A stretch of DNA of 43,591 nucleotides. It comes from a virus. This document shows, one piece after another, positions 1 through 43,591 of the stretch. Made by a program: the position numbers and the translations under genes. Within the stretch, counting starts at the first letter, position 1. Every line of letters starts with the position of its first letter. Location of the stretch: positions 1-43,591 of the IMG/VR virus record IMGVR_UViG_3300028612_002230; one strand, given 5' to 3'. Below the pieces are notes generated by a model. The model searched no databases and was not told where the DNA came from. It worked only from the letters and a program-made list of their open reading frames with translations.

Positions 1-142
1 GAGGTATAAGTGGAAACGCCGGGGCAATTCCATCTGACATAGAAATATTAGGTCTTCCGTCCGATAATTTATACTTATCTGGAACAGGTTTAAGGCCTCT
101 TTTTTTCTGACTGCCTACTTTAAAATCTAATTTATGAGCCAT
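1..142 (-). CDS. Partial CDS, probable major capsid protein N-terminus
   Basis: Only the first 47 codons are present; the gene runs off the left edge. The ATG at 142 is preceded by AAGGAG with good spacing. The visible N-terminus begins MAHKLDFKVGSQKKRGLKPV and is basic and polar, with no signal peptide or membrane segment. The identification rests on position: in many tailed phages the order terminase, portal, protease, scaffold, major capsid is conserved, and this gene follows a scaffold-like gene. No capsid-specific motif can be seen in so short a piece, so a decoration or other head protein remains possible. Confidence 0.45.
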   Translation of the reverse strand, partial: MAHKLDFKVGSQKKRGLKPVPDKYKLSDGRPNISMSDGIAPAFPLIP

Positions 143-168
143 TTTAATTTACTCCTTTTATTTTTTTT

Positions 169-867
169 TTAATTAAAGTAACCTTGAAGAACTTTCTGCG
201 TGTCTGTTGCAGGTTTTTCTTCATTGTCACCAGAAGGATTATCTTCTACTAAAGTTTCTTTTTCCAAGGATACGCTAGGCTTACGTGTAAAGAGCTCTTT
301 GACTTTTGTAATTAAGTCTGAGTGAAGGCTTTTTAGCTCATCTTTACTTTTTGTACCTAGAGATTCTCTATACTTCGTAGAAGACCCTTCGATATCTTCT
401 TGATTTATTTCAGAAGTTTTTAAAGAAAGAGCACATGATACAATAGAATCTACTAAAATACCAGTGCTATCATCTTTTTCTTCTTCCTTTTTTTGTTCTT
501 CTGAATCTTGTTTTTCTAAATTTTCAGAATTTTCTTCTTCAGAATTTTCCTTTGAATTCGTTTTAATAGCTTCCTTTATAAGAGAGTCAATGTACTGTTG
601 CATACCAGGTATACTGAGAGCAGCAGCTACATCTTCTACAACTTTTTCTTCCATATTTTCATCTTCCTCTTTTTTAGGTTCTTCTGAATTTTCAATTTTT
701 TGTTCTTTATCGATATTAATAGTACTCACGGACTCCTTAAAGGCTTCCTTAACTTCTTCAGAAACATCAGAATTTTTGATAACACCATCAACTCTCTCAA
801 GCTTTTCTTTAGATGCATCTTTTAATGTATCTGAAACTTCAGTCACTATTTCTTTATCTAATTTCAT
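169..867 (-). CDS. Acidic coiled-coil protein, probable capsid scaffold
   Basis: This 232-residue protein is very rich in Glu, Lys, Ser and Asp, with long low-complexity charged stretches at about residues 50-75 and 100-135. That composition is typical of phage scaffolding proteins, which form helical rods inside the prohead and are removed before packaging. Two more ordered segments flank the acidic core. The ATG at 867 follows AAGGAG. It lies between the prohead protease gene and the probable capsid gene, the usual place for a scaffold. A decamer that recurs between genes (882-891) sits just upstream. No catalytic motif is visible. The role is inferred from composition and order. Confidence 0.6.
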   Translation of the reverse strand: MKLDKEIVTEVSDTLKDASKEKLERVDGVIKNSDVSEEVKEAFKESVSTINIDKEQKIENSEEPKKEEDENMEEKVVEDVAAALSIPGMQQYIDSLIKEAIKTNSKENSEEENSENLEKQDSEEQKKEEEKDDSTGILVDSIVSCALSLKTSEINQEDIEGSSTKYRESLGTKSKDELKSLHSDLITKVKELFTRKPSVSLEKETLVEDNPSGDNEEKPATDTQKVLQGYFN

Positions 868-881
868 ATCAATCTCCTTTA

Positions 882-891
882 AGTTATGTCA
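882..891 (-). promoter_or_regulatory. Recurring intergenic motif TGACATAACT, copy upstream of scaffold
   Basis: Read on the minus strand this is TGACATAACT, an exact match to the consensus seen in several gaps of this window. It lies 15 bases upstream of the scaffold start and overlaps the approach to its AAGGAG site. A transcript starting here could drive scaffold and capsid genes, but no well-placed -10 box follows, so an operator or RNA element is equally possible. Confidence 0.4.
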
Positions 892-920
892 ATCGATTAA
901 TTAGTTATAATTTTTTATCA

Positions 921-2141
921 TTATCTACAATTTTTTATAGCAGTTAATAATTTCTTTACTTCATAATCGTTAAAAACTATCTCGTTTTCTGAATCCCCAG
1001 GTTTAACTAAGGTATGGGAATGACAATTGTGATTAGACCCTGGTTCCATTCCATCTTCACAATACTCTTGTATTTCAAATTCTTCTATCTCATGCGAATG
1101 ATCAGCTGAAGTATTTGCTATACCATTACCTTTATCATCAACTATACAGTTATGTCTATGCCCATTAATTTCAGAAGTGATATTATCTAAAACGTCTTCT
1201 TTTTTATCTTTCTTCTTTTCTTCAGGTGGAGCTGGTTTAAGTTTTCTATCTTTTTTCTTACCAGGATTTAGCTTGGTAGCATCTTCAACCTCTTCCTCTA
1301 ATTCTTTTTCTTCTGTATTTTTAAATATTAAACCTTTTTGTTCTATATATGCTTCTTTATCTTTTTTAACTGACTCCCAGAGAACCCTATTAGCTACCTG
1401 AGTTTCAGTAAAGGAAATATCTGTAACATAAGATACGTCATTATCAGCAAACACCATACTATTATGTTTTAAATTCTTTTGATCCCTATCTACAACTGGA
1501 TCCTCGCCATCTAACATTGCTAATTGCACACCTGTAATCTGAGCAGCTGTTTTTCCATCATTATCAGCAGGAGTGTTTACTACTGAAACTTCTTTATAAT
1601 CCATAGCTCCTATTTTCCAAAAACAAAGTTTACTGTTTTCATCTTCGTCCTCATACACTCTACCCCTCATATGTCCACAAAACTCATCAGTATTAAGGTT
1701 AGTATTACAAACTGAACAAATTGTAAAATTATAATCTGCATCTGCATCCGTCATAGGACTACCGTGAGTAGAAACAGTAAGGTACCGTCCATCCACTATC
1801 TTTCCTATTGCTTCTGTATCAGTAACCTTAACATCTAATTGTGTATAACCTTTACCATCATTTGTATCTATAAATCTAGCTGCAGTTACTCTACCCATTG
1901 GTTCGCTTTCCATATCATGATTCTTAAGTAAAGGTTTACCATACGGTTTTGTCCATGAATCTCGTTCAACAGAATACTTCATGGCTTTAGGGTCATAGAA
2001 GAAACCATTTTTATTTCTATAACCTGCATGAGTAGCATCTATAGTTATTATAATTGATTTTGGAGTTTGTTCAGCAGAGTTCCAATGGTAATCAACTGTA
2101 TGCTCTTGTTCATCTGAAAAAGGCTGTAAAAATTTATTCAT
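921..2141 (-). CDS. Prohead protease, S78-like, with zinc-finger insert and charged tail
   Basis: The N-terminal half (about residues 25-200) resembles the HK97-type prohead serine protease family (S78). It has a candidate catalytic His in KNHD, a candidate Ser in VSTHGSP, and the family-like segment KEVSVVNTPAD. A Cys-x2-Cys plus Cys-x-His element lies inside this domain and may bind zinc. The rest is a Lys/Glu-rich linker and a His-rich segment (GHRHNC, DHSHEI, NCHSH) that could bind metal. The start was set at 2141 because GAGGAG lies just upstream and the ATG overlaps the stop of the zinc protein gene; an upstream in-frame start has no such support. Expected job: cleaving the scaffold and other head proteins during maturation. 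The charged C-terminal half could itself be internal scaffold. Confidence 0.65.
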   Translation of the reverse strand: MNKFLQPFSDEQEHTVDYHWNSAEQTPKSIIITIDATHAGYRNKNGFFYDPKAMKYSVERDSWTKPYGKPLLKNHDMESEPMGRVTAARFIDTNDGKGYTQLDVKVTDTEAIGKIVDGRYLTVSTHGSPMTDADADYNFTICSVCNTNLNTDEFCGHMRGRVYEDEDENSKLCFWKIGAMDYKEVSVVNTPADNDGKTAAQITGVQLAMLDGEDPVVDRDQKNLKHNSMVFADNDVSYVTDISFTETQVANRVLWESVKKDKEAYIEQKGLIFKNTEEKELEEEVEDATKLNPGKKKDRKLKPAPPEEKKKDKKEDVLDNITSEINGHRHNCIVDDKGNGIANTSADHSHEIEEFEIQEYCEDGMEPGSNHNCHSHTLVKPGDSENEIVFNDYEVKKLLTAIKNCR

Positions 2142-2475
2142 ATGACTCCTCATGTAATAGTTCTGGAAACTGATCAACACTTTTTGATAGACTCTTGCAT
2201 CTAGGGCATTTAATCTCAGCATTGCTTCCAGGAATTACCCTAGCCAGTAGCTTGTTACACACAGTGGGGGTTCCCCATCTCTCTGATTTTTTGTTGTCTA
2301 TATATTGGCATCTAAGTTCTACAAGTTTGGCCGGTACGCAGTTTGCTCTTATATTTACATTAGGGCATCCTCGTCTTTGGCATTTTATCTCCATTGCAAA
2401 TGGATCTTCTTGATCTGTGTACTTACACAGAAGAGAACCACATTCACATCTAAAACTAATATTAAAATCATTCAT
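2134..2475 (-). CDS. Zinc-ribbon protein, Com-like
   Basis: This 113-residue protein carries several Cys pairs: CEC plus Cys near residue 17, CQRRGC near 33, and IKCPRCK near 90. The last resembles the zinc ribbon of phage Mu Com, a small protein that binds mRNA to control translation. Here there seem to be two ribbon-like units in tandem. The gene overlaps the portal stop (ATGAATGA) and the protease start, so translation is probably coupled to both. The place between portal and protease suggests a head-assembly or regulatory role. Zinc binding is likely; the target is unknown. Confidence 0.5.
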   Translation of the reverse strand: MNDFNISFRCECGSLLCKYTDQEDPFAMEIKCQRRGCPNVNIRANCVPAKLVELRCQYIDNKKSERWGTPTVCNKLLARVIPGSNAEIKCPRCKSLSKSVDQFPELLHEESYE

Positions 2476-4243
2476 TAACTACGGTTTCCTCTAGTGCAGC
2501 AAAAATACTACTTATAGCTTCATCATTTGTTAAACTATTATCTGCTAAATAATGCTGTAAAAGTATCTCAATTACAGTTATGTCATACATACCCAATTTT
2601 GAATTCTTCAATGTATGAATAATTTTCTTCTTATCGTCTTTAACTTTTAGCATATTATTCCATAAAGAAGAATAGTCATCCTTTTTAATTTTTGGTTTTA
2701 CTAAAGCTTTACCGTGTTGATTAGCGGGTTGTGCTATATTACTAGCCTGTCTTATTGCAGCATCAGCTGAAGCATCAGCTTGTGCTTTAGCTAAAGGAAT
2801 TTGAACAGTATTAATATACATATTTTCTCTAAAATCATCTGAAATAATATCTCTTCCCAGTTCTTTTCTAAGCTCATCTTCAGTAATCGTATTATTAATA
2901 AATAGATTTAGGTGGTGAGCTTCTCTTGTTATTTTTTCTTGGATAGAAACTTCAGGGATAGACAAGTACACCATATTTTCGTCAGTAAGAGTACTTTCAG
3001 AGTACCCTCCTTCATATAATAACTCCTTAATAATATGATGCTCTATATTATATTTTAATATACGTTGATATTTAGCAGATGTCATTTGCATTTCAGAAGT
3101 AACAACTTGAGCAGTTGCCCGATTAGAAGTAGAACTTTTACCCATAGCAACATCTGACATTCCTAGACCTGCTAAAACTCTTTCTCTAAAATATTCAATA
3201 CTAGAATTAAGTATATTGTTGGCACTTGTTGCTTGAGCTATCTCGTCAATAACTACTCTCTCATTTGTAACTATTACACCATCTCCACTAGCTGACCGAA
3301 TAGTAGATGCTAAGTCATCTACCTGATCCTGAGTTCCTGGAATCTCTTTGCTGCCCACCTTTCCGTGCAACTTAGGAATCGCTACTTTGATTGACTCTAT
3401 AAGAGCTAGTTCCTCTAACTCTCTAAGTGCCTCCATATCCGCCAATACTGGAACAGACATTGGCATAGCAAAAAAGTATTTAGCACAAGAAGCTGTCATA
3501 TCTTTAATATGAATTACATTATAGGAGGGCCAAGATGGACCTCCTTCTTGTGGATTATTAATACTGGTCTCTCCATAGTGAGTTCGTAAATAGCCAAATT
3601 TGTTCTTAAGATTGGGTTGAGGAGATTGTTTCCATCGGATAACATTTCCATATTTATCTTTATCTACTTCTACAGTACCGGGATCCAGCACTTCATAAGC
3701 TGCAACTGGAACTCTATTCATCCCATCAAATGTAACTCTTGTAGAGCCTCCAGATGCTTTTCTATTTCGTCTCTTGACAATGAAAACATTAGAAAATAGC
3801 ACTAAATTAAAAGAAAGTTCATCGAAAAACTGGGAAGTAGTCTTATCTATAACAAGCTCCATTTGTTTAAATCGTTTTCGTATATATTCAACCGTACTTG
3901 GATTACTTCCTACGAATTCCCAGCTATGTTTTCTAATTTGTTCTACATACTTTTCGACAGATCTCCTAAATAGAGATTCGTTTTGAAAAGCAACTTCTAT
4001 TTTGGAAAAATCCCAGTCAGGAGCTACAAAAGTTCCTCTAGGACCTGCACCAAAGACTTGAACCAATGTGCCTTTTAAAGATAATAAAATATTAGATATC
4101 CCTGAACTTTTAATTGTGTCACTTTTAACCACCTGGGATGTAATTGACAAATTTCTTTTATCAATTACATCTTGAACTTTTTGTTCTGTGGATTTATTTT
4201 TTTTCCTAGTCCATGGAAATTTGAAATAATCTCTTAAAGCCAT
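2468..4243 (-). CDS. Portal protein
   Basis: A 591-residue protein of the phage portal class, which forms the dodecameric ring at one capsid vertex, nucleates head assembly and passes DNA in and out. Support comes from its length, its position after the terminase and before the protease, and its domain feel: a basic N-terminus, a mixed alpha/beta body, the DVAMG-KSSTSNRATA region about residues 363-380, and a helical C-terminal part rich in Ala and Gln near residue 500 as in crown or stem regions. The ATG overlaps the preceding stop as TAATG and lacks an obvious ribosome site, so coupling is likely. The copies of the recurring decamer inside this gene and in the gene before it may be chance, since GACATAACT simply encodes Asp-Ile-Thr. 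Confidence 0.75.
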   Translation of the reverse strand: MALRDYFKFPWTRKKNKSTEQKVQDVIDKRNLSITSQVVKSDTIKSSGISNILLSLKGTLVQVFGAGPRGTFVAPDWDFSKIEVAFQNESLFRRSVEKYVEQIRKHSWEFVGSNPSTVEYIRKRFKQMELVIDKTTSQFFDELSFNLVLFSNVFIVKRRNRKASGGSTRVTFDGMNRVPVAAYEVLDPGTVEVDKDKYGNVIRWKQSPQPNLKNKFGYLRTHYGETSINNPQEGGPSWPSYNVIHIKDMTASCAKYFFAMPMSVPVLADMEALRELEELALIESIKVAIPKLHGKVGSKEIPGTQDQVDDLASTIRSASGDGVIVTNERVVIDEIAQATSANNILNSSIEYFRERVLAGLGMSDVAMGKSSTSNRATAQVVTSEMQMTSAKYQRILKYNIEHHIIKELLYEGGYSESTLTDENMVYLSIPEVSIQEKITREAHHLNLFINNTITEDELRKELGRDIISDDFRENMYINTVQIPLAKAQADASADAAIRQASNIAQPANQHGKALVKPKIKKDDYSSLWNNMLKVKDDKKKIIHTLKNSKLGMYDITVIEILLQHYLADNSLTNDEAISSIFAALEETVVNE

Positions 4244-6786
4244 TATATTTTTATTCCTAATTCTGTTAGTAGAGAAGCAACATGTTCCCTTTGTTTTTTA
4301 TTTAAACTACCTAAACAAGATCCTTTTTTTGCATTAGAAGCCGCTATAGCTGCTGCCTCAGGGTTAAGTCCTAAATACGAATTAAAGAAGCTGGATATTT
4401 CCCCTTCATCCTTTAAAACTAAAAGACGTAAAGGATCTATACCCTCTCCAGTTATGTCAATTCTTTCAGAATAAGCTTTGTTAGGGCTATAGCCTAATGA
4501 CATTTTTGCCTCATCAGATAAAGTCTCCTCAGGCGTATACCCAGGAAACAAAGGAGAAAAAGAGGAAAATAAATCAGAACCTCCTGTTCCATCACCAGTT
4601 CCGTCTCCGTCTCCGTCACCAGTTCCATCTCCTAATCCACTAGTATCTTCTACACATGTACCTGTAGTAGTATCACATACCTGTCCCTCTGGACAACCAC
4701 CCGGACACTCTATTACAAGCGATGCATCCTGGCACATACCATTAACACAAATATTAGGAGGTACACAGGAAATATTGCCACACGTAATTTGACAAGTACC
4801 TGTTTCTATATCACACTTTTGACCAAAGGGACACATAACTGTATCAACAGCTGGACCACCATCAGGGCCAAAAGGAGGGCAGGGAACACAGCTTAAGCCA
4901 CAGTTACTAACACATAAGTACCAAGATATTTGTTGAATAGATCCATCTGGGAAATGACAGTCAACCAGTTTTTCTGCAAATGCTCCTGTATCTAAACCTG
5001 TACCATATTGGTCCTTTCCGGACATATCAGAAACATCATTTATATCATATTTATTACAAATCATTAAACCTTCTGTATTTAAAGTTAATAACCAATCTAT
5101 AATCTCTATAGCCCCTTTTATTAAATGAGTACCAAAACCAACTTTTGCACCTTGTTCCATACTAAATAAATTAGTGTTGGTTTTAAGAGCCTTCTGTTTA
5201 AAGTACAACATAATCCTCTGGAACAACGATGACACAGTGGTAAATATAGAATTCTGTCCTATCAATGAACGTATTAACATTATCATTACCTGCTCTAAAG
5301 GCAAACATCTAAGAGCCGCAATCAAAGCCTGCCACTCTTCCTCGGACGAAGTCCATACTTCTCCTGCCTCCTCACATGGTGTCTTCTTATTATAATTGGA
5401 ATTACTACACGAACCTGCTCCCTCCTCTATTTTTTTCTTAGCCAAATCCATTTGTCTTTTAATTTCCTCTTGGACCCATTGCTCTATCATTTTAGTTGTA
5501 GCAGACTGTGCTTCTCTTAAATTCGCAGCCATTGCCATGTATAACATATTAGTAATCATTGCAATTAAATTAAACATAAGGGGCTCTAGCGATGCTTTAA
5601 AAGTACTCAACATCATATTAAGTAAAAACTCTAGCATTATTTTTGTGGCTCTTAGCGTCGTTTTTTGGGCCTCAAGAAACTCGGAAATGGTGACATCTTT
5701 CCACTCTCCTTCTACTCCCCCTACCCACATTTTTACTTTATGAGTATCCCATGTTACTGCTTCTTTTGTTTTAGGGTTAGCGTCTAAGAAAGCCATAAAA
5801 ATACAACAAAGAGCTTCTTCTTCTAATGTTTTCTCAACAAATACATTTGCGGAATCTACTAAACCTGCTTTAAAAGTTAGCATATAGTCTTTCTGGCCCG
5901 CTCTTGTACTCTCTCTTATTATATCAAACATATCAACTAGTAGGTTATCTCCAGATGCTGGATCAGTGGGGGAATAATATTGTGCAAGATGCATTGGATC
6001 TGGTAAAAATTGTTCCGCACTCTTAGTATCACTCATATCAGCATTTTTATCTGTTACAGCTAATGCTAAAATTCGTTCATATTCATGGGTATTTAATTTA
6101 TTTCTAAAATATAATTTTATTGGTTTATCTTTTCCCCAAGTCAATTTACTTACCTCAAAGGAGATTAAAGCTTTTGGGCGTTTCATAAAACCTTTATGAG
6201 TTACTCCTATGTATTTTATGTCACCTTGGTTAATATTCCAAGAAGCACCATTATCTTCGCAATCTTTCTTATTTTCATATTGATCATCAGCACACCCTCC
6301 ACCAAATTCTACAGTCTCTGTGCCGGAAGGAGGTTTCTTCTTTTTAAGACCATCCCTTGGAACCAATGCCATATCGTTTAATTCATCATAAGATACTTCA
6401 ATAAATTCTGCCTCTTTAAGTCCTCTTACTGTATCTGCTGATATTTCAATATACTTCTTTTTAACATACAAAGTAGGATTGGATCGTATAGGAGCATCAT
6501 CTCCTGAAGTTTGTCTTCGAAACCATGTGGACAATGCTTTTAATTCTGCACTTAATGCACTGGATAGTCCTCCGTTTTGACCTATATTTAAAACTGCCAT
6601 TGCTGCATCAGGGATAACATTAGTAGTCCACTTACTACCTGCAGCCTCACATTCTTCTTGTATTTTATATTTTTTGTTTCTACAAAATCCAGGGTAGTTT
6701 ACATTATAGGACCGATCTAAATCCTTTAAAAACGTATCTAAATTATCTTCTGCTGCTTTGGCTATTTCGTCAAATAGTGTTGACAT
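4243..6786 (-). CDS. Large cysteine-rich structural protein between terminase and portal
   Basis: An 847-residue protein of unknown family. Three copies of a C-x4-Y-x5-C-x6-W cassette occur at residues 35-53, 165-183 and 460-478. A hydrophobic helical stretch lies near residues 385-425. Residues 625-711 hold fifteen Cys in EGF-like spacing (for example GQKCDIETGTC and GQVCDTTTGTC), followed by a Gly-Asp run and a C-terminal helical domain. The segment GIDPLRL (782-788) recurs in the 432-residue protein at 14,956-16,254. The start at 6786 is chosen for GGAG placed 8 bases upstream, inside the end of the terminase gene. The gene order suggests a virion or portal-vertex component. The Cys-rich part would need an oxidising place or metal to fold. 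No enzymatic motif is seen. Confidence 0.55.
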   Translation of the reverse strand: MSTLFDEIAKAAEDNLDTFLKDLDRSYNVNYPGFCRNKKYKIQEECEAAGSKWTTNVIPDAAMAVLNIGQNGGLSSALSAELKALSTWFRRQTSGDDAPIRSNPTLYVKKKYIEISADTVRGLKEAEFIEVSYDELNDMALVPRDGLKKKKPPSGTETVEFGGGCADDQYENKKDCEDNGASWNINQGDIKYIGVTHKGFMKRPKALISFEVSKLTWGKDKPIKLYFRNKLNTHEYERILALAVTDKNADMSDTKSAEQFLPDPMHLAQYYSPTDPASGDNLLVDMFDIIRESTRAGQKDYMLTFKAGLVDSANVFVEKTLEEEALCCIFMAFLDANPKTKEAVTWDTHKVKMWVGGVEGEWKDVTISEFLEAQKTTLRATKIMLEFLLNMMLSTFKASLEPLMFNLIAMITNMLYMAMAANLREAQSATTKMIEQWVQEEIKRQMDLAKKKIEEGAGSCSNSNYNKKTPCEEAGEVWTSSEEEWQALIAALRCLPLEQVMIMLIRSLIGQNSIFTTVSSLFQRIMLYFKQKALKTNTNLFSMEQGAKVGFGTHLIKGAIEIIDWLLTLNTEGLMICNKYDINDVSDMSGKDQYGTGLDTGAFAEKLVDCHFPDGSIQQISWYLCVSNCGLSCVPCPPFGPDGGPAVDTVMCPFGQKCDIETGTCQITCGNISCVPPNICVNGMCQDASLVIECPGGCPEGQVCDTTTGTCVEDTSGLGDGTGDGDGDGTGDGTGGSDLFSSFSPLFPGYTPEETLSDEAKMSLGYSPNKAYSERIDITGEGIDPLRLLVLKDEGEISSFFNSYLGLNPEAAAIAASNAKKGSCLGSLNKKQREHVASLLTELGIKI

Positions 6787-6787
6787 A

Positions 6788-9091
6788 TTAAAATCTCCGT
6801 CCCTTTCTTCTATCATTTATCTTAGATCTACTTAGATGCCTAAAACTTCTTTTACTTTCTGAAGCCTTTGACATTCTTTCGTTTGTTTCAAGATCTAAAT
6901 CTGGCGGTTCTCCTCGTAAATAATTACCATGTGCAAAAACAGGCATTCCGTCCTGATAATAAACAGGAACAGGCCCTCTTATATCAGACATTTCTCTTCT
7001 CCATCCCGGTATAGCAGTAGTTAATGGTAAACCTTCTTCAACTAATTCAGCTGATACATCAGATTCTCTTTTTAAGAATATTGAATTATTCATCATCCAC
7101 CCATGCGTTGCCAAAAGAAACGCATCAAGTCTATGGTCTAACCCACCTTTTACTGTTGATGCGTAAACCTCACCAGTTTTTCCAATTCTATCTACTATAT
7201 AACCGCGCATTTGTCCAATTAACCTAGTTTCTTCGTCTTCCATTACAGCTCCAGTTTTATCCACAGCAGGTATAATATATTTTCCAGTTTCGTTTAATAA
7301 TTGAGCATTCTTAACCATAACATTTTTTGTTAAAGATTTGCTGGCTATGCCTGTTACTTTATCTATAATTTCAGTATTACCTCCCATATCTACTGCTGTC
7401 ATTTTATCTATCATATGCTTCAGTCCCGTACACTTGGTACCCATAGGACCTTTTCCTTTTTCTAGGGAAAGTCTTAACTGTTCATAATTTGACTCCCCAT
7501 GACCTTTATCAAAAGCCATATAAGAAAAGCTTATTTTCTTCATCATTTTTAATATAAATTCTACTGCTCCTAAATTAGTATACTCAGCTGACTCAATATT
7601 ATCGGCAAAATATAGTCGTAGTACACCTGATTTAGTAACAGGATCAATTGTTCCTCCACTAGCTACTTCCCACATCCCGGCGTTAAATGGGACTATTAAC
7701 TCCGGGTCCATCAAGTACTCCAAAACTACTGCCTGTACTCCATGTACAGATTCGTTCCAATCTACTCCAAGCATATAATGATTATTAGGATTATATTTTA
7801 AATCTGAATAATTATAAACATACAAATTAGAATCTATATGATTATTTTTAAAAACACCTTCAGCAGGGCTTCCAAATTCTGCTAAATACTCTCTTTCAAA
7901 CTGAGATAATGTTGTTACTGCTTTTATATCCCGTTCCATATCTGAGGTCCATTGCGGACTTAGCATAGACGTATAATGGTGTTCACTATACGACATAGAT
8001 TTGGCATTTTTACTTACCTGATAAAAAAACTCTCTTCTACCTGACGGAGTTCCAGAAACAGTTAATGTAGTATCAGTAAAACTAGTTGAAATAGGTAAAA
8101 CTGCCTCAATTAACATATCATTTGGTATAGAATCTACTTCATCAATATACATATCGTGAGCAGAATTATGAACTAAAAATCCACCAGAATGCACACCACT
8201 AACTTTATATCCTGATTTATTTTCATCAACTTCATTAAATGCTATGAAGTTATGATGTGGAGCAACTGTCATATCATAAGTCTCTGATTTTCCTACTCTT
8301 TTAACTTGTTTAACTCTAGCCCAATATAGCTCTCCAGTTGGATGTACGACTCCAATAAATTCTCCGGTACCGTCCAGTTCAGCTGTTTTTATTTCATTTA
8401 AAGGTGTCCATCCCTTATAGGCTAATGCTAATTTATGATTCTCTGTACATCTAATCTTCCTATCCGTAGTCGTAATAAGTTCATAAATATCCTGAACTCC
8501 ATTCTTATGAATATCAGTTACTTTCCCATAAAACATTTCAGGTTCGCCTTCATCATCTTGTTTAATTGATTTCACAAAATCCCCAACCTTTATCTCTGAA
8601 ATCTGTTTTGCCTCCAAATCCCACATTATAACTCTAGTGTTTCCGGGAAAACATTTACCACGAACAGAATTGTTACCAACAAATCCCATTATAATGGATC
8701 CGTTACTAAATCTAATTTCCCAAGGTCTCATTCGGGTTCGTTCTATGGACAGGGAAACCTCAGGAGAATCTTTTACCATCCTCCCAATCAAATCAAATAT
8801 AGTTTGAATCTGAGAATCAAAGCCTGCTACTAATAAAACTTGCCTATCCGCATTAGTGTATGCTTTCCAAATAGCTTCTATACCAATAACCACCGTTTTA
8901 CCTGTTCTTCTTCCAAGTCTAAGAATTCGTTTAAGACTCATGTCTTTCAATATAGCTCTCTGATAAGGTCTTAGTATTAAAGGTTTAGTCGGATCTGAAG
9001 GAGACCGTAGGTATGCCTCTGCAAAATAAGCAGGATCAGCTAAAAGCTTAGCTTCTATAAGTTCATCTTCTGTTAATTTTAAATTTTGCAC
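6788..9091 (-). CDS. terL: Terminase large subunit interrupted by a mini-intein
   Basis: This is the DNA-packaging motor: an ATPase that docks on the portal and a nuclease that cuts the concatemer. Walker A is GRRTGKT at residues 60-66. Walker B, MYIDEVD, lies at 314-320 in the precursor. The RNase H-like nuclease part shows candidate acidic residues in MLGVDWN, MAFDKGHGE and GLDHRLDAF. A 163-residue intein (147-309) sits just before Walker B; removal leaves about 604 residues, a normal terminase length. The start is GTG at 9091, with AGGAAG upstream. It overlaps by 13 bases the gene for a free-standing intein-like protein. The intein must splice for ATPase function, since it separates Walker A from Walker B. 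Confidence 0.9.
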   Translation of the reverse strand: MQNLKLTEDELIEAKLLADPAYFAEAYLRSPSDPTKPLILRPYQRAILKDMSLKRILRLGRRTGKTVVIGIEAIWKAYTNADRQVLLVAGFDSQIQTIFDLIGRMVKDSPEVSLSIERTRMRPWEIRFSNGSIIMGFVGNNSVRGKCFPGNTRVIMWDLEAKQISEIKVGDFVKSIKQDDEGEPEMFYGKVTDIHKNGVQDIYELITTTDRKIRCTENHKLALAYKGWTPLNEIKTAELDGTGEFIGVVHPTGELYWARVKQVKRVGKSETYDMTVAPHHNFIAFNEVDENKSGYKVSGVHSGGFLVHNSAHDMYIDEVDSIPNDMLIEAVLPISTSFTDTTLTVSGTPSGRREFFYQVSKNAKSMSYSEHHYTSMLSPQWTSDMERDIKAVTTLSQFEREYLAEFGSPAEGVFKNNHIDSNLYVYNYSDLKYNPNNHYMLGVDWNESVHGVQAVVLEYLMDPELIVPFNAGMWEVASGGTIDPVTKSGVLRLYFADNIESAEYTNLGAVEFILKMMKKISFSYMAFDKGHGESNYEQLRLSLEKGKGPMGTKCTGLKHMIDKMTAVDMGGNTEIIDKVTGIASKSLTKNVMVKNAQLLNETGKYIIPAVDKTGAVMEDEETRLIGQMRGYIVDRIGKTGEVYASTVKGGLDHRLDAFLLATHGWMMNNSIFLKRESDVSAELVEEGLPLTTAIPGWRREMSDIRGPVPVYYQDGMPVFAHGNYLRGEPPDLDLETNERMSKASESKRSFRHLSRSKINDRRKGRRF
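8165..8653 (-). other. Mini-intein within terminase (163 residues)
   Basis: The insert begins with Cys (CFPGNTRVIM) and ends VHN before Ser of the C-extein (SAHDMYIDEVD). Block B is seen as RCTENHKL with its conserved His, and block F as SETYDMTVAPHHNFIAFNE. The spliced junction reads VRGK-SAHDMYIDEVD, restoring a continuous terminase sequence. At 163 residues there is no room for a homing endonuclease, so this is a Hint-only mini-intein that cannot spread by itself. Splice residues Cys1, the His of block B, His-Asn at the end and Ser+1 are all present, so it is probably active. Confidence 0.88.
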
Positions 9092-9843
9092 AAAATGCTT
9101 CCTATTAACAAATTATCAATCTCACTTTCTATTTTAATAGCTTCAGTTGATTCTATACGCTCTATAGGCGTTATTACTTCGTGTCTAGTTATCTTATCAG
9201 TAACGTTATTCAAAATCAAACTCCCGCTCTTTACAGAAGATCGATGCCCAAGAACCTTTCCATTAATATCAATTCCTACACGAGAACATAACATAATAAG
9301 AAAATCTTTGCTATCTTCATCCATATGCTTAATACGATTACACTTAGTTAAGTATGTGAAGACTCTGGACAATGATTTATCTGTTAGTTCTGATAAAAAA
9401 TGGGGAAATGTTTGTGTGAAGTACCTATGTTGATTAGGTATAGTGTGTTGCTTAAAAAGAATTGAACTACATAAATAACTTATATCTTTTTTATTAAGCG
9501 TTACCTGTCCAAACACGGGTAGCTTTGTACACACTAATGTTCGTAACCAGTAATGTATTTTTCTGTAATTATCTACAAATGCCGAGCTTAAATCTATAAA
9601 GTGCTTACCTAGTGACCTGATTACTTTTGTATCTTCAGCTACGCTTAGGGTTCTTCCGTGTGATGTAGAGTATTTAAAAAGAGAAGAACACTTAACATTT
9701 GATATTTTAAAGTTATTCGTAGATTTAAATCCAGTAGTAGTTAAATAAAAAAGAGGATGGTCGTTATCTAATTCACCCGCTTTGAGAACTTTACCGCTTT
9801 TATTAATAAGTAACTGATTTTTAGATACAACTATCTGCCCCAC
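9079..9843 (-). CDS. Free-standing degenerate intein-like / LAGLIDADG-type protein
   Basis: The 254 residues read like a complete intein with the splice ends lost. INKSGKVLKAGEL resembles the region after block A, and GRTLSVAEDTKVI resembles block B (usually T-x-x-H; here the His is Thr). FPHFLSELTDKSLSRVF followed by LIMLCSRVGIDING resembles the second half of a LAGLIDADG (DOD) endonuclease. IERIESTEAIKIESEIDN resembles block F, but the end is LCKI rather than HN plus Cys or Ser. There is no N-terminal Cys and no extein. It overlaps bS21 upstream and terminase downstream. A domesticated homing endonuclease serving the neighbouring terminase mini-intein is one idea; a dead relic is another. 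The acidic residues of the endonuclease are not clear. The start is GTG. Confidence 0.5.
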   Translation of the reverse strand: MGQIVVSKNQLLINKSGKVLKAGELDNDHPLFYLTTTGFKSTNNFKISNVKCSSLFKYSTSHGRTLSVAEDTKVIRSLGKHFIDLSSAFVDNYRKIHYWLRTLVCTKLPVFGQVTLNKKDISYLCSSILFKQHTIPNQHRYFTQTFPHFLSELTDKSLSRVFTYLTKCNRIKHMDEDSKDFLIMLCSRVGIDINGKVLGHRSSVKSGSLILNNVTDKITRHEVITPIERIESTEAIKIESEIDNLLIGSILCKI

Positions 9844-10001
9844 GGCTTTCTCTTTCGTACTCTACGGCGTTCACTTGGTTTAACAAAATGCTGTCTTTCA
9901 TATATTTCTAAATCTACACCTTCTATTATATAAGCTTTTTTGAATCTCCTCATTAAAGATTCAAAGGATTCCTTTTTTTTCCTTATAACTATTACAGCCA
10001 T
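9831..10001 (-). CDS. rpsU: Ribosomal protein bS21 homologue
   Basis: The 56-residue product starts MAVIVIRKKKESFESLMRRF and ends in a very basic tail with RRRVRKRK. It matches the bS21 pattern: a short beta start, PFD-like ESFESLMRRFKKA, then a helix with E-I-Y-E-R-x-x-F-x-K-P, then Arg/Lys. Bacterial bS21 is about 70 residues and sits on the small subunit near the anti-Shine-Dalgarno end of 16S rRNA, where it affects initiation. Phage copies of bS21 are known from aquatic phages and could exchange into host ribosomes to favour phage mRNA. GAGG lies 5 bases before the ATG. The stop lies 10 bases past the start of the next gene, so the two overlap. Confidence 0.85.
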   Translation of the reverse strand: MAVIVIRKKKESFESLMRRFKKAYIIEGVDLEIYERQHFVKPSERRRVRKRKPWGR

Positions 10002-10003
10002 GG

Positions 10004-11038
10004 TTACCTCGAATGATGATATTGAGCTTCATTTCCATACATTCTATTTGCTGGATTTATTTTTGAAGCATAACTTGCTCTTATTGCTCTTTGTCTCTCG
10101 GTTGCAGCTCCGTCACTTAGAAGAGCTGTAGGAATTCGACCTCTACCCATATTAGGTTTATTTATTTCATCCAAGTAAGTCATAATGGATGTTGCTGCTT
10201 CTCCCATGCCAGCTATTGAAGTCTTAAAGGCCCATCCACCTGCTAAGGCACCAATTTGATAAATAGTATACAAACTATAAGCACCACTAGCAACGCTTAA
10301 GGCTTTACCTGCCAACCCTCCTGCTATTGTTACCCCCGTAGCAGCTGCTAAGGGAGATATAGCAAGCGAACCTTTCCCTCCTACTTTTTTTAAAGCTGTT
10401 CCAACAATTTTACTCTTGTTATCGCCTAATATCTTTGTTGATAAATTACCAGCAGCCTTTTCTGCAATTGGATCTCTACCAGCTAAATAATAAGCCCACT
10501 TGTGTTTCATAGCTGCAGCTGTCGATGCTTGTGCTCCACCTTCTGTAACATTGAGCATTCCAGCTAGTCCTAATCTCCGTGCATTAGACATCGCTTGTAT
10601 AATGGTACTGGACTGCATTCCAGCTGTATCTCTAAGAAACATACCAAGAGCTTCTGTTGCAGACAATACAACATTTCCTAAGGAAGCTTTAGCCCACATG
10701 CTAGCGGCAACTGGTGTGTCTCCAAGTCCGGTTAATAGTGTTTTGTACCCCCAAGCTCCTCCATACTCCCAGGTAGAGCTTAGTCCAGGTATTGTTTTAG
10801 AAAATATTCCTTTCCATCCGGTAACACCACTCCAAACTCTTCCAGCAGCTGACACAGGATTAAGCGTTAACATCCCTAAAGATGCCGCTACAATAGGTCC
10901 TGGAGTAATTGCCATTAATGGATTAATACCAGTAACAGCTTGCGCGCCAAAAGCTCCTCCACCACTAACTATAGCAGCTCCGTACCTATCAGCGAACGAT
11001 AAACCTGGAAACATAGTAGAAGATGCAACGCTTGGCAT
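10004..11038 (-). CDS. Gly/Ala-rich hydrophobic protein, possible internal virion protein
   Basis: This 344-residue protein has many Gly, Ala and small hydrophobic residues, with several stretches able to cross or lie in a membrane, for example around residues 20-60 and 225-275. The C-terminus is polar and basic. No family is recognised. The ATG overlaps the previous stop as TAATG, and the next gene, bS21, starts two bases after its stop. The neighbouring 254-residue protein has the same composition and the same MP start. Two adjacent hydrophobic glycine-rich proteins ahead of the packaging genes could be ejection or pilot proteins that enter the host envelope, but this is inference from composition only. 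Confidence 0.5.
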   Translation of the reverse strand: MPSVASSTMFPGLSFADRYGAAIVSGGGAFGAQAVTGINPLMAITPGPIVAASLGMLTLNPVSAAGRVWSGVTGWKGIFSKTIPGLSSTWEYGGAWGYKTLLTGLGDTPVAASMWAKASLGNVVLSATEALGMFLRDTAGMQSSTIIQAMSNARRLGLAGMLNVTEGGAQASTAAAMKHKWAYYLAGRDPIAEKAAGNLSTKILGDNKSKIVGTALKKVGGKGSLAISPLAAATGVTIAGGLAGKALSVASGAYSLYTIYQIGALAGGWAFKTSIAGMGEAATSIMTYLDEINKPNMGRGRIPTALLSDGAATERQRAIRASYASKINPANRMYGNEAQYHHSR

Positions 11039-11802
11039 TATACAGTACTCCTATTTCTAGCTTTATGCATAGCAAAAGGCAAAGCTCCATTCATTCCTAA
11101 ATGACCAGGCTTGCCCATAGGAACAGCACCTCTCATTCTATTTGCCCATAATCTATAGCCCGGTCCCCCAGACTTGACTCTATTAGACATTCTTGCTGCT
11201 CTTCCTTTTGATAGCACATTTTTTCTAGCCTGAATAACTGTTCTTGATACAGCAAGATCTACTTTGGCCATCCCAGTTCCAGCCGCTACGCCTCCTAAAA
11301 GCCCCCCTATAATAGCCCCTGATGTTGCACGTTTTAATCCTCCAAATTTTAAACCAACCAGCCCTCCTAGTAAAACTCCACTTATTCCTCCTATAGTAGC
11401 TGCAGTCTTAACACCGGGCAACTCTTGTGTAGCTTTAAATAAATCTGCTCCCCTAGAAGTTACATACTCAGTTGTGCCTTTCCATGCACCTCCTGTACCG
11501 CTAAGTAAAGATTGTGTAAGGCTCTGGGACTTTCCAAACGCACCGTGCATCGCCCCAACAGCTGCTACTGCTTTTAGACGAGACCAAGTACCTGAAATAC
11601 CTCCTGCTTGTCTTAGGTTTTCTAACTCTTCTCTACTCATAGAACTACCTACCATAGGCATACTAGTTTGTTGTAAAGCAGATGCAGTAAATATACCTCC
11701 TCCAAAGATAGCCATTCCTCCTATAAGTTTACTAGGTCCTGCCGCAGCGCTAAAACCCTGTGCAATCTGTGAAAGTAATCCGGAATCTGGTAATTTAGGC
11801 AT
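11038..11802 (-). CDS. Gly/Ala-rich hydrophobic protein with basic C-terminus
   Basis: A 254-residue protein with two glycine-zipper-like segments: residues 20-40 (GGMAIFGGGIFTASAL) and about 135-175 (GGISGVLLGGLVGLKF, then AIIGGLLGGVAAGTG). The last 70 residues are rich in Arg and Lys. Glycine zippers of this kind occur in proteins that insert in membranes. It overlaps both neighbours by TAATG, so the three genes from 12,596 to 10,004 are probably translated as a coupled set. Function is not recognised; a virion protein active during DNA entry is possible. Confidence 0.5.
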   Translation of the reverse strand: MPKLPDSGLLSQIAQGFSAAAGPSKLIGGMAIFGGGIFTASALQQTSMPMVGSSMSREELENLRQAGGISGTWSRLKAVAAVGAMHGAFGKSQSLTQSLLSGTGGAWKGTTEYVTSRGADLFKATQELPGVKTAATIGGISGVLLGGLVGLKFGGLKRATSGAIIGGLLGGVAAGTGMAKVDLAVSRTVIQARKNVLSKGRAARMSNRVKSGGPGYRLWANRMRGAVPMGKPGHLGMNGALPFAMHKARNRSTV

Positions 11803-12596
11803 TATTTGGTATCCTCAAAGGCTTTGTCAATAGATTGTTGTTCTTCCTGTACACGGTCTTTTTCTCGTGCCTGTATTTCTAAAAATCTTTTCTTAATATC
11901 AGATGCCCTAGTAGACGGATCGTGTGTATCGGTAAGCTTATACTTAGCTCGTTGTTCTCTAGTAGCTAATAACTCTTTTCTAATTAAGGACAATTTTCTA
12001 GTCGATTTATCTTTTATATCTACATAAGGGGTCACTTGATCATTATAGATTATAGTTCCGGTAGCCTGCACAACTGCAGTAGCCACTTCTTTAACATCTC
12101 CTTCTAATGCAATCATTTTATCAGCCCTCCGTTTATCAAGTAATGCAGATGCATATTCTTGTACCATGTTTACTTCTAAATAATTTTCCAAATCTACCCC
12201 AAAATCTGTAATTAATTGAGGTACCATTGAATCTAAGTACATAATTTCTTCTGGACACCTTTCCCCAAGTGGAGCAATTCCCATTTGTTGAAAAACACAG
12301 ATACTTTCAAATTGACACTCCTCCTGCTTACAGATAAGAGGTAAGGTATTATTTACCCCAAAAGTTGAAATCTTAGAGTTCCGTAATAACTTTAATACTT
12401 GCTCCTTAGTTAGCTCAATATCCTCACGTTGCTCTACAGGATACGCACTAAGGATTCGATTAACTTCTGAAGACTCTGGTAATAAACTTAACTTTATTTG
12501 TTCATTGTCTTTTATTTTTTCAAGAGCCTTAGAAACCTCCTCTATCCTAGATATGTCATTCTTTTGCTTTATATCTTTGGTTTTAGCTTCGTCCAT
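11802..12596 (-). CDS. Four-cysteine metal-binding protein, possible small terminase-like protein
   Basis: The 264-residue protein has charged helical ends and a central Cys cluster, C89, C94, C100 and C114, in the pattern CKQEEC, then ESIC, then LGERCPEE. Four Cys so arranged can bind zinc or an iron-sulphur cluster. The part after the cluster, with LLDKRRADKMIALEG and later RKLSLIRKELLATREQR, recalls small phage proteins found upstream of terminases that may act as DNA recognition subunits. That link is from memory of sequence style, not a search. AAGGA lies before the ATG. The C-terminal 60 residues are a likely coiled coil. Confidence 0.4.
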   Translation of the reverse strand: MDEAKTKDIKQKNDISRIEEVSKALEKIKDNEQIKLSLLPESSEVNRILSAYPVEQREDIELTKEQVLKLLRNSKISTFGVNNTLPLICKQEECQFESICVFQQMGIAPLGERCPEEIMYLDSMVPQLITDFGVDLENYLEVNMVQEYASALLDKRRADKMIALEGDVKEVATAVVQATGTIIYNDQVTPYVDIKDKSTRKLSLIRKELLATREQRAKYKLTDTHDPSTRASDIKKRFLEIQAREKDRVQEEQQSIDKAFEDTK

Positions 12597-12775
12597 AATT
12601 CCTTATTTTTAATAATAGCTTCCATACATCCTACTAGATAGTTGCAATCAGGACCTAAATGTCCCAGAACTTCTTTAAATATAAATAACTCTCTATACTT
12701 TAACAAACTAGAGGTAGCTTGCTTCGATAAGTACGCACAAACTTTACTTTTTAATTCTTTTATGTTATTCCTCAA
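12569..12775 (-). CDS. Small helical protein, unknown
   Basis: A 68-residue, mostly helical protein with three Cys (residues 13, 44 and 50). It begins with TTG inside the end of the previous gene and ends inside the start of the next. The absence of any ATG near the front, and the overlaps on both sides, make TTG the most likely start. No motif points to a function. Its retention in a coupled cluster argues that it is real. Confidence 0.45.
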   Translation of the reverse strand: MRNNIKELKSKVCAYLSKQATSSLLKYRELFIFKEVLGHLGPDCNYLVGCMEAIIKNKELWTKLKPKI

Positions 12776-13130
12776 ACTCTAAAATATTACGATCTAAGGA
12801 TTTCTCTTTATACTTTTTGTTCCATAATCTAATTCCTGCTTCATCAACTTCATAAAAAGCAAGGATGCTACACGGCTTATAATAAGGATCATGTATTACA
12901 TGTTTTGATTGAACCTTACGTTGTGCATCTCCCACAAGTACTGCATAAAATTTATGATAGGCTCTCCAATACAATAACTGAGTAACTACTTGATCTGTTT
13001 TAGCTAAATGATCATACTCATCCGAAGTAGTTTCGTATACTTCAGGTTCATTAACGTCTCCCTTTAAGAAATTAACTACCATTACTTGTACTGGTTGCGG
13101 CAGTTGTTGATAATCTTTTATAAACTTCAT
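12765..13130 (-). CDS. Unknown protein, 121 residues
   Basis: No family is recognised. The protein is soluble in character, with an aromatic-rich middle (QLLYWRAYHKFYAVLVGD) and an acidic C-terminus. The ATG overlaps the previous stop as TAATG, so it is probably translated by coupling. It belongs to the cluster of small genes between the ClpP-like protease and the packaging genes. Confidence 0.5.
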   Translation of the reverse strand: MKFIKDYQQLPQPVQVMVVNFLKGDVNEPEVYETTSDEYDHLAKTDQVVTQLLYWRAYHKFYAVLVGDAQRKVQSKHVIHDPYYKPCSILAFYEVDEAGIRLWNKKYKEKSLDRNILEFEE

Positions 13131-13774
13131 TACAGTTTCAACAACTCTAAAGTATTCATTAGAGCATGGTACTCCTTTGGAGTTTTTATTTCTTGTGTAG
13201 CATCATCTAAGTTGACCCATTTATAAGATTCAATATATTCTAATGTATCCTTTAAAGTAAGTATATTTCTATCACCATTACTACATTGTGCTACGACTTT
13301 GGTCATTGCATCCCTAATATCATTATGCCTGTCCGATGAAAATGCTAAACCATATATCTCTGATCTATCGGATATTCCAAATTTACTTCCAAATTTTCTA
13401 CCATAAACTACAAGTTCTTCAACAACATTAGTACAGATACTATCCATTGACAAAGGTGTATAATAAGTTCCTCCTGTTAAAAAAATAGTAGATCCCTTTT
13501 TATTCCACTTTTCATAAGACTTAAGCCAAGAGCTAAAACTTCCATATTCAGTAGAATCATCAATCAATAGCTGAGTAGACCCAGCAACACTAAGTGGTTT
13601 TGTTGCTATTGATGCTATATAAATATCAGAGCACAAATCTAACTCTACTATCGCAGTAGAAAGTGTTACAAGCAAAGGTACTTTATTAACTGCTACAAAA
13701 AATTTATCTATATTCTGATAGTTGTTCCATGAGTCTGTTGTGTCAACACAATCTATTATATATGTATTAGTCAT
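13130..13774 (-). CDS. Unknown protein, 214 residues
   Basis: The sequence looks like an alpha/beta soluble protein: a beta start (TYIIDCVDTTDSW), a hydrophobic core near residues 28-60, and IFLTGGTYYTPLS near 97. It gives no recognisable catalytic motif. The gene overlaps the end of the ClpP-like gene by 8 bases and the next gene by TAATG. GAGGAC lies 8 bases upstream. The context suggests a head or tail assembly role, but nothing in the sequence confirms it. Confidence 0.5.
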   Translation of the reverse strand: MTNTYIIDCVDTTDSWNNYQNIDKFFVAVNKVPLLVTLSTAIVELDLCSDIYIASIATKPLSVAGSTQLLIDDSTEYGSFSSWLKSYEKWNKKGSTIFLTGGTYYTPLSMDSICTNVVEELVVYGRKFGSKFGISDRSEIYGLAFSSDRHNDIRDAMTKVVAQCSNGDRNILTLKDTLEYIESYKWVNLDDATQEIKTPKEYHALMNTLELLKL

Positions 13775-14402
13775 CTGACCTGTCCTCTTTTATTTTTTCT
13801 ATGATTTTATCTGCCAAGGTATCTACCAACATGCCCTCTATCTCAAGTTTTTCCTGTTCCTCCGACAATAACTCCAACGGAATTTTATCAATAATATCAG
13901 TAACTATTCTTAATTTTTTAGCATAAATACTATCAATCCAAGTTGTTGAGCTATGCAAACTATTAAACTTCTTTTTACCCATACTCAAACGATTCTTAAA
14001 TATTCTTTCTACCTTTTTTCCTTGTTCCAATAACATATTAAGTGTTTCTTGTATCTCCAAGGAATTTGCTGTTATTGATAATGATGAAGGATGGGTCATA
14101 AATTCCGTATGCTTAAAGGCATATCTCTTCTTCCCTGCTAGGTATATTAATACTCCAGCAGAGCTTACTTCTGACATAGCATAAGTATGAATAGGAGCAT
14201 TACAAGCTCTAAGTAAATCATAAATAGATAGAGCAGTTTTTATATTACCACCATCTGTATCTAAAAAAACATGTATAGGTTCTTTTTTACAATTATCTAA
14301 AGAAGAAATTCCCTCTACAATATTTTTAATAAGAGAATTATCTTTAACTCCATCCCCAGAGGTTGCTGTAATATCTTCTGTAATAAATAATTTACGAACC
14401 AT
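13767..14402 (-). CDS. ClpP-like serine protease
   Basis: The 211-residue protein has the ClpP/crotonase layout: IHVFLDTDGGNIKTALSIYD, then the nucleophile segment SEVSSAGVLIYLAGKKR (Ser in SSAG), then the His segment EFMTHPSS. Bacterial ClpP degrades proteins with an ATPase partner; phage versions often act in head maturation. Here an S78-like protease already sits beside the scaffold, so this one may process another protein or alter host proteolysis. The ATG at 14,402 overlaps the previous stop as TGATG; an adjacent GTG one codon upstream is less likely. The catalytic Asp cannot be assigned with certainty. Confidence 0.75.
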   Translation of the reverse strand: MVRKLFITEDITATSGDGVKDNSLIKNIVEGISSLDNCKKEPIHVFLDTDGGNIKTALSIYDLLRACNAPIHTYAMSEVSSAGVLIYLAGKKRYAFKHTEFMTHPSSLSITANSLEIQETLNMLLEQGKKVERIFKNRLSMGKKKFNSLHSSTTWIDSIYAKKLRIVTDIIDKIPLELLSEEQEKLEIEGMLVDTLADKIIEKIKEDRSDD

Positions 14403-14746
14403 CACGCAGATCCAGTTACCTGTATATAGGAAATTGTAACCAGAAAATATGGAAATATTGTCATAACTTCAGGTATCCATGTTCCAGACACTGCTTCACA
14501 TGCTGATTGAGTTGTAATTGTACCAGTGTAAGAGGTATCAGAACAAGTACCCGCCCCTATATTAGGAATTATTACTTGTTCCTTTATATATGATACATCT
14601 GTCCGTGCATAATTAAATCTAGCAGAACCTCCACTAGCAGAAACCAACGACGCAATTCTACTATTTATATGAGCAGTTAATACACTGCCCTGTGAGGTTT
14701 CTTCCACAAAACTAACATCCACTTTATTTACATTTATAAATGCCAT
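14402..14746 (-). CDS. Small virion-type protein with Cys-Trp cassette
   Basis: This 114-residue protein is beta-rich (INVNKVDVSFVEE, then RFNYARTDVSYIKEQVIIP) and holds a copy of the cassette found in four or more proteins here, C68-x4-Y-x9-C83-x6-W90. The cassette sits between two beta segments, as if inserted in a loop. The stop overlaps the ClpP-like start. The N-terminus, with a GSVLTAHINSRIAS helix, resembles small structural proteins, but no family can be named. Confidence 0.5.
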   Translation of the reverse strand: MAFINVNKVDVSFVEETSQGSVLTAHINSRIASLVSASGGSARFNYARTDVSYIKEQVIIPNIGAGTCSDTSYTGTITTQSACEAVSGTWIPEVMTIFPYFLVTISYIQVTGSA

Positions 14747-14962
14747 TTATTCTTCTCCTTGCATAGGTTCTTCCATTTTTATTATCTCCTGTATAGAGAA
14801 ACGTCTAGAGCATTTTGGACAATAACTAAATTGATCTGAAAACACTTCTACATCTTTTTCTCCACAGACGCAGTCAAGTACTATCTTTTGATCAGACCAT
14901 TCTATTCGATAAGCTCCAAAGTAAACCTCTCGTCTACTTAATTTATCTATGTCCATTACCAT
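14747..14962 (-). CDS. Small zinc-ribbon protein
   Basis: A 71-residue protein with Cys-x-Cys (residues 31-33, CVCGEKD) and Cys-x2-Cys (CPKCSRRF), forming a four-Cys zinc ribbon, followed by an acidic C-terminus. Ribbons of this size bind nucleic acid or proteins. The first ATG at 14,962 lies inside the end of the previous gene; a second in-frame ATG at 14,956 overlaps the previous stop as TAATG and could be the true start. The next gene follows at once. Confidence 0.5.
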   Translation of the reverse strand: MVMDIDKLSRREVYFGAYRIEWSDQKIVLDCVCGEKDVEVFSDQFSYCPKCSRRFSIQEIIKMEEPMQGEE

Positions 14963-16254
14963 GGATAACTTTTTCTTCTTTTTCCATAAAATCTTCTACG
15001 ATCTCTTGGACTTCCTTTAGTAGATGAATCTAATTCCTCTATACGAAATCTGAGCAATAATTTATTTTTTATATTCATTATTTCTCCGTGTTTCATCGAC
15101 TCATGATACTGTCTTTGCTCTTTAGCATTAGAGTATGCTTTTGCATCTACATTAGTAGACATACTACTAGTAGCATACGACATGACGGCGGCAGCAGCGA
15201 CAATACAATCCAGACCAGCGCCCACGTCAGGTTTTGGTTCCTCTCCTGCAAATGCACTTTCGTCTATAGGTTGTTCCATATTAGCATCCATAAATTCTTC
15301 ATCAGATATGTCTGTATCCTCACACTCTCCTGTTACATAACAGTAATACTTATCCATTTGTCTTTTACACCAGTTCCTTGGGCTCCTTACTGCTCGCCTT
15401 ACTATTCTTCCCCTAAACTTCCCTAAAAAATCATATGGAATCTTAAATATAAAATATAGTATTAAGTTCATTAGTTTGACTACTAGATCCCAAAGGGTAA
15501 TACGTTTCTGTTTTTCTAAAACTGTGTTAATATTCGACAGTTCTACATCGGGATTAATAAACTCTCCTGTTTCGGTATCTATATCAGGTTGATCTTTATG
15601 GTCTTTTAGGTCACTACAGCTCATTCTTGCTGCAGCAACACTATTGGCATTAGCCGAGTCGTTTGTATGTTTTGGCATTGGAGCTAAGGGTAATCCTGTA
15701 ACAGGATCAGTACCAAAGTCATTGAAAATTAACCTAAGCGGATCAATTCCAGTTACATGAATAGACCCATCCATAACTAATTCAAACGCAGTTTTAAATA
15801 AATCTCCAGTAATACTTGAAGTAGAAACACCGCCATTAAGTGTTTTAAGGGCTTCTAGTATAGTCATATTCCCAATTTCTGCTCCTGAGCCTGGTCCATC
15901 AGAAGTTCCTGCTCCCTCACTGGGAGTAACCACAACATCTCCCGTTTCAGGGTCAATGCTAACTTCTCCTGGAATATCTGCCCCCACAGGAATATTCATA
16001 TCATCTATTTTGTCATTTACAATTTTCTCTAGATCAACTAGTGCCTCTTCCATTTCCTCTAAAAGTTTCAAAGTTTCTAAATCATCTGCCAAATCCAAAA
16101 TAGGATCATCTGAGGCAAAAATTCCTGTTGGCATTTCAAAACGTACCATTTTTTCCACAGAATCCTTCAGTTGTTGTTCTGTAGATACTACACTTTGATC
16201 CCCAGCTATATCTTTAGGATCTCTTTTAACCTTTTCTCTTCTTATGTATGCCAT
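14956..16254 (-). CDS. Structural-type protein sharing GIDPLRL with the large Cys-rich protein
   Basis: The 432-residue protein has an acidic coiled-coil region (about 45-90), a linker rich in Gly, Asp and Thr, the segment GIDPLRLIF (169-177), a hydrophobic helix near 255-275, two Cys in YYCYVTGEC, an Ala-rich segment (VAAAAVMSYATSS) and a basic C-terminus with RDRRRFYGKRRK. The shared GIDPLRL and the same mix of acidic linker and hydrophobic helix link it to the 847-residue protein beside the portal. They may be parts of one assembly or homologous at their ends. No enzyme motif is visible. Confidence 0.5.
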   Translation of the reverse strand: MAYIRREKVKRDPKDIAGDQSVVSTEQQLKDSVEKMVRFEMPTGIFASDDPILDLADDLETLKLLEEMEEALVDLEKIVNDKIDDMNIPVGADIPGEVSIDPETGDVVVTPSEGAGTSDGPGSGAEIGNMTILEALKTLNGGVSTSSITGDLFKTAFELVMDGSIHVTGIDPLRLIFNDFGTDPVTGLPLAPMPKHTNDSANANSVAAARMSCSDLKDHKDQPDIDTETGEFINPDVELSNINTVLEKQKRITLWDLVVKLMNLILYFIFKIPYDFLGKFRGRIVRRAVRSPRNWCKRQMDKYYCYVTGECEDTDISDEEFMDANMEQPIDESAFAGEEPKPDVGAGLDCIVAAAAVMSYATSSMSTNVDAKAYSNAKEQRQYHESMKHGEIMNIKNKLLLRFRIEELDSSTKGSPRDRRRFYGKRRKSYPW

Positions 16255-16255
16255 A

Positions 16256-16645
16256 TTATTCTTGACTTCTTATTGAACACTTTTCCATTAATCCTAACAA
16301 TTTTTTCTCTATTATATGAGGCAATTGAATCATATCTTTAAACATTATATCACCACTAGATGAGTTAAAAGATCCCCTTTTTATCTGTAAGGAGGAGCAT
16401 TTAATCACTATTAGTCTATAATTGTCTCCAGAGATAATTTTAAAAAACTTTTTAAGGTCCTTATGGACTCGTATTCCTCTAGGAATTTCCAACTCATACT
16501 GCGAATCTAAATCAATCTCAAAACCATCCACCTCCTTAAGTAGCAAAGAGCACTTTAGCTGCTGTACCATATAAGTTCGTACATGTTTACGTTCATAATA
16601 AACAGGTATAAACGATCCATTGGAATAAGTATCTACAACTATCAT
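16256..16645 (-). CDS. Unknown protein, 129 residues
   Basis: A small mixed alpha/beta protein with no recognised family. The start ATG overlaps the previous stop as ATGA. The N-terminal segment, VDTYSNGSFIPVYYERKHVR, and the later GDNYRLIVIKCSSLQIKRG are beta-like, and the end is helical. The base order around its start, ACATATCT followed by ATG, resembles the recurring intergenic motif but is weak. Confidence 0.45.
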   Translation of the reverse strand: MIVVDTYSNGSFIPVYYERKHVRTYMVQQLKCSLLLKEVDGFEIDLDSQYELEIPRGIRVHKDLKKFFKIISGDNYRLIVIKCSSLQIKRGSFNSSSGDIMFKDMIQLPHIIEKKLLGLMEKCSIRSQE

Positions 16646-16971
16646 AGATATGTCTCGCTCAGACTAGATCGACGATCAATATTATAGTGAATATGGCATA
16701 ATCCTTTTGCGTGATGTTTTCGATTACAAGCACTTTCAGAGCACTTTCTATTTGTTTTATTTGATGGAGAGCCTCGAGGCCCATAACGGACAATATCCTC
16801 ATAATCTAAACCACAGGCTTTTATAGCCTGCTGCCAAGAGCCAAAGTATCTAACGCCTGCTTTCCAAAGCTCTTCTCTGTGCTTTTTTATATATGAGGAA
16901 TATCGTTTATCGGTTGGGAAAGATAAAATCTCATTGATAACCTTAGTAGTTGTCCACCGCCGTATAGGCAT
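16642..16971 (-). CDS. DNA-binding protein with homing-endonuclease-associated repeat and zinc knuckle
   Basis: Residues 5-60 match the homing endonuclease associated repeat style: a W-T-T start, then ELWKAGVRYFGSWQQAIKACGLDY, the FGSW-x2-A-x4-G-L pattern being the best sign. Residues 75-96 hold KCSESACNRKHHAKGLCHIHY, a Cys-x4-Cys then Cys-x-x-His knuckle resembling the zinc fingers attached to some HNH proteins. There is no nuclease core, so this is probably a DNA-binding remnant or regulator. AAGGAG from the end of groES serves as its ribosome site, 8 bases upstream. It may belong to the same mobile gene pool as the intein-like protein. Confidence 0.6.
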   Translation of the reverse strand: MPIRRWTTTKVINEILSFPTDKRYSSYIKKHREELWKAGVRYFGSWQQAIKACGLDYEDIVRYGPRGSPSNKTNRKCSESACNRKHHAKGLCHIHYNIDRRSSLSETYL

Positions 16972-16976
16972 TAGGA

Positions 16977-17246
16977 TTACTCCTTTACTTGAGCAATTAC
17001 ATCAACCTCGTTTATCAACAAATATTCTACATCCTCGTACTCAAATTTAGTACCGGCATATTTGGCAAATAGAACAGTCTCTCCTTTTTTGGTCCCCTTT
17101 ACTTCTGGGCCAATTACCATTACTTTTGCTATATTTGGTCTATCTTGTGCTGAGTCGGGAATATATAGGCCGGATTCAGTTTTATCCAAGGCCACTTCTG
17201 TTTTAATTACTAGCTTTTTACCTTTAGGTATTAGGTTGCAATTCAT
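16977..17246 (-). CDS. groES: Co-chaperonin GroES homologue
   Basis: At 89 residues it is near the usual length of about 95. It has the GroES pattern: an N-terminal beta strand, the mobile-loop region KTESGLYIPDSAQDRPNIAKV, then VMVIGPEVK, GETVLFAKYAGTKFEYEDVEYLLINEVDVIAQV. In bacteria GroES caps GroEL. Phage co-chaperonins such as T4 gp31 adapt the host GroEL for capsid protein folding. No groEL is seen in the window, so host GroEL is the likely partner. AGGAG precedes the ATG, and a variant of the recurring motif lies about 45 bases upstream. Confidence 0.9.
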   Translation of the reverse strand: MNCNLIPKGKKLVIKTEVALDKTESGLYIPDSAQDRPNIAKVMVIGPEVKGTKKGETVLFAKYAGTKFEYEDVEYLLINEVDVIAQVKE

Positions 17247-17290
17247 TTTATCTCCTGATTGTCGTTGTTAAATATACTATATAATTTATT

Positions 17291-17301
17291 ACTGTTATGG
17301 C
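17291..17301 (-). promoter_or_regulatory. Recurring motif variant upstream of groES
   Basis: On the minus strand this reads GCCATAACAGT and is followed by AT-rich sequence (AATAAATTATATAG) before the groES ribosome site. It overlaps the stop codon of the preceding gene, CCA TAA. The match to TGACATAACT is partial, so confidence is low. Confidence 0.3.
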
Positions 17302-17693
17302 TCTATATACAAGCCAATTCTTTCTAACATTTCCTCAAATTTATATTCAGCCATCACACGTGAGTGATATCTCTTATATTTTTTATCTTCTATAGCCAAA
17401 TGCTTAGAGATTTGTCTATAAACTGTATTAACATATTGTTTAACAAGCTTATAGTTGTTCGAATCGATGAAACGATCCTGCTCCAGCTTAATCTCTATAG
17501 GATCTGAATGGCCCATATAAATAGTTATTGTTAATGATTTCTTTTGTACAACTTTGTCTATTCTTAGTATATCAAAAATAGAAAGTATATATTCTATCAG
17601 ATTAAAATCCTTGTCATCCGTTGGATCAATATAATAAGGCTTTCCTTCCCGTTTTCCAGGAACTCTAAATTTAATAATAGGGCCCATTTTCAT
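17295..17693 (-). CDS. Unknown protein, 132 residues
   Basis: A basic soluble protein, beta-like at the front and helical after about residue 75. No family is recognised. AAGGAG lies 4 bases before the first ATG; a second ATG two codons later is also possible. It overlaps the end of the deformylase-like gene by 23 bases, so the two are probably co-translated. Confidence 0.5.
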   Translation of the reverse strand: MKMGPIIKFRVPGKREGKPYYIDPTDDKDFNLIEYILSIFDILRIDKVVQKKSLTITIYMGHSDPIEIKLEQDRFIDSNNYKLVKQYVNTVYRQISKHLAIEDKKYKRYHSRVMAEYKFEEMLERIGLYIEP

Positions 17694-18483
17694 TATACTC
17701 CTTAAGCATATTAATGGGCGGCACAGGGATCCACTCTTGATCGGGATATTTACATAACAATTTAATAAAATTAGTAATAATTATTTGAGCCCCTGTTTTA
17801 TGAAAACCAATAACATCTATCAGTTTTATATTCTTTATTATTCTTTCAATTTCATCTTTATGAATTATACAGTCAAAAGACTCCTTAAAGTTACGATCTT
17901 GTTCTAGAAAAAAACAAGTCTTTATATAGCTTAATAGTAATTCGCTATTATCCCCTATTACGTATCCTTTATCTGCCCAGATTGCAGTCTGTAATGCGGC
18001 AGATAATTCTAACTGTGGGTCAACTTTTTTGTGTTCTTCAGTTACCTTGAACTCAACACCATTGCTAGAAGATATAATTAGTTCTCTAGAAAAGACACCT
18101 ATGTGGTATGGAATTGGGGAAGTTGGACATTTAATTACTTTCAGAAAGAATTTGTGTGTAGCCCCTTCAGCTAAATGCATCTCTGGATCTGTTAAAAATA
18201 TTTCTCCCTCTTTATGATAATCGGGTCTATACTTTATATATACAGCACTAGCCGGTATTCCGATCTGCTGAGCTGATAGACCAAACACTTCTTTTCTGTT
18301 TTTTAAGGCCTCCTTCATAGAGTCTCTTAAAAGCTGAAATCGTGCATAGTCTATATCAGAATCATAAGACGAAAACTCAGAAATAGCTGTATGGGCATCT
18401 GTAGTAACATCGAGGTACTTTTGATATGTAATAAAAGCACCTCGGTTACCCTGCTTTAATTTATAAATAGATAGACTTTTCAT
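17671..18483 (-). CDS. Peptide-deformylase-like protein lacking the catalytic HExxH
   Basis: Residues 50-175 follow the deformylase fold order. Motif I is FGLSAQQIGIP (family: GLAAxQIG), then a strand pair and EIFLTDPEM (family: LINPE). The motif II region has a Cys at 119 (KCPTSP; family EGCLS). Motif III, normally QHExDH, is here LQTAIWADKG, so both metal His and the catalytic Glu are gone. Deformylase removes formyl from new proteins at the ribosome exit; this product should bind neither metal nor formyl-Met in the normal way. A long helical C-terminal extension follows. There is no ribosome site, and the ATG directly follows the recurring motif. It may be a decoy, or a ribosome-binding or structural derivative. 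Confidence 0.65.
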   Translation of the reverse strand: MKSLSIYKLKQGNRGAFITYQKYLDVTTDAHTAISEFSSYDSDIDYARFQLLRDSMKEALKNRKEVFGLSAQQIGIPASAVYIKYRPDYHKEGEIFLTDPEMHLAEGATHKFFLKVIKCPTSPIPYHIGVFSRELIISSSNGVEFKVTEEHKKVDPQLELSAALQTAIWADKGYVIGDNSELLLSYIKTCFFLEQDRNFKESFDCIIHKDEIERIIKNIKLIDVIGFHKTGAQIIITNFIKLLCKYPDQEWIPVPPINMLKEYNENGPYY

Positions 18484-18491
18484 AACTATAA

Positions 18492-18501
18492 TAGTTATGG
18501 C
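18492..18501 (-). promoter_or_regulatory. Recurring motif directly before the deformylase-like gene
   Basis: The minus-strand sequence GCCATAACTATTATAG runs almost to the ATG at 18,483. It shares CATAACT with the other copies. With TATTAT as a -10 box, transcription would begin at or next to the ATG, giving a leaderless message, which would explain the missing ribosome site. Confidence 0.35.
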
Positions 18502-18508
18502 TATCTAT

Positions 18509-19282
18509 CTAGTGAGTGAAGCGTGCCACTCCATTAGAAGCTTCAGCACCATTAGCCTTTATAGGTACCTTATTAAATGAAGTGTACATATCAAGAATCT
18601 TACCTATCAATGGATGCCTCACAATATCTGCTTTATGAAAAGAACACAGCCCAACTTCCTTAAGAGAAGAAAATCGATGAATACTATCATGTAAACCATT
18701 TTCTCCTTTTTTATCTGTTTGCTCAACATCTCCCATAATAATTATTTTACTATTAATTCCCATTCTAGTTAAGAACATTTTTATTTGGTCCACTGTTGCA
18801 TTTTGTGCTTCATCTAATAATACTATTTTTTTGTCGAAAGTTAATCCTCTCATGTAAGCTAAAGGCATAACTCTAACAGTTTTTTCTTTTAATAAAATAT
18901 CAGAGACAGTTTTTCCTACAATCTGTTCCATATTATAATGAAAACTCATCATAAACGGATCGGTTTTTTCTTCAACATTTCCTGGTAAATATCCTAATTT
19001 TTCACCAGCTGCCTCTATTAGTGGTTTTGTAATTATTATTCCATCATATTTGGAATTCTTTTCACTCAACGCTTTTAATGCATAATAAACTCCAATAAAA
19101 GTTTTACCCGTACCAGCGGGTCCTGAGCAAAAAGTTATATCTTTATCAAGTATACTATCATAAAATTTCTTTTGATTATCTGTTCGAAACTCTACCTCCC
19201 ATTCTTTAGTTTTTAATTGTTTTAGCGCCTGTCTTATATTGGTGCATTGTTTAACTGGTTTGAGTGTACTTGTTTTAGGCAT
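18509..19282 (-). CDS. phoH: PhoH-like ATPase
   Basis: The 257-residue protein carries the PhoH NTPase signature: Walker A as FCSGPAGTGKTFIGV (about residues 52-66), KPLIEAAGEKLGYLPGNVEEK, Walker B as IVLLDEAQNATVDQ, and the sensor-like IIIMGDVEQTD. PhoH proteins are RNA-linked ATPases, common in marine phages; their role in infection is not settled. AGGAG lies upstream of the ATG. A hydrophilic C-terminus of about 30 residues follows the conserved region. Confidence 0.92.
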   Translation of the reverse strand: MPKTSTLKPVKQCTNIRQALKQLKTKEWEVEFRTDNQKKFYDSILDKDITFCSGPAGTGKTFIGVYYALKALSEKNSKYDGIIITKPLIEAAGEKLGYLPGNVEEKTDPFMMSFHYNMEQIVGKTVSDILLKEKTVRVMPLAYMRGLTFDKKIVLLDEAQNATVDQIKMFLTRMGINSKIIIMGDVEQTDKKGENGLHDSIHRFSSLKEVGLCSFHKADIVRHPLIGKILDMYTSFNKVPIKANGAEASNGVARFTH

Positions 19283-19315
19283 TATATTCTCCTAGATTTT
19301 TATTACAAAACTACT

Positions 19316-20311
19316 CTAATATCTTAAAAATTTACGAATGTTACGCAATATCTGTCCACTACGTTTTTTTACAGATAAGGTAGTATCATTATTAGATTCT
19401 TTAGTTGATTCTTTTACTTTAGTTTTTTCAATCACAATTTCCTTTACTGAATCAACATGTGTATAGGTTGTTCCATCGGGTTTCGTTTTAATTGATCTTC
19501 GTATTACTACAGGATCTTTTTCTGTAATTGTTTCATACATAACCTCCTTTTTTGGTTCTGGTTCTGGTTCTGGTTCTGGTTTACTTTGTTTTTTAACTTT
19601 AGGTCTTTCCTCCTCTCTGCCATATAATGAAATATTGGTGGCCACTATAAGTGCGATCGCTAATGGATCAAAAACTACTATCAATAGTAGAGTTAACCAC
19701 TTAACCACGGTATCTATATCTGTACCCAATGATTTAGCCACATATAATATAGGTCCAACATCTGCCCCTACATCAAATAAAGTATATGTTAATTCCGACA
19801 ATTTAGATTTAGTTTCTGATATCTGTAAAGATAACTCACGTATTATCGGTACATACTCTTCTCTAATTTTTCTTTTAGCTGTGGGATAATTCTCAGGTAA
19901 GGATTCAATTTGACCAGTCATTTGATCAGTTAAGAATTGTTTTTCTTCTACAAGCCTATCTACTTCCTCTTCCTGAAAGACTATTTGATTATTTAATTTA
20001 TTTAGATCTAAAGTAGCTCCTTGATATGCTTTAGATAAATATCCATATATACCAATAGATGTTATTATCATTAATAATATAGTTCCAGAAACTAAATAAG
20101 ATTTCCAAAATTTACTAATTTTATACCAATATCTATATAAAAAACTAGCACTCACTAGTTTCCCTAATTCTAAAGAACTAGCCATTATAACTACAGACCA
20201 AAATGCTCCAGAATATAAATGAGATAAACCAGTTATACTAAAAAATGCTGCATTTGTGGCAATAAAAAATGCTGCAAATGCTAAAATATATGGAAAGTAT
20301 TTATTATTCAT
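19316..20311 (-). CDS. Membrane protein with coiled coil and Pro-Glu repeat tail
   Basis: The 331-residue protein has hydrophobic segments at about 6-26, 34-56, 68-90 and 205-230, a coiled coil between the third and fourth (100-175), then a cytosolic tail with an alternating Pro-Glu run (about 247-255) and a Lys/Thr-rich end. The segment WLTLLLIVVFDPLAIALIVA is the clearest membrane helix. The coiled coil would lie on one side between membrane helices. The gene overlaps the previous stop as TAATG. The family is not recognised; a phage inner-membrane protein that remodels the envelope or excludes other phages is possible. Confidence 0.55.
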   Translation of the reverse strand: MNNKYFPYILAFAAFFIATNAAFFSITGLSHLYSGAFWSVVIMASSLELGKLVSASFLYRYWYKISKFWKSYLVSGTILLMIITSIGIYGYLSKAYQGATLDLNKLNNQIVFQEEEVDRLVEEKQFLTDQMTGQIESLPENYPTAKRKIREEYVPIIRELSLQISETKSKLSELTYTLFDVGADVGPILYVAKSLGTDIDTVVKWLTLLLIVVFDPLAIALIVATNISLYGREEERPKVKKQSKPEPEPEPEPKKEVMYETITEKDPVVIRRSIKTKPDGTTYTHVDSVKEIVIEKTKVKESTKESNNDTTLSVKKRSGQILRNIRKFLRY

Positions 20312-21585
20312 TAGCTATGATCCACATAAACGTCTGTACCTGCTGCATGGACCACAGCGGTGGTACCGTTTTGAGCCCTAGTAACAACAGGTCTAGTTGT
20401 GTATGGAATAGAGGTTACTAACATCTCTTCGTTATCTAATTTTAGATAGTCGCCAACTGCTATTGTAGGAGGGTTGTGATGATGCCCTATAGGATTGTTT
20501 AATCTTAGCACCGTATGCTGGACGGCAAGAACTGCCGCCTGTTGCATTGCTCCTCCGTGGGCATGGTACCATGTTGTACCCGAAGTCTGGGTAGTTGTTG
20601 CTCCAGACACAGTAGAACTTTCTGCGATCTCATTAAAGTTTGATACCCAATAATAATAAAGAGTTCCTTCTGATAATCCCCCGCCTGATGCATCATCTGT
20701 ATAAGATGTTATATTAGTTCCTGTTAAATTAAAATGGGGAAGCGCAGGCTTCATGGAAATAGTATTTCTATAAATTTTAACACCATCGTCATTTGTTGCA
20801 GCATTGGTGAATGATAAAGCTATCGAAGTAGCTCCAGGAACAAAGATTATATTAGAAGGAGCTGCATCAGGAGCTACTTCTAATGTAAACGTACTACCTG
20901 ACGTAGTGCTACTTTCTGCTATCTCATTATAGTTTGATACCCAGTAATAATATTCAGTAGCTGTATCTAATCCTGACCCTAAATTATCATCTGTATAAGA
21001 TGTTATATTAGTTCCCGTCAAGTCATCTAGATGAATTACAGGCTGTGTGTTAAAAGGAGCTCTATAAATTTTAACACCATCGTCATTTGTTGCAGCATTG
21101 GTGAATGATAAAGCTATCGAAGTAGCTCCAGGAACAAAGGTTATATTAGAAGGAGCTGCATTAGGAGCTTCCTCAGTTGTATGGGCTAGTATTGATCTCT
21201 CAGTACCTGTTCCATACTTATTAAAAAATTCTACCCAAACATAATAAGTTGTAGCAGTCTGTAAATTTTGAAATGAATGTCTGGTAGATGTTGGTAATAA
21301 TATGGCTGCTGCTATTGGCGGTTTAGTACTTCCCGTTGAATGATACACAGACACACCACTACAATTTGTACACGGATTTAACCATTCATAAGTAATGAAT
21401 GTAGATCCTATATGTGTAGTCGCTAATATCCCTGGACCTCCATTTGGTCCTATATTGGCTAATATATTAGTTTTTAAGTTGTAGACTTTTCTTGCTTTTT
21501 CTTTTGCAATTTCTTTGCTAACAGGTGTTCGGTTAGTAAGTATTGTCCTAGTTGTAATGTTAGATTTTTTGTTAGGCCGAAGCAT
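20311..21585 (-). CDS. Fibronectin type III repeat virion protein
   Basis: The 424-residue protein has three fibronectin-III-like units (about residues 50-145, 145-240, 240-337). Units two and three are nearly identical at the front (SIALSFTNAATNDDGVKIYR) and share YYYWVSN-N/F-NEIAESST. The C-terminal 50 residues carry the GDYLKLDNEEMLVT module also present three times in the next upstream gene. FnIII domains in phage tails are surface-exposed and are thought to bind carbohydrate or stabilise the virion. The ATG has no clear ribosome site; the previous stop is 15 bases upstream. Confidence 0.65.
   Translation of the reverse strand: MLRPNKKSNITTRTILTNRTPVSKEIAKEKARKVYNLKTNILANIGPNGGPGILATTHIGSTFITYEWLNPCTNCSGVSVYHSTGSTKPPIAAAILLPTSTRHSFQNLQTATTYYVWVEFFNKYGTGTERSILAHTTEEAPNAAPSNITFVPGATSIALSFTNAATNDDGVKIYRAPFNTQPVIHLDDLTGTNITSYTDDNLGSGLDTATEYYYWVSNYNEIAESSTTSGSTFTLEVAPDAAPSNIIFVPGATSIALSFTNAATNDDGVKIYRNTISMKPALPHFNLTGTNITSYTDDASGGGLSEGTLYYYWVSNFNEIAESSTVSGATTTQTSGTTWYHAHGGAMQQAAVLAVQHTVLRLNNPIGHHHNPPTIAVGDYLKLDNEEMLVTSIPYTTRPVVTRAQNGTTAVVHAAGTDVYVDHS
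20768..21169 (-). repeat. Two 108-bp near-identical direct repeats in FnIII gene
   Basis: The copies at 20,768-20,875 and 21,062-21,169 differ at two positions by my reading and lie 294 bp apart, one FnIII unit of 98 codons. Both encode the front half of a FnIII domain. Such identity inside otherwise diverged domains points to recent duplication or gene conversion and could allow loss or gain of a domain by recombination. Confidence 0.85.
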
Positions 21586-21599
21586 TAATAAATCTATAG

Positions 21600-22496
21600 T
21601 TAACTATGGTTAACATAAACAAGATCATCAGCCTGATGTGCTGCTGACGTAGTACCATTAGAACCTCTTCCGCCCAATATCACCTCCAGACGCCTATTTC
21701 CTGTGATGGAAGAATCATTAATGCGTATCTCTTCACTATTTATTTTTATTATATCTCCGGGATATATAGTTATATTTGATGGACCTTTATATGTAAGGGG
21801 AGAAGACCATCCTGTGGTATTTGCGGTGGAGAACACCTGGTCGGGAATAGATGTTAATGTCCATCCTGAGTCATACCAGGTTATAACTTGAGATTGATCA
21901 CTATAAATAAGGCTACCCGGTGGGTGACCAACCTTAGCAGTACCAAAATGAGCTCTAGAAGCTCTTATAGACGCTGGATATGTAGATAAATTAGTGATCT
22001 GCAATATTTCAGCATCTATCTTTGTATAATCTCCAACCGTAGGAACATTCATGAACGCTTGAGACAGCCTAACTGCAACTGGATCAATAGAATGATGAAC
22101 TGGAATACCAGAAACCGTACTTGAGGTATCGTACCATGATAAATCTTGCTTTATATTACTGTAGATAATTGCATCTGCCGGGTGGCTATTCTTACTAGTA
22201 CCAGAATGAGCTCTAGAAGCTACCAAGGTAGTTGGGTAATTACTTATATCAGTAATCCTCAATAATTCATAGTCTATCTTTATATAATCTCCAACCTCAG
22301 GAGTAACTACAAATGCTTGAGAAATAGGAATCGTAACTGGATCAACACCCGGATGAGTCATCGTAGAAACTACACTTAAAGTATCGTACTTAGTCTTACG
22401 CACTAGCCTACGCCTTGTCCTCCTTATAGATATAACATTGTCGGCTCTACCGATTCCCGCTCTACCGCGGGCACTAAGTATATCAAATCTGTTCAC
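21600..22496 (-). CDS. Virion protein with three GDY-x-KID modules
   Basis: The 298-residue protein is mostly three copies of a module of 70-80 residues. Each contains VGDYIKIDYELLRIT or a variant, then an R-A-H-x-G-T or G-R-G-x-x-G-T turn, a His, and an IYS or VYVNHS end. The same unit ends the FnIII protein. The pattern (GD, K-I-D/N, E, GT, H) suggests a small beta domain for fibre assembly or host contact. The start is GTG with AGGAG upstream. The basic N-terminus (residues 20-35, RRTRRRLVRKT) may anchor it to the virion. Confidence 0.55.
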   Translation of the reverse strand: MNRFDILSARGRAGIGRADNVISIRRTRRRLVRKTKYDTLSVVSTMTHPGVDPVTIPISQAFVVTPEVGDYIKIDYELLRITDISNYPTTLVASRAHSGTSKNSHPADAIIYSNIKQDLSWYDTSSTVSGIPVHHSIDPVAVRLSQAFMNVPTVGDYTKIDAEILQITNLSTYPASIRASRAHFGTAKVGHPPGSLIYSDQSQVITWYDSGWTLTSIPDQVFSTANTTGWSSPLTYKGPSNITIYPGDIIKINSEEIRINDSSITGNRRLEVILGGRGSNGTTSAAHQADDLVYVNHS

Positions 22497-22505
22497 GAAA
22501 AACTC

Positions 22506-23843
22506 CTAAAAAGTATTGACTAAGGTTACTTGAATTCTAGCTCCCGCACCGCCCGCTTTATTCTTAACTTGTATCAGTTTGGCATTAGTTTGAAAAGTAT
22601 CATCTTGATCTAAGGCATATCCGCCTAGTATATCCCCTGTAAAACCTGCCATCTCGGCCGCTACGGCAGTTCCTCCTAAGGATATAAACTGCTCAAACGA
22701 TCCAAGATTAAGTTCAACTGCGGGACTCATAGACCTTACTGACACTATTGTATCGCTTTTACTAAAATCCGATCCGCTGGCCCCTAGGTCTATTCCTACT
22801 ACTCCAAAATCTGTTAAAGGGCCTGCTATTGTAACTGCTAAAGTAGGGTATAATGGAATATCTAATAGCCCCAGTAACAATTCTTGAGTTTTTTTGTGTA
22901 ACCCTATGACTGTTCCATCCTCTGAAGAAGATGCTGTGCTTCCTTGATTAATAGCAATAGTTTGCATTGAAGTATTCAATCCCGACAGTACTTCTAGAGT
23001 AACGTTAGTTGTTCTAAGTTGTCCTATAACGGATATATCACCAGTAGCCGATGCCGTACTTCCTAATGAAGTGTTCCGGGCAGTAGAGAGCGTATGGTCC
23101 ACTAACATCATATCATTCACTGCCACATCATTTGTATGAGTAGCCATGAGTTGTCCTATAACGGATATATCACCAGTAGCCGATGCCGTACTTCCTTGAT
23201 GAAAATCAAGTCGCATTAGTTGGCCTATGACTGACTTCTCATCAACGCTAGAATTTACCCCTTGACCAATATTCAATGCATTTACATAAGACAATGACTT
23301 GGTGTAAGATTCAATTGTCATCAGGTGTCCCATTATGTCATCAGATCCATACTCGTTTTCTGACGCTCCCGTAGAGCCTGTACCTCCAAGAGCAGCATTT
23401 GTTGTATCTATCCTTTGATTTGTTGTATCTATCTTTTCATTTGTTGAAGTAAAATCTATATTAAGTGTTTCTGCTTCCAGTGTAATATCCGTGTTCTTTA
23501 TAGCAGCGTATGTTCTATCCTTTACGGCTAATTCCGATAAAAAATCAATTCCTGATCTTCCATCAGATATCTCTACCCATACATGAATTAAATCAGCAGT
23601 TGCCCCTGTTACTCCACTTGGTAATTGTACTACAGTATCTGCAGCTCCACCTCCAGTAAAAGTTGCAGTTAAATCTGGATTATTCCTATTATAAAGAACA
23701 ATATTTCGACTTATGTTTACAATTAATTCTACATTTTCAGATTCTACGTTCGGATGTGAACCAGAACCAGATAAAGTTACCGTACCGGCGCTTGCGCTAA
23801 AACCTGGATCCTTGCCCAACCCGATACCCCATAAATATTTCAT
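22506..23843 (-). CDS. Fibre-type protein with SVIGQL repeats
   Basis: A 445-residue protein with a beta-rich front (residues 15-100), a middle with repeated GSTASATGDISVIGQL units separated by helical linkers, and a beta-rich C-terminus. Repeats of this type, with an IGQL turn and alternating helices, are common in trimeric fibres. AGGAG precedes the ATG. No receptor-binding family is recognised. It lies in the fibre gene cluster. Confidence 0.55.
   Translation of the reverse strand: MKYLWGIGLGKDPGFSASAGTVTLSGSGSHPNVESENVELIVNISRNIVLYNRNNPDLTATFTGGGAADTVVQLPSGVTGATADLIHVWVEISDGRSGIDFLSELAVKDRTYAAIKNTDITLEAETLNIDFTSTNEKIDTTNQRIDTTNAALGGTGSTGASENEYGSDDIMGHLMTIESYTKSLSYVNALNIGQGVNSSVDEKSVIGQLMRLDFHQGSTASATGDISVIGQLMATHTNDVAVNDMMLVDHTLSTARNTSLGSTASATGDISVIGQLRTTNVTLEVLSGLNTSMQTIAINQGSTASSSEDGTVIGLHKKTQELLLGLLDIPLYPTLAVTIAGPLTDFGVVGIDLGASGSDFSKSDTIVSVRSMSPAVELNLGSFEQFISLGGTAVAAEMAGFTGDILGGYALDQDDTFQTNAKLIQVKNKAGGAGARIQVTLVNTF
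23017..23196 (-). repeat. Perfect 48-bp direct repeat pair
   Basis: The stretches 23,017-23,064 and 23,149-23,196 appear identical over 48 bases and lie 132 bp (44 codons) apart in frame. They encode the GSTASATGDISVIGQL unit. Identity at third codon positions indicates recent duplication. Confidence 0.85.
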
Positions 23844-23861
23844 TATTTTATCTCCTGTTGT

Positions 23862-24110
23862 TTAGTTAAAAAAACCTTCTAAAAAATGCCCTACAACATG
23901 TGTTCCAAAACTGCCAGCAACTAATCCCGCACTTACATCGGGCGAACTAGTACACATAAACAATGCTGCTAGTATTCCTAAAGTTCCAATTTTGTGAAGA
24001 ATTCTGTTTATAAAAACATTATGACTCTTATACTTATCTGGAACAAAAGAACAATTCTCTATTATATTAGGCATTAATCCTATAAATTGTATTTTCTTTA
24101 TAGAAACCAT
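23862..24110 (-). CDS. Small membrane protein
   Basis: From the ATG at 24,110 this is 82 residues with hydrophobic segments near residues 35-52 and 58-76. AAGGAG lies about 10 bases upstream, and the start overlaps the end of the previous gene. An in-frame start further upstream has no ribosome site. Together with the preceding coiled-coil membrane protein it could form a small envelope pair, for example holin- and spanin-like, but no lysis motif is visible. Confidence 0.45.
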   Translation of the reverse strand: MVSIKKIQFIGLMPNIIENCSFVPDKYKSHNVFINRILHKIGTLGILAALFMCTSSPDVSAGLVAGSFGTHVVGHFLEGFFN

Positions 24111-24454
24111 TCCAATATCTTCTCCTTTAAAACAATACCGAGCAACAAAGCATACAATCCCCACAACAATTTGTTATAGTTAGCTCTAAACTTATCAACA
24201 GTTCTGATAGTATCTAAAGCACCTTCCTCTTGTAGCTTTACCCGGTATTCTCTATTTCTATTAACTCTAACGACTAGCCCATCTTCAGGGTTATATAAAT
24301 TTTTATGCAACTTAGTCTGTTGCTCTTTTAAGTCACCTATATCTACACAAAGGTCTTCTATTTTGACCTTTAAAGCCTCTAGCTCGCCATTTGGTAATTT
24401 GTCAAGAACCTCATTTAAAAGTTTTTGAATTTCCTCGTTGGAAACTCTCGCCAT
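24098..24454 (-). CDS. Coiled-coil protein with C-terminal membrane helix
   Basis: The 118 residues comprise a helical/coiled-coil part (5-55) and one C-terminal membrane segment (about 94-110, KLLWGLYALLLGIVLKEKI). This layout fits a tail-anchored inner-membrane protein. Its stop lies inside the next gene's start. The pair with the 82-residue membrane protein, next to fibre genes, is the best local candidate for a lysis or envelope module, but that is inference. Confidence 0.5.
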   Translation of the reverse strand: MARVSNEEIQKLLNEVLDKLPNGELEALKVKIEDLCVDIGDLKEQQTKLHKNLYNPEDGLVVRVNRNREYRVKLQEEGALDTIRTVDKFRANYNKLLWGLYALLLGIVLKEKILEWFL

Positions 24455-24466
24455 TACTTAGTCTCC

Positions 24467-25795
24467 TTAAAATGAAGTTTTATCTTTATTTTCTAAATAT
24501 TCAACTCTTTCGGTTAATTCTTTTACTGCTTCTATTAACAATGGAGTAAGCTTACTATACTCAACAGTCAACATACCATTTTTTTCTTTCACTGCATGAG
24601 GTAATACCTTTTGTACATCTTGAGCTATTACACCATAATCAGGTTTATCAGCGTACTTTGATTCTTCTCCCCAATTAAATTCTACTCCTCGTAACTTACT
24701 AACCATTTTAGTAGCATTTTTAAAAGGAGCAATATTTGTTTTTAATCTTTCATCAGACGCTGTGTAAGACCAGTTTACAAAAAGATGGTCTTCTATTTCT
24801 AGTTGAGTTGAAATATACACTCCACCCAGAAATTTTGCTGCTCCAGTATTAGCCCCTGTAGAAGTTGATGTAGCATCATTTGCAGTGGTGGAATTAAATA
24901 TGATATCCCCACTGGTATTAAAGGTCATGGCTGCTGTCCCTGTCGAACCTATCGTATAACCAGTACTTGTAGCATCTATCTGACATTTTACAACGCCACT
25001 ATGACTCACCTGAATTGTACCATCAGTACTAACTAAAGTCCTGCCGTGTAGTTTAGCTACATTTATTCCATCTGTTGCATTTCCATAAAGGTCCCACTGA
25101 TAAACAGCGTGAGTAGAAGAATCTGCTTGATAAGAATGAAAAGAAGCTGTTTCGTAATTATCCTCTGAAGCGTGTCCTTCGTGCCCAGCCCTAACAGCTG
25201 ATAATATAGGTGCCGCTGAGCCAGTAAAGCCCGCTGTATTTCTAGTCACTGTATCAAATTTGTCGGAGTCATCCACTCCTTTCCACATAAAACTTGCAAT
25301 AGAATTATGTGCTCTAGGATTTACAAGTTTTTTTATATTCGGTCCTGCCCCCGGTGGTATATATTCCCAATCATACCATAACAGAGATGCAATTGCTCCC
25401 CCGGAGTTAGCAGTGTAGTCATCAGGGCCCATTTCCGAAGATGGGTCATTTCTATCTCCGTGAGTAAGATGACAGACTATTGGGCCTGCAGAGGAGAATC
25501 CCCCTCCTACATGCCATGCGTCCCCGCTAAAAGGCATACAATCTTCATGGGGGTGATGTTCGCCTGGTGCTATTACAGCACCACCTTGCTGACTTCTGTG
25601 CCATCCCTTTGGAGTACGAGATCCCGACGAGTGCCGTACTTCTCCACTATCTGGATCTAATTGATAAAAACCGTGAGTCATCTCAACTGGTCTTACTAAT
25701 AGTACAGATTCTCCTGGTTGTGGAACCTCAAATCTTCTATCACTTCCTTCTGCTCCGGGATTTATCCCTACTATATGTCTGACTACGTTTGGCAT
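24467..25795 (-). CDS. Tail fibre with S74 chaperone domain
   Basis: Residues 341-437 match the S74 intramolecular chaperone: SDERLKTNIAPFKNATKMV, LRGVEFNWGE, YGVIAQDVQKVLPHAV, VEYSKLTPLLIEAVKEL. This domain helps the fibre trimerise and then cuts itself off; the Ser-Asp at the start of SDERLK is the cleavage site in known cases. The front 330 residues form a Gly/Ser-rich beta body with a His-rich region (HHPHEDC). AGGAG precedes the ATG. The 268-residue collagen-like fibre near 40 kb carries the same chaperone domain. Confidence 0.8.
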   Translation of the reverse strand: MPNVVRHIVGINPGAEGSDRRFEVPQPGESVLLVRPVEMTHGFYQLDPDSGEVRHSSGSRTPKGWHRSQQGGAVIAPGEHHPHEDCMPFSGDAWHVGGGFSSAGPIVCHLTHGDRNDPSSEMGPDDYTANSGGAIASLLWYDWEYIPPGAGPNIKKLVNPRAHNSIASFMWKGVDDSDKFDTVTRNTAGFTGSAAPILSAVRAGHEGHASEDNYETASFHSYQADSSTHAVYQWDLYGNATDGINVAKLHGRTLVSTDGTIQVSHSGVVKCQIDATSTGYTIGSTGTAAMTFNTSGDIIFNSTTANDATSTSTGANTGAAKFLGGVYISTQLEIEDHLFVNWSYTASDERLKTNIAPFKNATKMVSKLRGVEFNWGEESKYADKPDYGVIAQDVQKVLPHAVKEKNGMLTVEYSKLTPLLIEAVKELTERVEYLENKDKTSF

Positions 25796-25814
25796 TATAA
25801 TCTCCTAAATTTTA

Positions 25815-26459
25815 TTAAACTATATTAGATGGTTGCTGCATAGAATAATATCCTAAAACTGCACCCGAGTTTAAAACTATTGTATTCCATGCCCCAGGAA
25901 TAACTACCCCTGCTGTCAGTTCATAATATGATAGGTTACTGCTGCCATAAAGAGTTGTAGTTGCTGGCGATAAATATGTACCATTCATCATTGACATTAT
26001 AGCAGAAAAGGGTCCTGAATATGAGCCGGTATCACTAATTACTTTAAACCCATATTGTCCTACTGATATTGATGTATTAGCACTGACCTCCGCTAAAGTT
26101 AAGGTTTGCTCTACTTGAAGATTAGCCTCTTGTGCTACCAACTGTGCCTTTGATAACATGGATGATGGAACATCCAGTTCAGTTTTTAATACACTATGGT
26201 TATCTCCTGCTAAAACACCATCATATTCTAGTGTTAGTTCCCAATTTCCACTCTTGGTTTTATTAAAGGTTCCTCCTAGACCTGCTGTTCCCCGACTGTA
26301 TAATACAGCTTTAGTACTTAGATTTTCAATCTTCACAAACACGGTCTCTTGTTGTCCACTCATTTTTCTAGGAAAAGTAATCTTTCCTGCAGCGGCATCA
26401 TATGCAATTGCTTCGGCTCCCCAAAGTTCTGCACTTATTTTATGTGTACTTCTAGGCAT
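25815..26459 (-). CDS. Unknown beta-rich virion-type protein
   Basis: The 214-residue protein is rich in small and aromatic residues with beta patterns (ETVFVKIENLSTKAVLYSRG, GNWELTLEYDGVLAG). It has no Cys and resembles minor tail or fibre-tip proteins. AAGGAG precedes the ATG, and the recurring motif with AT-rich sequence lies 45 bases upstream, so it may begin a transcription unit that continues leftward through the fibre genes. Confidence 0.45.
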   Translation of the reverse strand: MPRSTHKISAELWGAEAIAYDAAAGKITFPRKMSGQQETVFVKIENLSTKAVLYSRGTAGLGGTFNKTKSGNWELTLEYDGVLAGDNHSVLKTELDVPSSMLSKAQLVAQEANLQVEQTLTLAEVSANTSISVGQYGFKVISDTGSYSGPFSAIMSMMNGTYLSPATTTLYGSSNLSYYELTAGVVIPGAWNTIVLNSGAVLGYYSMQQPSNIV

Positions 26460-26504
26460 TTTGGCCTCTCCTTTTTATATTAAACTGTTTAACTATTACT
26501 GTAT

Positions 26505-26514
26505 AGTTATGTCA
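26505..26514 (-). promoter_or_regulatory. Recurring motif TGACATAACT upstream of 214-residue gene
   Basis: An exact copy of the decamer in the 112-base gap between two minus-strand genes, followed on that strand by ATACAGTAATAG. It is a good candidate for promoter or operator because it is outside coding sequence and faces the next gene. Confidence 0.45.
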
Positions 26515-26571
26515 CTCTACGGCTAACAATAGCTCAAGGAAATAACCTTAGAAATTTCTTTTAATTATATT

Positions 26572-26754
26572 TTACTTCTTAGAATTATTACCCACTGCAT
26601 CCCGTAAAGAATACAAACCAAATGCCACTAACATTTCTAAAAGATATGGTGGCACTTCAAATCCTATTGCCTTTGCACCTCCAACCGCAAAAGTTACGGC
26701 TGCAACCCAAAAAGTCTTAGAACTCCACCAAGCTTTGTCATTAAATGAAAACAT
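26572..26754 (-). CDS. Small membrane protein, holin-like
   Basis: A 60-residue protein with one or two hydrophobic helices (about 12-32 and 36-50) separated by a short EVPP turn, and a charged C-terminus. Size, topology and a GAGGAG ribosome site fit small phage holins. There is no adjacent lysin in the window, so the role is uncertain. Confidence 0.45.
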   Translation of the reverse strand: MFSFNDKAWWSSKTFWVAAVTFAVGGAKAIGFEVPPYLLEMLVAFGLYSLRDAVGNNSKK

Positions 26755-26787
26755 TTTATTATCTCCTCTTTTTATTTTAATATTAAG

Positions 26788-27837
26788 TTAAAAACCATTT
26801 TTCTGTAACGATTTAAATAACTTTTTACTTTTTTTATCCAATTGTTCTGGAATTGTTATCTTTATTGTTACTAACTGGTGCCCTTTTTCTGCTGTATTTA
26901 GAACAGGCAACCCTCTGTGTTTAATTCTAAGATCTGTTCCATGAACAGTAGATGGCGGTATTGTTATATTTATTTTACCATACAACGTAGGAACAGCAAC
27001 TTGTCCTCCTAACACTGCAGTAGATATGTCTACCCATTTATCTAAATTAACATCATTACCATTTCGTCTAAAGTTCTTATGACGAATCTCCTCATAATAG
27101 ACAAGAACATCTCCAGAAACTCCTCCTCTTATACCGGAATTTCCTTTACCTTTAAGTACCGTATAAATCTCTCTAGATACTCCAGGTGGCACTTCTACTA
27201 AAATTTCTTTAGTGCCTCGTTTTCTACCTTCTCCAGCACACTTAATACACTCATCTTTTATAGTTTGACCTGTTCCTTTACATATATTACATTTAGCACT
27301 GTTCATAACTCTTACAAATCCACTACTTTGAACATTATTTACCCTTCCTGTACCGCCACATCCTGTACATGAAATAGGGTTTCCTTTAGAAGATGATCCT
27401 GTTCCGGCACAAGGACCACATCTTACCAAACTTTTAACTCTTAAAGTTTTAGTACCTCCAGTAGTAATTTCCTCTAAAGAAACTGGAACCTTAATTTTAA
27501 GATCTGAGCCTTTGGTATTAACTGTTGGTCTTCTGTTTTGATTAAATATAAATCCCATGTCCCCAAATATATCACCAAACTGAGAAAAGATATCACCAGC
27601 ATTGTACGTTTTAAATCCTTGGTCTAATCCTGTGTCTCCAAACCTATCATATCTATCTTTCTTTTCGGTATCACTCAATATAGAATAAGCTTCTGCCGCT
27701 TTTTTAAAGCTCTCCTCAGCTTTCTTATCTCCAGGATTTTTATCAGGATGAAATTTCATGGCTTTTTTTCTATAAGCCTTCTTTATCTCATTAGCATCTG
27801 CTGAACGACCAACTCCTAATATATTATATAGGTCCAT
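26788..27837 (-). CDS. dnaJ: DnaJ-like co-chaperone
   Basis: The 349 residues include a J domain (1-65) with HPD at 30-32 ([10 protein letters not shown]), a short Gly/Phe-like linker, and four zinc motifs of the CxxCxGxG type ([24 protein letters not shown] and CIKCAGEG). A C-terminal substrate domain follows. This is the full DnaJ type I layout at normal length. In bacteria DnaJ feeds substrates to DnaK; a phage copy may steer folding of its own capsid or fibre proteins. No ribosome site is seen before the ATG at 27,837; the gap from the previous stop is only 13 bases, so coupling is possible. Confidence 0.92.
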
Positions 27838-27850
27838 ATACTAATGTATG

Positions 27851-28240
27851 CTATACTTTTTTTAACTTAAATACCTTTTGAAAAGATATCCATTGAGAAT
27901 AATTACCATAAACGGAATCAGAAAAACTAAAAGTATCATCAGTAGTATTCATCATTTCAGAAACTTTTTCATAAAAATTAATTATAACTGAAGTAGGTTC
28001 TTTTTTAAAAGTAAATTTTTTACTATTTCCTGTATAACGATCTAAACTTATATTATCATTTTTATCTAAATTATATGAAGATAAAGCATTTCTATCATTA
28101 ATAAGTATATCTACTGAATATGAGCTGCCACTATTATTCTGTAACTCTACTTCAAATAATTCATTTTTATTTAATAATATAGTTCCTTCAATTTCTTTCA
28201 ATCTCTTTCCCATACTATTTAAATATACTACTGGTTTCAT
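27851..28240 (-). CDS. Unknown protein upstream of dnaJ
   Basis: A 129-residue beta-rich protein (NKNELFEVELQNNSGSSYSV, RYTGNSKKFTFKKEPTSVII). No family is recognised. AAGGAG precedes the ATG. A terminator-like hairpin and a motif copy lie upstream, so this is probably the first gene of a unit with dnaJ. Its place suggests a partner or substrate of DnaJ, but nothing proves it. Confidence 0.5.
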   Translation of the reverse strand: MKPVVYLNSMGKRLKEIEGTILLNKNELFEVELQNNSGSSYSVDILINDRNALSSYNLDKNDNISLDRYTGNSKKFTFKKEPTSVIINFYEKVSEMMNTTDDTFSFSDSVYGNYSQWISFQKVFKLKKV

Positions 28241-28262
28241 TTAATTCTCCTTATATAGATAT

Positions 28263-28272
28263 AGATATGTCA
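28263..28272 (-). promoter_or_regulatory. Motif variant TGACATATCT
   Basis: One base differs from the TGACATAACT consensus. It lies directly after a minus-strand terminator hairpin and before the AAGGAG of the gene upstream of dnaJ, exactly where a promoter for that unit is expected. Confidence 0.4.
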
Positions 28273-28283
28273 TATATAACAAA

Positions 28284-28310
28284 AGAGAGCAGCCAAAAAA
28301 GCTACTCTCT
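28284..28310 (-). terminator. Intrinsic terminator after trypsin-like gene
   Basis: On the minus strand the arms AGAGAGTAGC and GCTGCTCTCT enclose a 7-base loop. They pair over 10 positions with one G-U or mismatch, and TTTTG follows. The hairpin lies between the stop of the protease gene (28,346) and the motif copy at 28,263, so it would end one transcript just before the next begins. Confidence 0.7.
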
Positions 28311-28345
28311 GATGTGCGGGAGAGAAAGAGAGGCAGCATTTAATT

Positions 28346-29194
28346 TTAATTATCGTCTGAATCTTCTTCTAAATCTTCTGTTTTCTTATTTCTAGATAAT
28401 TCACACTCTTCGATGGTTTTAGATGAATCATAAATAAATTGATAATCATTATCATCTAACAAATTATATATTCGTTCAACGGGTATAAAATACCCCATGT
28501 GAGTAATTGCATCTGCACTAAATCCCATGGCCTGCACAGATATTCTAGAAGGAATACCTATATACTCATACGTTTTACGCTCTCCAGACCATCTATAAAC
28601 CGCCCCACCTGAATTTCCAAAAATAGTAGGAGCAGAAGACATCCAATATTTATAATGATCTATTTCATCATCCATATAAGAAATATGACCGTCAGAAGCA
28701 ATAGGGGGATGCCCTAAAGATGCTCCAACTGCAAAAACTTTATCAAAGATATGCACAGATTTAACCTCACTTAACGGAAATAACTTAGCTACATGATCAG
28801 CTATATTCTCCTCATCTCTAATTTTTAGCAATGCCCAGTCTTGTCCACCTTCTACATCAGAATAAGCTACAATATCTGCTTCCACTGCAAAAGAACCAAC
28901 ACAATGAGAATAGTTATTGTATTTAAAAAACTCAACATAAACTGTATCAATAACCTCTTTATCCACTTTCTTCTTAACAATAGGATCCCATTTTTTCTCT
29001 ACATTAATACAATCCGCTATAACATGATGGTTTGTAATAACATAAGTGTAAACATCATCACCATTTTTTTTAGAATAAACAACTGTTCCGCTTCCGCCCG
29101 CCTTTTTAGTACGAACTCGAACTGTAGGATAAAACATTTCTTCGTGTTTTTGTTTTATTTCCTTAGATACTTTCATAATAGTTGTCCCCCCCAT
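28346..29194 (-). CDS. Trypsin-like serine protease
   Basis: The triad can be read as His57 (VITNHHVIADC), Asp119 (GGQDWALLKI) and Ser195 (IFGNSGGAVY), with the trypsin/HtrA order and spacing. There is no signal peptide, collagen or PDZ part, unlike the fibre-borne protease at 34.8-37.6 kb, so it is probably made for use in the cell or packed as a separate protein. Two starts are possible: 29,194, or the ATG six codons later at 29,176 (MKVSKEIK); neither has a strong ribosome site. An acidic tail follows the domain. Target unknown. Confidence 0.75.
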   Translation of the reverse strand: MGGTTIMKVSKEIKQKHEEMFYPTVRVRTKKAGGSGTVVYSKKNGDDVYTYVITNHHVIADCINVEKKWDPIVKKKVDKEVIDTVYVEFFKYNNYSHCVGSFAVEADIVAYSDVEGGQDWALLKIRDEENIADHVAKLFPLSEVKSVHIFDKVFAVGASLGHPPIASDGHISYMDDEIDHYKYWMSSAPTIFGNSGGAVYRWSGERKTYEYIGIPSRISVQAMGFSADAITHMGYFIPVERIYNLLDDNDYQFIYDSSKTIEECELSRNKKTEDLEEDSDDN

Positions 29195-29219
29195 TTTTAG
29201 TTAGAATATTGGTAATGTA

Positions 29220-29239
29220 ATTTAATAATATTATTAAAT
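29220..29239. other. Perfect 20-bp AT palindrome
   Basis: ATTTAATAATATTATTAAAT reads the same on both strands and lies in the gap upstream of the trypsin-like gene. AT-only palindromes arise easily in AT-rich DNA, so it may be chance, an operator, or a weak hairpin. Confidence 0.4.
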
Positions 29240-29259
29240 ACAAACCAACATAATTATAC

Positions 29260-29655
29260 TTAATGCTTTCTTTTTAGCTCCTTACTTCCTCGTTTTTCAA
29301 GGTATTTTTGTAAATCATCAATATCTTTTTCCATGTCCATATAAATAGAGTCTTCTTTTGAAAACACATACCAGTCTCCTCCATTTGGAAATGCCATTAC
29401 GATTACTTCGCCTGTATCTAAATCTTTAGCTACAAGATAAATATGTATTGGATCTGAAAATGCCTGTCCTTTACTCATATCCAATCTAATAACATCTCCA
29501 TACGTCAAATCATCGGTAGAAACCTTATACCAGACATTAGATAATGGTTCTTCACATGAACAATTGGATTTATCAACACTAGGAGTTCCTGAAAGGAAAA
29601 AAGGAATACTACAAAACAAAAGTATATTTGCTATTTTTGATTTAATCACTTTCAT
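29260..29655 (-). CDS. Small secreted or membrane-anchored protein
   Basis: The 131-residue protein starts with a basic tip and a hydrophobic stretch (IANILLFCSIPFFLSG), a likely signal peptide cut near residue 24. The rest is acidic, with Cys at 32 and 34 (NCSCEE) and a helical, charged C-terminus. The motif copy at 29,674 and AAGGAGG lie upstream. The ATG is only one base beyond the GGAGG run; a GTG two codons on has better spacing and may be used. The family is unknown. Confidence 0.5.
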   Translation of the reverse strand: MKVIKSKIANILLFCSIPFFLSGTPSVDKSNCSCEEPLSNVWYKVSTDDLTYGDVIRLDMSKGQAFSDPIHIYLVAKDLDTGEVIVMAFPNGGDWYVFSKEDSIYMDMEKDIDDLQKYLEKRGSKELKRKH

Positions 29656-29673
29656 CCCTCCTTAGTTTATCTA

Positions 29674-29683
29674 AGTTATGTAA
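29674..29683 (-). promoter_or_regulatory. Motif variant TTACATAACT
   Basis: One base differs from the consensus. It lies 18 bases before the start of the 131-residue secreted protein, after the very basic short reading frame at 29,725-29,793. Confidence 0.35.
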
Positions 29684-29724
29684 CTCGAGGAACAACAATC
29701 ATGTGATATTCAACAACTAATTTA

Positions 29725-29793
29725 CTATTTATTCCCCTTTTTACGGATAATTTTAAGTTTTCTATTTACTTCTTTTAAAGATTGCTTATTCAT
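29725..29793 (-). CDS. Possible 22-residue basic peptide
   Basis: The ATG overlaps the stop of the 1285-residue adhesin as TAATG and opens a short frame, MNKQSLKEVNRKLKIIRKKG plus two residues. Eight of its 22 residues are Lys or Arg. Coupled start and strong charge argue for it, the small size against it. No function can be suggested. Confidence 0.3.
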   Translation of the reverse strand: MNKQSLKEVNRKLKIIRKKGNK

Positions 29794-32700
29794 TAATAAA
29801 TCGGAGGTCCTGAACAAGTATTAACTGGTGCCAAATCACTAGGAGTCATTCCAACACAGCCTCCACATGTTATTGAGGTAATGGCTCCAAGATCTGGACA
29901 CTTTCCTCCAGTAGCCTCAGTGCATGCCTTTAACTCCCAGTGGCCATTATATTGCCACATCTTCATTTCTGCATTACTAACAACCGCATCACCGGTTACA
30001 TCCTCTACAGAATTACATCCCACTGCTGAACAGTATTCATCAACTGTTGCTGCCGCCCAATCTCCTACAGGATTTATATGGCTAGGAGTAATGCTATGTC
30101 CCCCTCTGCTCCACTGGGTTTGCCCTGTCGAAGAATTCGTTATTAAATCAACATTGTCATTCAACACACAACGAATAGAACCTCCTACATGTTCATCGTG
30201 CGAGCTAAGCAAAACACCAAGCCCTAAAGATTCTAGATAATTTATGTCTCTGCTATATATGCCACCCGGCGGGTCTGCTGGAAATACTGCTCCTTCAACA
30301 GTACCATCACAACCATAAGTTACAAATTCTGCTCCTTCAACAGTACCATGAAAATCATTGCCACTTGAGTCGTCTGCATTTCCATCAAATTTCCAATATC
30401 CCTGCAAGTCAGACCCCCAATTAGATATATCATTTGGTGTTCCACTATTATAAAGGGTGTCTACATCTTGCTCAGTAAGTACTGTATCAAACCAAGCGAA
30501 TTCTTTAATATCTCCTTCAAAATCTTGGTTCCATGTACCGGTTGAACCATAATCCTGCCCATCAGGGGAACCTGCACTACCAATCACTAAATCATCCCAA
30601 AATCCATAATGGATTGACCCAACCTGCATATCCGGAGTGGCCTCAACACTATCCACCCAAAGTCTACTATTATCAATATGAACATCATCAAGGGTCACCA
30701 CATAATGATGCCAATTTCCATCGTATTGTTTAGAATTGCCACCCCAAATATCCCAGGTACACCATGAGGTATTTTTCACACGCAACATCGGTGCCCCAGG
30801 GTTTCCCATTGGGCTAGCACCGAAGGCGAAAAAGCCTCTGTCCTTGTCTCCATGGGAAAAGATTGCCATATTTTTGTCAACGGTAGATCTTGCCCAGAAA
30901 GAATAAGTAGATGGCTGTCTGTCATCATCGGCAGTAAATGTAACCCTGTCTCCAAAACCAGCAAATGAAAGAGGGCCAATGGGCGGTACGTTTGCTGCTG
31001 AGTTTTCTACATTTCCATCAAATCTCCAGTATCCCTTCAGGTCGCTCCCCCAAGCCGCTAGATTAGTTGGGACCCCACCATTATAAATGGTTGTTACATT
31101 TGCATCAGAAATTACTGAATCAAACCACGCGAAGTCTTTAATTTCTCCTTCGAAATCATAGGGATGCGTCCCAGATGGCTCTGCGCTACCAATGGTTAAA
31201 CCGGAACTATAATCCTCAAAACTTGCAGAACCCTCGGAAGAATAGATATCCCATTCGACATCATCCATCCAAAATCTAGTATTATTTATACTATAGTGGT
31301 CAAAGGTCACTACATAATGATGCCACTCTCCATCGTGTTGGGAGGGGGAGTTACTTGCTTCAAACTGGATAAGTGAATTACTCCCTCCAAATAGTACGTT
31401 GCCATTCCATTGGAATAAAAGCACACCCTTCCACTCCTCGCCATGAGAGAATATACAAGTTATATCAGGAGAAGTAAATCTTGCCCAAAAGGACCAAGAA
31501 CTCACCTGGTTTGTATCATTGCATGTAGTTGTAACCCTGTCTCCAGAACCATCAAATGCAAGCCAATTATTGGGCTCCACAACAACCGATTCATCCTTTG
31601 GTGACCAGATCACAGAGTTCTCTTTTAGTGGCCATAGGTACCCTGCTGCTGACCGCCATCCTGCTGCTCTTATGTTAAAATTCCATTCGTCTCCTGTGAA
31701 TCCCCCAGCATAGCCCTCTTGAATATCCCAGTATCTTAGTCCTTCTTTTCTCATTTTTTGATCTACATCTTCGCTATCCCCTCTTCCTGGGAAGTCGAAG
31801 AGATCAAGGTCGTCGGGGTCCATTCCTCCCCATTCTAATTCTAATCGTTTCCAATCCTCGTGGGTTGAAACATGCCAACCTATAGGGCATACATCAGGTA
31901 ACAGTGCTGTAAGTCCATTATATATAAGACCATATTGCAGCATGTTATCATGGTTTTGCCAGTGATCGGAACCATAGCCAGGCTCCACAAATGCAGGAAA
32001 GGCTAGATTTGACCACATATAATTAAAAGAATCACCGACCGGTAACTCCAATATACTTGTAACCATATCATCATGTAAATGTTTTGTTCGTAGATTTCTG
32101 GTAAACCAGACATTTGGCATCGTTGCACCATCACCTGCAAAATCATGAAACGGATAGTAATTTCCATCCGCATCCTGCGCATGCACTTCGAATGCTGGTA
32201 AAGATACATAAGGCAGACCGTCTCCCTCCGTATAAAAATATTGATCTGTTAATGGTGTTTCGTAGGCTACTCTTGCCAGACCTCTATTAAAACAAGGAGA
32301 AGCCCGTCCACCCCAATGTTCTTCTGAAGCTGTGGCTCCATCTGTTAGTAGGTTTATAGTTATACCACAATCTTTTCCATAATGCTGATTTGCATAAGAA
32401 GCACATGGGCATAAATTCATTACCTCAGGATTTCTAAAAGTTACAGTGGCATTTCCCGCCTCAGACCAACCATAAAATAGAGGGTCTATTCCATTATCTT
32501 TTAGAGGTGCGTGATCTGCATTCAAATTTAGGTTCCAAATATCACAGTTGCTCTCGCTAGAGCCCAGATCTGAACTACCAATGAGATTGCCAGAATCTAT
32601 TAGATATATTTGATGTCCTTCAGGCGGAACATGAAAAGCTCTTATATCAGAGGAAAGAGCTCCACTATAATTAAATACATGCACAGGATCTACCCCTAAT

Positions 32701-33650
32701 ATATCATAACCAGATATATTACTTATATCATATTGATATGCATAGTTGAGATACCTATTCTGAATCATTGCTGTTTCTTCATCTGGAGATATATTCAGCC
32801 CTGGACTATTTCCTGCATTTAATAAACTGCTACCATCATGATTTTGTAATATACCCGTTTCATATCTCTGATTATTTGATTGTGCTAAATCATCAGGTAT
32901 CTTAAAATCTGAAGTATAAAACATATGTATACGCATAGCATTATCGTCAGTTTCTAAAAAAATCCAAAGACGAGTCCCTTCGTTATTAAATTGTGCACCT
33001 AATACTTTATAGTCCGAGCTATTATATGAGTAAGCGGATATTGCTCCGTCGGTAAAACCTAAAAGGTCACCTGCTGTTGTCAATTCATTAACCTGTATAC
33101 TCCATTGGTGTACTATTAATATTTTATTTCCATTATCTATTATCTGAAAGTTCCATCTGTTTGACATATTTTTTGTTCCGGCATCAGTAAATGTCGAGTT
33201 TAAATCCCAGGGAGTGCTTAGATCAAGTTGCTGCAGCAATCCCCCACCCCGTATAAGGTACAATCTACTACCATCTTCTATACCGTCAATATTTACTGCC
33301 CATTGAAAAGACTGGATACTGCCATCTGTAATGGCATTTGCCCCAATTGTCATACCAGTTATACTTGCTCCATCTATATTCCAATTATAAAAAGCCCAAT
33401 CTGGGTCACAACCAGCAAGCTCTGAACAATCAGTAGCACCATAGTATTCGCCAGGAGTACAGTTCAATTTAACTTCAGGTGCTTTAGCCATCCTGGATAT
33501 ACTACATGCACATTGTGGATAATAACAGTTAGACCATTGAGCCGTTTCCCATTCTGCGTAAGACCTATTAAATTGACCAACATAGTCCCAATTATTAGAC
33601 TCCTGGTATGTTGTAAGACTTGTCTTACCTACGCCTATGACGTTTAACAT
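29793..33650 (-). CDS. Large adhesin with FISUMP and two LamG-type domains
   Basis: The 1285-residue protein has an N-terminal Cys-containing part (a diverged Cys cassette at 64-85), a beta-propeller-like or repeat body to about 430, then a FISUMP-type region: NVWFTRNLRTKHL near 513, CPIGWHVSTHEDWKRL near 588, and VIWSPKDES near 685. Two LamG/concanavalin-like domains follow (about 694-885 and 892-1090), each with GEWHHYVVTFD or GNWHHYVVTLD and ending with L-x-GYW-x-FDGN. The closing FISUMP piece, VGGSIRCVLND, lies near 1160. LamG and FISUMP domains are extracellular, often carbohydrate-linked, so this is a likely receptor-binding fibre or spike. AAGGAG precedes the ATG. Confidence 0.75.
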   Translation of the reverse strand: MLNVIGVGKTSLTTYQESNNWDYVGQFNRSYAEWETAQWSNCYYPQCACSISRMAKAPEVKLNCTPGEYYGATDCSELAGCDPDWAFYNWNIDGASITGMTIGANAITDGSIQSFQWAVNIDGIEDGSRLYLIRGGGLLQQLDLSTPWDLNSTFTDAGTKNMSNRWNFQIIDNGNKILIVHQWSIQVNELTTAGDLLGFTDGAISAYSYNSSDYKVLGAQFNNEGTRLWIFLETDDNAMRIHMFYTSDFKIPDDLAQSNNQRYETGILQNHDGSSLLNAGNSPGLNISPDEETAMIQNRYLNYAYQYDISNISGYDILGVDPVHVFNYSGALSSDIRAFHVPPEGHQIYLIDSGNLIGSSDLGSSESNCDIWNLNLNADHAPLKDNGIDPLFYGWSEAGNATVTFRNPEVMNLCPCASYANQHYGKDCGITINLLTDGATASEEHWGGRASPCFNRGLARVAYETPLTDQYFYTEGDGLPYVSLPAFEVHAQDADGNYYPFHDFAGDGATMPNVWFTRNLRTKHLHDDMVTSILELPVGDSFNYMWSNLAFPAFVEPGYGSDHWQNHDNMLQYGLIYNGLTALLPDVCPIGWHVSTHEDWKRLELEWGGMDPDDLDLFDFPGRGDSEDVDQKMRKEGLRYWDIQEGYAGGFTGDEWNFNIRAAGWRSAAGYLWPLKENSVIWSPKDESVVVEPNNWLAFDGSGDRVTTTCNDTNQVSSWSFWARFTSPDITCIFSHGEEWKGVLLFQWNGNVLFGGSNSLIQFEASNSPSQHDGEWHHYVVTFDHYSINNTRFWMDDVEWDIYSSEGSASFEDYSSGLTIGSAEPSGTHPYDFEGEIKDFAWFDSVISDANVTTIYNGGVPTNLAAWGSDLKGYWRFDGNVENSAANVPPIGPLSFAGFGDRVTFTADDDRQPSTYSFWARSTVDKNMAIFSHGDKDRGFFAFGASPMGNPGAPMLRVKNTSWCTWDIWGGNSKQYDGNWHHYVVTLDDVHIDNSRLWVDSVEATPDMQVGSIHYGFWDDLVIGSAGSPDGQDYGSTGTWNQDFEGDIKEFAWFDTVLTEQDVDTLYNSGTPNDISNWGSDLQGYWKFDGNADDSSGNDFHGTVEGAEFVTYGCDGTVEGAVFPADPPGGIYSRDINYLESLGLGVLLSSHDEHVGGSIRCVLNDNVDLITNSSTGQTQWSRGGHSITPSHINPVGDWAAATVDEYCSAVGCNSVEDVTGDAVVSNAEMKMWQYNGHWELKACTEATGGKCPDLGAITSITCGGCVGMTPSDLAPVNTCSGPPIY

Positions 33651-33670
33651 TACTCTCCTTATTAACTACT

Positions 33671-34783
33671 TTAATTTTGACAAAGAACTTGACATTCGCA
33701 CGTTAGCTCTCCGGTTGGTAAACTATCAGCTACACATTTTCCATATCCATAAGGATTTGAATTACCATCAGGTGGGAAAAATTCAGTGGTGCACCCCCAC
33801 CTATCGTAATCCACCGAAGACCACTGAGTTATTTGAAATCCAGAAACATATATACCAGTCATTGCTCCATTGTTAGCACAGGTCATAGTTTTCTTAAACA
33901 AACCACCCTGCTCCCAAGGACCATCAACAGAATCTTTGACAATTGAAATGTCTGCAGGCCCTGTAAAACCTACATCTCCTTGAGCTCCTTGATCTCCTCC
34001 AAAGAACGTAGGTCCCTGAGGTCCAAAATCTCCTTGATAACCCGTTTCTCCCAGAGATCCTTGAAATCCATCGTTTCCTTGAGGACCTGTTCTACCCTGC
34101 TTTCCTTGGTAACCTTGAAATCCATAGCTCCCTTGAAATCCATCGTATCCTTGAGTTCCAGTGTTTCCTGTGTATCCTTGATTTCCAGTGTTTCCTGTGT
34201 TTCCTGTGTTTCCTGTATCACCTTGAAATCCATCGTTTCCTTGAGATCCAGTGTCCCCTCTGTCTCCTACTGGTCCTTCAACAAAACTATCGTCACCTGG
34301 AGGGCCTGTATCCCCTTGAATTCCTTTCCACCTATACCAAGTATAAAGTGGTACTATATTCTCAAAACTACCACCGATAGGAGTTACAGGACCGGATTCG
34401 TAAATACTTGTATATAAACCTACGTTTGCATTGGTTTCCGTAAAACTAAAACTCTGAGAACAGTTATACATACCATCTTCAGCAGCTGTGCTTCCATACT
34501 CAAAATCACACCATGCAACATGTAAGGTCGTGCCGGGCCTGCCTGTTTTTCCAGACCTTCCCATTCTTCCAGGTCTCCCTTCATCTCCTTCTCTTCCATC
34601 CATTCCTTGATACCCATCGTCCCCCATATGTCCTCTAGGTCCCTGTTCCCCTTCTGAGCCTTGGGGACCTGTGTTACCCATGGGACCTTGGTAACCTGTT
34701 GAACCTTGGGGACCTGTGTCCCCTTGTGGTCCTGTTGGTCCCTCAGCTGGATTTACTGCGTAATAAAATCTTATGTCTGACAT
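33671..34783 (-). CDS. Collagen-like fibre protein
   Basis: The 370-residue protein starts MSDIRFYYAVNPAEGPTGPQ and has two G-x-y blocks, about 14-78 and 160-280, with many G-P-Q, G-D-T, G-F-Q and G-N-T triplets. A beta segment with Cys lies between them, and the last 90 residues form a non-collagen tip with several Cys (CVADSLP, CECQVLC). Collagen-like triple helices are rigid trimeric shafts in phage fibres. The YYA start is shared with the 943-residue fibre and may be a common attachment peptide. AGGAG precedes the ATG. Confidence 0.8.
   Translation of the reverse strand: MSDIRFYYAVNPAEGPTGPQGDTGPQGSTGYQGPMGNTGPQGSEGEQGPRGHMGDDGYQGMDGREGDEGRPGRMGRSGKTGRPGTTLHVAWCDFEYGSTAAEDGMYNCSQSFSFTETNANVGLYTSIYESGPVTPIGGSFENIVPLYTWYRWKGIQGDTGPPGDDSFVEGPVGDRGDTGSQGNDGFQGDTGNTGNTGNTGNQGYTGNTGTQGYDGFQGSYGFQGYQGKQGRTGPQGNDGFQGSLGETGYQGDFGPQGPTFFGGDQGAQGDVGFTGPADISIVKDSVDGPWEQGGLFKKTMTCANNGAMTGIYVSGFQITQWSSVDYDRWGCTTEFFPPDGNSNPYGYGKCVADSLPTGELTCECQVLCQN
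34022..34270 (-). repeat. Collagen-coding tandem triplet repeats
   Basis: Repeated 9-base units of the kind CAAGGAAACGATGGA encode Gly-x-y. Several neighbours are nearly identical, so replication slippage can change the length of the shaft. Confidence 0.7.
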
Positions 34784-34811
34784 AGTAATATTCTCCTGTA
34801 ATAATTATTCT

Positions 34812-37643
<2,832 letters not shown>

Positions 37644-37679
37644 TCTAATATTCTCCGTTTTTTTACTTATACTTGTAAC

Positions 37680-37689
37680 AGTTATGTCA
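37680..37689 (-). promoter_or_regulatory. Recurring motif TGACATAACT upstream of HtrA fibre gene
   Basis: An exact copy that overlaps the end of the small gene at 37,682 (ATG ACA TAA) and faces the HtrA fibre gene 37 bases away. GTATAAGTA lies downstream and could act as a -10 region. Confidence 0.45.
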
Positions 37690-37921
37690 TTTTCATAAGG
37701 AGTAATTTAACCTCATTATCCTTAGGCAGCCGTCCTTTTAACAATCGTGAAAATAATAAAGCAGGGGGATCCTCGTAATATATAACCTCAAATTCTCCCT
37801 CTCTTCCAGCTACCATCTCTATACTATAATTTTCATCAACACTCTTAATCTCATTATAAACATCTAGAGCTTTATCCATAAATCCATCACTTTGCTCACA
37901 ATATGTTATACTATATTTCAT
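37682..37921 (-). CDS. Small unknown protein, 79 residues
   Basis: No family is recognised. The protein is acidic in the middle with a beta pattern ([19 protein letters not shown]). The ribosome site is weak (GGAAA, 14 bases upstream) and the start follows the oxygenase-like gene by 16 bases, so it may be translated with that gene. Confidence 0.4.
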
Positions 37922-37937
37922 TATGTATAATTATTTC

Positions 37938-38807
37938 CTAAGTAGCAAACCCACTTCCTAACATTTTTTCTTCCATAGAACTTTGAAGTTCTTTTTGAGC
38001 TTGCTCATAGCTTAAACCTTGGTCCATCTTTTCTTTAAAGTCTATTTCTGGTATAGTAAGATTCCGTATACCCAAAGAAAATCTTAAAGTTTTTGTATAT
38101 AAACAATGAAAATAATATTTTCCATCTACCCTAAGACCTGTTTTACCATCAAGTAACCCTTGAGGAACATTCATTATATTTAAGCTCCAGCCTTTTGGTT
38201 CTTTCTTATAAATTACTTTATCATTTTCTTGATCATAAACCCCCCAAACTGAACTATCCTCATCTGTATTATAAACAAAATACCATCTAAACTCAGAACC
38301 ACTAATATGATTTGTATGCCATCCCATATATCCATTTAATCCATTGTATTCCTTGTATATATGAGGTAAACACGAAAAACTATATTGATCTGATTCTGTA
38401 ACCTGAGGGAGATCTCTTAATTTATTAAATCTTTCCAAAAGAGAAGACATAAAACTCTCTTTACACAACCACTCTACTGATTTATCCTTACGATTTTCCA
38501 ATTCCACTAACATTTTACAAATTTGTTCAGAAAAATAATAACAAGAATCAGTCCTAGCATTACCTATCATTGGAGTTACATTAGGTAATAATTTTCGCAA
38601 GGCATCTTCACTGCATCTTTCTTCTGCCGACAGACCGTCAAATACAGGCGTAGGAACAGGTAATCGTGATAATTTTCCATCAACTTTTTGAAATCTAGCC
38701 GATTGCCAATAAGGATATACTTTAACTTTTCCTGAAATTATAGGATTAATATATAAATTAACAATTTCATCTAAAACATCTTTATATGGTTCTAATAATT
38801 CTACCAT
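37938..38807 (-). CDS. 2OG-Fe(II) oxygenase-like protein
   Basis: The 289-residue protein has the order of the double-stranded beta-helix oxygenases: GYMGWHTNHISGSEF (His164, with Asn at the usual Asp position 166), then GSEFRWYFVYNT, then a far strand with YYFHCLYTKTLRFSLGIR (His234, Arg242). The His-x-Asp...His triad is thus H-x-N...H; the Asn may weaken or alter iron binding. It lies between collagen-like fibre genes. Prolyl and lysyl hydroxylases of collagen belong to this superfamily, so hydroxylation of the G-x-y shafts is a natural guess, but the match is from pattern only. Ribosome site AAGG. Confidence 0.55.
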   Translation of the reverse strand: MVELLEPYKDVLDEIVNLYINPIISGKVKVYPYWQSARFQKVDGKLSRLPVPTPVFDGLSAEERCSEDALRKLLPNVTPMIGNARTDSCYYFSEQICKMLVELENRKDKSVEWLCKESFMSSLLERFNKLRDLPQVTESDQYSFSCLPHIYKEYNGLNGYMGWHTNHISGSEFRWYFVYNTDEDSSVWGVYDQENDKVIYKKEPKGWSLNIMNVPQGLLDGKTGLRVDGKYYFHCLYTKTLRFSLGIRNLTIPEIDFKEKMDQGLSYEQAQKELQSSMEEKMLGSGFAT

Positions 38808-38813
38808 ACTGCC

Positions 38814-39137
38814 TTATGCCTCCAGGATAGCAATCATCTCTTCAATCTTAACTTGGTCTTCTGGATGTTCTCCAGTTGGCCCCGTTTTTTCTCTTATATC
38901 ATTTATTTCGTCTCCCTTGGTTTTTCCAATATCCTTCGCACCTGTCGAACCAGGTGGTAACTCCTGCCCATCACTAATAGCTGTCAACGTTACAGGTACA
39001 GGAGTGTTATTATCAGTTAAATCTCCAAGACCTTCTAAATAATTTAAAATTAATATTTGTCTAGATGATCCCTGACTATTCAAAAAATTAATATTGGGTA
39101 CTAGAGCTTCAAGTTGAGCTCTCTTTACTTGTGACAT
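38814..39137 (-). CDS. Unknown protein, 107 residues
   Basis: A helical N-terminal part (to about 40) is followed by a beta strand and a long acidic, Gly/Lys-rich disordered stretch with GSTGAKDIGKTKGDE and a GPTG-like segment, then a short C-terminal helix. It may be a fibre accessory or adaptor. AGGAG precedes the ATG. No family is recognised. Confidence 0.4.
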   Translation of the reverse strand: MSQVKRAQLEALVPNINFLNSQGSSRQILILNYLEGLGDLTDNNTPVPVTLTAISDGQELPPGSTGAKDIGKTKGDEINDIREKTGPTGEHPEDQVKIEEMIAILEA

Positions 39138-39162
39138 ACTATTCTCCTATTTTTATATAATA

Positions 39163-39792
39163 TTAAGCACTGACATAATTAAAAGGTACTGAATAAAGCT
39201 GGTCAAGTGTTAGACCCGTAACTGTATCAAAAAATCCACTTGCACCCTTGAAAGTCCAAGAAAGGTAACATATTTGTGTAGGATTCATATTTCCACCCAT
39301 CTGCATAATTCTCCTAACAGTCACACCATTACTATCTGCTTCCCAATCATGCTTCGTATTACCTAAATGACTAACAAATAACTCATCAAAGTTATATGCT
39401 GTACATATCTGTGATATGCAACCGGTATGCATATCATGCCATTCATAGGTCCAACTTATAGTCAGATCATAGAAATATGACCACCAACTAAACTCACAAC
39501 ATCCGTCCCACCATTGGTCAGTTAAATTTGCATTTTGAAGATTTATCCAGGCACCTCCAGTACTATTTTCATGAGTTTGTCCCATCTTGTATCTTGCTCG
39601 ACAATCTTCATCGTTATTTCCATCTGGATCTGAACAAGTAGTATTTACCAGTCTGGCATCTTTAATTCTATAATTACTCATCTTACAATTAATAGAATCA
39701 GGATGAATTGTTCCTAAAGAAGAGGAAGTAGTATCATTGCCACTTCCTGCAACTGCCTTTCTTAATTTCCCTAAACTGCATTGATGTGCCAT
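39163..39792 (-). CDS. Cys- and Trp-rich virion-type protein
   Basis: The 209-residue protein is rich in Trp, Cys and aromatic residues (for example QWWDGCCEFSWWSYFYDLTISWTYEW). Pairs of Cys across the chain (C-x10-C at 53-64, CC near 98, C-x4-C near 125) suggest disulphides. The first pair resembles a degenerate Cys cassette lacking the Trp. AGGAG precedes the ATG. The context of fibre genes makes a tip or receptor-binding protein plausible. Confidence 0.45.
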   Translation of the reverse strand: MAHQCSLGKLRKAVAGSGNDTTSSSLGTIHPDSINCKMSNYRIKDARLVNTTCSDPDGNNDEDCRARYKMGQTHENSTGGAWINLQNANLTDQWWDGCCEFSWWSYFYDLTISWTYEWHDMHTGCISQICTAYNFDELFVSHLGNTKHDWEADSNGVTVRRIMQMGGNMNPTQICYLSWTFKGASGFFDTVTGLTLDQLYSVPFNYVSA

Positions 39793-39843
39793 CTATTCTC
39801 CTATTTTTCTACAATATGCTAATTGCCATCTTTAATCCTCCAG

Positions 39844-40650
39844 CTATAATCCTCCAGATAATGTATCTAACTGAATTTGTTGTTCTTTAACAGCTTCTAT
39901 TAGTAAAGCAACTAACTTTTCATACTTAACTGCTTTAAATCCAGTGGATCTAGTAACAACTATGTCAGGAAGAACTTTTTCAACCTCTTGAGCAATGATT
40001 CCAACATCATGCCCTATATAGGTAGATTGCTTATCATTCCAGTCAAACTCAATTCCCCTTAGAGACTTTATTTTAGCTACAGCGTTGGTTAATACTTTAA
40101 TATTAGTTTTAAGTCTTTCATCAGAAGAATAGTAAGCTATAATATCTCCGCCTGCTGTAATATTACCAGTAGCATGGACTGTAGTAAATGAAGGAGTCAT
40201 ATCTGTAAAATCACCTTGATCACCTTTGTCACCTTGATCACCTTTGTCGCCTTGATCACCTTTGTCACCTTGATCACCTTTGTCGCCTTGATCACCTTTG
40301 TCACCTTGATCACCTTTGTCACCTTGATCACCTTTGTCGCCTTGATCACCTTGATCACCTTTGGCACCTTGATCACCTTTGGCACCTTGATCACCTTTGT
40401 CACCTTGATTACCTTGATTACCTTTGGTACCTTGATTACCTTGATAACCTTTGGCACCTTGATCACCTTTGTCACCTTGATTACCTTGATTACCTTTGGT
40501 ACCTTGATTACCTTGATTACCTTTGGCACCTTGATCACCATTGTCACCTTTGGTACCTTGATAACCTTGGGGACCTTGTAAATCAGTGGGATCTCCGATC
40601 CATTTAGCGTCATCGTCTATTACTCCTTGTGGTCCTATGTTTATTGCCAT
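39844..40650 (-). CDS. Collagen-like fibre with S74 chaperone domain
   Basis: The 268-residue protein has a 25-residue leader (MAINIGPQGVIDDDAKWIGD), a G-x-y block to about 150 dominated by G-D-K-G-D-Q and G-A-K triplets, and an S74 domain (about 175-262): SDERLKTNIKVLTNAVAKI, LRGIEFDWND, VGIIAQEVEKVLPDI, AVKYEKLVALLIEAV. The S74 part trimerises the fibre and is then usually removed. Lys at the y position is the site modified in collagens elsewhere. AGGAG precedes the ATG. A truncated copy of the leader lies just upstream. Confidence 0.85.
   Translation of the reverse strand: MAINIGPQGVIDDDAKWIGDPTDLQGPQGYQGTKGDNGDQGAKGNQGNQGTKGNQGNQGDKGDQGAKGYQGNQGTKGNQGNQGDKGDQGAKGDQGAKGDQGDQGDKGDQGDKGDQGDKGDQGDKGDQGDKGDQGDKGDQGDKGDQGDFTDMTPSFTTVHATGNITAGGDIIAYYSSDERLKTNIKVLTNAVAKIKSLRGIEFDWNDKQSTYIGHDVGIIAQEVEKVLPDIVVTRSTGFKAVKYEKLVALLIEAVKEQQIQLDTLSGGL
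40211..40578 (-). repeat. Collagen-coding 18-bp tandem repeats
   Basis: Units built on TCACCTTTGTCACCTTGA (plus strand) are repeated about twenty times with small changes, coding GDK-GDQ. Because the unit is a multiple of three, all frames of the stretch stay open and yield false reading frames on both strands. Confidence 0.85.
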
Positions 40651-40676
40651 TTTAAACTCCTATTTTAATTATTTAT

Positions 40677-40769
40677 TTAATCTCCCAAGCAACGAATACT
40701 CAGGGTCGGATCTCCGATCCATTTAGCGGTGTCGTCTATTACTCCTTGTGGTCCTATATTTATTGCCAT
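40677..40769 (-). pseudogene. Truncated duplicate of fibre leader
   Basis: The 30-residue frame MAINIGPQGVIDDTAKWIGD then PTLSIRCLGD matches the first 22 residues of the next gene's leader (one Asp replaced by Thr) and then stops. It has AGGAG 11 bases before its ATG. It looks like the remains of a second fibre gene deleted by recombination, or of a leader duplication; a short peptide that caps or competes with the real leader is possible. Confidence 0.7.
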
Positions 40770-40803
40770 ATAGTTTTGCACTCCTAAGCATTCTATAAAT
40801 TTA

Positions 40804-40832
40804 TATATATAACTATAGTTCAGTTATGTCAA
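40804..40832 (-). promoter_or_regulatory. Probable sigma70-type promoter, with motif copy, for collagen-like fibre unit
   Basis: On the minus strand TTGACA (40,832-40,827) is followed 17 bases later by TATATA (40,809-40,804), an ideal spacing. The -35 box is part of the TGACATAACT motif copy (40,822-40,831). It faces the truncated leader and the collagen-like fibre gene. Confidence 0.6.
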
Positions 40833-40914
40833 TTCAAACACGTATTAAATACTCCACCGACAAAATTTTAGACTTTCTTTTTTATTTTTATTTGATTAAC
40901 TGAATAAGGTTTAC

Positions 40915-41157
40915 TTATTTTGGGGATCTATATCTGGGGCCTAGCTTATCTTTATCTATTTTCATTCCACCTATTAATAACACACTACTATCATAGTGTA
41001 CATAGTGAAAGTGATCCACATCACAGTAGGCGGGACATTGATATTTATCATATAAGGTTACTATTGTGTACCCATAGTAGTATTCCATGGGTCCAGTATT
41101 ATCATTTAGGTATCCTATACACGCAGCTAAAACTATTATTATTATTGTATTTAACAT
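40915..41157 (-). CDS. Predicted lipoprotein, 80 residues
   Basis: From the ATG at 41,157 the protein starts MLNTIIIIVLAACIGY: a hydrophobic stretch with a lipobox (LAAC), so Cys13 would be lipidated after signal peptidase II cleavage. The mature part has Tyr, two Cys (CPAYC) and several His. GGAAGG lies 6 bases before this ATG. A small phage lipoprotein could be an Rz1-like spanin or an exclusion factor; there is no Pro-rich segment typical of Rz1. The N-terminal region lacks a positive charge, so the signal is not ideal. Confidence 0.5.
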   Translation of the reverse strand: MLNTIIIIVLAACIGYLNDNTGPMEYYYGYTIVTLYDKYQCPAYCDVDHFHYVHYDSSVLLIGGMKIDKDKLGPRYRSPK

Positions 41158-41326
41158 CCACACCCTTCCAGAGGTTATCTATTGTATCAAGCAATACCTA
41201 CTCCAAGTAGATTACAAGTAAGATCGTTCTTAGAGAACCCATCCCTCCCAATCTGCCATACATCTCCCAGGGTACCATCGCATCTATACTTTCCTTAATT
41301 AAACCCAATATGAAGACACACAGTAA

Positions 41327-41482
41327 TTAATGATCAATAGGTTCTAATGTATCTGCTGCCCACCTACACTCTCCAGTTGCAGGCACATCGTCCTGCATAT
41401 AGCTAAATGATATAACCGTACATGCTATGAACAACCCCATAAGAGTTAATATTAAATATTCAATTACTTTATTGTTCTTCAT
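41327..41482 (-). CDS. Small membrane protein, 51 residues
   Basis: The short frame starts MKNNKVIEYLILTLMGLFIA, a likely membrane helix with Lys at the front, then a polar, acidic tail ending PIDH. No ribosome site is seen; the recurring motif (CCATAACTATCATAT) runs up to the ATG, suggesting a leaderless start as in the deformylase-like gene. It is the last minus-strand gene before the divergent control region. Confidence 0.5.
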   Translation of the reverse strand: MKNNKVIEYLILTLMGLFIACTVISFSYMQDDVPATGECRWAADTLEPIDH

Positions 41483-41489
41483 ATATGAT

Positions 41490-41499
41490 AGTTATGGTA
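41490..41499 (-). promoter_or_regulatory. Motif variant TACCATAACT upstream of 51-residue gene
   Basis: This copy shares CATAACT with the others and lies directly before the start of the small membrane protein gene on the minus strand. Confidence 0.3.
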
Positions 41500-41504
41500 A
41501 TTAT

Positions 41505-41680
41505 AGGGACGAAAATGAGTATTCTTAATCACATAAATTATCTAAATTAAGATGATGTGATGGGCGTCACACTCTGTAACATTTTGTAACTAGGGACGAT
41601 TACTTTCTAGGCGTGCTAAATCTTATTTTTTTATATATAATACTCAACTATTGGCATCTTTGCTTCAGGTACAGGGACGA
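41505..41680 (+). repeat. Three direct AGGGACGA repeats
   Basis: AGGGACGA occurs at 41,505-41,512, 41,592-41,599 and 41,673-41,680, in one orientation, 87 and 81 bases apart. The spacing near eight helical turns would place bound proteins on one face of DNA. Possible operator or origin iterons. Confidence 0.5.
41556..41571. promoter_or_regulatory. Perfect CRP-type palindrome TGTGA-N6-TCACA
   Basis: TGTGATGGGCGTCACA contains both half-sites of the E. coli CRP consensus with the right 6-base spacer. The central part is GC-richer than usual. A host CRP or a phage regulator of that family could bind here. Confidence 0.5.
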
Positions 41681-41716
41681 ACAGATGATACCGTGAATCT
41701 GATGTTAGAAACGCTT

Positions 41717-41722
41717 TATAAT
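41717..41722 (+). promoter_or_regulatory. Possible rightward -10 box TATAAT
   Basis: An exact TATAAT lies 136 bases before the rightward gene. The -35 region at 17-base spacing is poor, so this would need an activator, which the CRP-type site upstream could provide. Confidence 0.3.
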
Positions 41723-41740
41723 AATATATAGTATACATAT

Positions 41741-41772
41741 GGGGTTCGGCGTTTCGAGCCCCCGGTCCTTTT
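41741..41772 (+). terminator. Strong hairpin followed by a T-run in the leader
   Basis: GGGGTTCG and CGAGCCCC pair over 8 positions (one G-U) around the loop GCGTTT. After six more bases CTTTTATT follows. The distance of the T-run from the stem is long for a simple terminator; attenuation or an RNA structure in the leader is an alternative. Confidence 0.35.
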
Positions 41773-41798
41773 ATTAGAAGTAAATACAATAAACAAAG

Positions 41799-41820
41799 AG
41801 TATGTTTAGATTAACATACT
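41799..41820. promoter_or_regulatory. Perfect 8-bp inverted repeat before rightward gene
   Basis: AGTATGTT and AACATACT pair perfectly across a 6-base spacer, ending 37 bases before the ATG at 41,858. It may be an operator for a dimeric repressor or a leader hairpin. Confidence 0.45.
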
Positions 41821-41857
41821 AATAATAAAAACAAAAACAAAACAAAAGGAGAATAAC

Positions 41858-43294
41858 ATGTTATTCTTTGCAATAGTAACAATAGTAATAATAGTGGTTG
41901 CTTTCTGCCTTATGAGCAAAACAACAACCACCAATAACTCACGTAACACTAGTGATGGTGTTACACAAACACACAACAACAAAGGAGGGAATGTAATGAA
42001 TAGTATATTACACAGCCTCATCACAAGAGCAGTAGGTAGTCAGTTACTTGGCTTCCTTCTGTTATCAGTAACAATATGCATACTCCACATAGGAGCTGAA
42101 GTAGTATCATCAGCTACACTAGTGAACATAGGACTAGTAAGCTTAGTCTTATTAGGCTTAGTAGGTATGTACACTATGGAAGTATCATCCACATGGACTA
42201 ACTATCGTATTGATGGTCGTGAGGGTGGTACTCATGTATCACCTGCTGCACCCATACATGATGGCCTAGTGGTGATAGCACCCTTGCATGCTACAGCTGT
42301 CAAGACATGGTGGCGTAAGGCTATTAGCTTTACACTACCTATACTCCTACTACTAGTAGGATGCGGTGATGGTGACCATGAGTTTAGAAGCTCTTTACTA
42401 ATGAATCAGGGCTACCCAACGTACTGTCAACGAGACGGTAACGGTGATGGGTGGTACACACTGCTTGAAGGAGCAGAGATCATATACAGCAAGGAGTTAG
42501 GACCTTGCCCTACCTGTATCAAAATAGGTGTTGTACCTGTTTACATGCAGGGTACTGACACCACACCCGACCTGTATAAAGAAGGTGGCATAGGAGGTAT
42601 GGATGACATACTAAGCACCTTCGTAATAGCAGGGCTACTGTTGGCCCTGTTATTTCCAATGAAACCAAAAGACAAAAAGTCTCATACGTTTAGAGTATGG
42701 GAATGGATAACAATTGGACTAGCGGTCACTGTTGGTGCATCGCTATTCCTCGAAATCATGGTGCTGTTTACTAAGCTGATTGTAGCAGTACAATTGGCAG
42801 CAGTACCCTTACTTGGTCTGAAAGGAGGTAATAAAATGAAACCAACAATAAGTCCGTTTAGATCTGCTGAAGAGATTCAGTCCGATATGAATCTAGTAAA
42901 CAAGAAGATGGAAGAACGGCTTCTTGTCCTGGAGAGATTTAGAGCAATACTAACTTACAAGTTAGTTAAACTTTCTAGTAAAATAAACTGGAAAGAGTTG
43001 TCTAAAACTCTAGCGTTTAACAAGTTTATAACTGTGAAGGAACATGCAGAAACTGTTGAACTAGACAAGAGCTTAACTGATTATCTTTCCAAGGACAATG
43101 TGTACTTGGAACAGATCTATCTTAGTAGCTATCGCACTTACTCGTCGCTTGAAGAGGACGATAAAGCGCTTAGAGCAGAAGCATCAGAATCCAAATCAGA
43201 GCACCAAAAAGAATTAAGTGTAATTCTTAATGGTATCGGTGGAATGTACTTCTGCAATAAAGATAAAAAGATGGAAGCTATTATCAAAAAATAG
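41858..43294 (+). CDS. Rightward membrane protein with two strong in-frame internal starts
   Basis: The 478-residue frame starts after AAGGAG. It has a hydrophobic N-terminus (MLFFAIVTIVIIVVAF), several more membrane segments (about 60-85, 86-105, 148-160, 240-262 and 275-320), a Cys-containing loop with GPCPTC, and a soluble charged C-terminal part from residue 327. Inside the frame AAAGGAGG precedes ATG at 41,996 (residue 47) and again at 42,836 (residue 327), encoding K-G-G-N-x-M each time. The starts could yield products of 478, 432 and 152 residues. The family is not recognised; a membrane anchor plus a soluble helical partner made separately is one reading. Confidence 0.6.
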   Translation: MLFFAIVTIVIIVVAFCLMSKTTTTNNSRNTSDGVTQTHNNKGGNVMNSILHSLITRAVGSQLLGFLLLSVTICILHIGAEVVSSATLVNIGLVSLVLLGLVGMYTMEVSSTWTNYRIDGREGGTHVSPAAPIHDGLVVIAPLHATAVKTWWRKAISFTLPILLLLVGCGDGDHEFRSSLLMNQGYPTYCQRDGNGDGWYTLLEGAEIIYSKELGPCPTCIKIGVVPVYMQGTDTTPDLYKEGGIGGMDDILSTFVIAGLLLALLFPMKPKDKKSHTFRVWEWITIGLAVTVGASLFLEIMVLFTKLIVAVQLAAVPLLGLKGGNKMKPTISPFRSAEEIQSDMNLVNKKMEERLLVLERFRAILTYKLVKLSSKINWKELSKTLAFNKFITVKEHAETVELDKSLTDYLSKDNVYLEQIYLSSYRTYSSLEEDDKALRAEASESKSEHQKELSVILNGIGGMYFCNKDKKMEAIIKK

Positions 43295-43305
43295 TATCCA
43301 TATAA

Positions 43306-43335
43306 TGAGAGCCCTGTCTTAGGATGGGGCTCTCA
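43306..43335. other. 9-bp perfect hairpin between rightward genes
   Basis: TGAGAGCCC and GGGCTCTCA enclose a 12-base loop. No T-run follows on the plus strand, so it is more likely a processing or stability hairpin than a terminator. Confidence 0.4.
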
Positions 43336-43351
43336 CAACAAGGAGAATACA

Positions 43352-43591
43352 ATGAAAATAAAGGACGTGGTAGGCCATTTGCTGCAAGACTTAGCAGCAA
43401 TGGGCTATCTTAGGTTACAGCCACTTTATATAGAGTGGCTTAATCTAGAGGGTCTAACCCTCTTGGCTACTGCTGCAAATGTAATAGCCAAGTGGGAGGA
43501 CCCATGGTATTACCAATACAAAGAACTCATTCTGGAGCATATTCAGAATGAGTTTAGTTCATGGGATGTCTATGAAGACGTCTTATATATC
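43352..43591 (+). CDS. Partial rightward CDS, unknown helical protein
   Basis: The ATG at 43,352 follows AGGAG with 7 bases between. The 80 codons up to the right edge stay open and read MKIKDVVGHLLQDLAAMGYL, then a mixed helical sequence with several Trp and Tyr (KWEDPWYYQYKEL). No family is recognised. It is the second gene of the rightward block and continues beyond the window. Confidence 0.6.
   Translation, partial: MKIKDVVGHLLQDLAAMGYLRLQPLYIEWLNLEGLTLLATAANVIAKWEDPWYYQYKELILEHIQNEFSSWDVYEDVLYI

Follow-up and report, generated by a model that had tools for sequence, protein, structure and literature searches.

A gene directly upstream of the terminase large subunit gene (TerL) very probably encodes a free-standing, catalytically dead protein of intein fold, beside a TerL that itself carries an intein. 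We found it on the minus strand of the window, i.e., the whole analysed stretch of 43,591 nt (IMG/VR record IMGVR_UViG_3300028612_002230). Relatives occupied the same place, directly before TerL and usually after the gene for ribosomal protein bS21, in 19 other IMG/VR loci. Such a stable pair in related viruses suggests that a former selfish element was put to use. The whole account, a domesticated dead intein kept as a packaging accessory made together with TerL, is plausible, if held with somewhat less than even confidence. The relevant features are:

9079..9843, minus strand: free-standing gene for the intein-fold protein, predicted to be catalytically dead (254 aa, GTG start, stop codon included)
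9589..9840, minus strand: its Hint N-terminal half, residues 2-85, with degenerate blocks A and B (profile and hhalign matches, model strands)
9262..9525, minus strand: its shrunken LAGLIDADG/endonuclease remnant, residues 107-194 (boundaries read from the secondary structure of the model)
9082..9195, minus strand: its Hint C-terminal half, residues 217-254, with degenerate blocks F and G (predicted model)
9089..9091, minus strand: TerL start codon GTG, inside codons Leu251/Cys252 of the intein-fold gene, in the +2 frame
9098..9103, minus strand: AGGAAG, Shine-Dalgarno-like for TerL, within Ile-Gly-Ser codons of the intein-fold gene (by eye, without statistics)
6788..9091, minus strand: TerL with mini-intein, 767 aa
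8165..8653, minus strand: TerL mini-intein at site b, residues 147-309, 163 aa (Pfam Intein_splicing, E 9.9e-11)
9831..10001, minus strand: ribosomal protein bS21, 56 aa (Pfam Ribosomal_S21, E 4.5e-09, above the gathering score)

The bS21 gene overlapped the start of the intein-fold gene by 13 nt. The window had no tRNA and no Rfam family at the gathering score.

Intein ancestry and lost catalysis

The first-pass annotation had read an intein-like order of motifs in the 254-aa protein, and this order was beyond chance in profile comparisons and in the predicted structure. We aligned 19 family members, the window protein included (A5; locus L026, with the gene in two pieces and a broken TerL, was left out, and L016 was a partial row). 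Searched against 177,635 PDB sequences, the A5 profile gave nine matches at E ≤ 10, seven of them inteins and two antibody chains. None was at E 0.001 or better; the best was a VMA intein (7qsu, E 0.012), matched in two colinear stretches. The hhalign scores of A5 were 42.2 for the site-b inteins of TerL and 45.5 for a set of ten phage inteins with an endonuclease. Decoys stayed far below: 28 comparisons to other gene families from the same loci peaked at 16.6, column shuffles (60 for each target) at 20.4 and 16.8, and the reversed alignment scored 11.5 and 14.2. The match spanned only about the first 85 residues; the C-terminal part alone scored 13.6 and 21.2, without a shuffle control of its own. 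Because the scores against the two intein sets were alike, the gene is not traceable to one particular TerL intein. When 6,583 ORFs were searched by HMM, those ranking directly below the family itself were TerLs with an intein, matched in the block B region (E 0.03).

The window protein alone had no significant match in Pfam, PHROGs, NCBIfam, the PDB or the phage collection. The divergent members L021, L013 and L024 had no tblastn match at E ≤ 1 in the phage collection. Scanned one by one, the 19 members had no Pfam match below E 0.07. NCBIfam gave weak matches to rSAM_Rv_intein (E 0.021) and intein_Nterm (E 0.036), each in a single member, and PHROGs a weak one, also in one member, to a family of unknown function (E 0.0071). 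A PF13022 HTH match (E 0.12, one of 19 members) was regarded as noise.

The AlphaFold2 models of the window protein (pLDDT 89.3, pTM 0.88) and of L021 (pLDDT 82.6) both had a Hint horseshoe with a shrunken endonuclease insert, matching inteins over almost the entire length. The best whole-length structural match of the window model was the PhoVMA intein (PDB 7qst; Z 18.1, rmsd 3.8, 230 residues), which the L021 model matched with Z 17.2 (VIA-align). All Foldseek PDB matches at E ≤ 0.001, 10 for the window model and 21 for L021, were inteins or Hint relatives, and so were all 50 PDB matches listed for the window model. These matches, with hhalign scores far above the decoys, make a beta-rich phage protein unrelated to inteins and carrying chance motifs extremely improbable, although single-protein library searches lacked a significant match and the best PDB profile match had E 0.012.

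The model contained both Hint halves. Its endonuclease part was much shortened, the total of 254 aa comparing with 376 aa in the PhoVMA and 429 aa in the TliVMA intein (PMC8966425). In the window model, most of the DNA-contacting endonuclease strands seem to be missing, which weakens a DNA-binding role.

The lack of N-terminal Cys, block B His and C-terminal HN, first noticed in the window protein, held family-wide. At the Cys1 position (V5 in the window, placed by alignment) there was no Cys in the 18 rows having a letter; L017 had a Ser, its N-terminus being uncertain. The block B His was missing from all 19 rows (column 72), and the Thr of TxxH was present in one of 19. No row had the terminal His-Asn (0/19); the gene stops there, with no extein beyond. 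The acids that end both helices of LAGLIDADG homing endonucleases were not conserved. The presumed block C position was acidic in three of 19 rows (Asp in L021 and L023, Glu in L020), and no column of the block E stretch (columns 163-169) was acidic in more than three of 19, both placed by eye. Judged by these residues, the protein would have neither splicing nor DNA-cutting activity.

Association with TerL and inheritance

The TerL mini-intein, described earlier as 163 aa long and endonuclease-free, was confirmed as such and has Cys1, TxxH, HN and Ser+1 all present. It is inserted at site b (RGK^C...HN^S). The 22 site-b inteins found by pattern were all 154-176 aa long, so that the full-length intein suggested as a thing to look for at this site in relatives was not among them. 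From the block F HN to the terminal HN, the window intein was 18 residues longer than the ME3 terminase intein, and a long block F-G stretch was seen in 22/22.

Loci were collected as the best 80 of 380 candidates. The intein-fold gene lay upstream in 20 of the 22 distinct TerL ORFs with a site-b intein; the remaining two, L115 and L117, start at the contig end inside TerL. Among TerL ORFs without the site-b intein none had the gene, bar the TerL pieces of L026, where TerL is frameshifted and the site-b intein is visible yet broken up. A scan of genome contigs with the TerL alignment gave no relative.

In 20/20 loci, the Cys/Trp codon of the intein-fold gene that holds the TerL start codon was the same, as was the register, taking the common-register start in L012, L103 and L020, where an alternative in-frame start is also possible. 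A GGAAG- or GGGAG-like sequence preceded it in part of the loci. The last codons of the Hint C-terminal half also carry start signals of TerL, and the most conserved column of the family is explained without protein function. We therefore dropped the near-invariant Cys252 as a functional residue. The block-G-like tail GSILC of the first-pass annotation is present, but at least partly dictated by the same signals. We infer that the intein-fold protein and TerL are made together by translational coupling.

Distances were compared, and trees built, for 17 lineages (without L016, L106 and L026), with TerL represented by the portion that follows its site-b intein. Distances of the intein-fold protein tracked those of TerL (Spearman rho 0.82; none of 2000 permutations was equally high) and of the TerL intein (rho 0.76), and seven close pairs were recovered in all three trees. 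The gene is inherited vertically together with TerL, and does not look like a homing element for that reason. Median TerL identity was 43%.

The gene looks to be under purifying selection, with dS near saturation. Six of nine pairs yielded a dN/dS ratio, 0.056-0.361, to be taken as rough because dS exceeded 1 in all six. Two further pairs were saturated, and L106/L107, with two amino-acid differences and not one synonymous one, offered too few changes for a judgement; the counts out of 19 and 20 thus contain one near copy. In eight pairs, dN was 1.4 to 3.5 times that of TerL, so the intein-fold gene is the faster-evolving one. With L106 left out, the endonuclease remnant had the highest mean conservation of the five segments by a small margin (0.467, Hint-C 0.464, Hint-N 0.415), the Hint-C value being inflated because of the overlap with TerL. 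In 17 loci, a pI above 9 was found for 16/17 family members (L023, pI 6.4) vs 40/139 other ORFs, which were picked by length and non-overlap, so that some may not be genes.

Possible roles of the protein

In our preferred account, an intein composed of a Hint splicing domain and a LAGLIDADG endonuclease insert would have turned into a gene of its own in an ancestor of this virus group. The freed gene would have lost its splicing and DNA-cutting residues while the protein was retained. Tentatively, it may now assist the packaging module as a basic accessory protein made with TerL, perhaps a packaging cofactor. Its Hint fold and its conserved endonuclease remnant would contact DNA and/or TerL, and it would neither cut nor splice. 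We also considered the terminase small subunit (TerS); no TerS family matched the 19 members at E ≤ 1 in Pfam, NCBIfam or PHROGs, TerS often being too divergent for such searches. A weak TerS-like hint falls in another gene of the window (11802-12596, Terminase_4, E 0.041, below the cut-off).

Domestication outside packaging, e.g., to repress genes of the phage or its host, is unlikely. In its favour, the protein is basic and fast-evolving, and one paper has, by its title, a domesticated endonuclease tuning phage gene expression as its topic; the fixed site directly before TerL and the overlap point instead to the packaging genes.

A partner acting in trans on the TerL intein, a kind of maturase or regulator that binds it or the TerL precursor and controls how it folds or splices, also has a low probability. 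It would fit the presence of the gene before 20/22 site-b TerLs (with the two exceptions beginning at contig ends), the fixed overlap register, the long block F-G stretch in every TerL intein, and the unexpected persistence of an endonuclease-free intein at that median TerL identity. However, as all loci belong to one clade, a single event may account for the association, and the pattern of the locus scan was taken from the intein end, which biases it to intein-bearing loci. Distances of the protein track the TerL extein (0.82) at least as well as the intein (0.76), and inteins normally splice unaided. In the specific form in which the dead intein gates splicing of the TerL precursor, so that the packaging motor is activated only with its help, this is doubtful. 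The free protein would bind the precursor, perhaps via the extra block F-G stretch, which would explain an endonuclease-free intein in every clade member examined.

That the gene acts mainly in cis, its translation delivering ribosomes to TerL and its protein being dispensable, has a similarly small chance. The TerL start embedded at a fixed register, the GGAAG- or GGGAG-like sequences ahead of it in part of the loci and the faster evolution of the gene agree with it; purifying selection and a fold preserved over the family's 239-279 aa do not, as a short leader would suffice.

A split arrangement, the target gene holding the splicing domain and the endonuclease standing next door, had at first been suggested for the pair. 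The pair itself stood, as a stable association of a free-standing degenerate intein with an intein-bearing terminase. The separate endonuclease was not supported, given both Hint halves in the protein, a much shortened endonuclease part, no conserved LAGLIDADG acids and vertical inheritance. The pair is no split intein either, the TerL intein being whole, splicing residues included, and the free protein having both Hint halves. A free-standing homing endonuclease acting in trans for the mini-intein, as an intein version of collaborative homing, is very unlikely. Its intein ancestry, its place beside an intein-bearing gene, the acidic residues of L020, L021 and L023 at the presumed block C position, and the terL intron of ICP1 with a separate homing endonuclease gene (HEG) beside it (PMC10448857) speak for it. 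Against it stand the rarity of acids at both helices, the greatly shortened insert and the inheritance with TerL. The sequences suggest that the separate active endonuclease cutting an empty site, as in collaborative homing, is lacking here.

Comparison with known systems

How inteins turn into useful genes is a standing question. A well-known case of intein domestication is yeast HO/WHO, in which the nuclease is the part retained. Here, the protein was seemingly kept after losing both enzymatic activities, in viruses, with its gene next to, and overlapping, one in which an intein is still present. The phrase 'free-standing intein' had no match among openly licensed PMC papers. If confirmed, the pair would be a direct system for what an intein fold does without catalysis, and for why an endonuclease-free TerL intein persists across a whole clade.

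Phages commonly carry inteins in the ATPase domain of TerL, and two from mycobacteriophages have demonstrated endonuclease activity; they lie within TerL, and a separate dead copy is not mentioned in the passages of that work dealing with them (PMC5050341). The ICP1 terL resembles the present locus in having an endonuclease-free splicing element with a homing-endonuclease-related gene adjoining, but there it is an intron with a T5orf172 HEG, whereas here it is an intein with a dead, vertically inherited intein-fold protein (PMC10448857). In HK97, an HEG-like protein is likewise encoded just upstream of the terminase, with which this HNH nuclease works at cos (PMC10448857), a precedent for the packaging reading. 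That nuclease is active, while the intein-fold protein, with its putative packaging role, lacks conserved nuclease acids. The bS21-encoding phages described in PMC9723584 have bS21 close to structural genes, the large terminase among them, on the opposite strand; unlike in those clades, bS21 here is on the same strand as TerL and overlaps the intein-fold gene.

Yeast HO and WHO are standalone intein-related genes without exteins, protein splicing or motif G (PMC7282813), and the phage family is likewise a standalone gene with an intein-like region and no exteins. The two yeast proteins cleave DNA and possess a C-terminal zinc finger, whereas the phage family has no conserved nuclease acids, and the window protein ends with Hint-C and has no CxxC. 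The PhoVMA intein of Pyrococcus horikoshii, described as inactive and as having lost active-site residues (PMC8966425), shares the Hint fold and a degenerate LAGLIDADG insert. It is still inside its host gene, whereas ours is a separate gene with a much smaller insert and no splicing residues. The nearest precedents are HO/WHO, standalone with active nucleases, and PhoVMA, with a dead endonuclease inside a host gene.

Locus organization and the overlap with TerL

In the window, an IMG/VR virus record of 43,591 bases, the gene for the free-standing intein-like protein (ORF) follows a bS21 gene and precedes the large terminase gene on the minus strand, sharing 13 nt with each:

9831–10001, minus strand: bS21 (Pfam Ribosomal_S21, E 4.5e-09)
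9079–9843, minus strand: ORF, 254 aa
6788–9091, minus strand: TerL, large terminase, 767 aa

A PhoH-like protein was found at 18509–19282, minus strand (phrog_170, E 1.3e-67).

The ORF sequence alone gave no significant match in profile or PDB library searches, and scanning viral_contigs directly with it recovered nothing beyond two contigs of this virus (99.99% identity). More relatives were found because the search was routed via TerL, using an alignment of the exteins (best 80 of 380 loci kept) and one of the intein-bearing clade (48 loci, many on the same contigs). One of the two patterns in the clade search came from the intein end, biasing it toward intein-bearing loci. A family HMM recognized 21 distinct sequences in the TerL-search loci, two being pieces of one frameshifted gene (L026, 593–1442). 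The TerL on that contig is also broken, with X residues, reflecting either sequencing error or true decay. At the level of loci the family has 20 members, including the window and the near copies L106 and L107; 19 of them were aligned.

In every family locus ORF was directly upstream of TerL. A bS21-like ORF preceded it in 16/20 (by eye; Pfam was applied to the window's bS21 only); none was seen in L021, L023 and L101, and L016 is truncated by the contig end. In the related viruses L021 (4125–6022) and L023 (3426–5329), ORF overlaps the upstream gene by 4 nt.

The ORF/TerL overlap spanned 13–43 nt. In 20/20 loci, the presumed TerL start (ATG/GTG) straddled two ORF codons: its first base closes one codon and its other two open the following one, which encodes the near-invariant Cys252 (TGC/TGT) in 17 loci and Trp (TGG) in L020, L021 and L024. 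The family's most conserved column is therefore explained by the TerL start and not by splicing, and the block-G-like tail is, in part, an imprint of this start. By eye, GGAAG or GGGAG preceded the TerL start in 8/20 loci and AGGTAG in three, the ribosome-binding sequence being weaker or not evident in the remaining nine. The fixed start-codon overlap suggests that translation of ORF and TerL is coupled.

The TerL mini-intein

The window TerL carries a mini-intein of 163 aa (residues 147–309; Pfam Intein_splicing, E 9.9e-11), inserted at SVRGK^C...HN^SAHD, a few residues ahead of an acidic DE that the alignment places as the presumed Walker B. It should splice, since Cys1, the block B TxxH, the terminal HN and Ser+1 are intact. 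By pattern, which may overlook inteins, an intein at this site was found in 22 of 91 distinct TerL-like ORFs, fragments counted. All 22 measured 154–176 aa, too short to hold an endonuclease, and the full-length intein sought here in a relative was not among them. ORF was upstream in 20 of the 22; the other two (L115 and L117) start at a contig end inside TerL. Among the other 69 TerL-like ORFs, an ORF locus was found only for the three pieces of L026, where the intein is visible but fragmented. Because the intein-bearing loci belong to one clade, the pairing of ORF and intein may be a single historical event.

A long stretch, roughly SGxxVxGxxxGGFLVHN, connects block F with the terminal HN in these 22 inteins (window 8165–8653); the terminase inteins of ME3 and KLEB27-3 are shorter here by 18 to about 30 residues. 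Two or more inteins were found in the TerLs of L029 (4585–8160), L023 (5311–8127), L027 (5026–8610) and L135 (4–4359), some with LAGLIDADG motifs (L029 at the Walker A site, L027 further downstream). In L126 (1582–3129) and L127 (1637–3130), another protein encoded upstream of TerL carries, close to its C-terminal end, an intein that shows endonuclease-like motifs.

Predicted fold and catalytic residues of ORF

Modelling predicted an intein fold for ORF. For the window protein, AlphaFold2 with the family alignment gave pLDDT 89.3 and pTM 0.88, and all 50 listed Foldseek PDB matches were inteins or Hint relatives, 10 at E 0.001 or better, led by TliVMA (E 6.4e-07) and PhoVMA (4.1e-06); VIA-align to PhoVMA gave Z 18.1, rmsd 3.8 over 230 residues. 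The divergent L021 member (pLDDT 82.6, pTM 0.83) had 21 Foldseek matches at E<=0.001, each an intein or Hint relative, with Ssp DnaB mini-intein variants leading and PhoVMA third; from E 2.8 upward the matches were unrelated proteins, save one PI-SceI entry. VIA-align ranked PhoVMA first for this model (Z 17.2, rmsd 3.2, 226 residues). BFVD gave 173 matches at E 0.001 or better, the 50 listed including terminases, helicases and Hint- or homing-endonuclease-named proteins.

By sequence, inteins made up 7/9 matches of the PDB profile search (best E 0.012). Family-to-intein hhalign scores were 42.2 and 45.5, against a maximum of 16.6 in 28 decoy comparisons, maxima of 20.4 and 16.8 in 60 column shuffles per target, and 11.5 and 14.2 for the reversed alignment. 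This signal was confined to the N-terminal third; beyond it, support came from structure, one weak colinear match and, for the C-terminal part, scores of 13.6 and 21.2 that had no shuffle control.

The splicing residues were missing: the block B His and a terminal HN followed by an extein were each present in 0/19 aligned members, Cys at position 1 in 0/18 (one Ser, in L017, whose N-terminus is uncertain) and the TxxH Thr in 1/19. Placed by eye, the presumed first LAGLIDADG acid occurred in 3/19 (Asp in L021 and L023, Glu in L020), and for the second, each of columns 163–169 was acidic in at most 3/19. Judged by these residues, ORF has lost both splicing and nuclease activity. The window model retains the presumed LAGLIDADG helices with nearly no sheet between them, suggesting that much of the DNA-contacting region has been lost.

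Inheritance, proposed role and known systems

ORF seems to be retained as a protein. Its dN/dS was 0.056–0.361 in the 6/9 pairs giving a ratio (TerL, same pairs: 0.026–0.228), values that are rough as dS exceeded 1 in all six; saturation affected two further pairs, and the closest pair differed by two amino acids with zero synonymous changes. A pI > 9 was found in 16/17 ORF members vs 40/139 other ORFs of the same loci. Mean conservation was highest in the endonuclease remnant, by a small margin.

Inheritance of ORF is vertical, not by homing. Its distances correlated with those of TerL (rho 0.82) and of the TerL intein (rho 0.76), with none of 2000 permutations reaching either value. The trees of ORF, TerL and intein have seven close pairs in common; the deeper branches L004, L014 and L101 disagree. 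The proposal that ORF is a separate endonuclease next door, serving the TerL intein in trans, is disfavoured because the LAGLIDADG acids are missing from the family and inheritance is vertical.

The demonstrated part of the picture comprises the predicted fold, the catalytic loss, the vertical conservation and the fixed overlap. Beyond it, ORF would be translated together with TerL, and its product may have a non-enzymatic role in packaging through contact with DNA or TerL. What appears to be new is a conserved phage family of predicted intein fold that has lost both activities and is free of any host protein; no precedent was among the papers listed in our searches of the openly licensed literature. 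Its separate traits have parallels: HO/WHO are likewise standalone and intein-derived (PMC7282813), PhoVMA is an intein whose endonuclease is likewise dead (PMC8966425), and in HK97 a homing-endonuclease-like protein, similarly encoded just upstream of the terminase, acts with it (PMC10448857).

Follow-up and report, generated by a model that had tools for sequence, protein, structure and literature searches.

The gene considered here belongs to a marine phage and sits amid tail-fibre genes, some of them collagen-like, and the question that it raises is whether it encodes an Fe(II)/2-oxoglutarate (2OG) oxygenase and, if so, what such an enzyme would modify. It lies in a 43.6-kb virus record, the whole of which was analysed and is referred to below as the window; the phage packaging and tail genes are on the minus strand. 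In the order of transcription, a collagen-like fibre gene with an S74 domain is followed by genes for a 209-aa and a 107-aa protein, the oxygenase-like gene, a SelW/Rdx-like gene, a gene that combines collagen, trypsin-like and PDZ domains and another collagen-like fibre gene (Table 1). The oxygenase-like open reading frame begins with ATG, the stop codon of the upstream gene lies 6 bases before it, and GGAGG is found ~11 bases ahead of the ATG. Judging from this spacing, the tail-fibre genes and the oxygenase-like gene are probably co-transcribed or co-expressed. The first-pass annotation had described the gene as embedded among collagen-like fibre genes. Three such genes do flank it, but two non-collagen genes separate it from the S74 fibre gene and the SelW/Rdx-like gene intervenes on the other side.

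Several other features of the window were noted. The SelW/Rdx-like protein has CEQS where a redox motif of CxxC or CxxU is expected. The presence of a protease-PDZ pair on the fibre shaft of the 943-aa protein looks unusual, and a second trypsin-like protein is encoded at 28346-29194. A 1285-aa protein (29793-33650) with laminin-G-type and Fib_succ_major domains is a possible adhesin, and a large-terminase-like gene (6788-9091) contains an intein (Hint/intein splicing domain, residues ~144-287).

Table 1. Positions of the oxygenase-like gene, its neighbours and its predicted functional elements in the window, and of partner genes in related loci.
Feature	Position	Strand	Remark
Collagen-like tail fibre that carries an S74 chaperone domain, 268 aa	39844..40650	(-)	
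209-aa gene, without family match, possible virion protein	39163..39792	(-)	
107-aa gene directly upstream of oxygenase-like gene, without family match	38814..39137	(-)	
Oxygenase-like gene, 289 aa	37938..38807	(-)	HxN metal motif; 2OG-oxygenase fold (double-stranded beta-helix) predicted
SelW/Rdx-like thioredoxin-fold protein, 79 aa	37682..37921	(-)	16 bases downstream of oxygenase-like gene
Collagen-like fibre with fused trypsin-like and PDZ domains, 943 aa	34812..37643	(-)	
Collagen-like fibre, 370 aa	33671..34783	(-)	
Predicted DSBH core, residues 147-250	38058..38369	(-)	window model; same strand order in L011
H164-T165-N166, proximal His and Asn at usual Asp/Glu place	38310..38318	(-)	invariant in 166 hits
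H234, distal His	38106..38108	(-)	invariant in 166 hits
R242-x-S244, putative 2OG C5-carboxylate site	38076..38084	(-)	8 residues past distal His (9 in PHD2 and FTO)
C-terminal helical extension, residues 257-289	37941..38039	(-)	absent from most family members
YRMIDGxHR protein, examples	L073:5037-5423, L014:1716-2093, L137:4504-4866, L092:6234-6578, L087:5208-6284, others		

The 289-aa protein contains both G162-W-H-T-N166 and F233-H-C-L-Y-T-K-T-L-R242-F-S-L-G246, which had been read as the His-x-Asp...His...Arg layout of 2OG oxygenases with Asn in the place of Asp. To place these motifs in a family, relatives were collected from IMG/VR and bacterial assemblies, which yielded 166 hits at 165 loci with 121 distinct domain sequences; three widening IMG/VR scans returned 17, 125 and 367 candidate stretches, at most 80 of each being taken into the family set. 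Six of the relatives are in bacterial assemblies and one is in a 595-kb phage record. The window protein matched family profile A7, in which it is itself included, with an E-value of 3.5e-33. W163, H164, N166, H234, R242, S244 and G246 (window numbering) are invariant in all 166 hits, and the residue that precedes H234 is W in 166 of 166 hits and F in the window protein. The invariance of these key residues argues that the two motifs did not arise by chance. It should be noted that conservation of W and H was partly selected for, because the search patterns contained them: the second and third viral scans, which supplied most loci, used GYMGWHT and WHC..., while the patterns of the first scan (YMGWHTNH) and of the bacterial scan ([YF]MGWHTN) also contained N. 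N166, R242, S244 and G246 are outside the patterns of the second and third scans. Asn is fixed at the Asp/Glu position in every member examined: HxN rather than HxD/E is found in all 166 hits and in the window protein, and relatives L053, L066 and L072 carry it as well. The Arg follows the distal His by 8 residues, inside the range of 8-11 expected for the Arg/Lys that binds 2OG.

Neither the window protein nor the family alignments matched any 2OG family when searched against Pfam, PHROGs, NCBIfam and PDB sequences, so that the profile search proposed earlier as a check gave no support. Weak phmmer matches of the window protein to red fluorescent proteins were judged to be chance. The predicted structures, on the other hand, bear out the oxygenase-like fold. 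The AlphaFold2 model of the compact relative L011 (66 alignment rows; pLDDT 96.4, pTM 0.91) is a double-stranded beta-helix (DSBH) whose strands carry the conserved residues in the order found in 2OG oxygenases. Foldseek with this model returned 107 PDB matches at E <= 0.001, of which the best 50 were all Fe(II)/2OG prolyl hydroxylases, mostly mutually non-independent PHD2 entries together with a homologue from Trichoplax and the P4H of Pseudomonas putida. The TM-scores to these prolyl hydroxylases are only 0.4-0.5, which means that only the core superposes. The model of the window protein (51 rows) is weaker but consistent: its mean pLDDT is 73, high over most of the C-terminal half, with ten-residue means of 77-93 over residues 151-250 of the DSBH core that are lowest near an insertion at 213-232. 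Its strands are predicted at 159-164, 174-180, 186-192, 197-203, 206-212, 234-238 and 242-248, and the distal His stands at the start of strand 234-238. Foldseek matches to this model were weak, but 2OG oxygenases were numerous among them (FTO, NMAD-1, ALKBH7, YcfD, Ofd2 and viral AlkB/2OG proteins); an unrelated peptidase that ranked first in the PDB was judged to be a chance match. In an hhalign comparison with canonical phage 2OG oxygenases, the alignment was confined to the residues around HxN/HxE (P 0.0017, probability 15%), while nothing was aligned with two unrelated profiles, one for the Tfa domain and one for the DGxHR partner described below. Given that the L011 model is a DSBH and that its best 50 PDB matches are all prolyl hydroxylases, the prediction of a 2OG-oxygenase fold is well supported.

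The genomic contexts of the relatives link the family to tail fibres. One branch, with 21 distinct sequences at 25 loci, carries a tail-fibre-assembly (Tfa) domain C-terminal to the oxygenase-like domain of the same protein, a fusion that maps to a single event on the tree. PF16778 (Phage_tail_APC) was matched in both fused proteins scanned, L015 and L107; L017 and L121, which are two of the 25 fused loci and come from one contig, retain just the initial portion of the Tfa domain, and PF16778 was not found in the window protein. L013, L014 and L073 have a Tfa or Tfa-like protein encoded by a separate, adjacent gene, with collagen-like fibre genes close by. Scoring of the neighbours with PHROGs turned up tail-fibre and tail-fibre-assembly families, among others, along with some genes for carbamoyltransferases and glycosyltransferases. 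What recurs beside the family is tail-fibre and tail-fibre-assembly genes in general, which is a broader link than that to collagen. The 209-aa protein encoded near the oxygenase-like gene in the window showed no homology to the neighbour of L020 when the two were compared.

Another partner is a protein of ~120 aa with the motif Y-R-M-I-D-G-x-H-R, which adjoins the family gene on either strand in 34 of the 165 loci, is fused to it in L087 and changes state 10 times on the tree; neither the window nor any of 70 control loci with Tfa genes contains it. Its profile gave a sub-threshold match (E 0.04) to SbnI, a ParB/Srx-like serine kinase. Four family members in bacterial assemblies (L087, L089, L090 and L091) have no obvious prophage context, and L091 is found among genes whose sequences resemble those of glycosyltransferases and aminotransferases.

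Taken together, we propose, with a probability of roughly 0.55, that the gene encodes a protein with a divergent PHD/P4H-like 2OG-oxygenase fold and an HxN metal site that modifies a tail-fibre or other virion protein during assembly. The protein would be made together with the tail-fibre gene products, would use iron and 2-oxoglutarate at the His-x-Asn...His site with its putative Arg-x-Ser 2OG-binding motif and may then modify a side chain of a virion protein, of the tail fibre or otherwise, in the course of fibre folding or assembly. In one branch of the family, a single polypeptide would combine the presumed oxygenase activity with the tail-fibre-assembly chaperone. The observations that the Tfa fusion is a single event, that the window protein itself is not fused to a chaperone and that a few bacterial relatives are found in non-phage contexts speak against this proposal, as do the absence of profile matches, the low TM-scores and the weaker window model.

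Catalytic activity of the family is not assured, because the canonical Asp/Glu is absent, and the fold may instead have been inactivated by the change of Asp to Asn and retained as a fibre-specific chaperone or structural factor. Dedicated chaperones are commonly needed by phage fibres, and tail-fibre-assembly chaperones are fused or adjacent in relatives, which, together with the replacement of HxD/E by HxN in every member, would fit such a role. A dead pocket, however, is expected to drift, whereas both His, the Arg, the Ser and the surrounding residues are invariant in 121 distinct sequences. Moreover, the missing acidic ligand does not settle the matter, as AspH lacks it, uses two His and is active, and even its single-His variants stay active (PMC10947486). 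We therefore regard a non-catalytic role as unlikely.

Less likely again is an oxygenase whose substrate is not a virion protein and might instead be a nucleic acid, a small metabolite, a sugar nucleotide or a glycan. The carbamoyltransferase and glycosyltransferase genes among the neighbours, the location of the bacterial L087 and L091 beside genes that, as read from their sequences, resemble those of sugar-modifying enzymes, and the matches of the window model to AlkB/FTO nucleic-acid demethylases are all consistent with such a substrate. The better model, that of L011, nevertheless matches protein prolyl hydroxylases first, and both the fusion to a fibre-assembly domain and the location inside fibre gene clusters argue for a virion substrate.

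The first-pass annotation had pointed to collagen, noting that the neighbouring shaft was rich in Lys at the Y position of its Gly-X-Y triplets, the site of lysyl hydroxylation in animals. This holds for the 268-aa fibre, in which Y is Lys in 16 of 41 counted triplets (GDK 9, GAK 4, GTK 3), but not for the two larger collagens of the window, one with Y-Lys in 3 of 82 triplets and the other without Lys among its commonest Y residues; the Y positions of the 943-aa protein are rich in Thr/Gln, and the fibres of the window have almost no Pro in Y. Phage collagens, furthermore, normally favour Lys/Arg in Y and Asp/Glu in X (PMC3368898). Collagen-like open reading frames were found in 14 of the 165 family loci and in none of the 70 control Tfa loci (Fisher p 0.006, relatedness ignored), an imperfect baseline because every control locus carries the same type of Tfa and the flanks available there are somewhat shorter. 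Among long records the counts were 7/30 for the family and 0/11 for the controls. Adjacency to collagen changes 7 times on the tree and thus recurs, but collagen lies within ~0.7 kb in only ~12 of the 165 family loci, and the 125- and 190-kb records of the nearest long relatives, L001 and L002, contain no collagen. With 14 of 165 loci, collagen genes do not consistently accompany the family, and acting on collagen is not its general purpose; a collagen substrate (Lys or Pro) in the window phage is possible but not favoured. A dedicated lysyl or prolyl hydroxylase of collagen-like shafts, for which the flanking genes, the recurrent adjacency, the Lys-rich fibre and the PHD/P4H-like fold might speak, is thus improbable, given ordinary Y-Lys usage, two Y-Lys-poor collagens, scarce Y-Pro and the lack of collagen at most loci.

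If a tail-fibre or other virion protein is indeed modified as proposed, a post-translational modification step would be built into phage fibre assembly. More tentatively, the family may be a widespread marine-phage group with a natural His-Asn-His iron site, in place of two His and one carboxylate, that hydroxylates or otherwise oxidises tail-fibre proteins during assembly. A family that is so far uncharacterised and has hundreds of candidate members in marine viruses gains a concrete predicted fold and a testable active site, and the invariant HxN for HxD/E would widen the known limits of 2OG-oxygenase metal sites. The Tfa fusion points to enzymatic modification of receptor-binding fibres, and our literature search found no described example of this, of an HxN oxygenase or of a hydroxylated phage fibre.

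Among known systems, PHD2/EGLN and bacterial P4H are the best fold matches and resemble the family in the helix-plus-DSBH layout and in how the two His and the Arg are ordered and spaced. H103-x-N105, H159 and R167 of L011 correspond to H313-x-D315, H374 and R383 of PHD2 (PMC10361942), with His-His-Arg spacings of 56/8 and 61/9, respectively. The family differs in having HxN instead of HxD, ~11-16% identity and no profile match. AlkB/FTO proteins, which the window model also matches, have an HxD...H...R...R layout, exemplified by H231-x-D233, H307, R316 and R322 of FTO, and H307-R316-R322 resembles H234-R242-R248 of the window protein (PMC4224472). The second Arg, however, is kept in only 91 of 166 family hits, and the PF13532 profile did not match the window protein. 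2OG-FeII oxygenases are common in cyanophages (PMC3037559), and canonical ones of marine T4-like phages co-occur in some family records, but PF13640 scores these and not the family, and the profile-profile link is confined to the HxE/HxN segment. Standard-type phage 2OG oxygenases were observed at L250:1210-1782 and L252:1186-1749 (both by PF13640) and L248:593-1162 (by alignment), with HxE (WHxEN) and not HxD.

Tfa chaperones (PF16778) occupy the same gene position as the family and, in one branch, the same chain, although the window protein is without the PF16778 domain. The collagen-modifying complex of P3H1, CRTAP and cyclophilin B offers an analogy, in that a hydroxylase is coupled to a fibrous-protein chaperone (PMC3900401); it belongs to the eukaryotic secretory pathway and no homology is claimed. 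The absence of an acidic iron ligand is shared with AspH, whose family profile (PF05118) gave no match; while AspH has two His only, the family strictly conserves an Asn at the vacated position.
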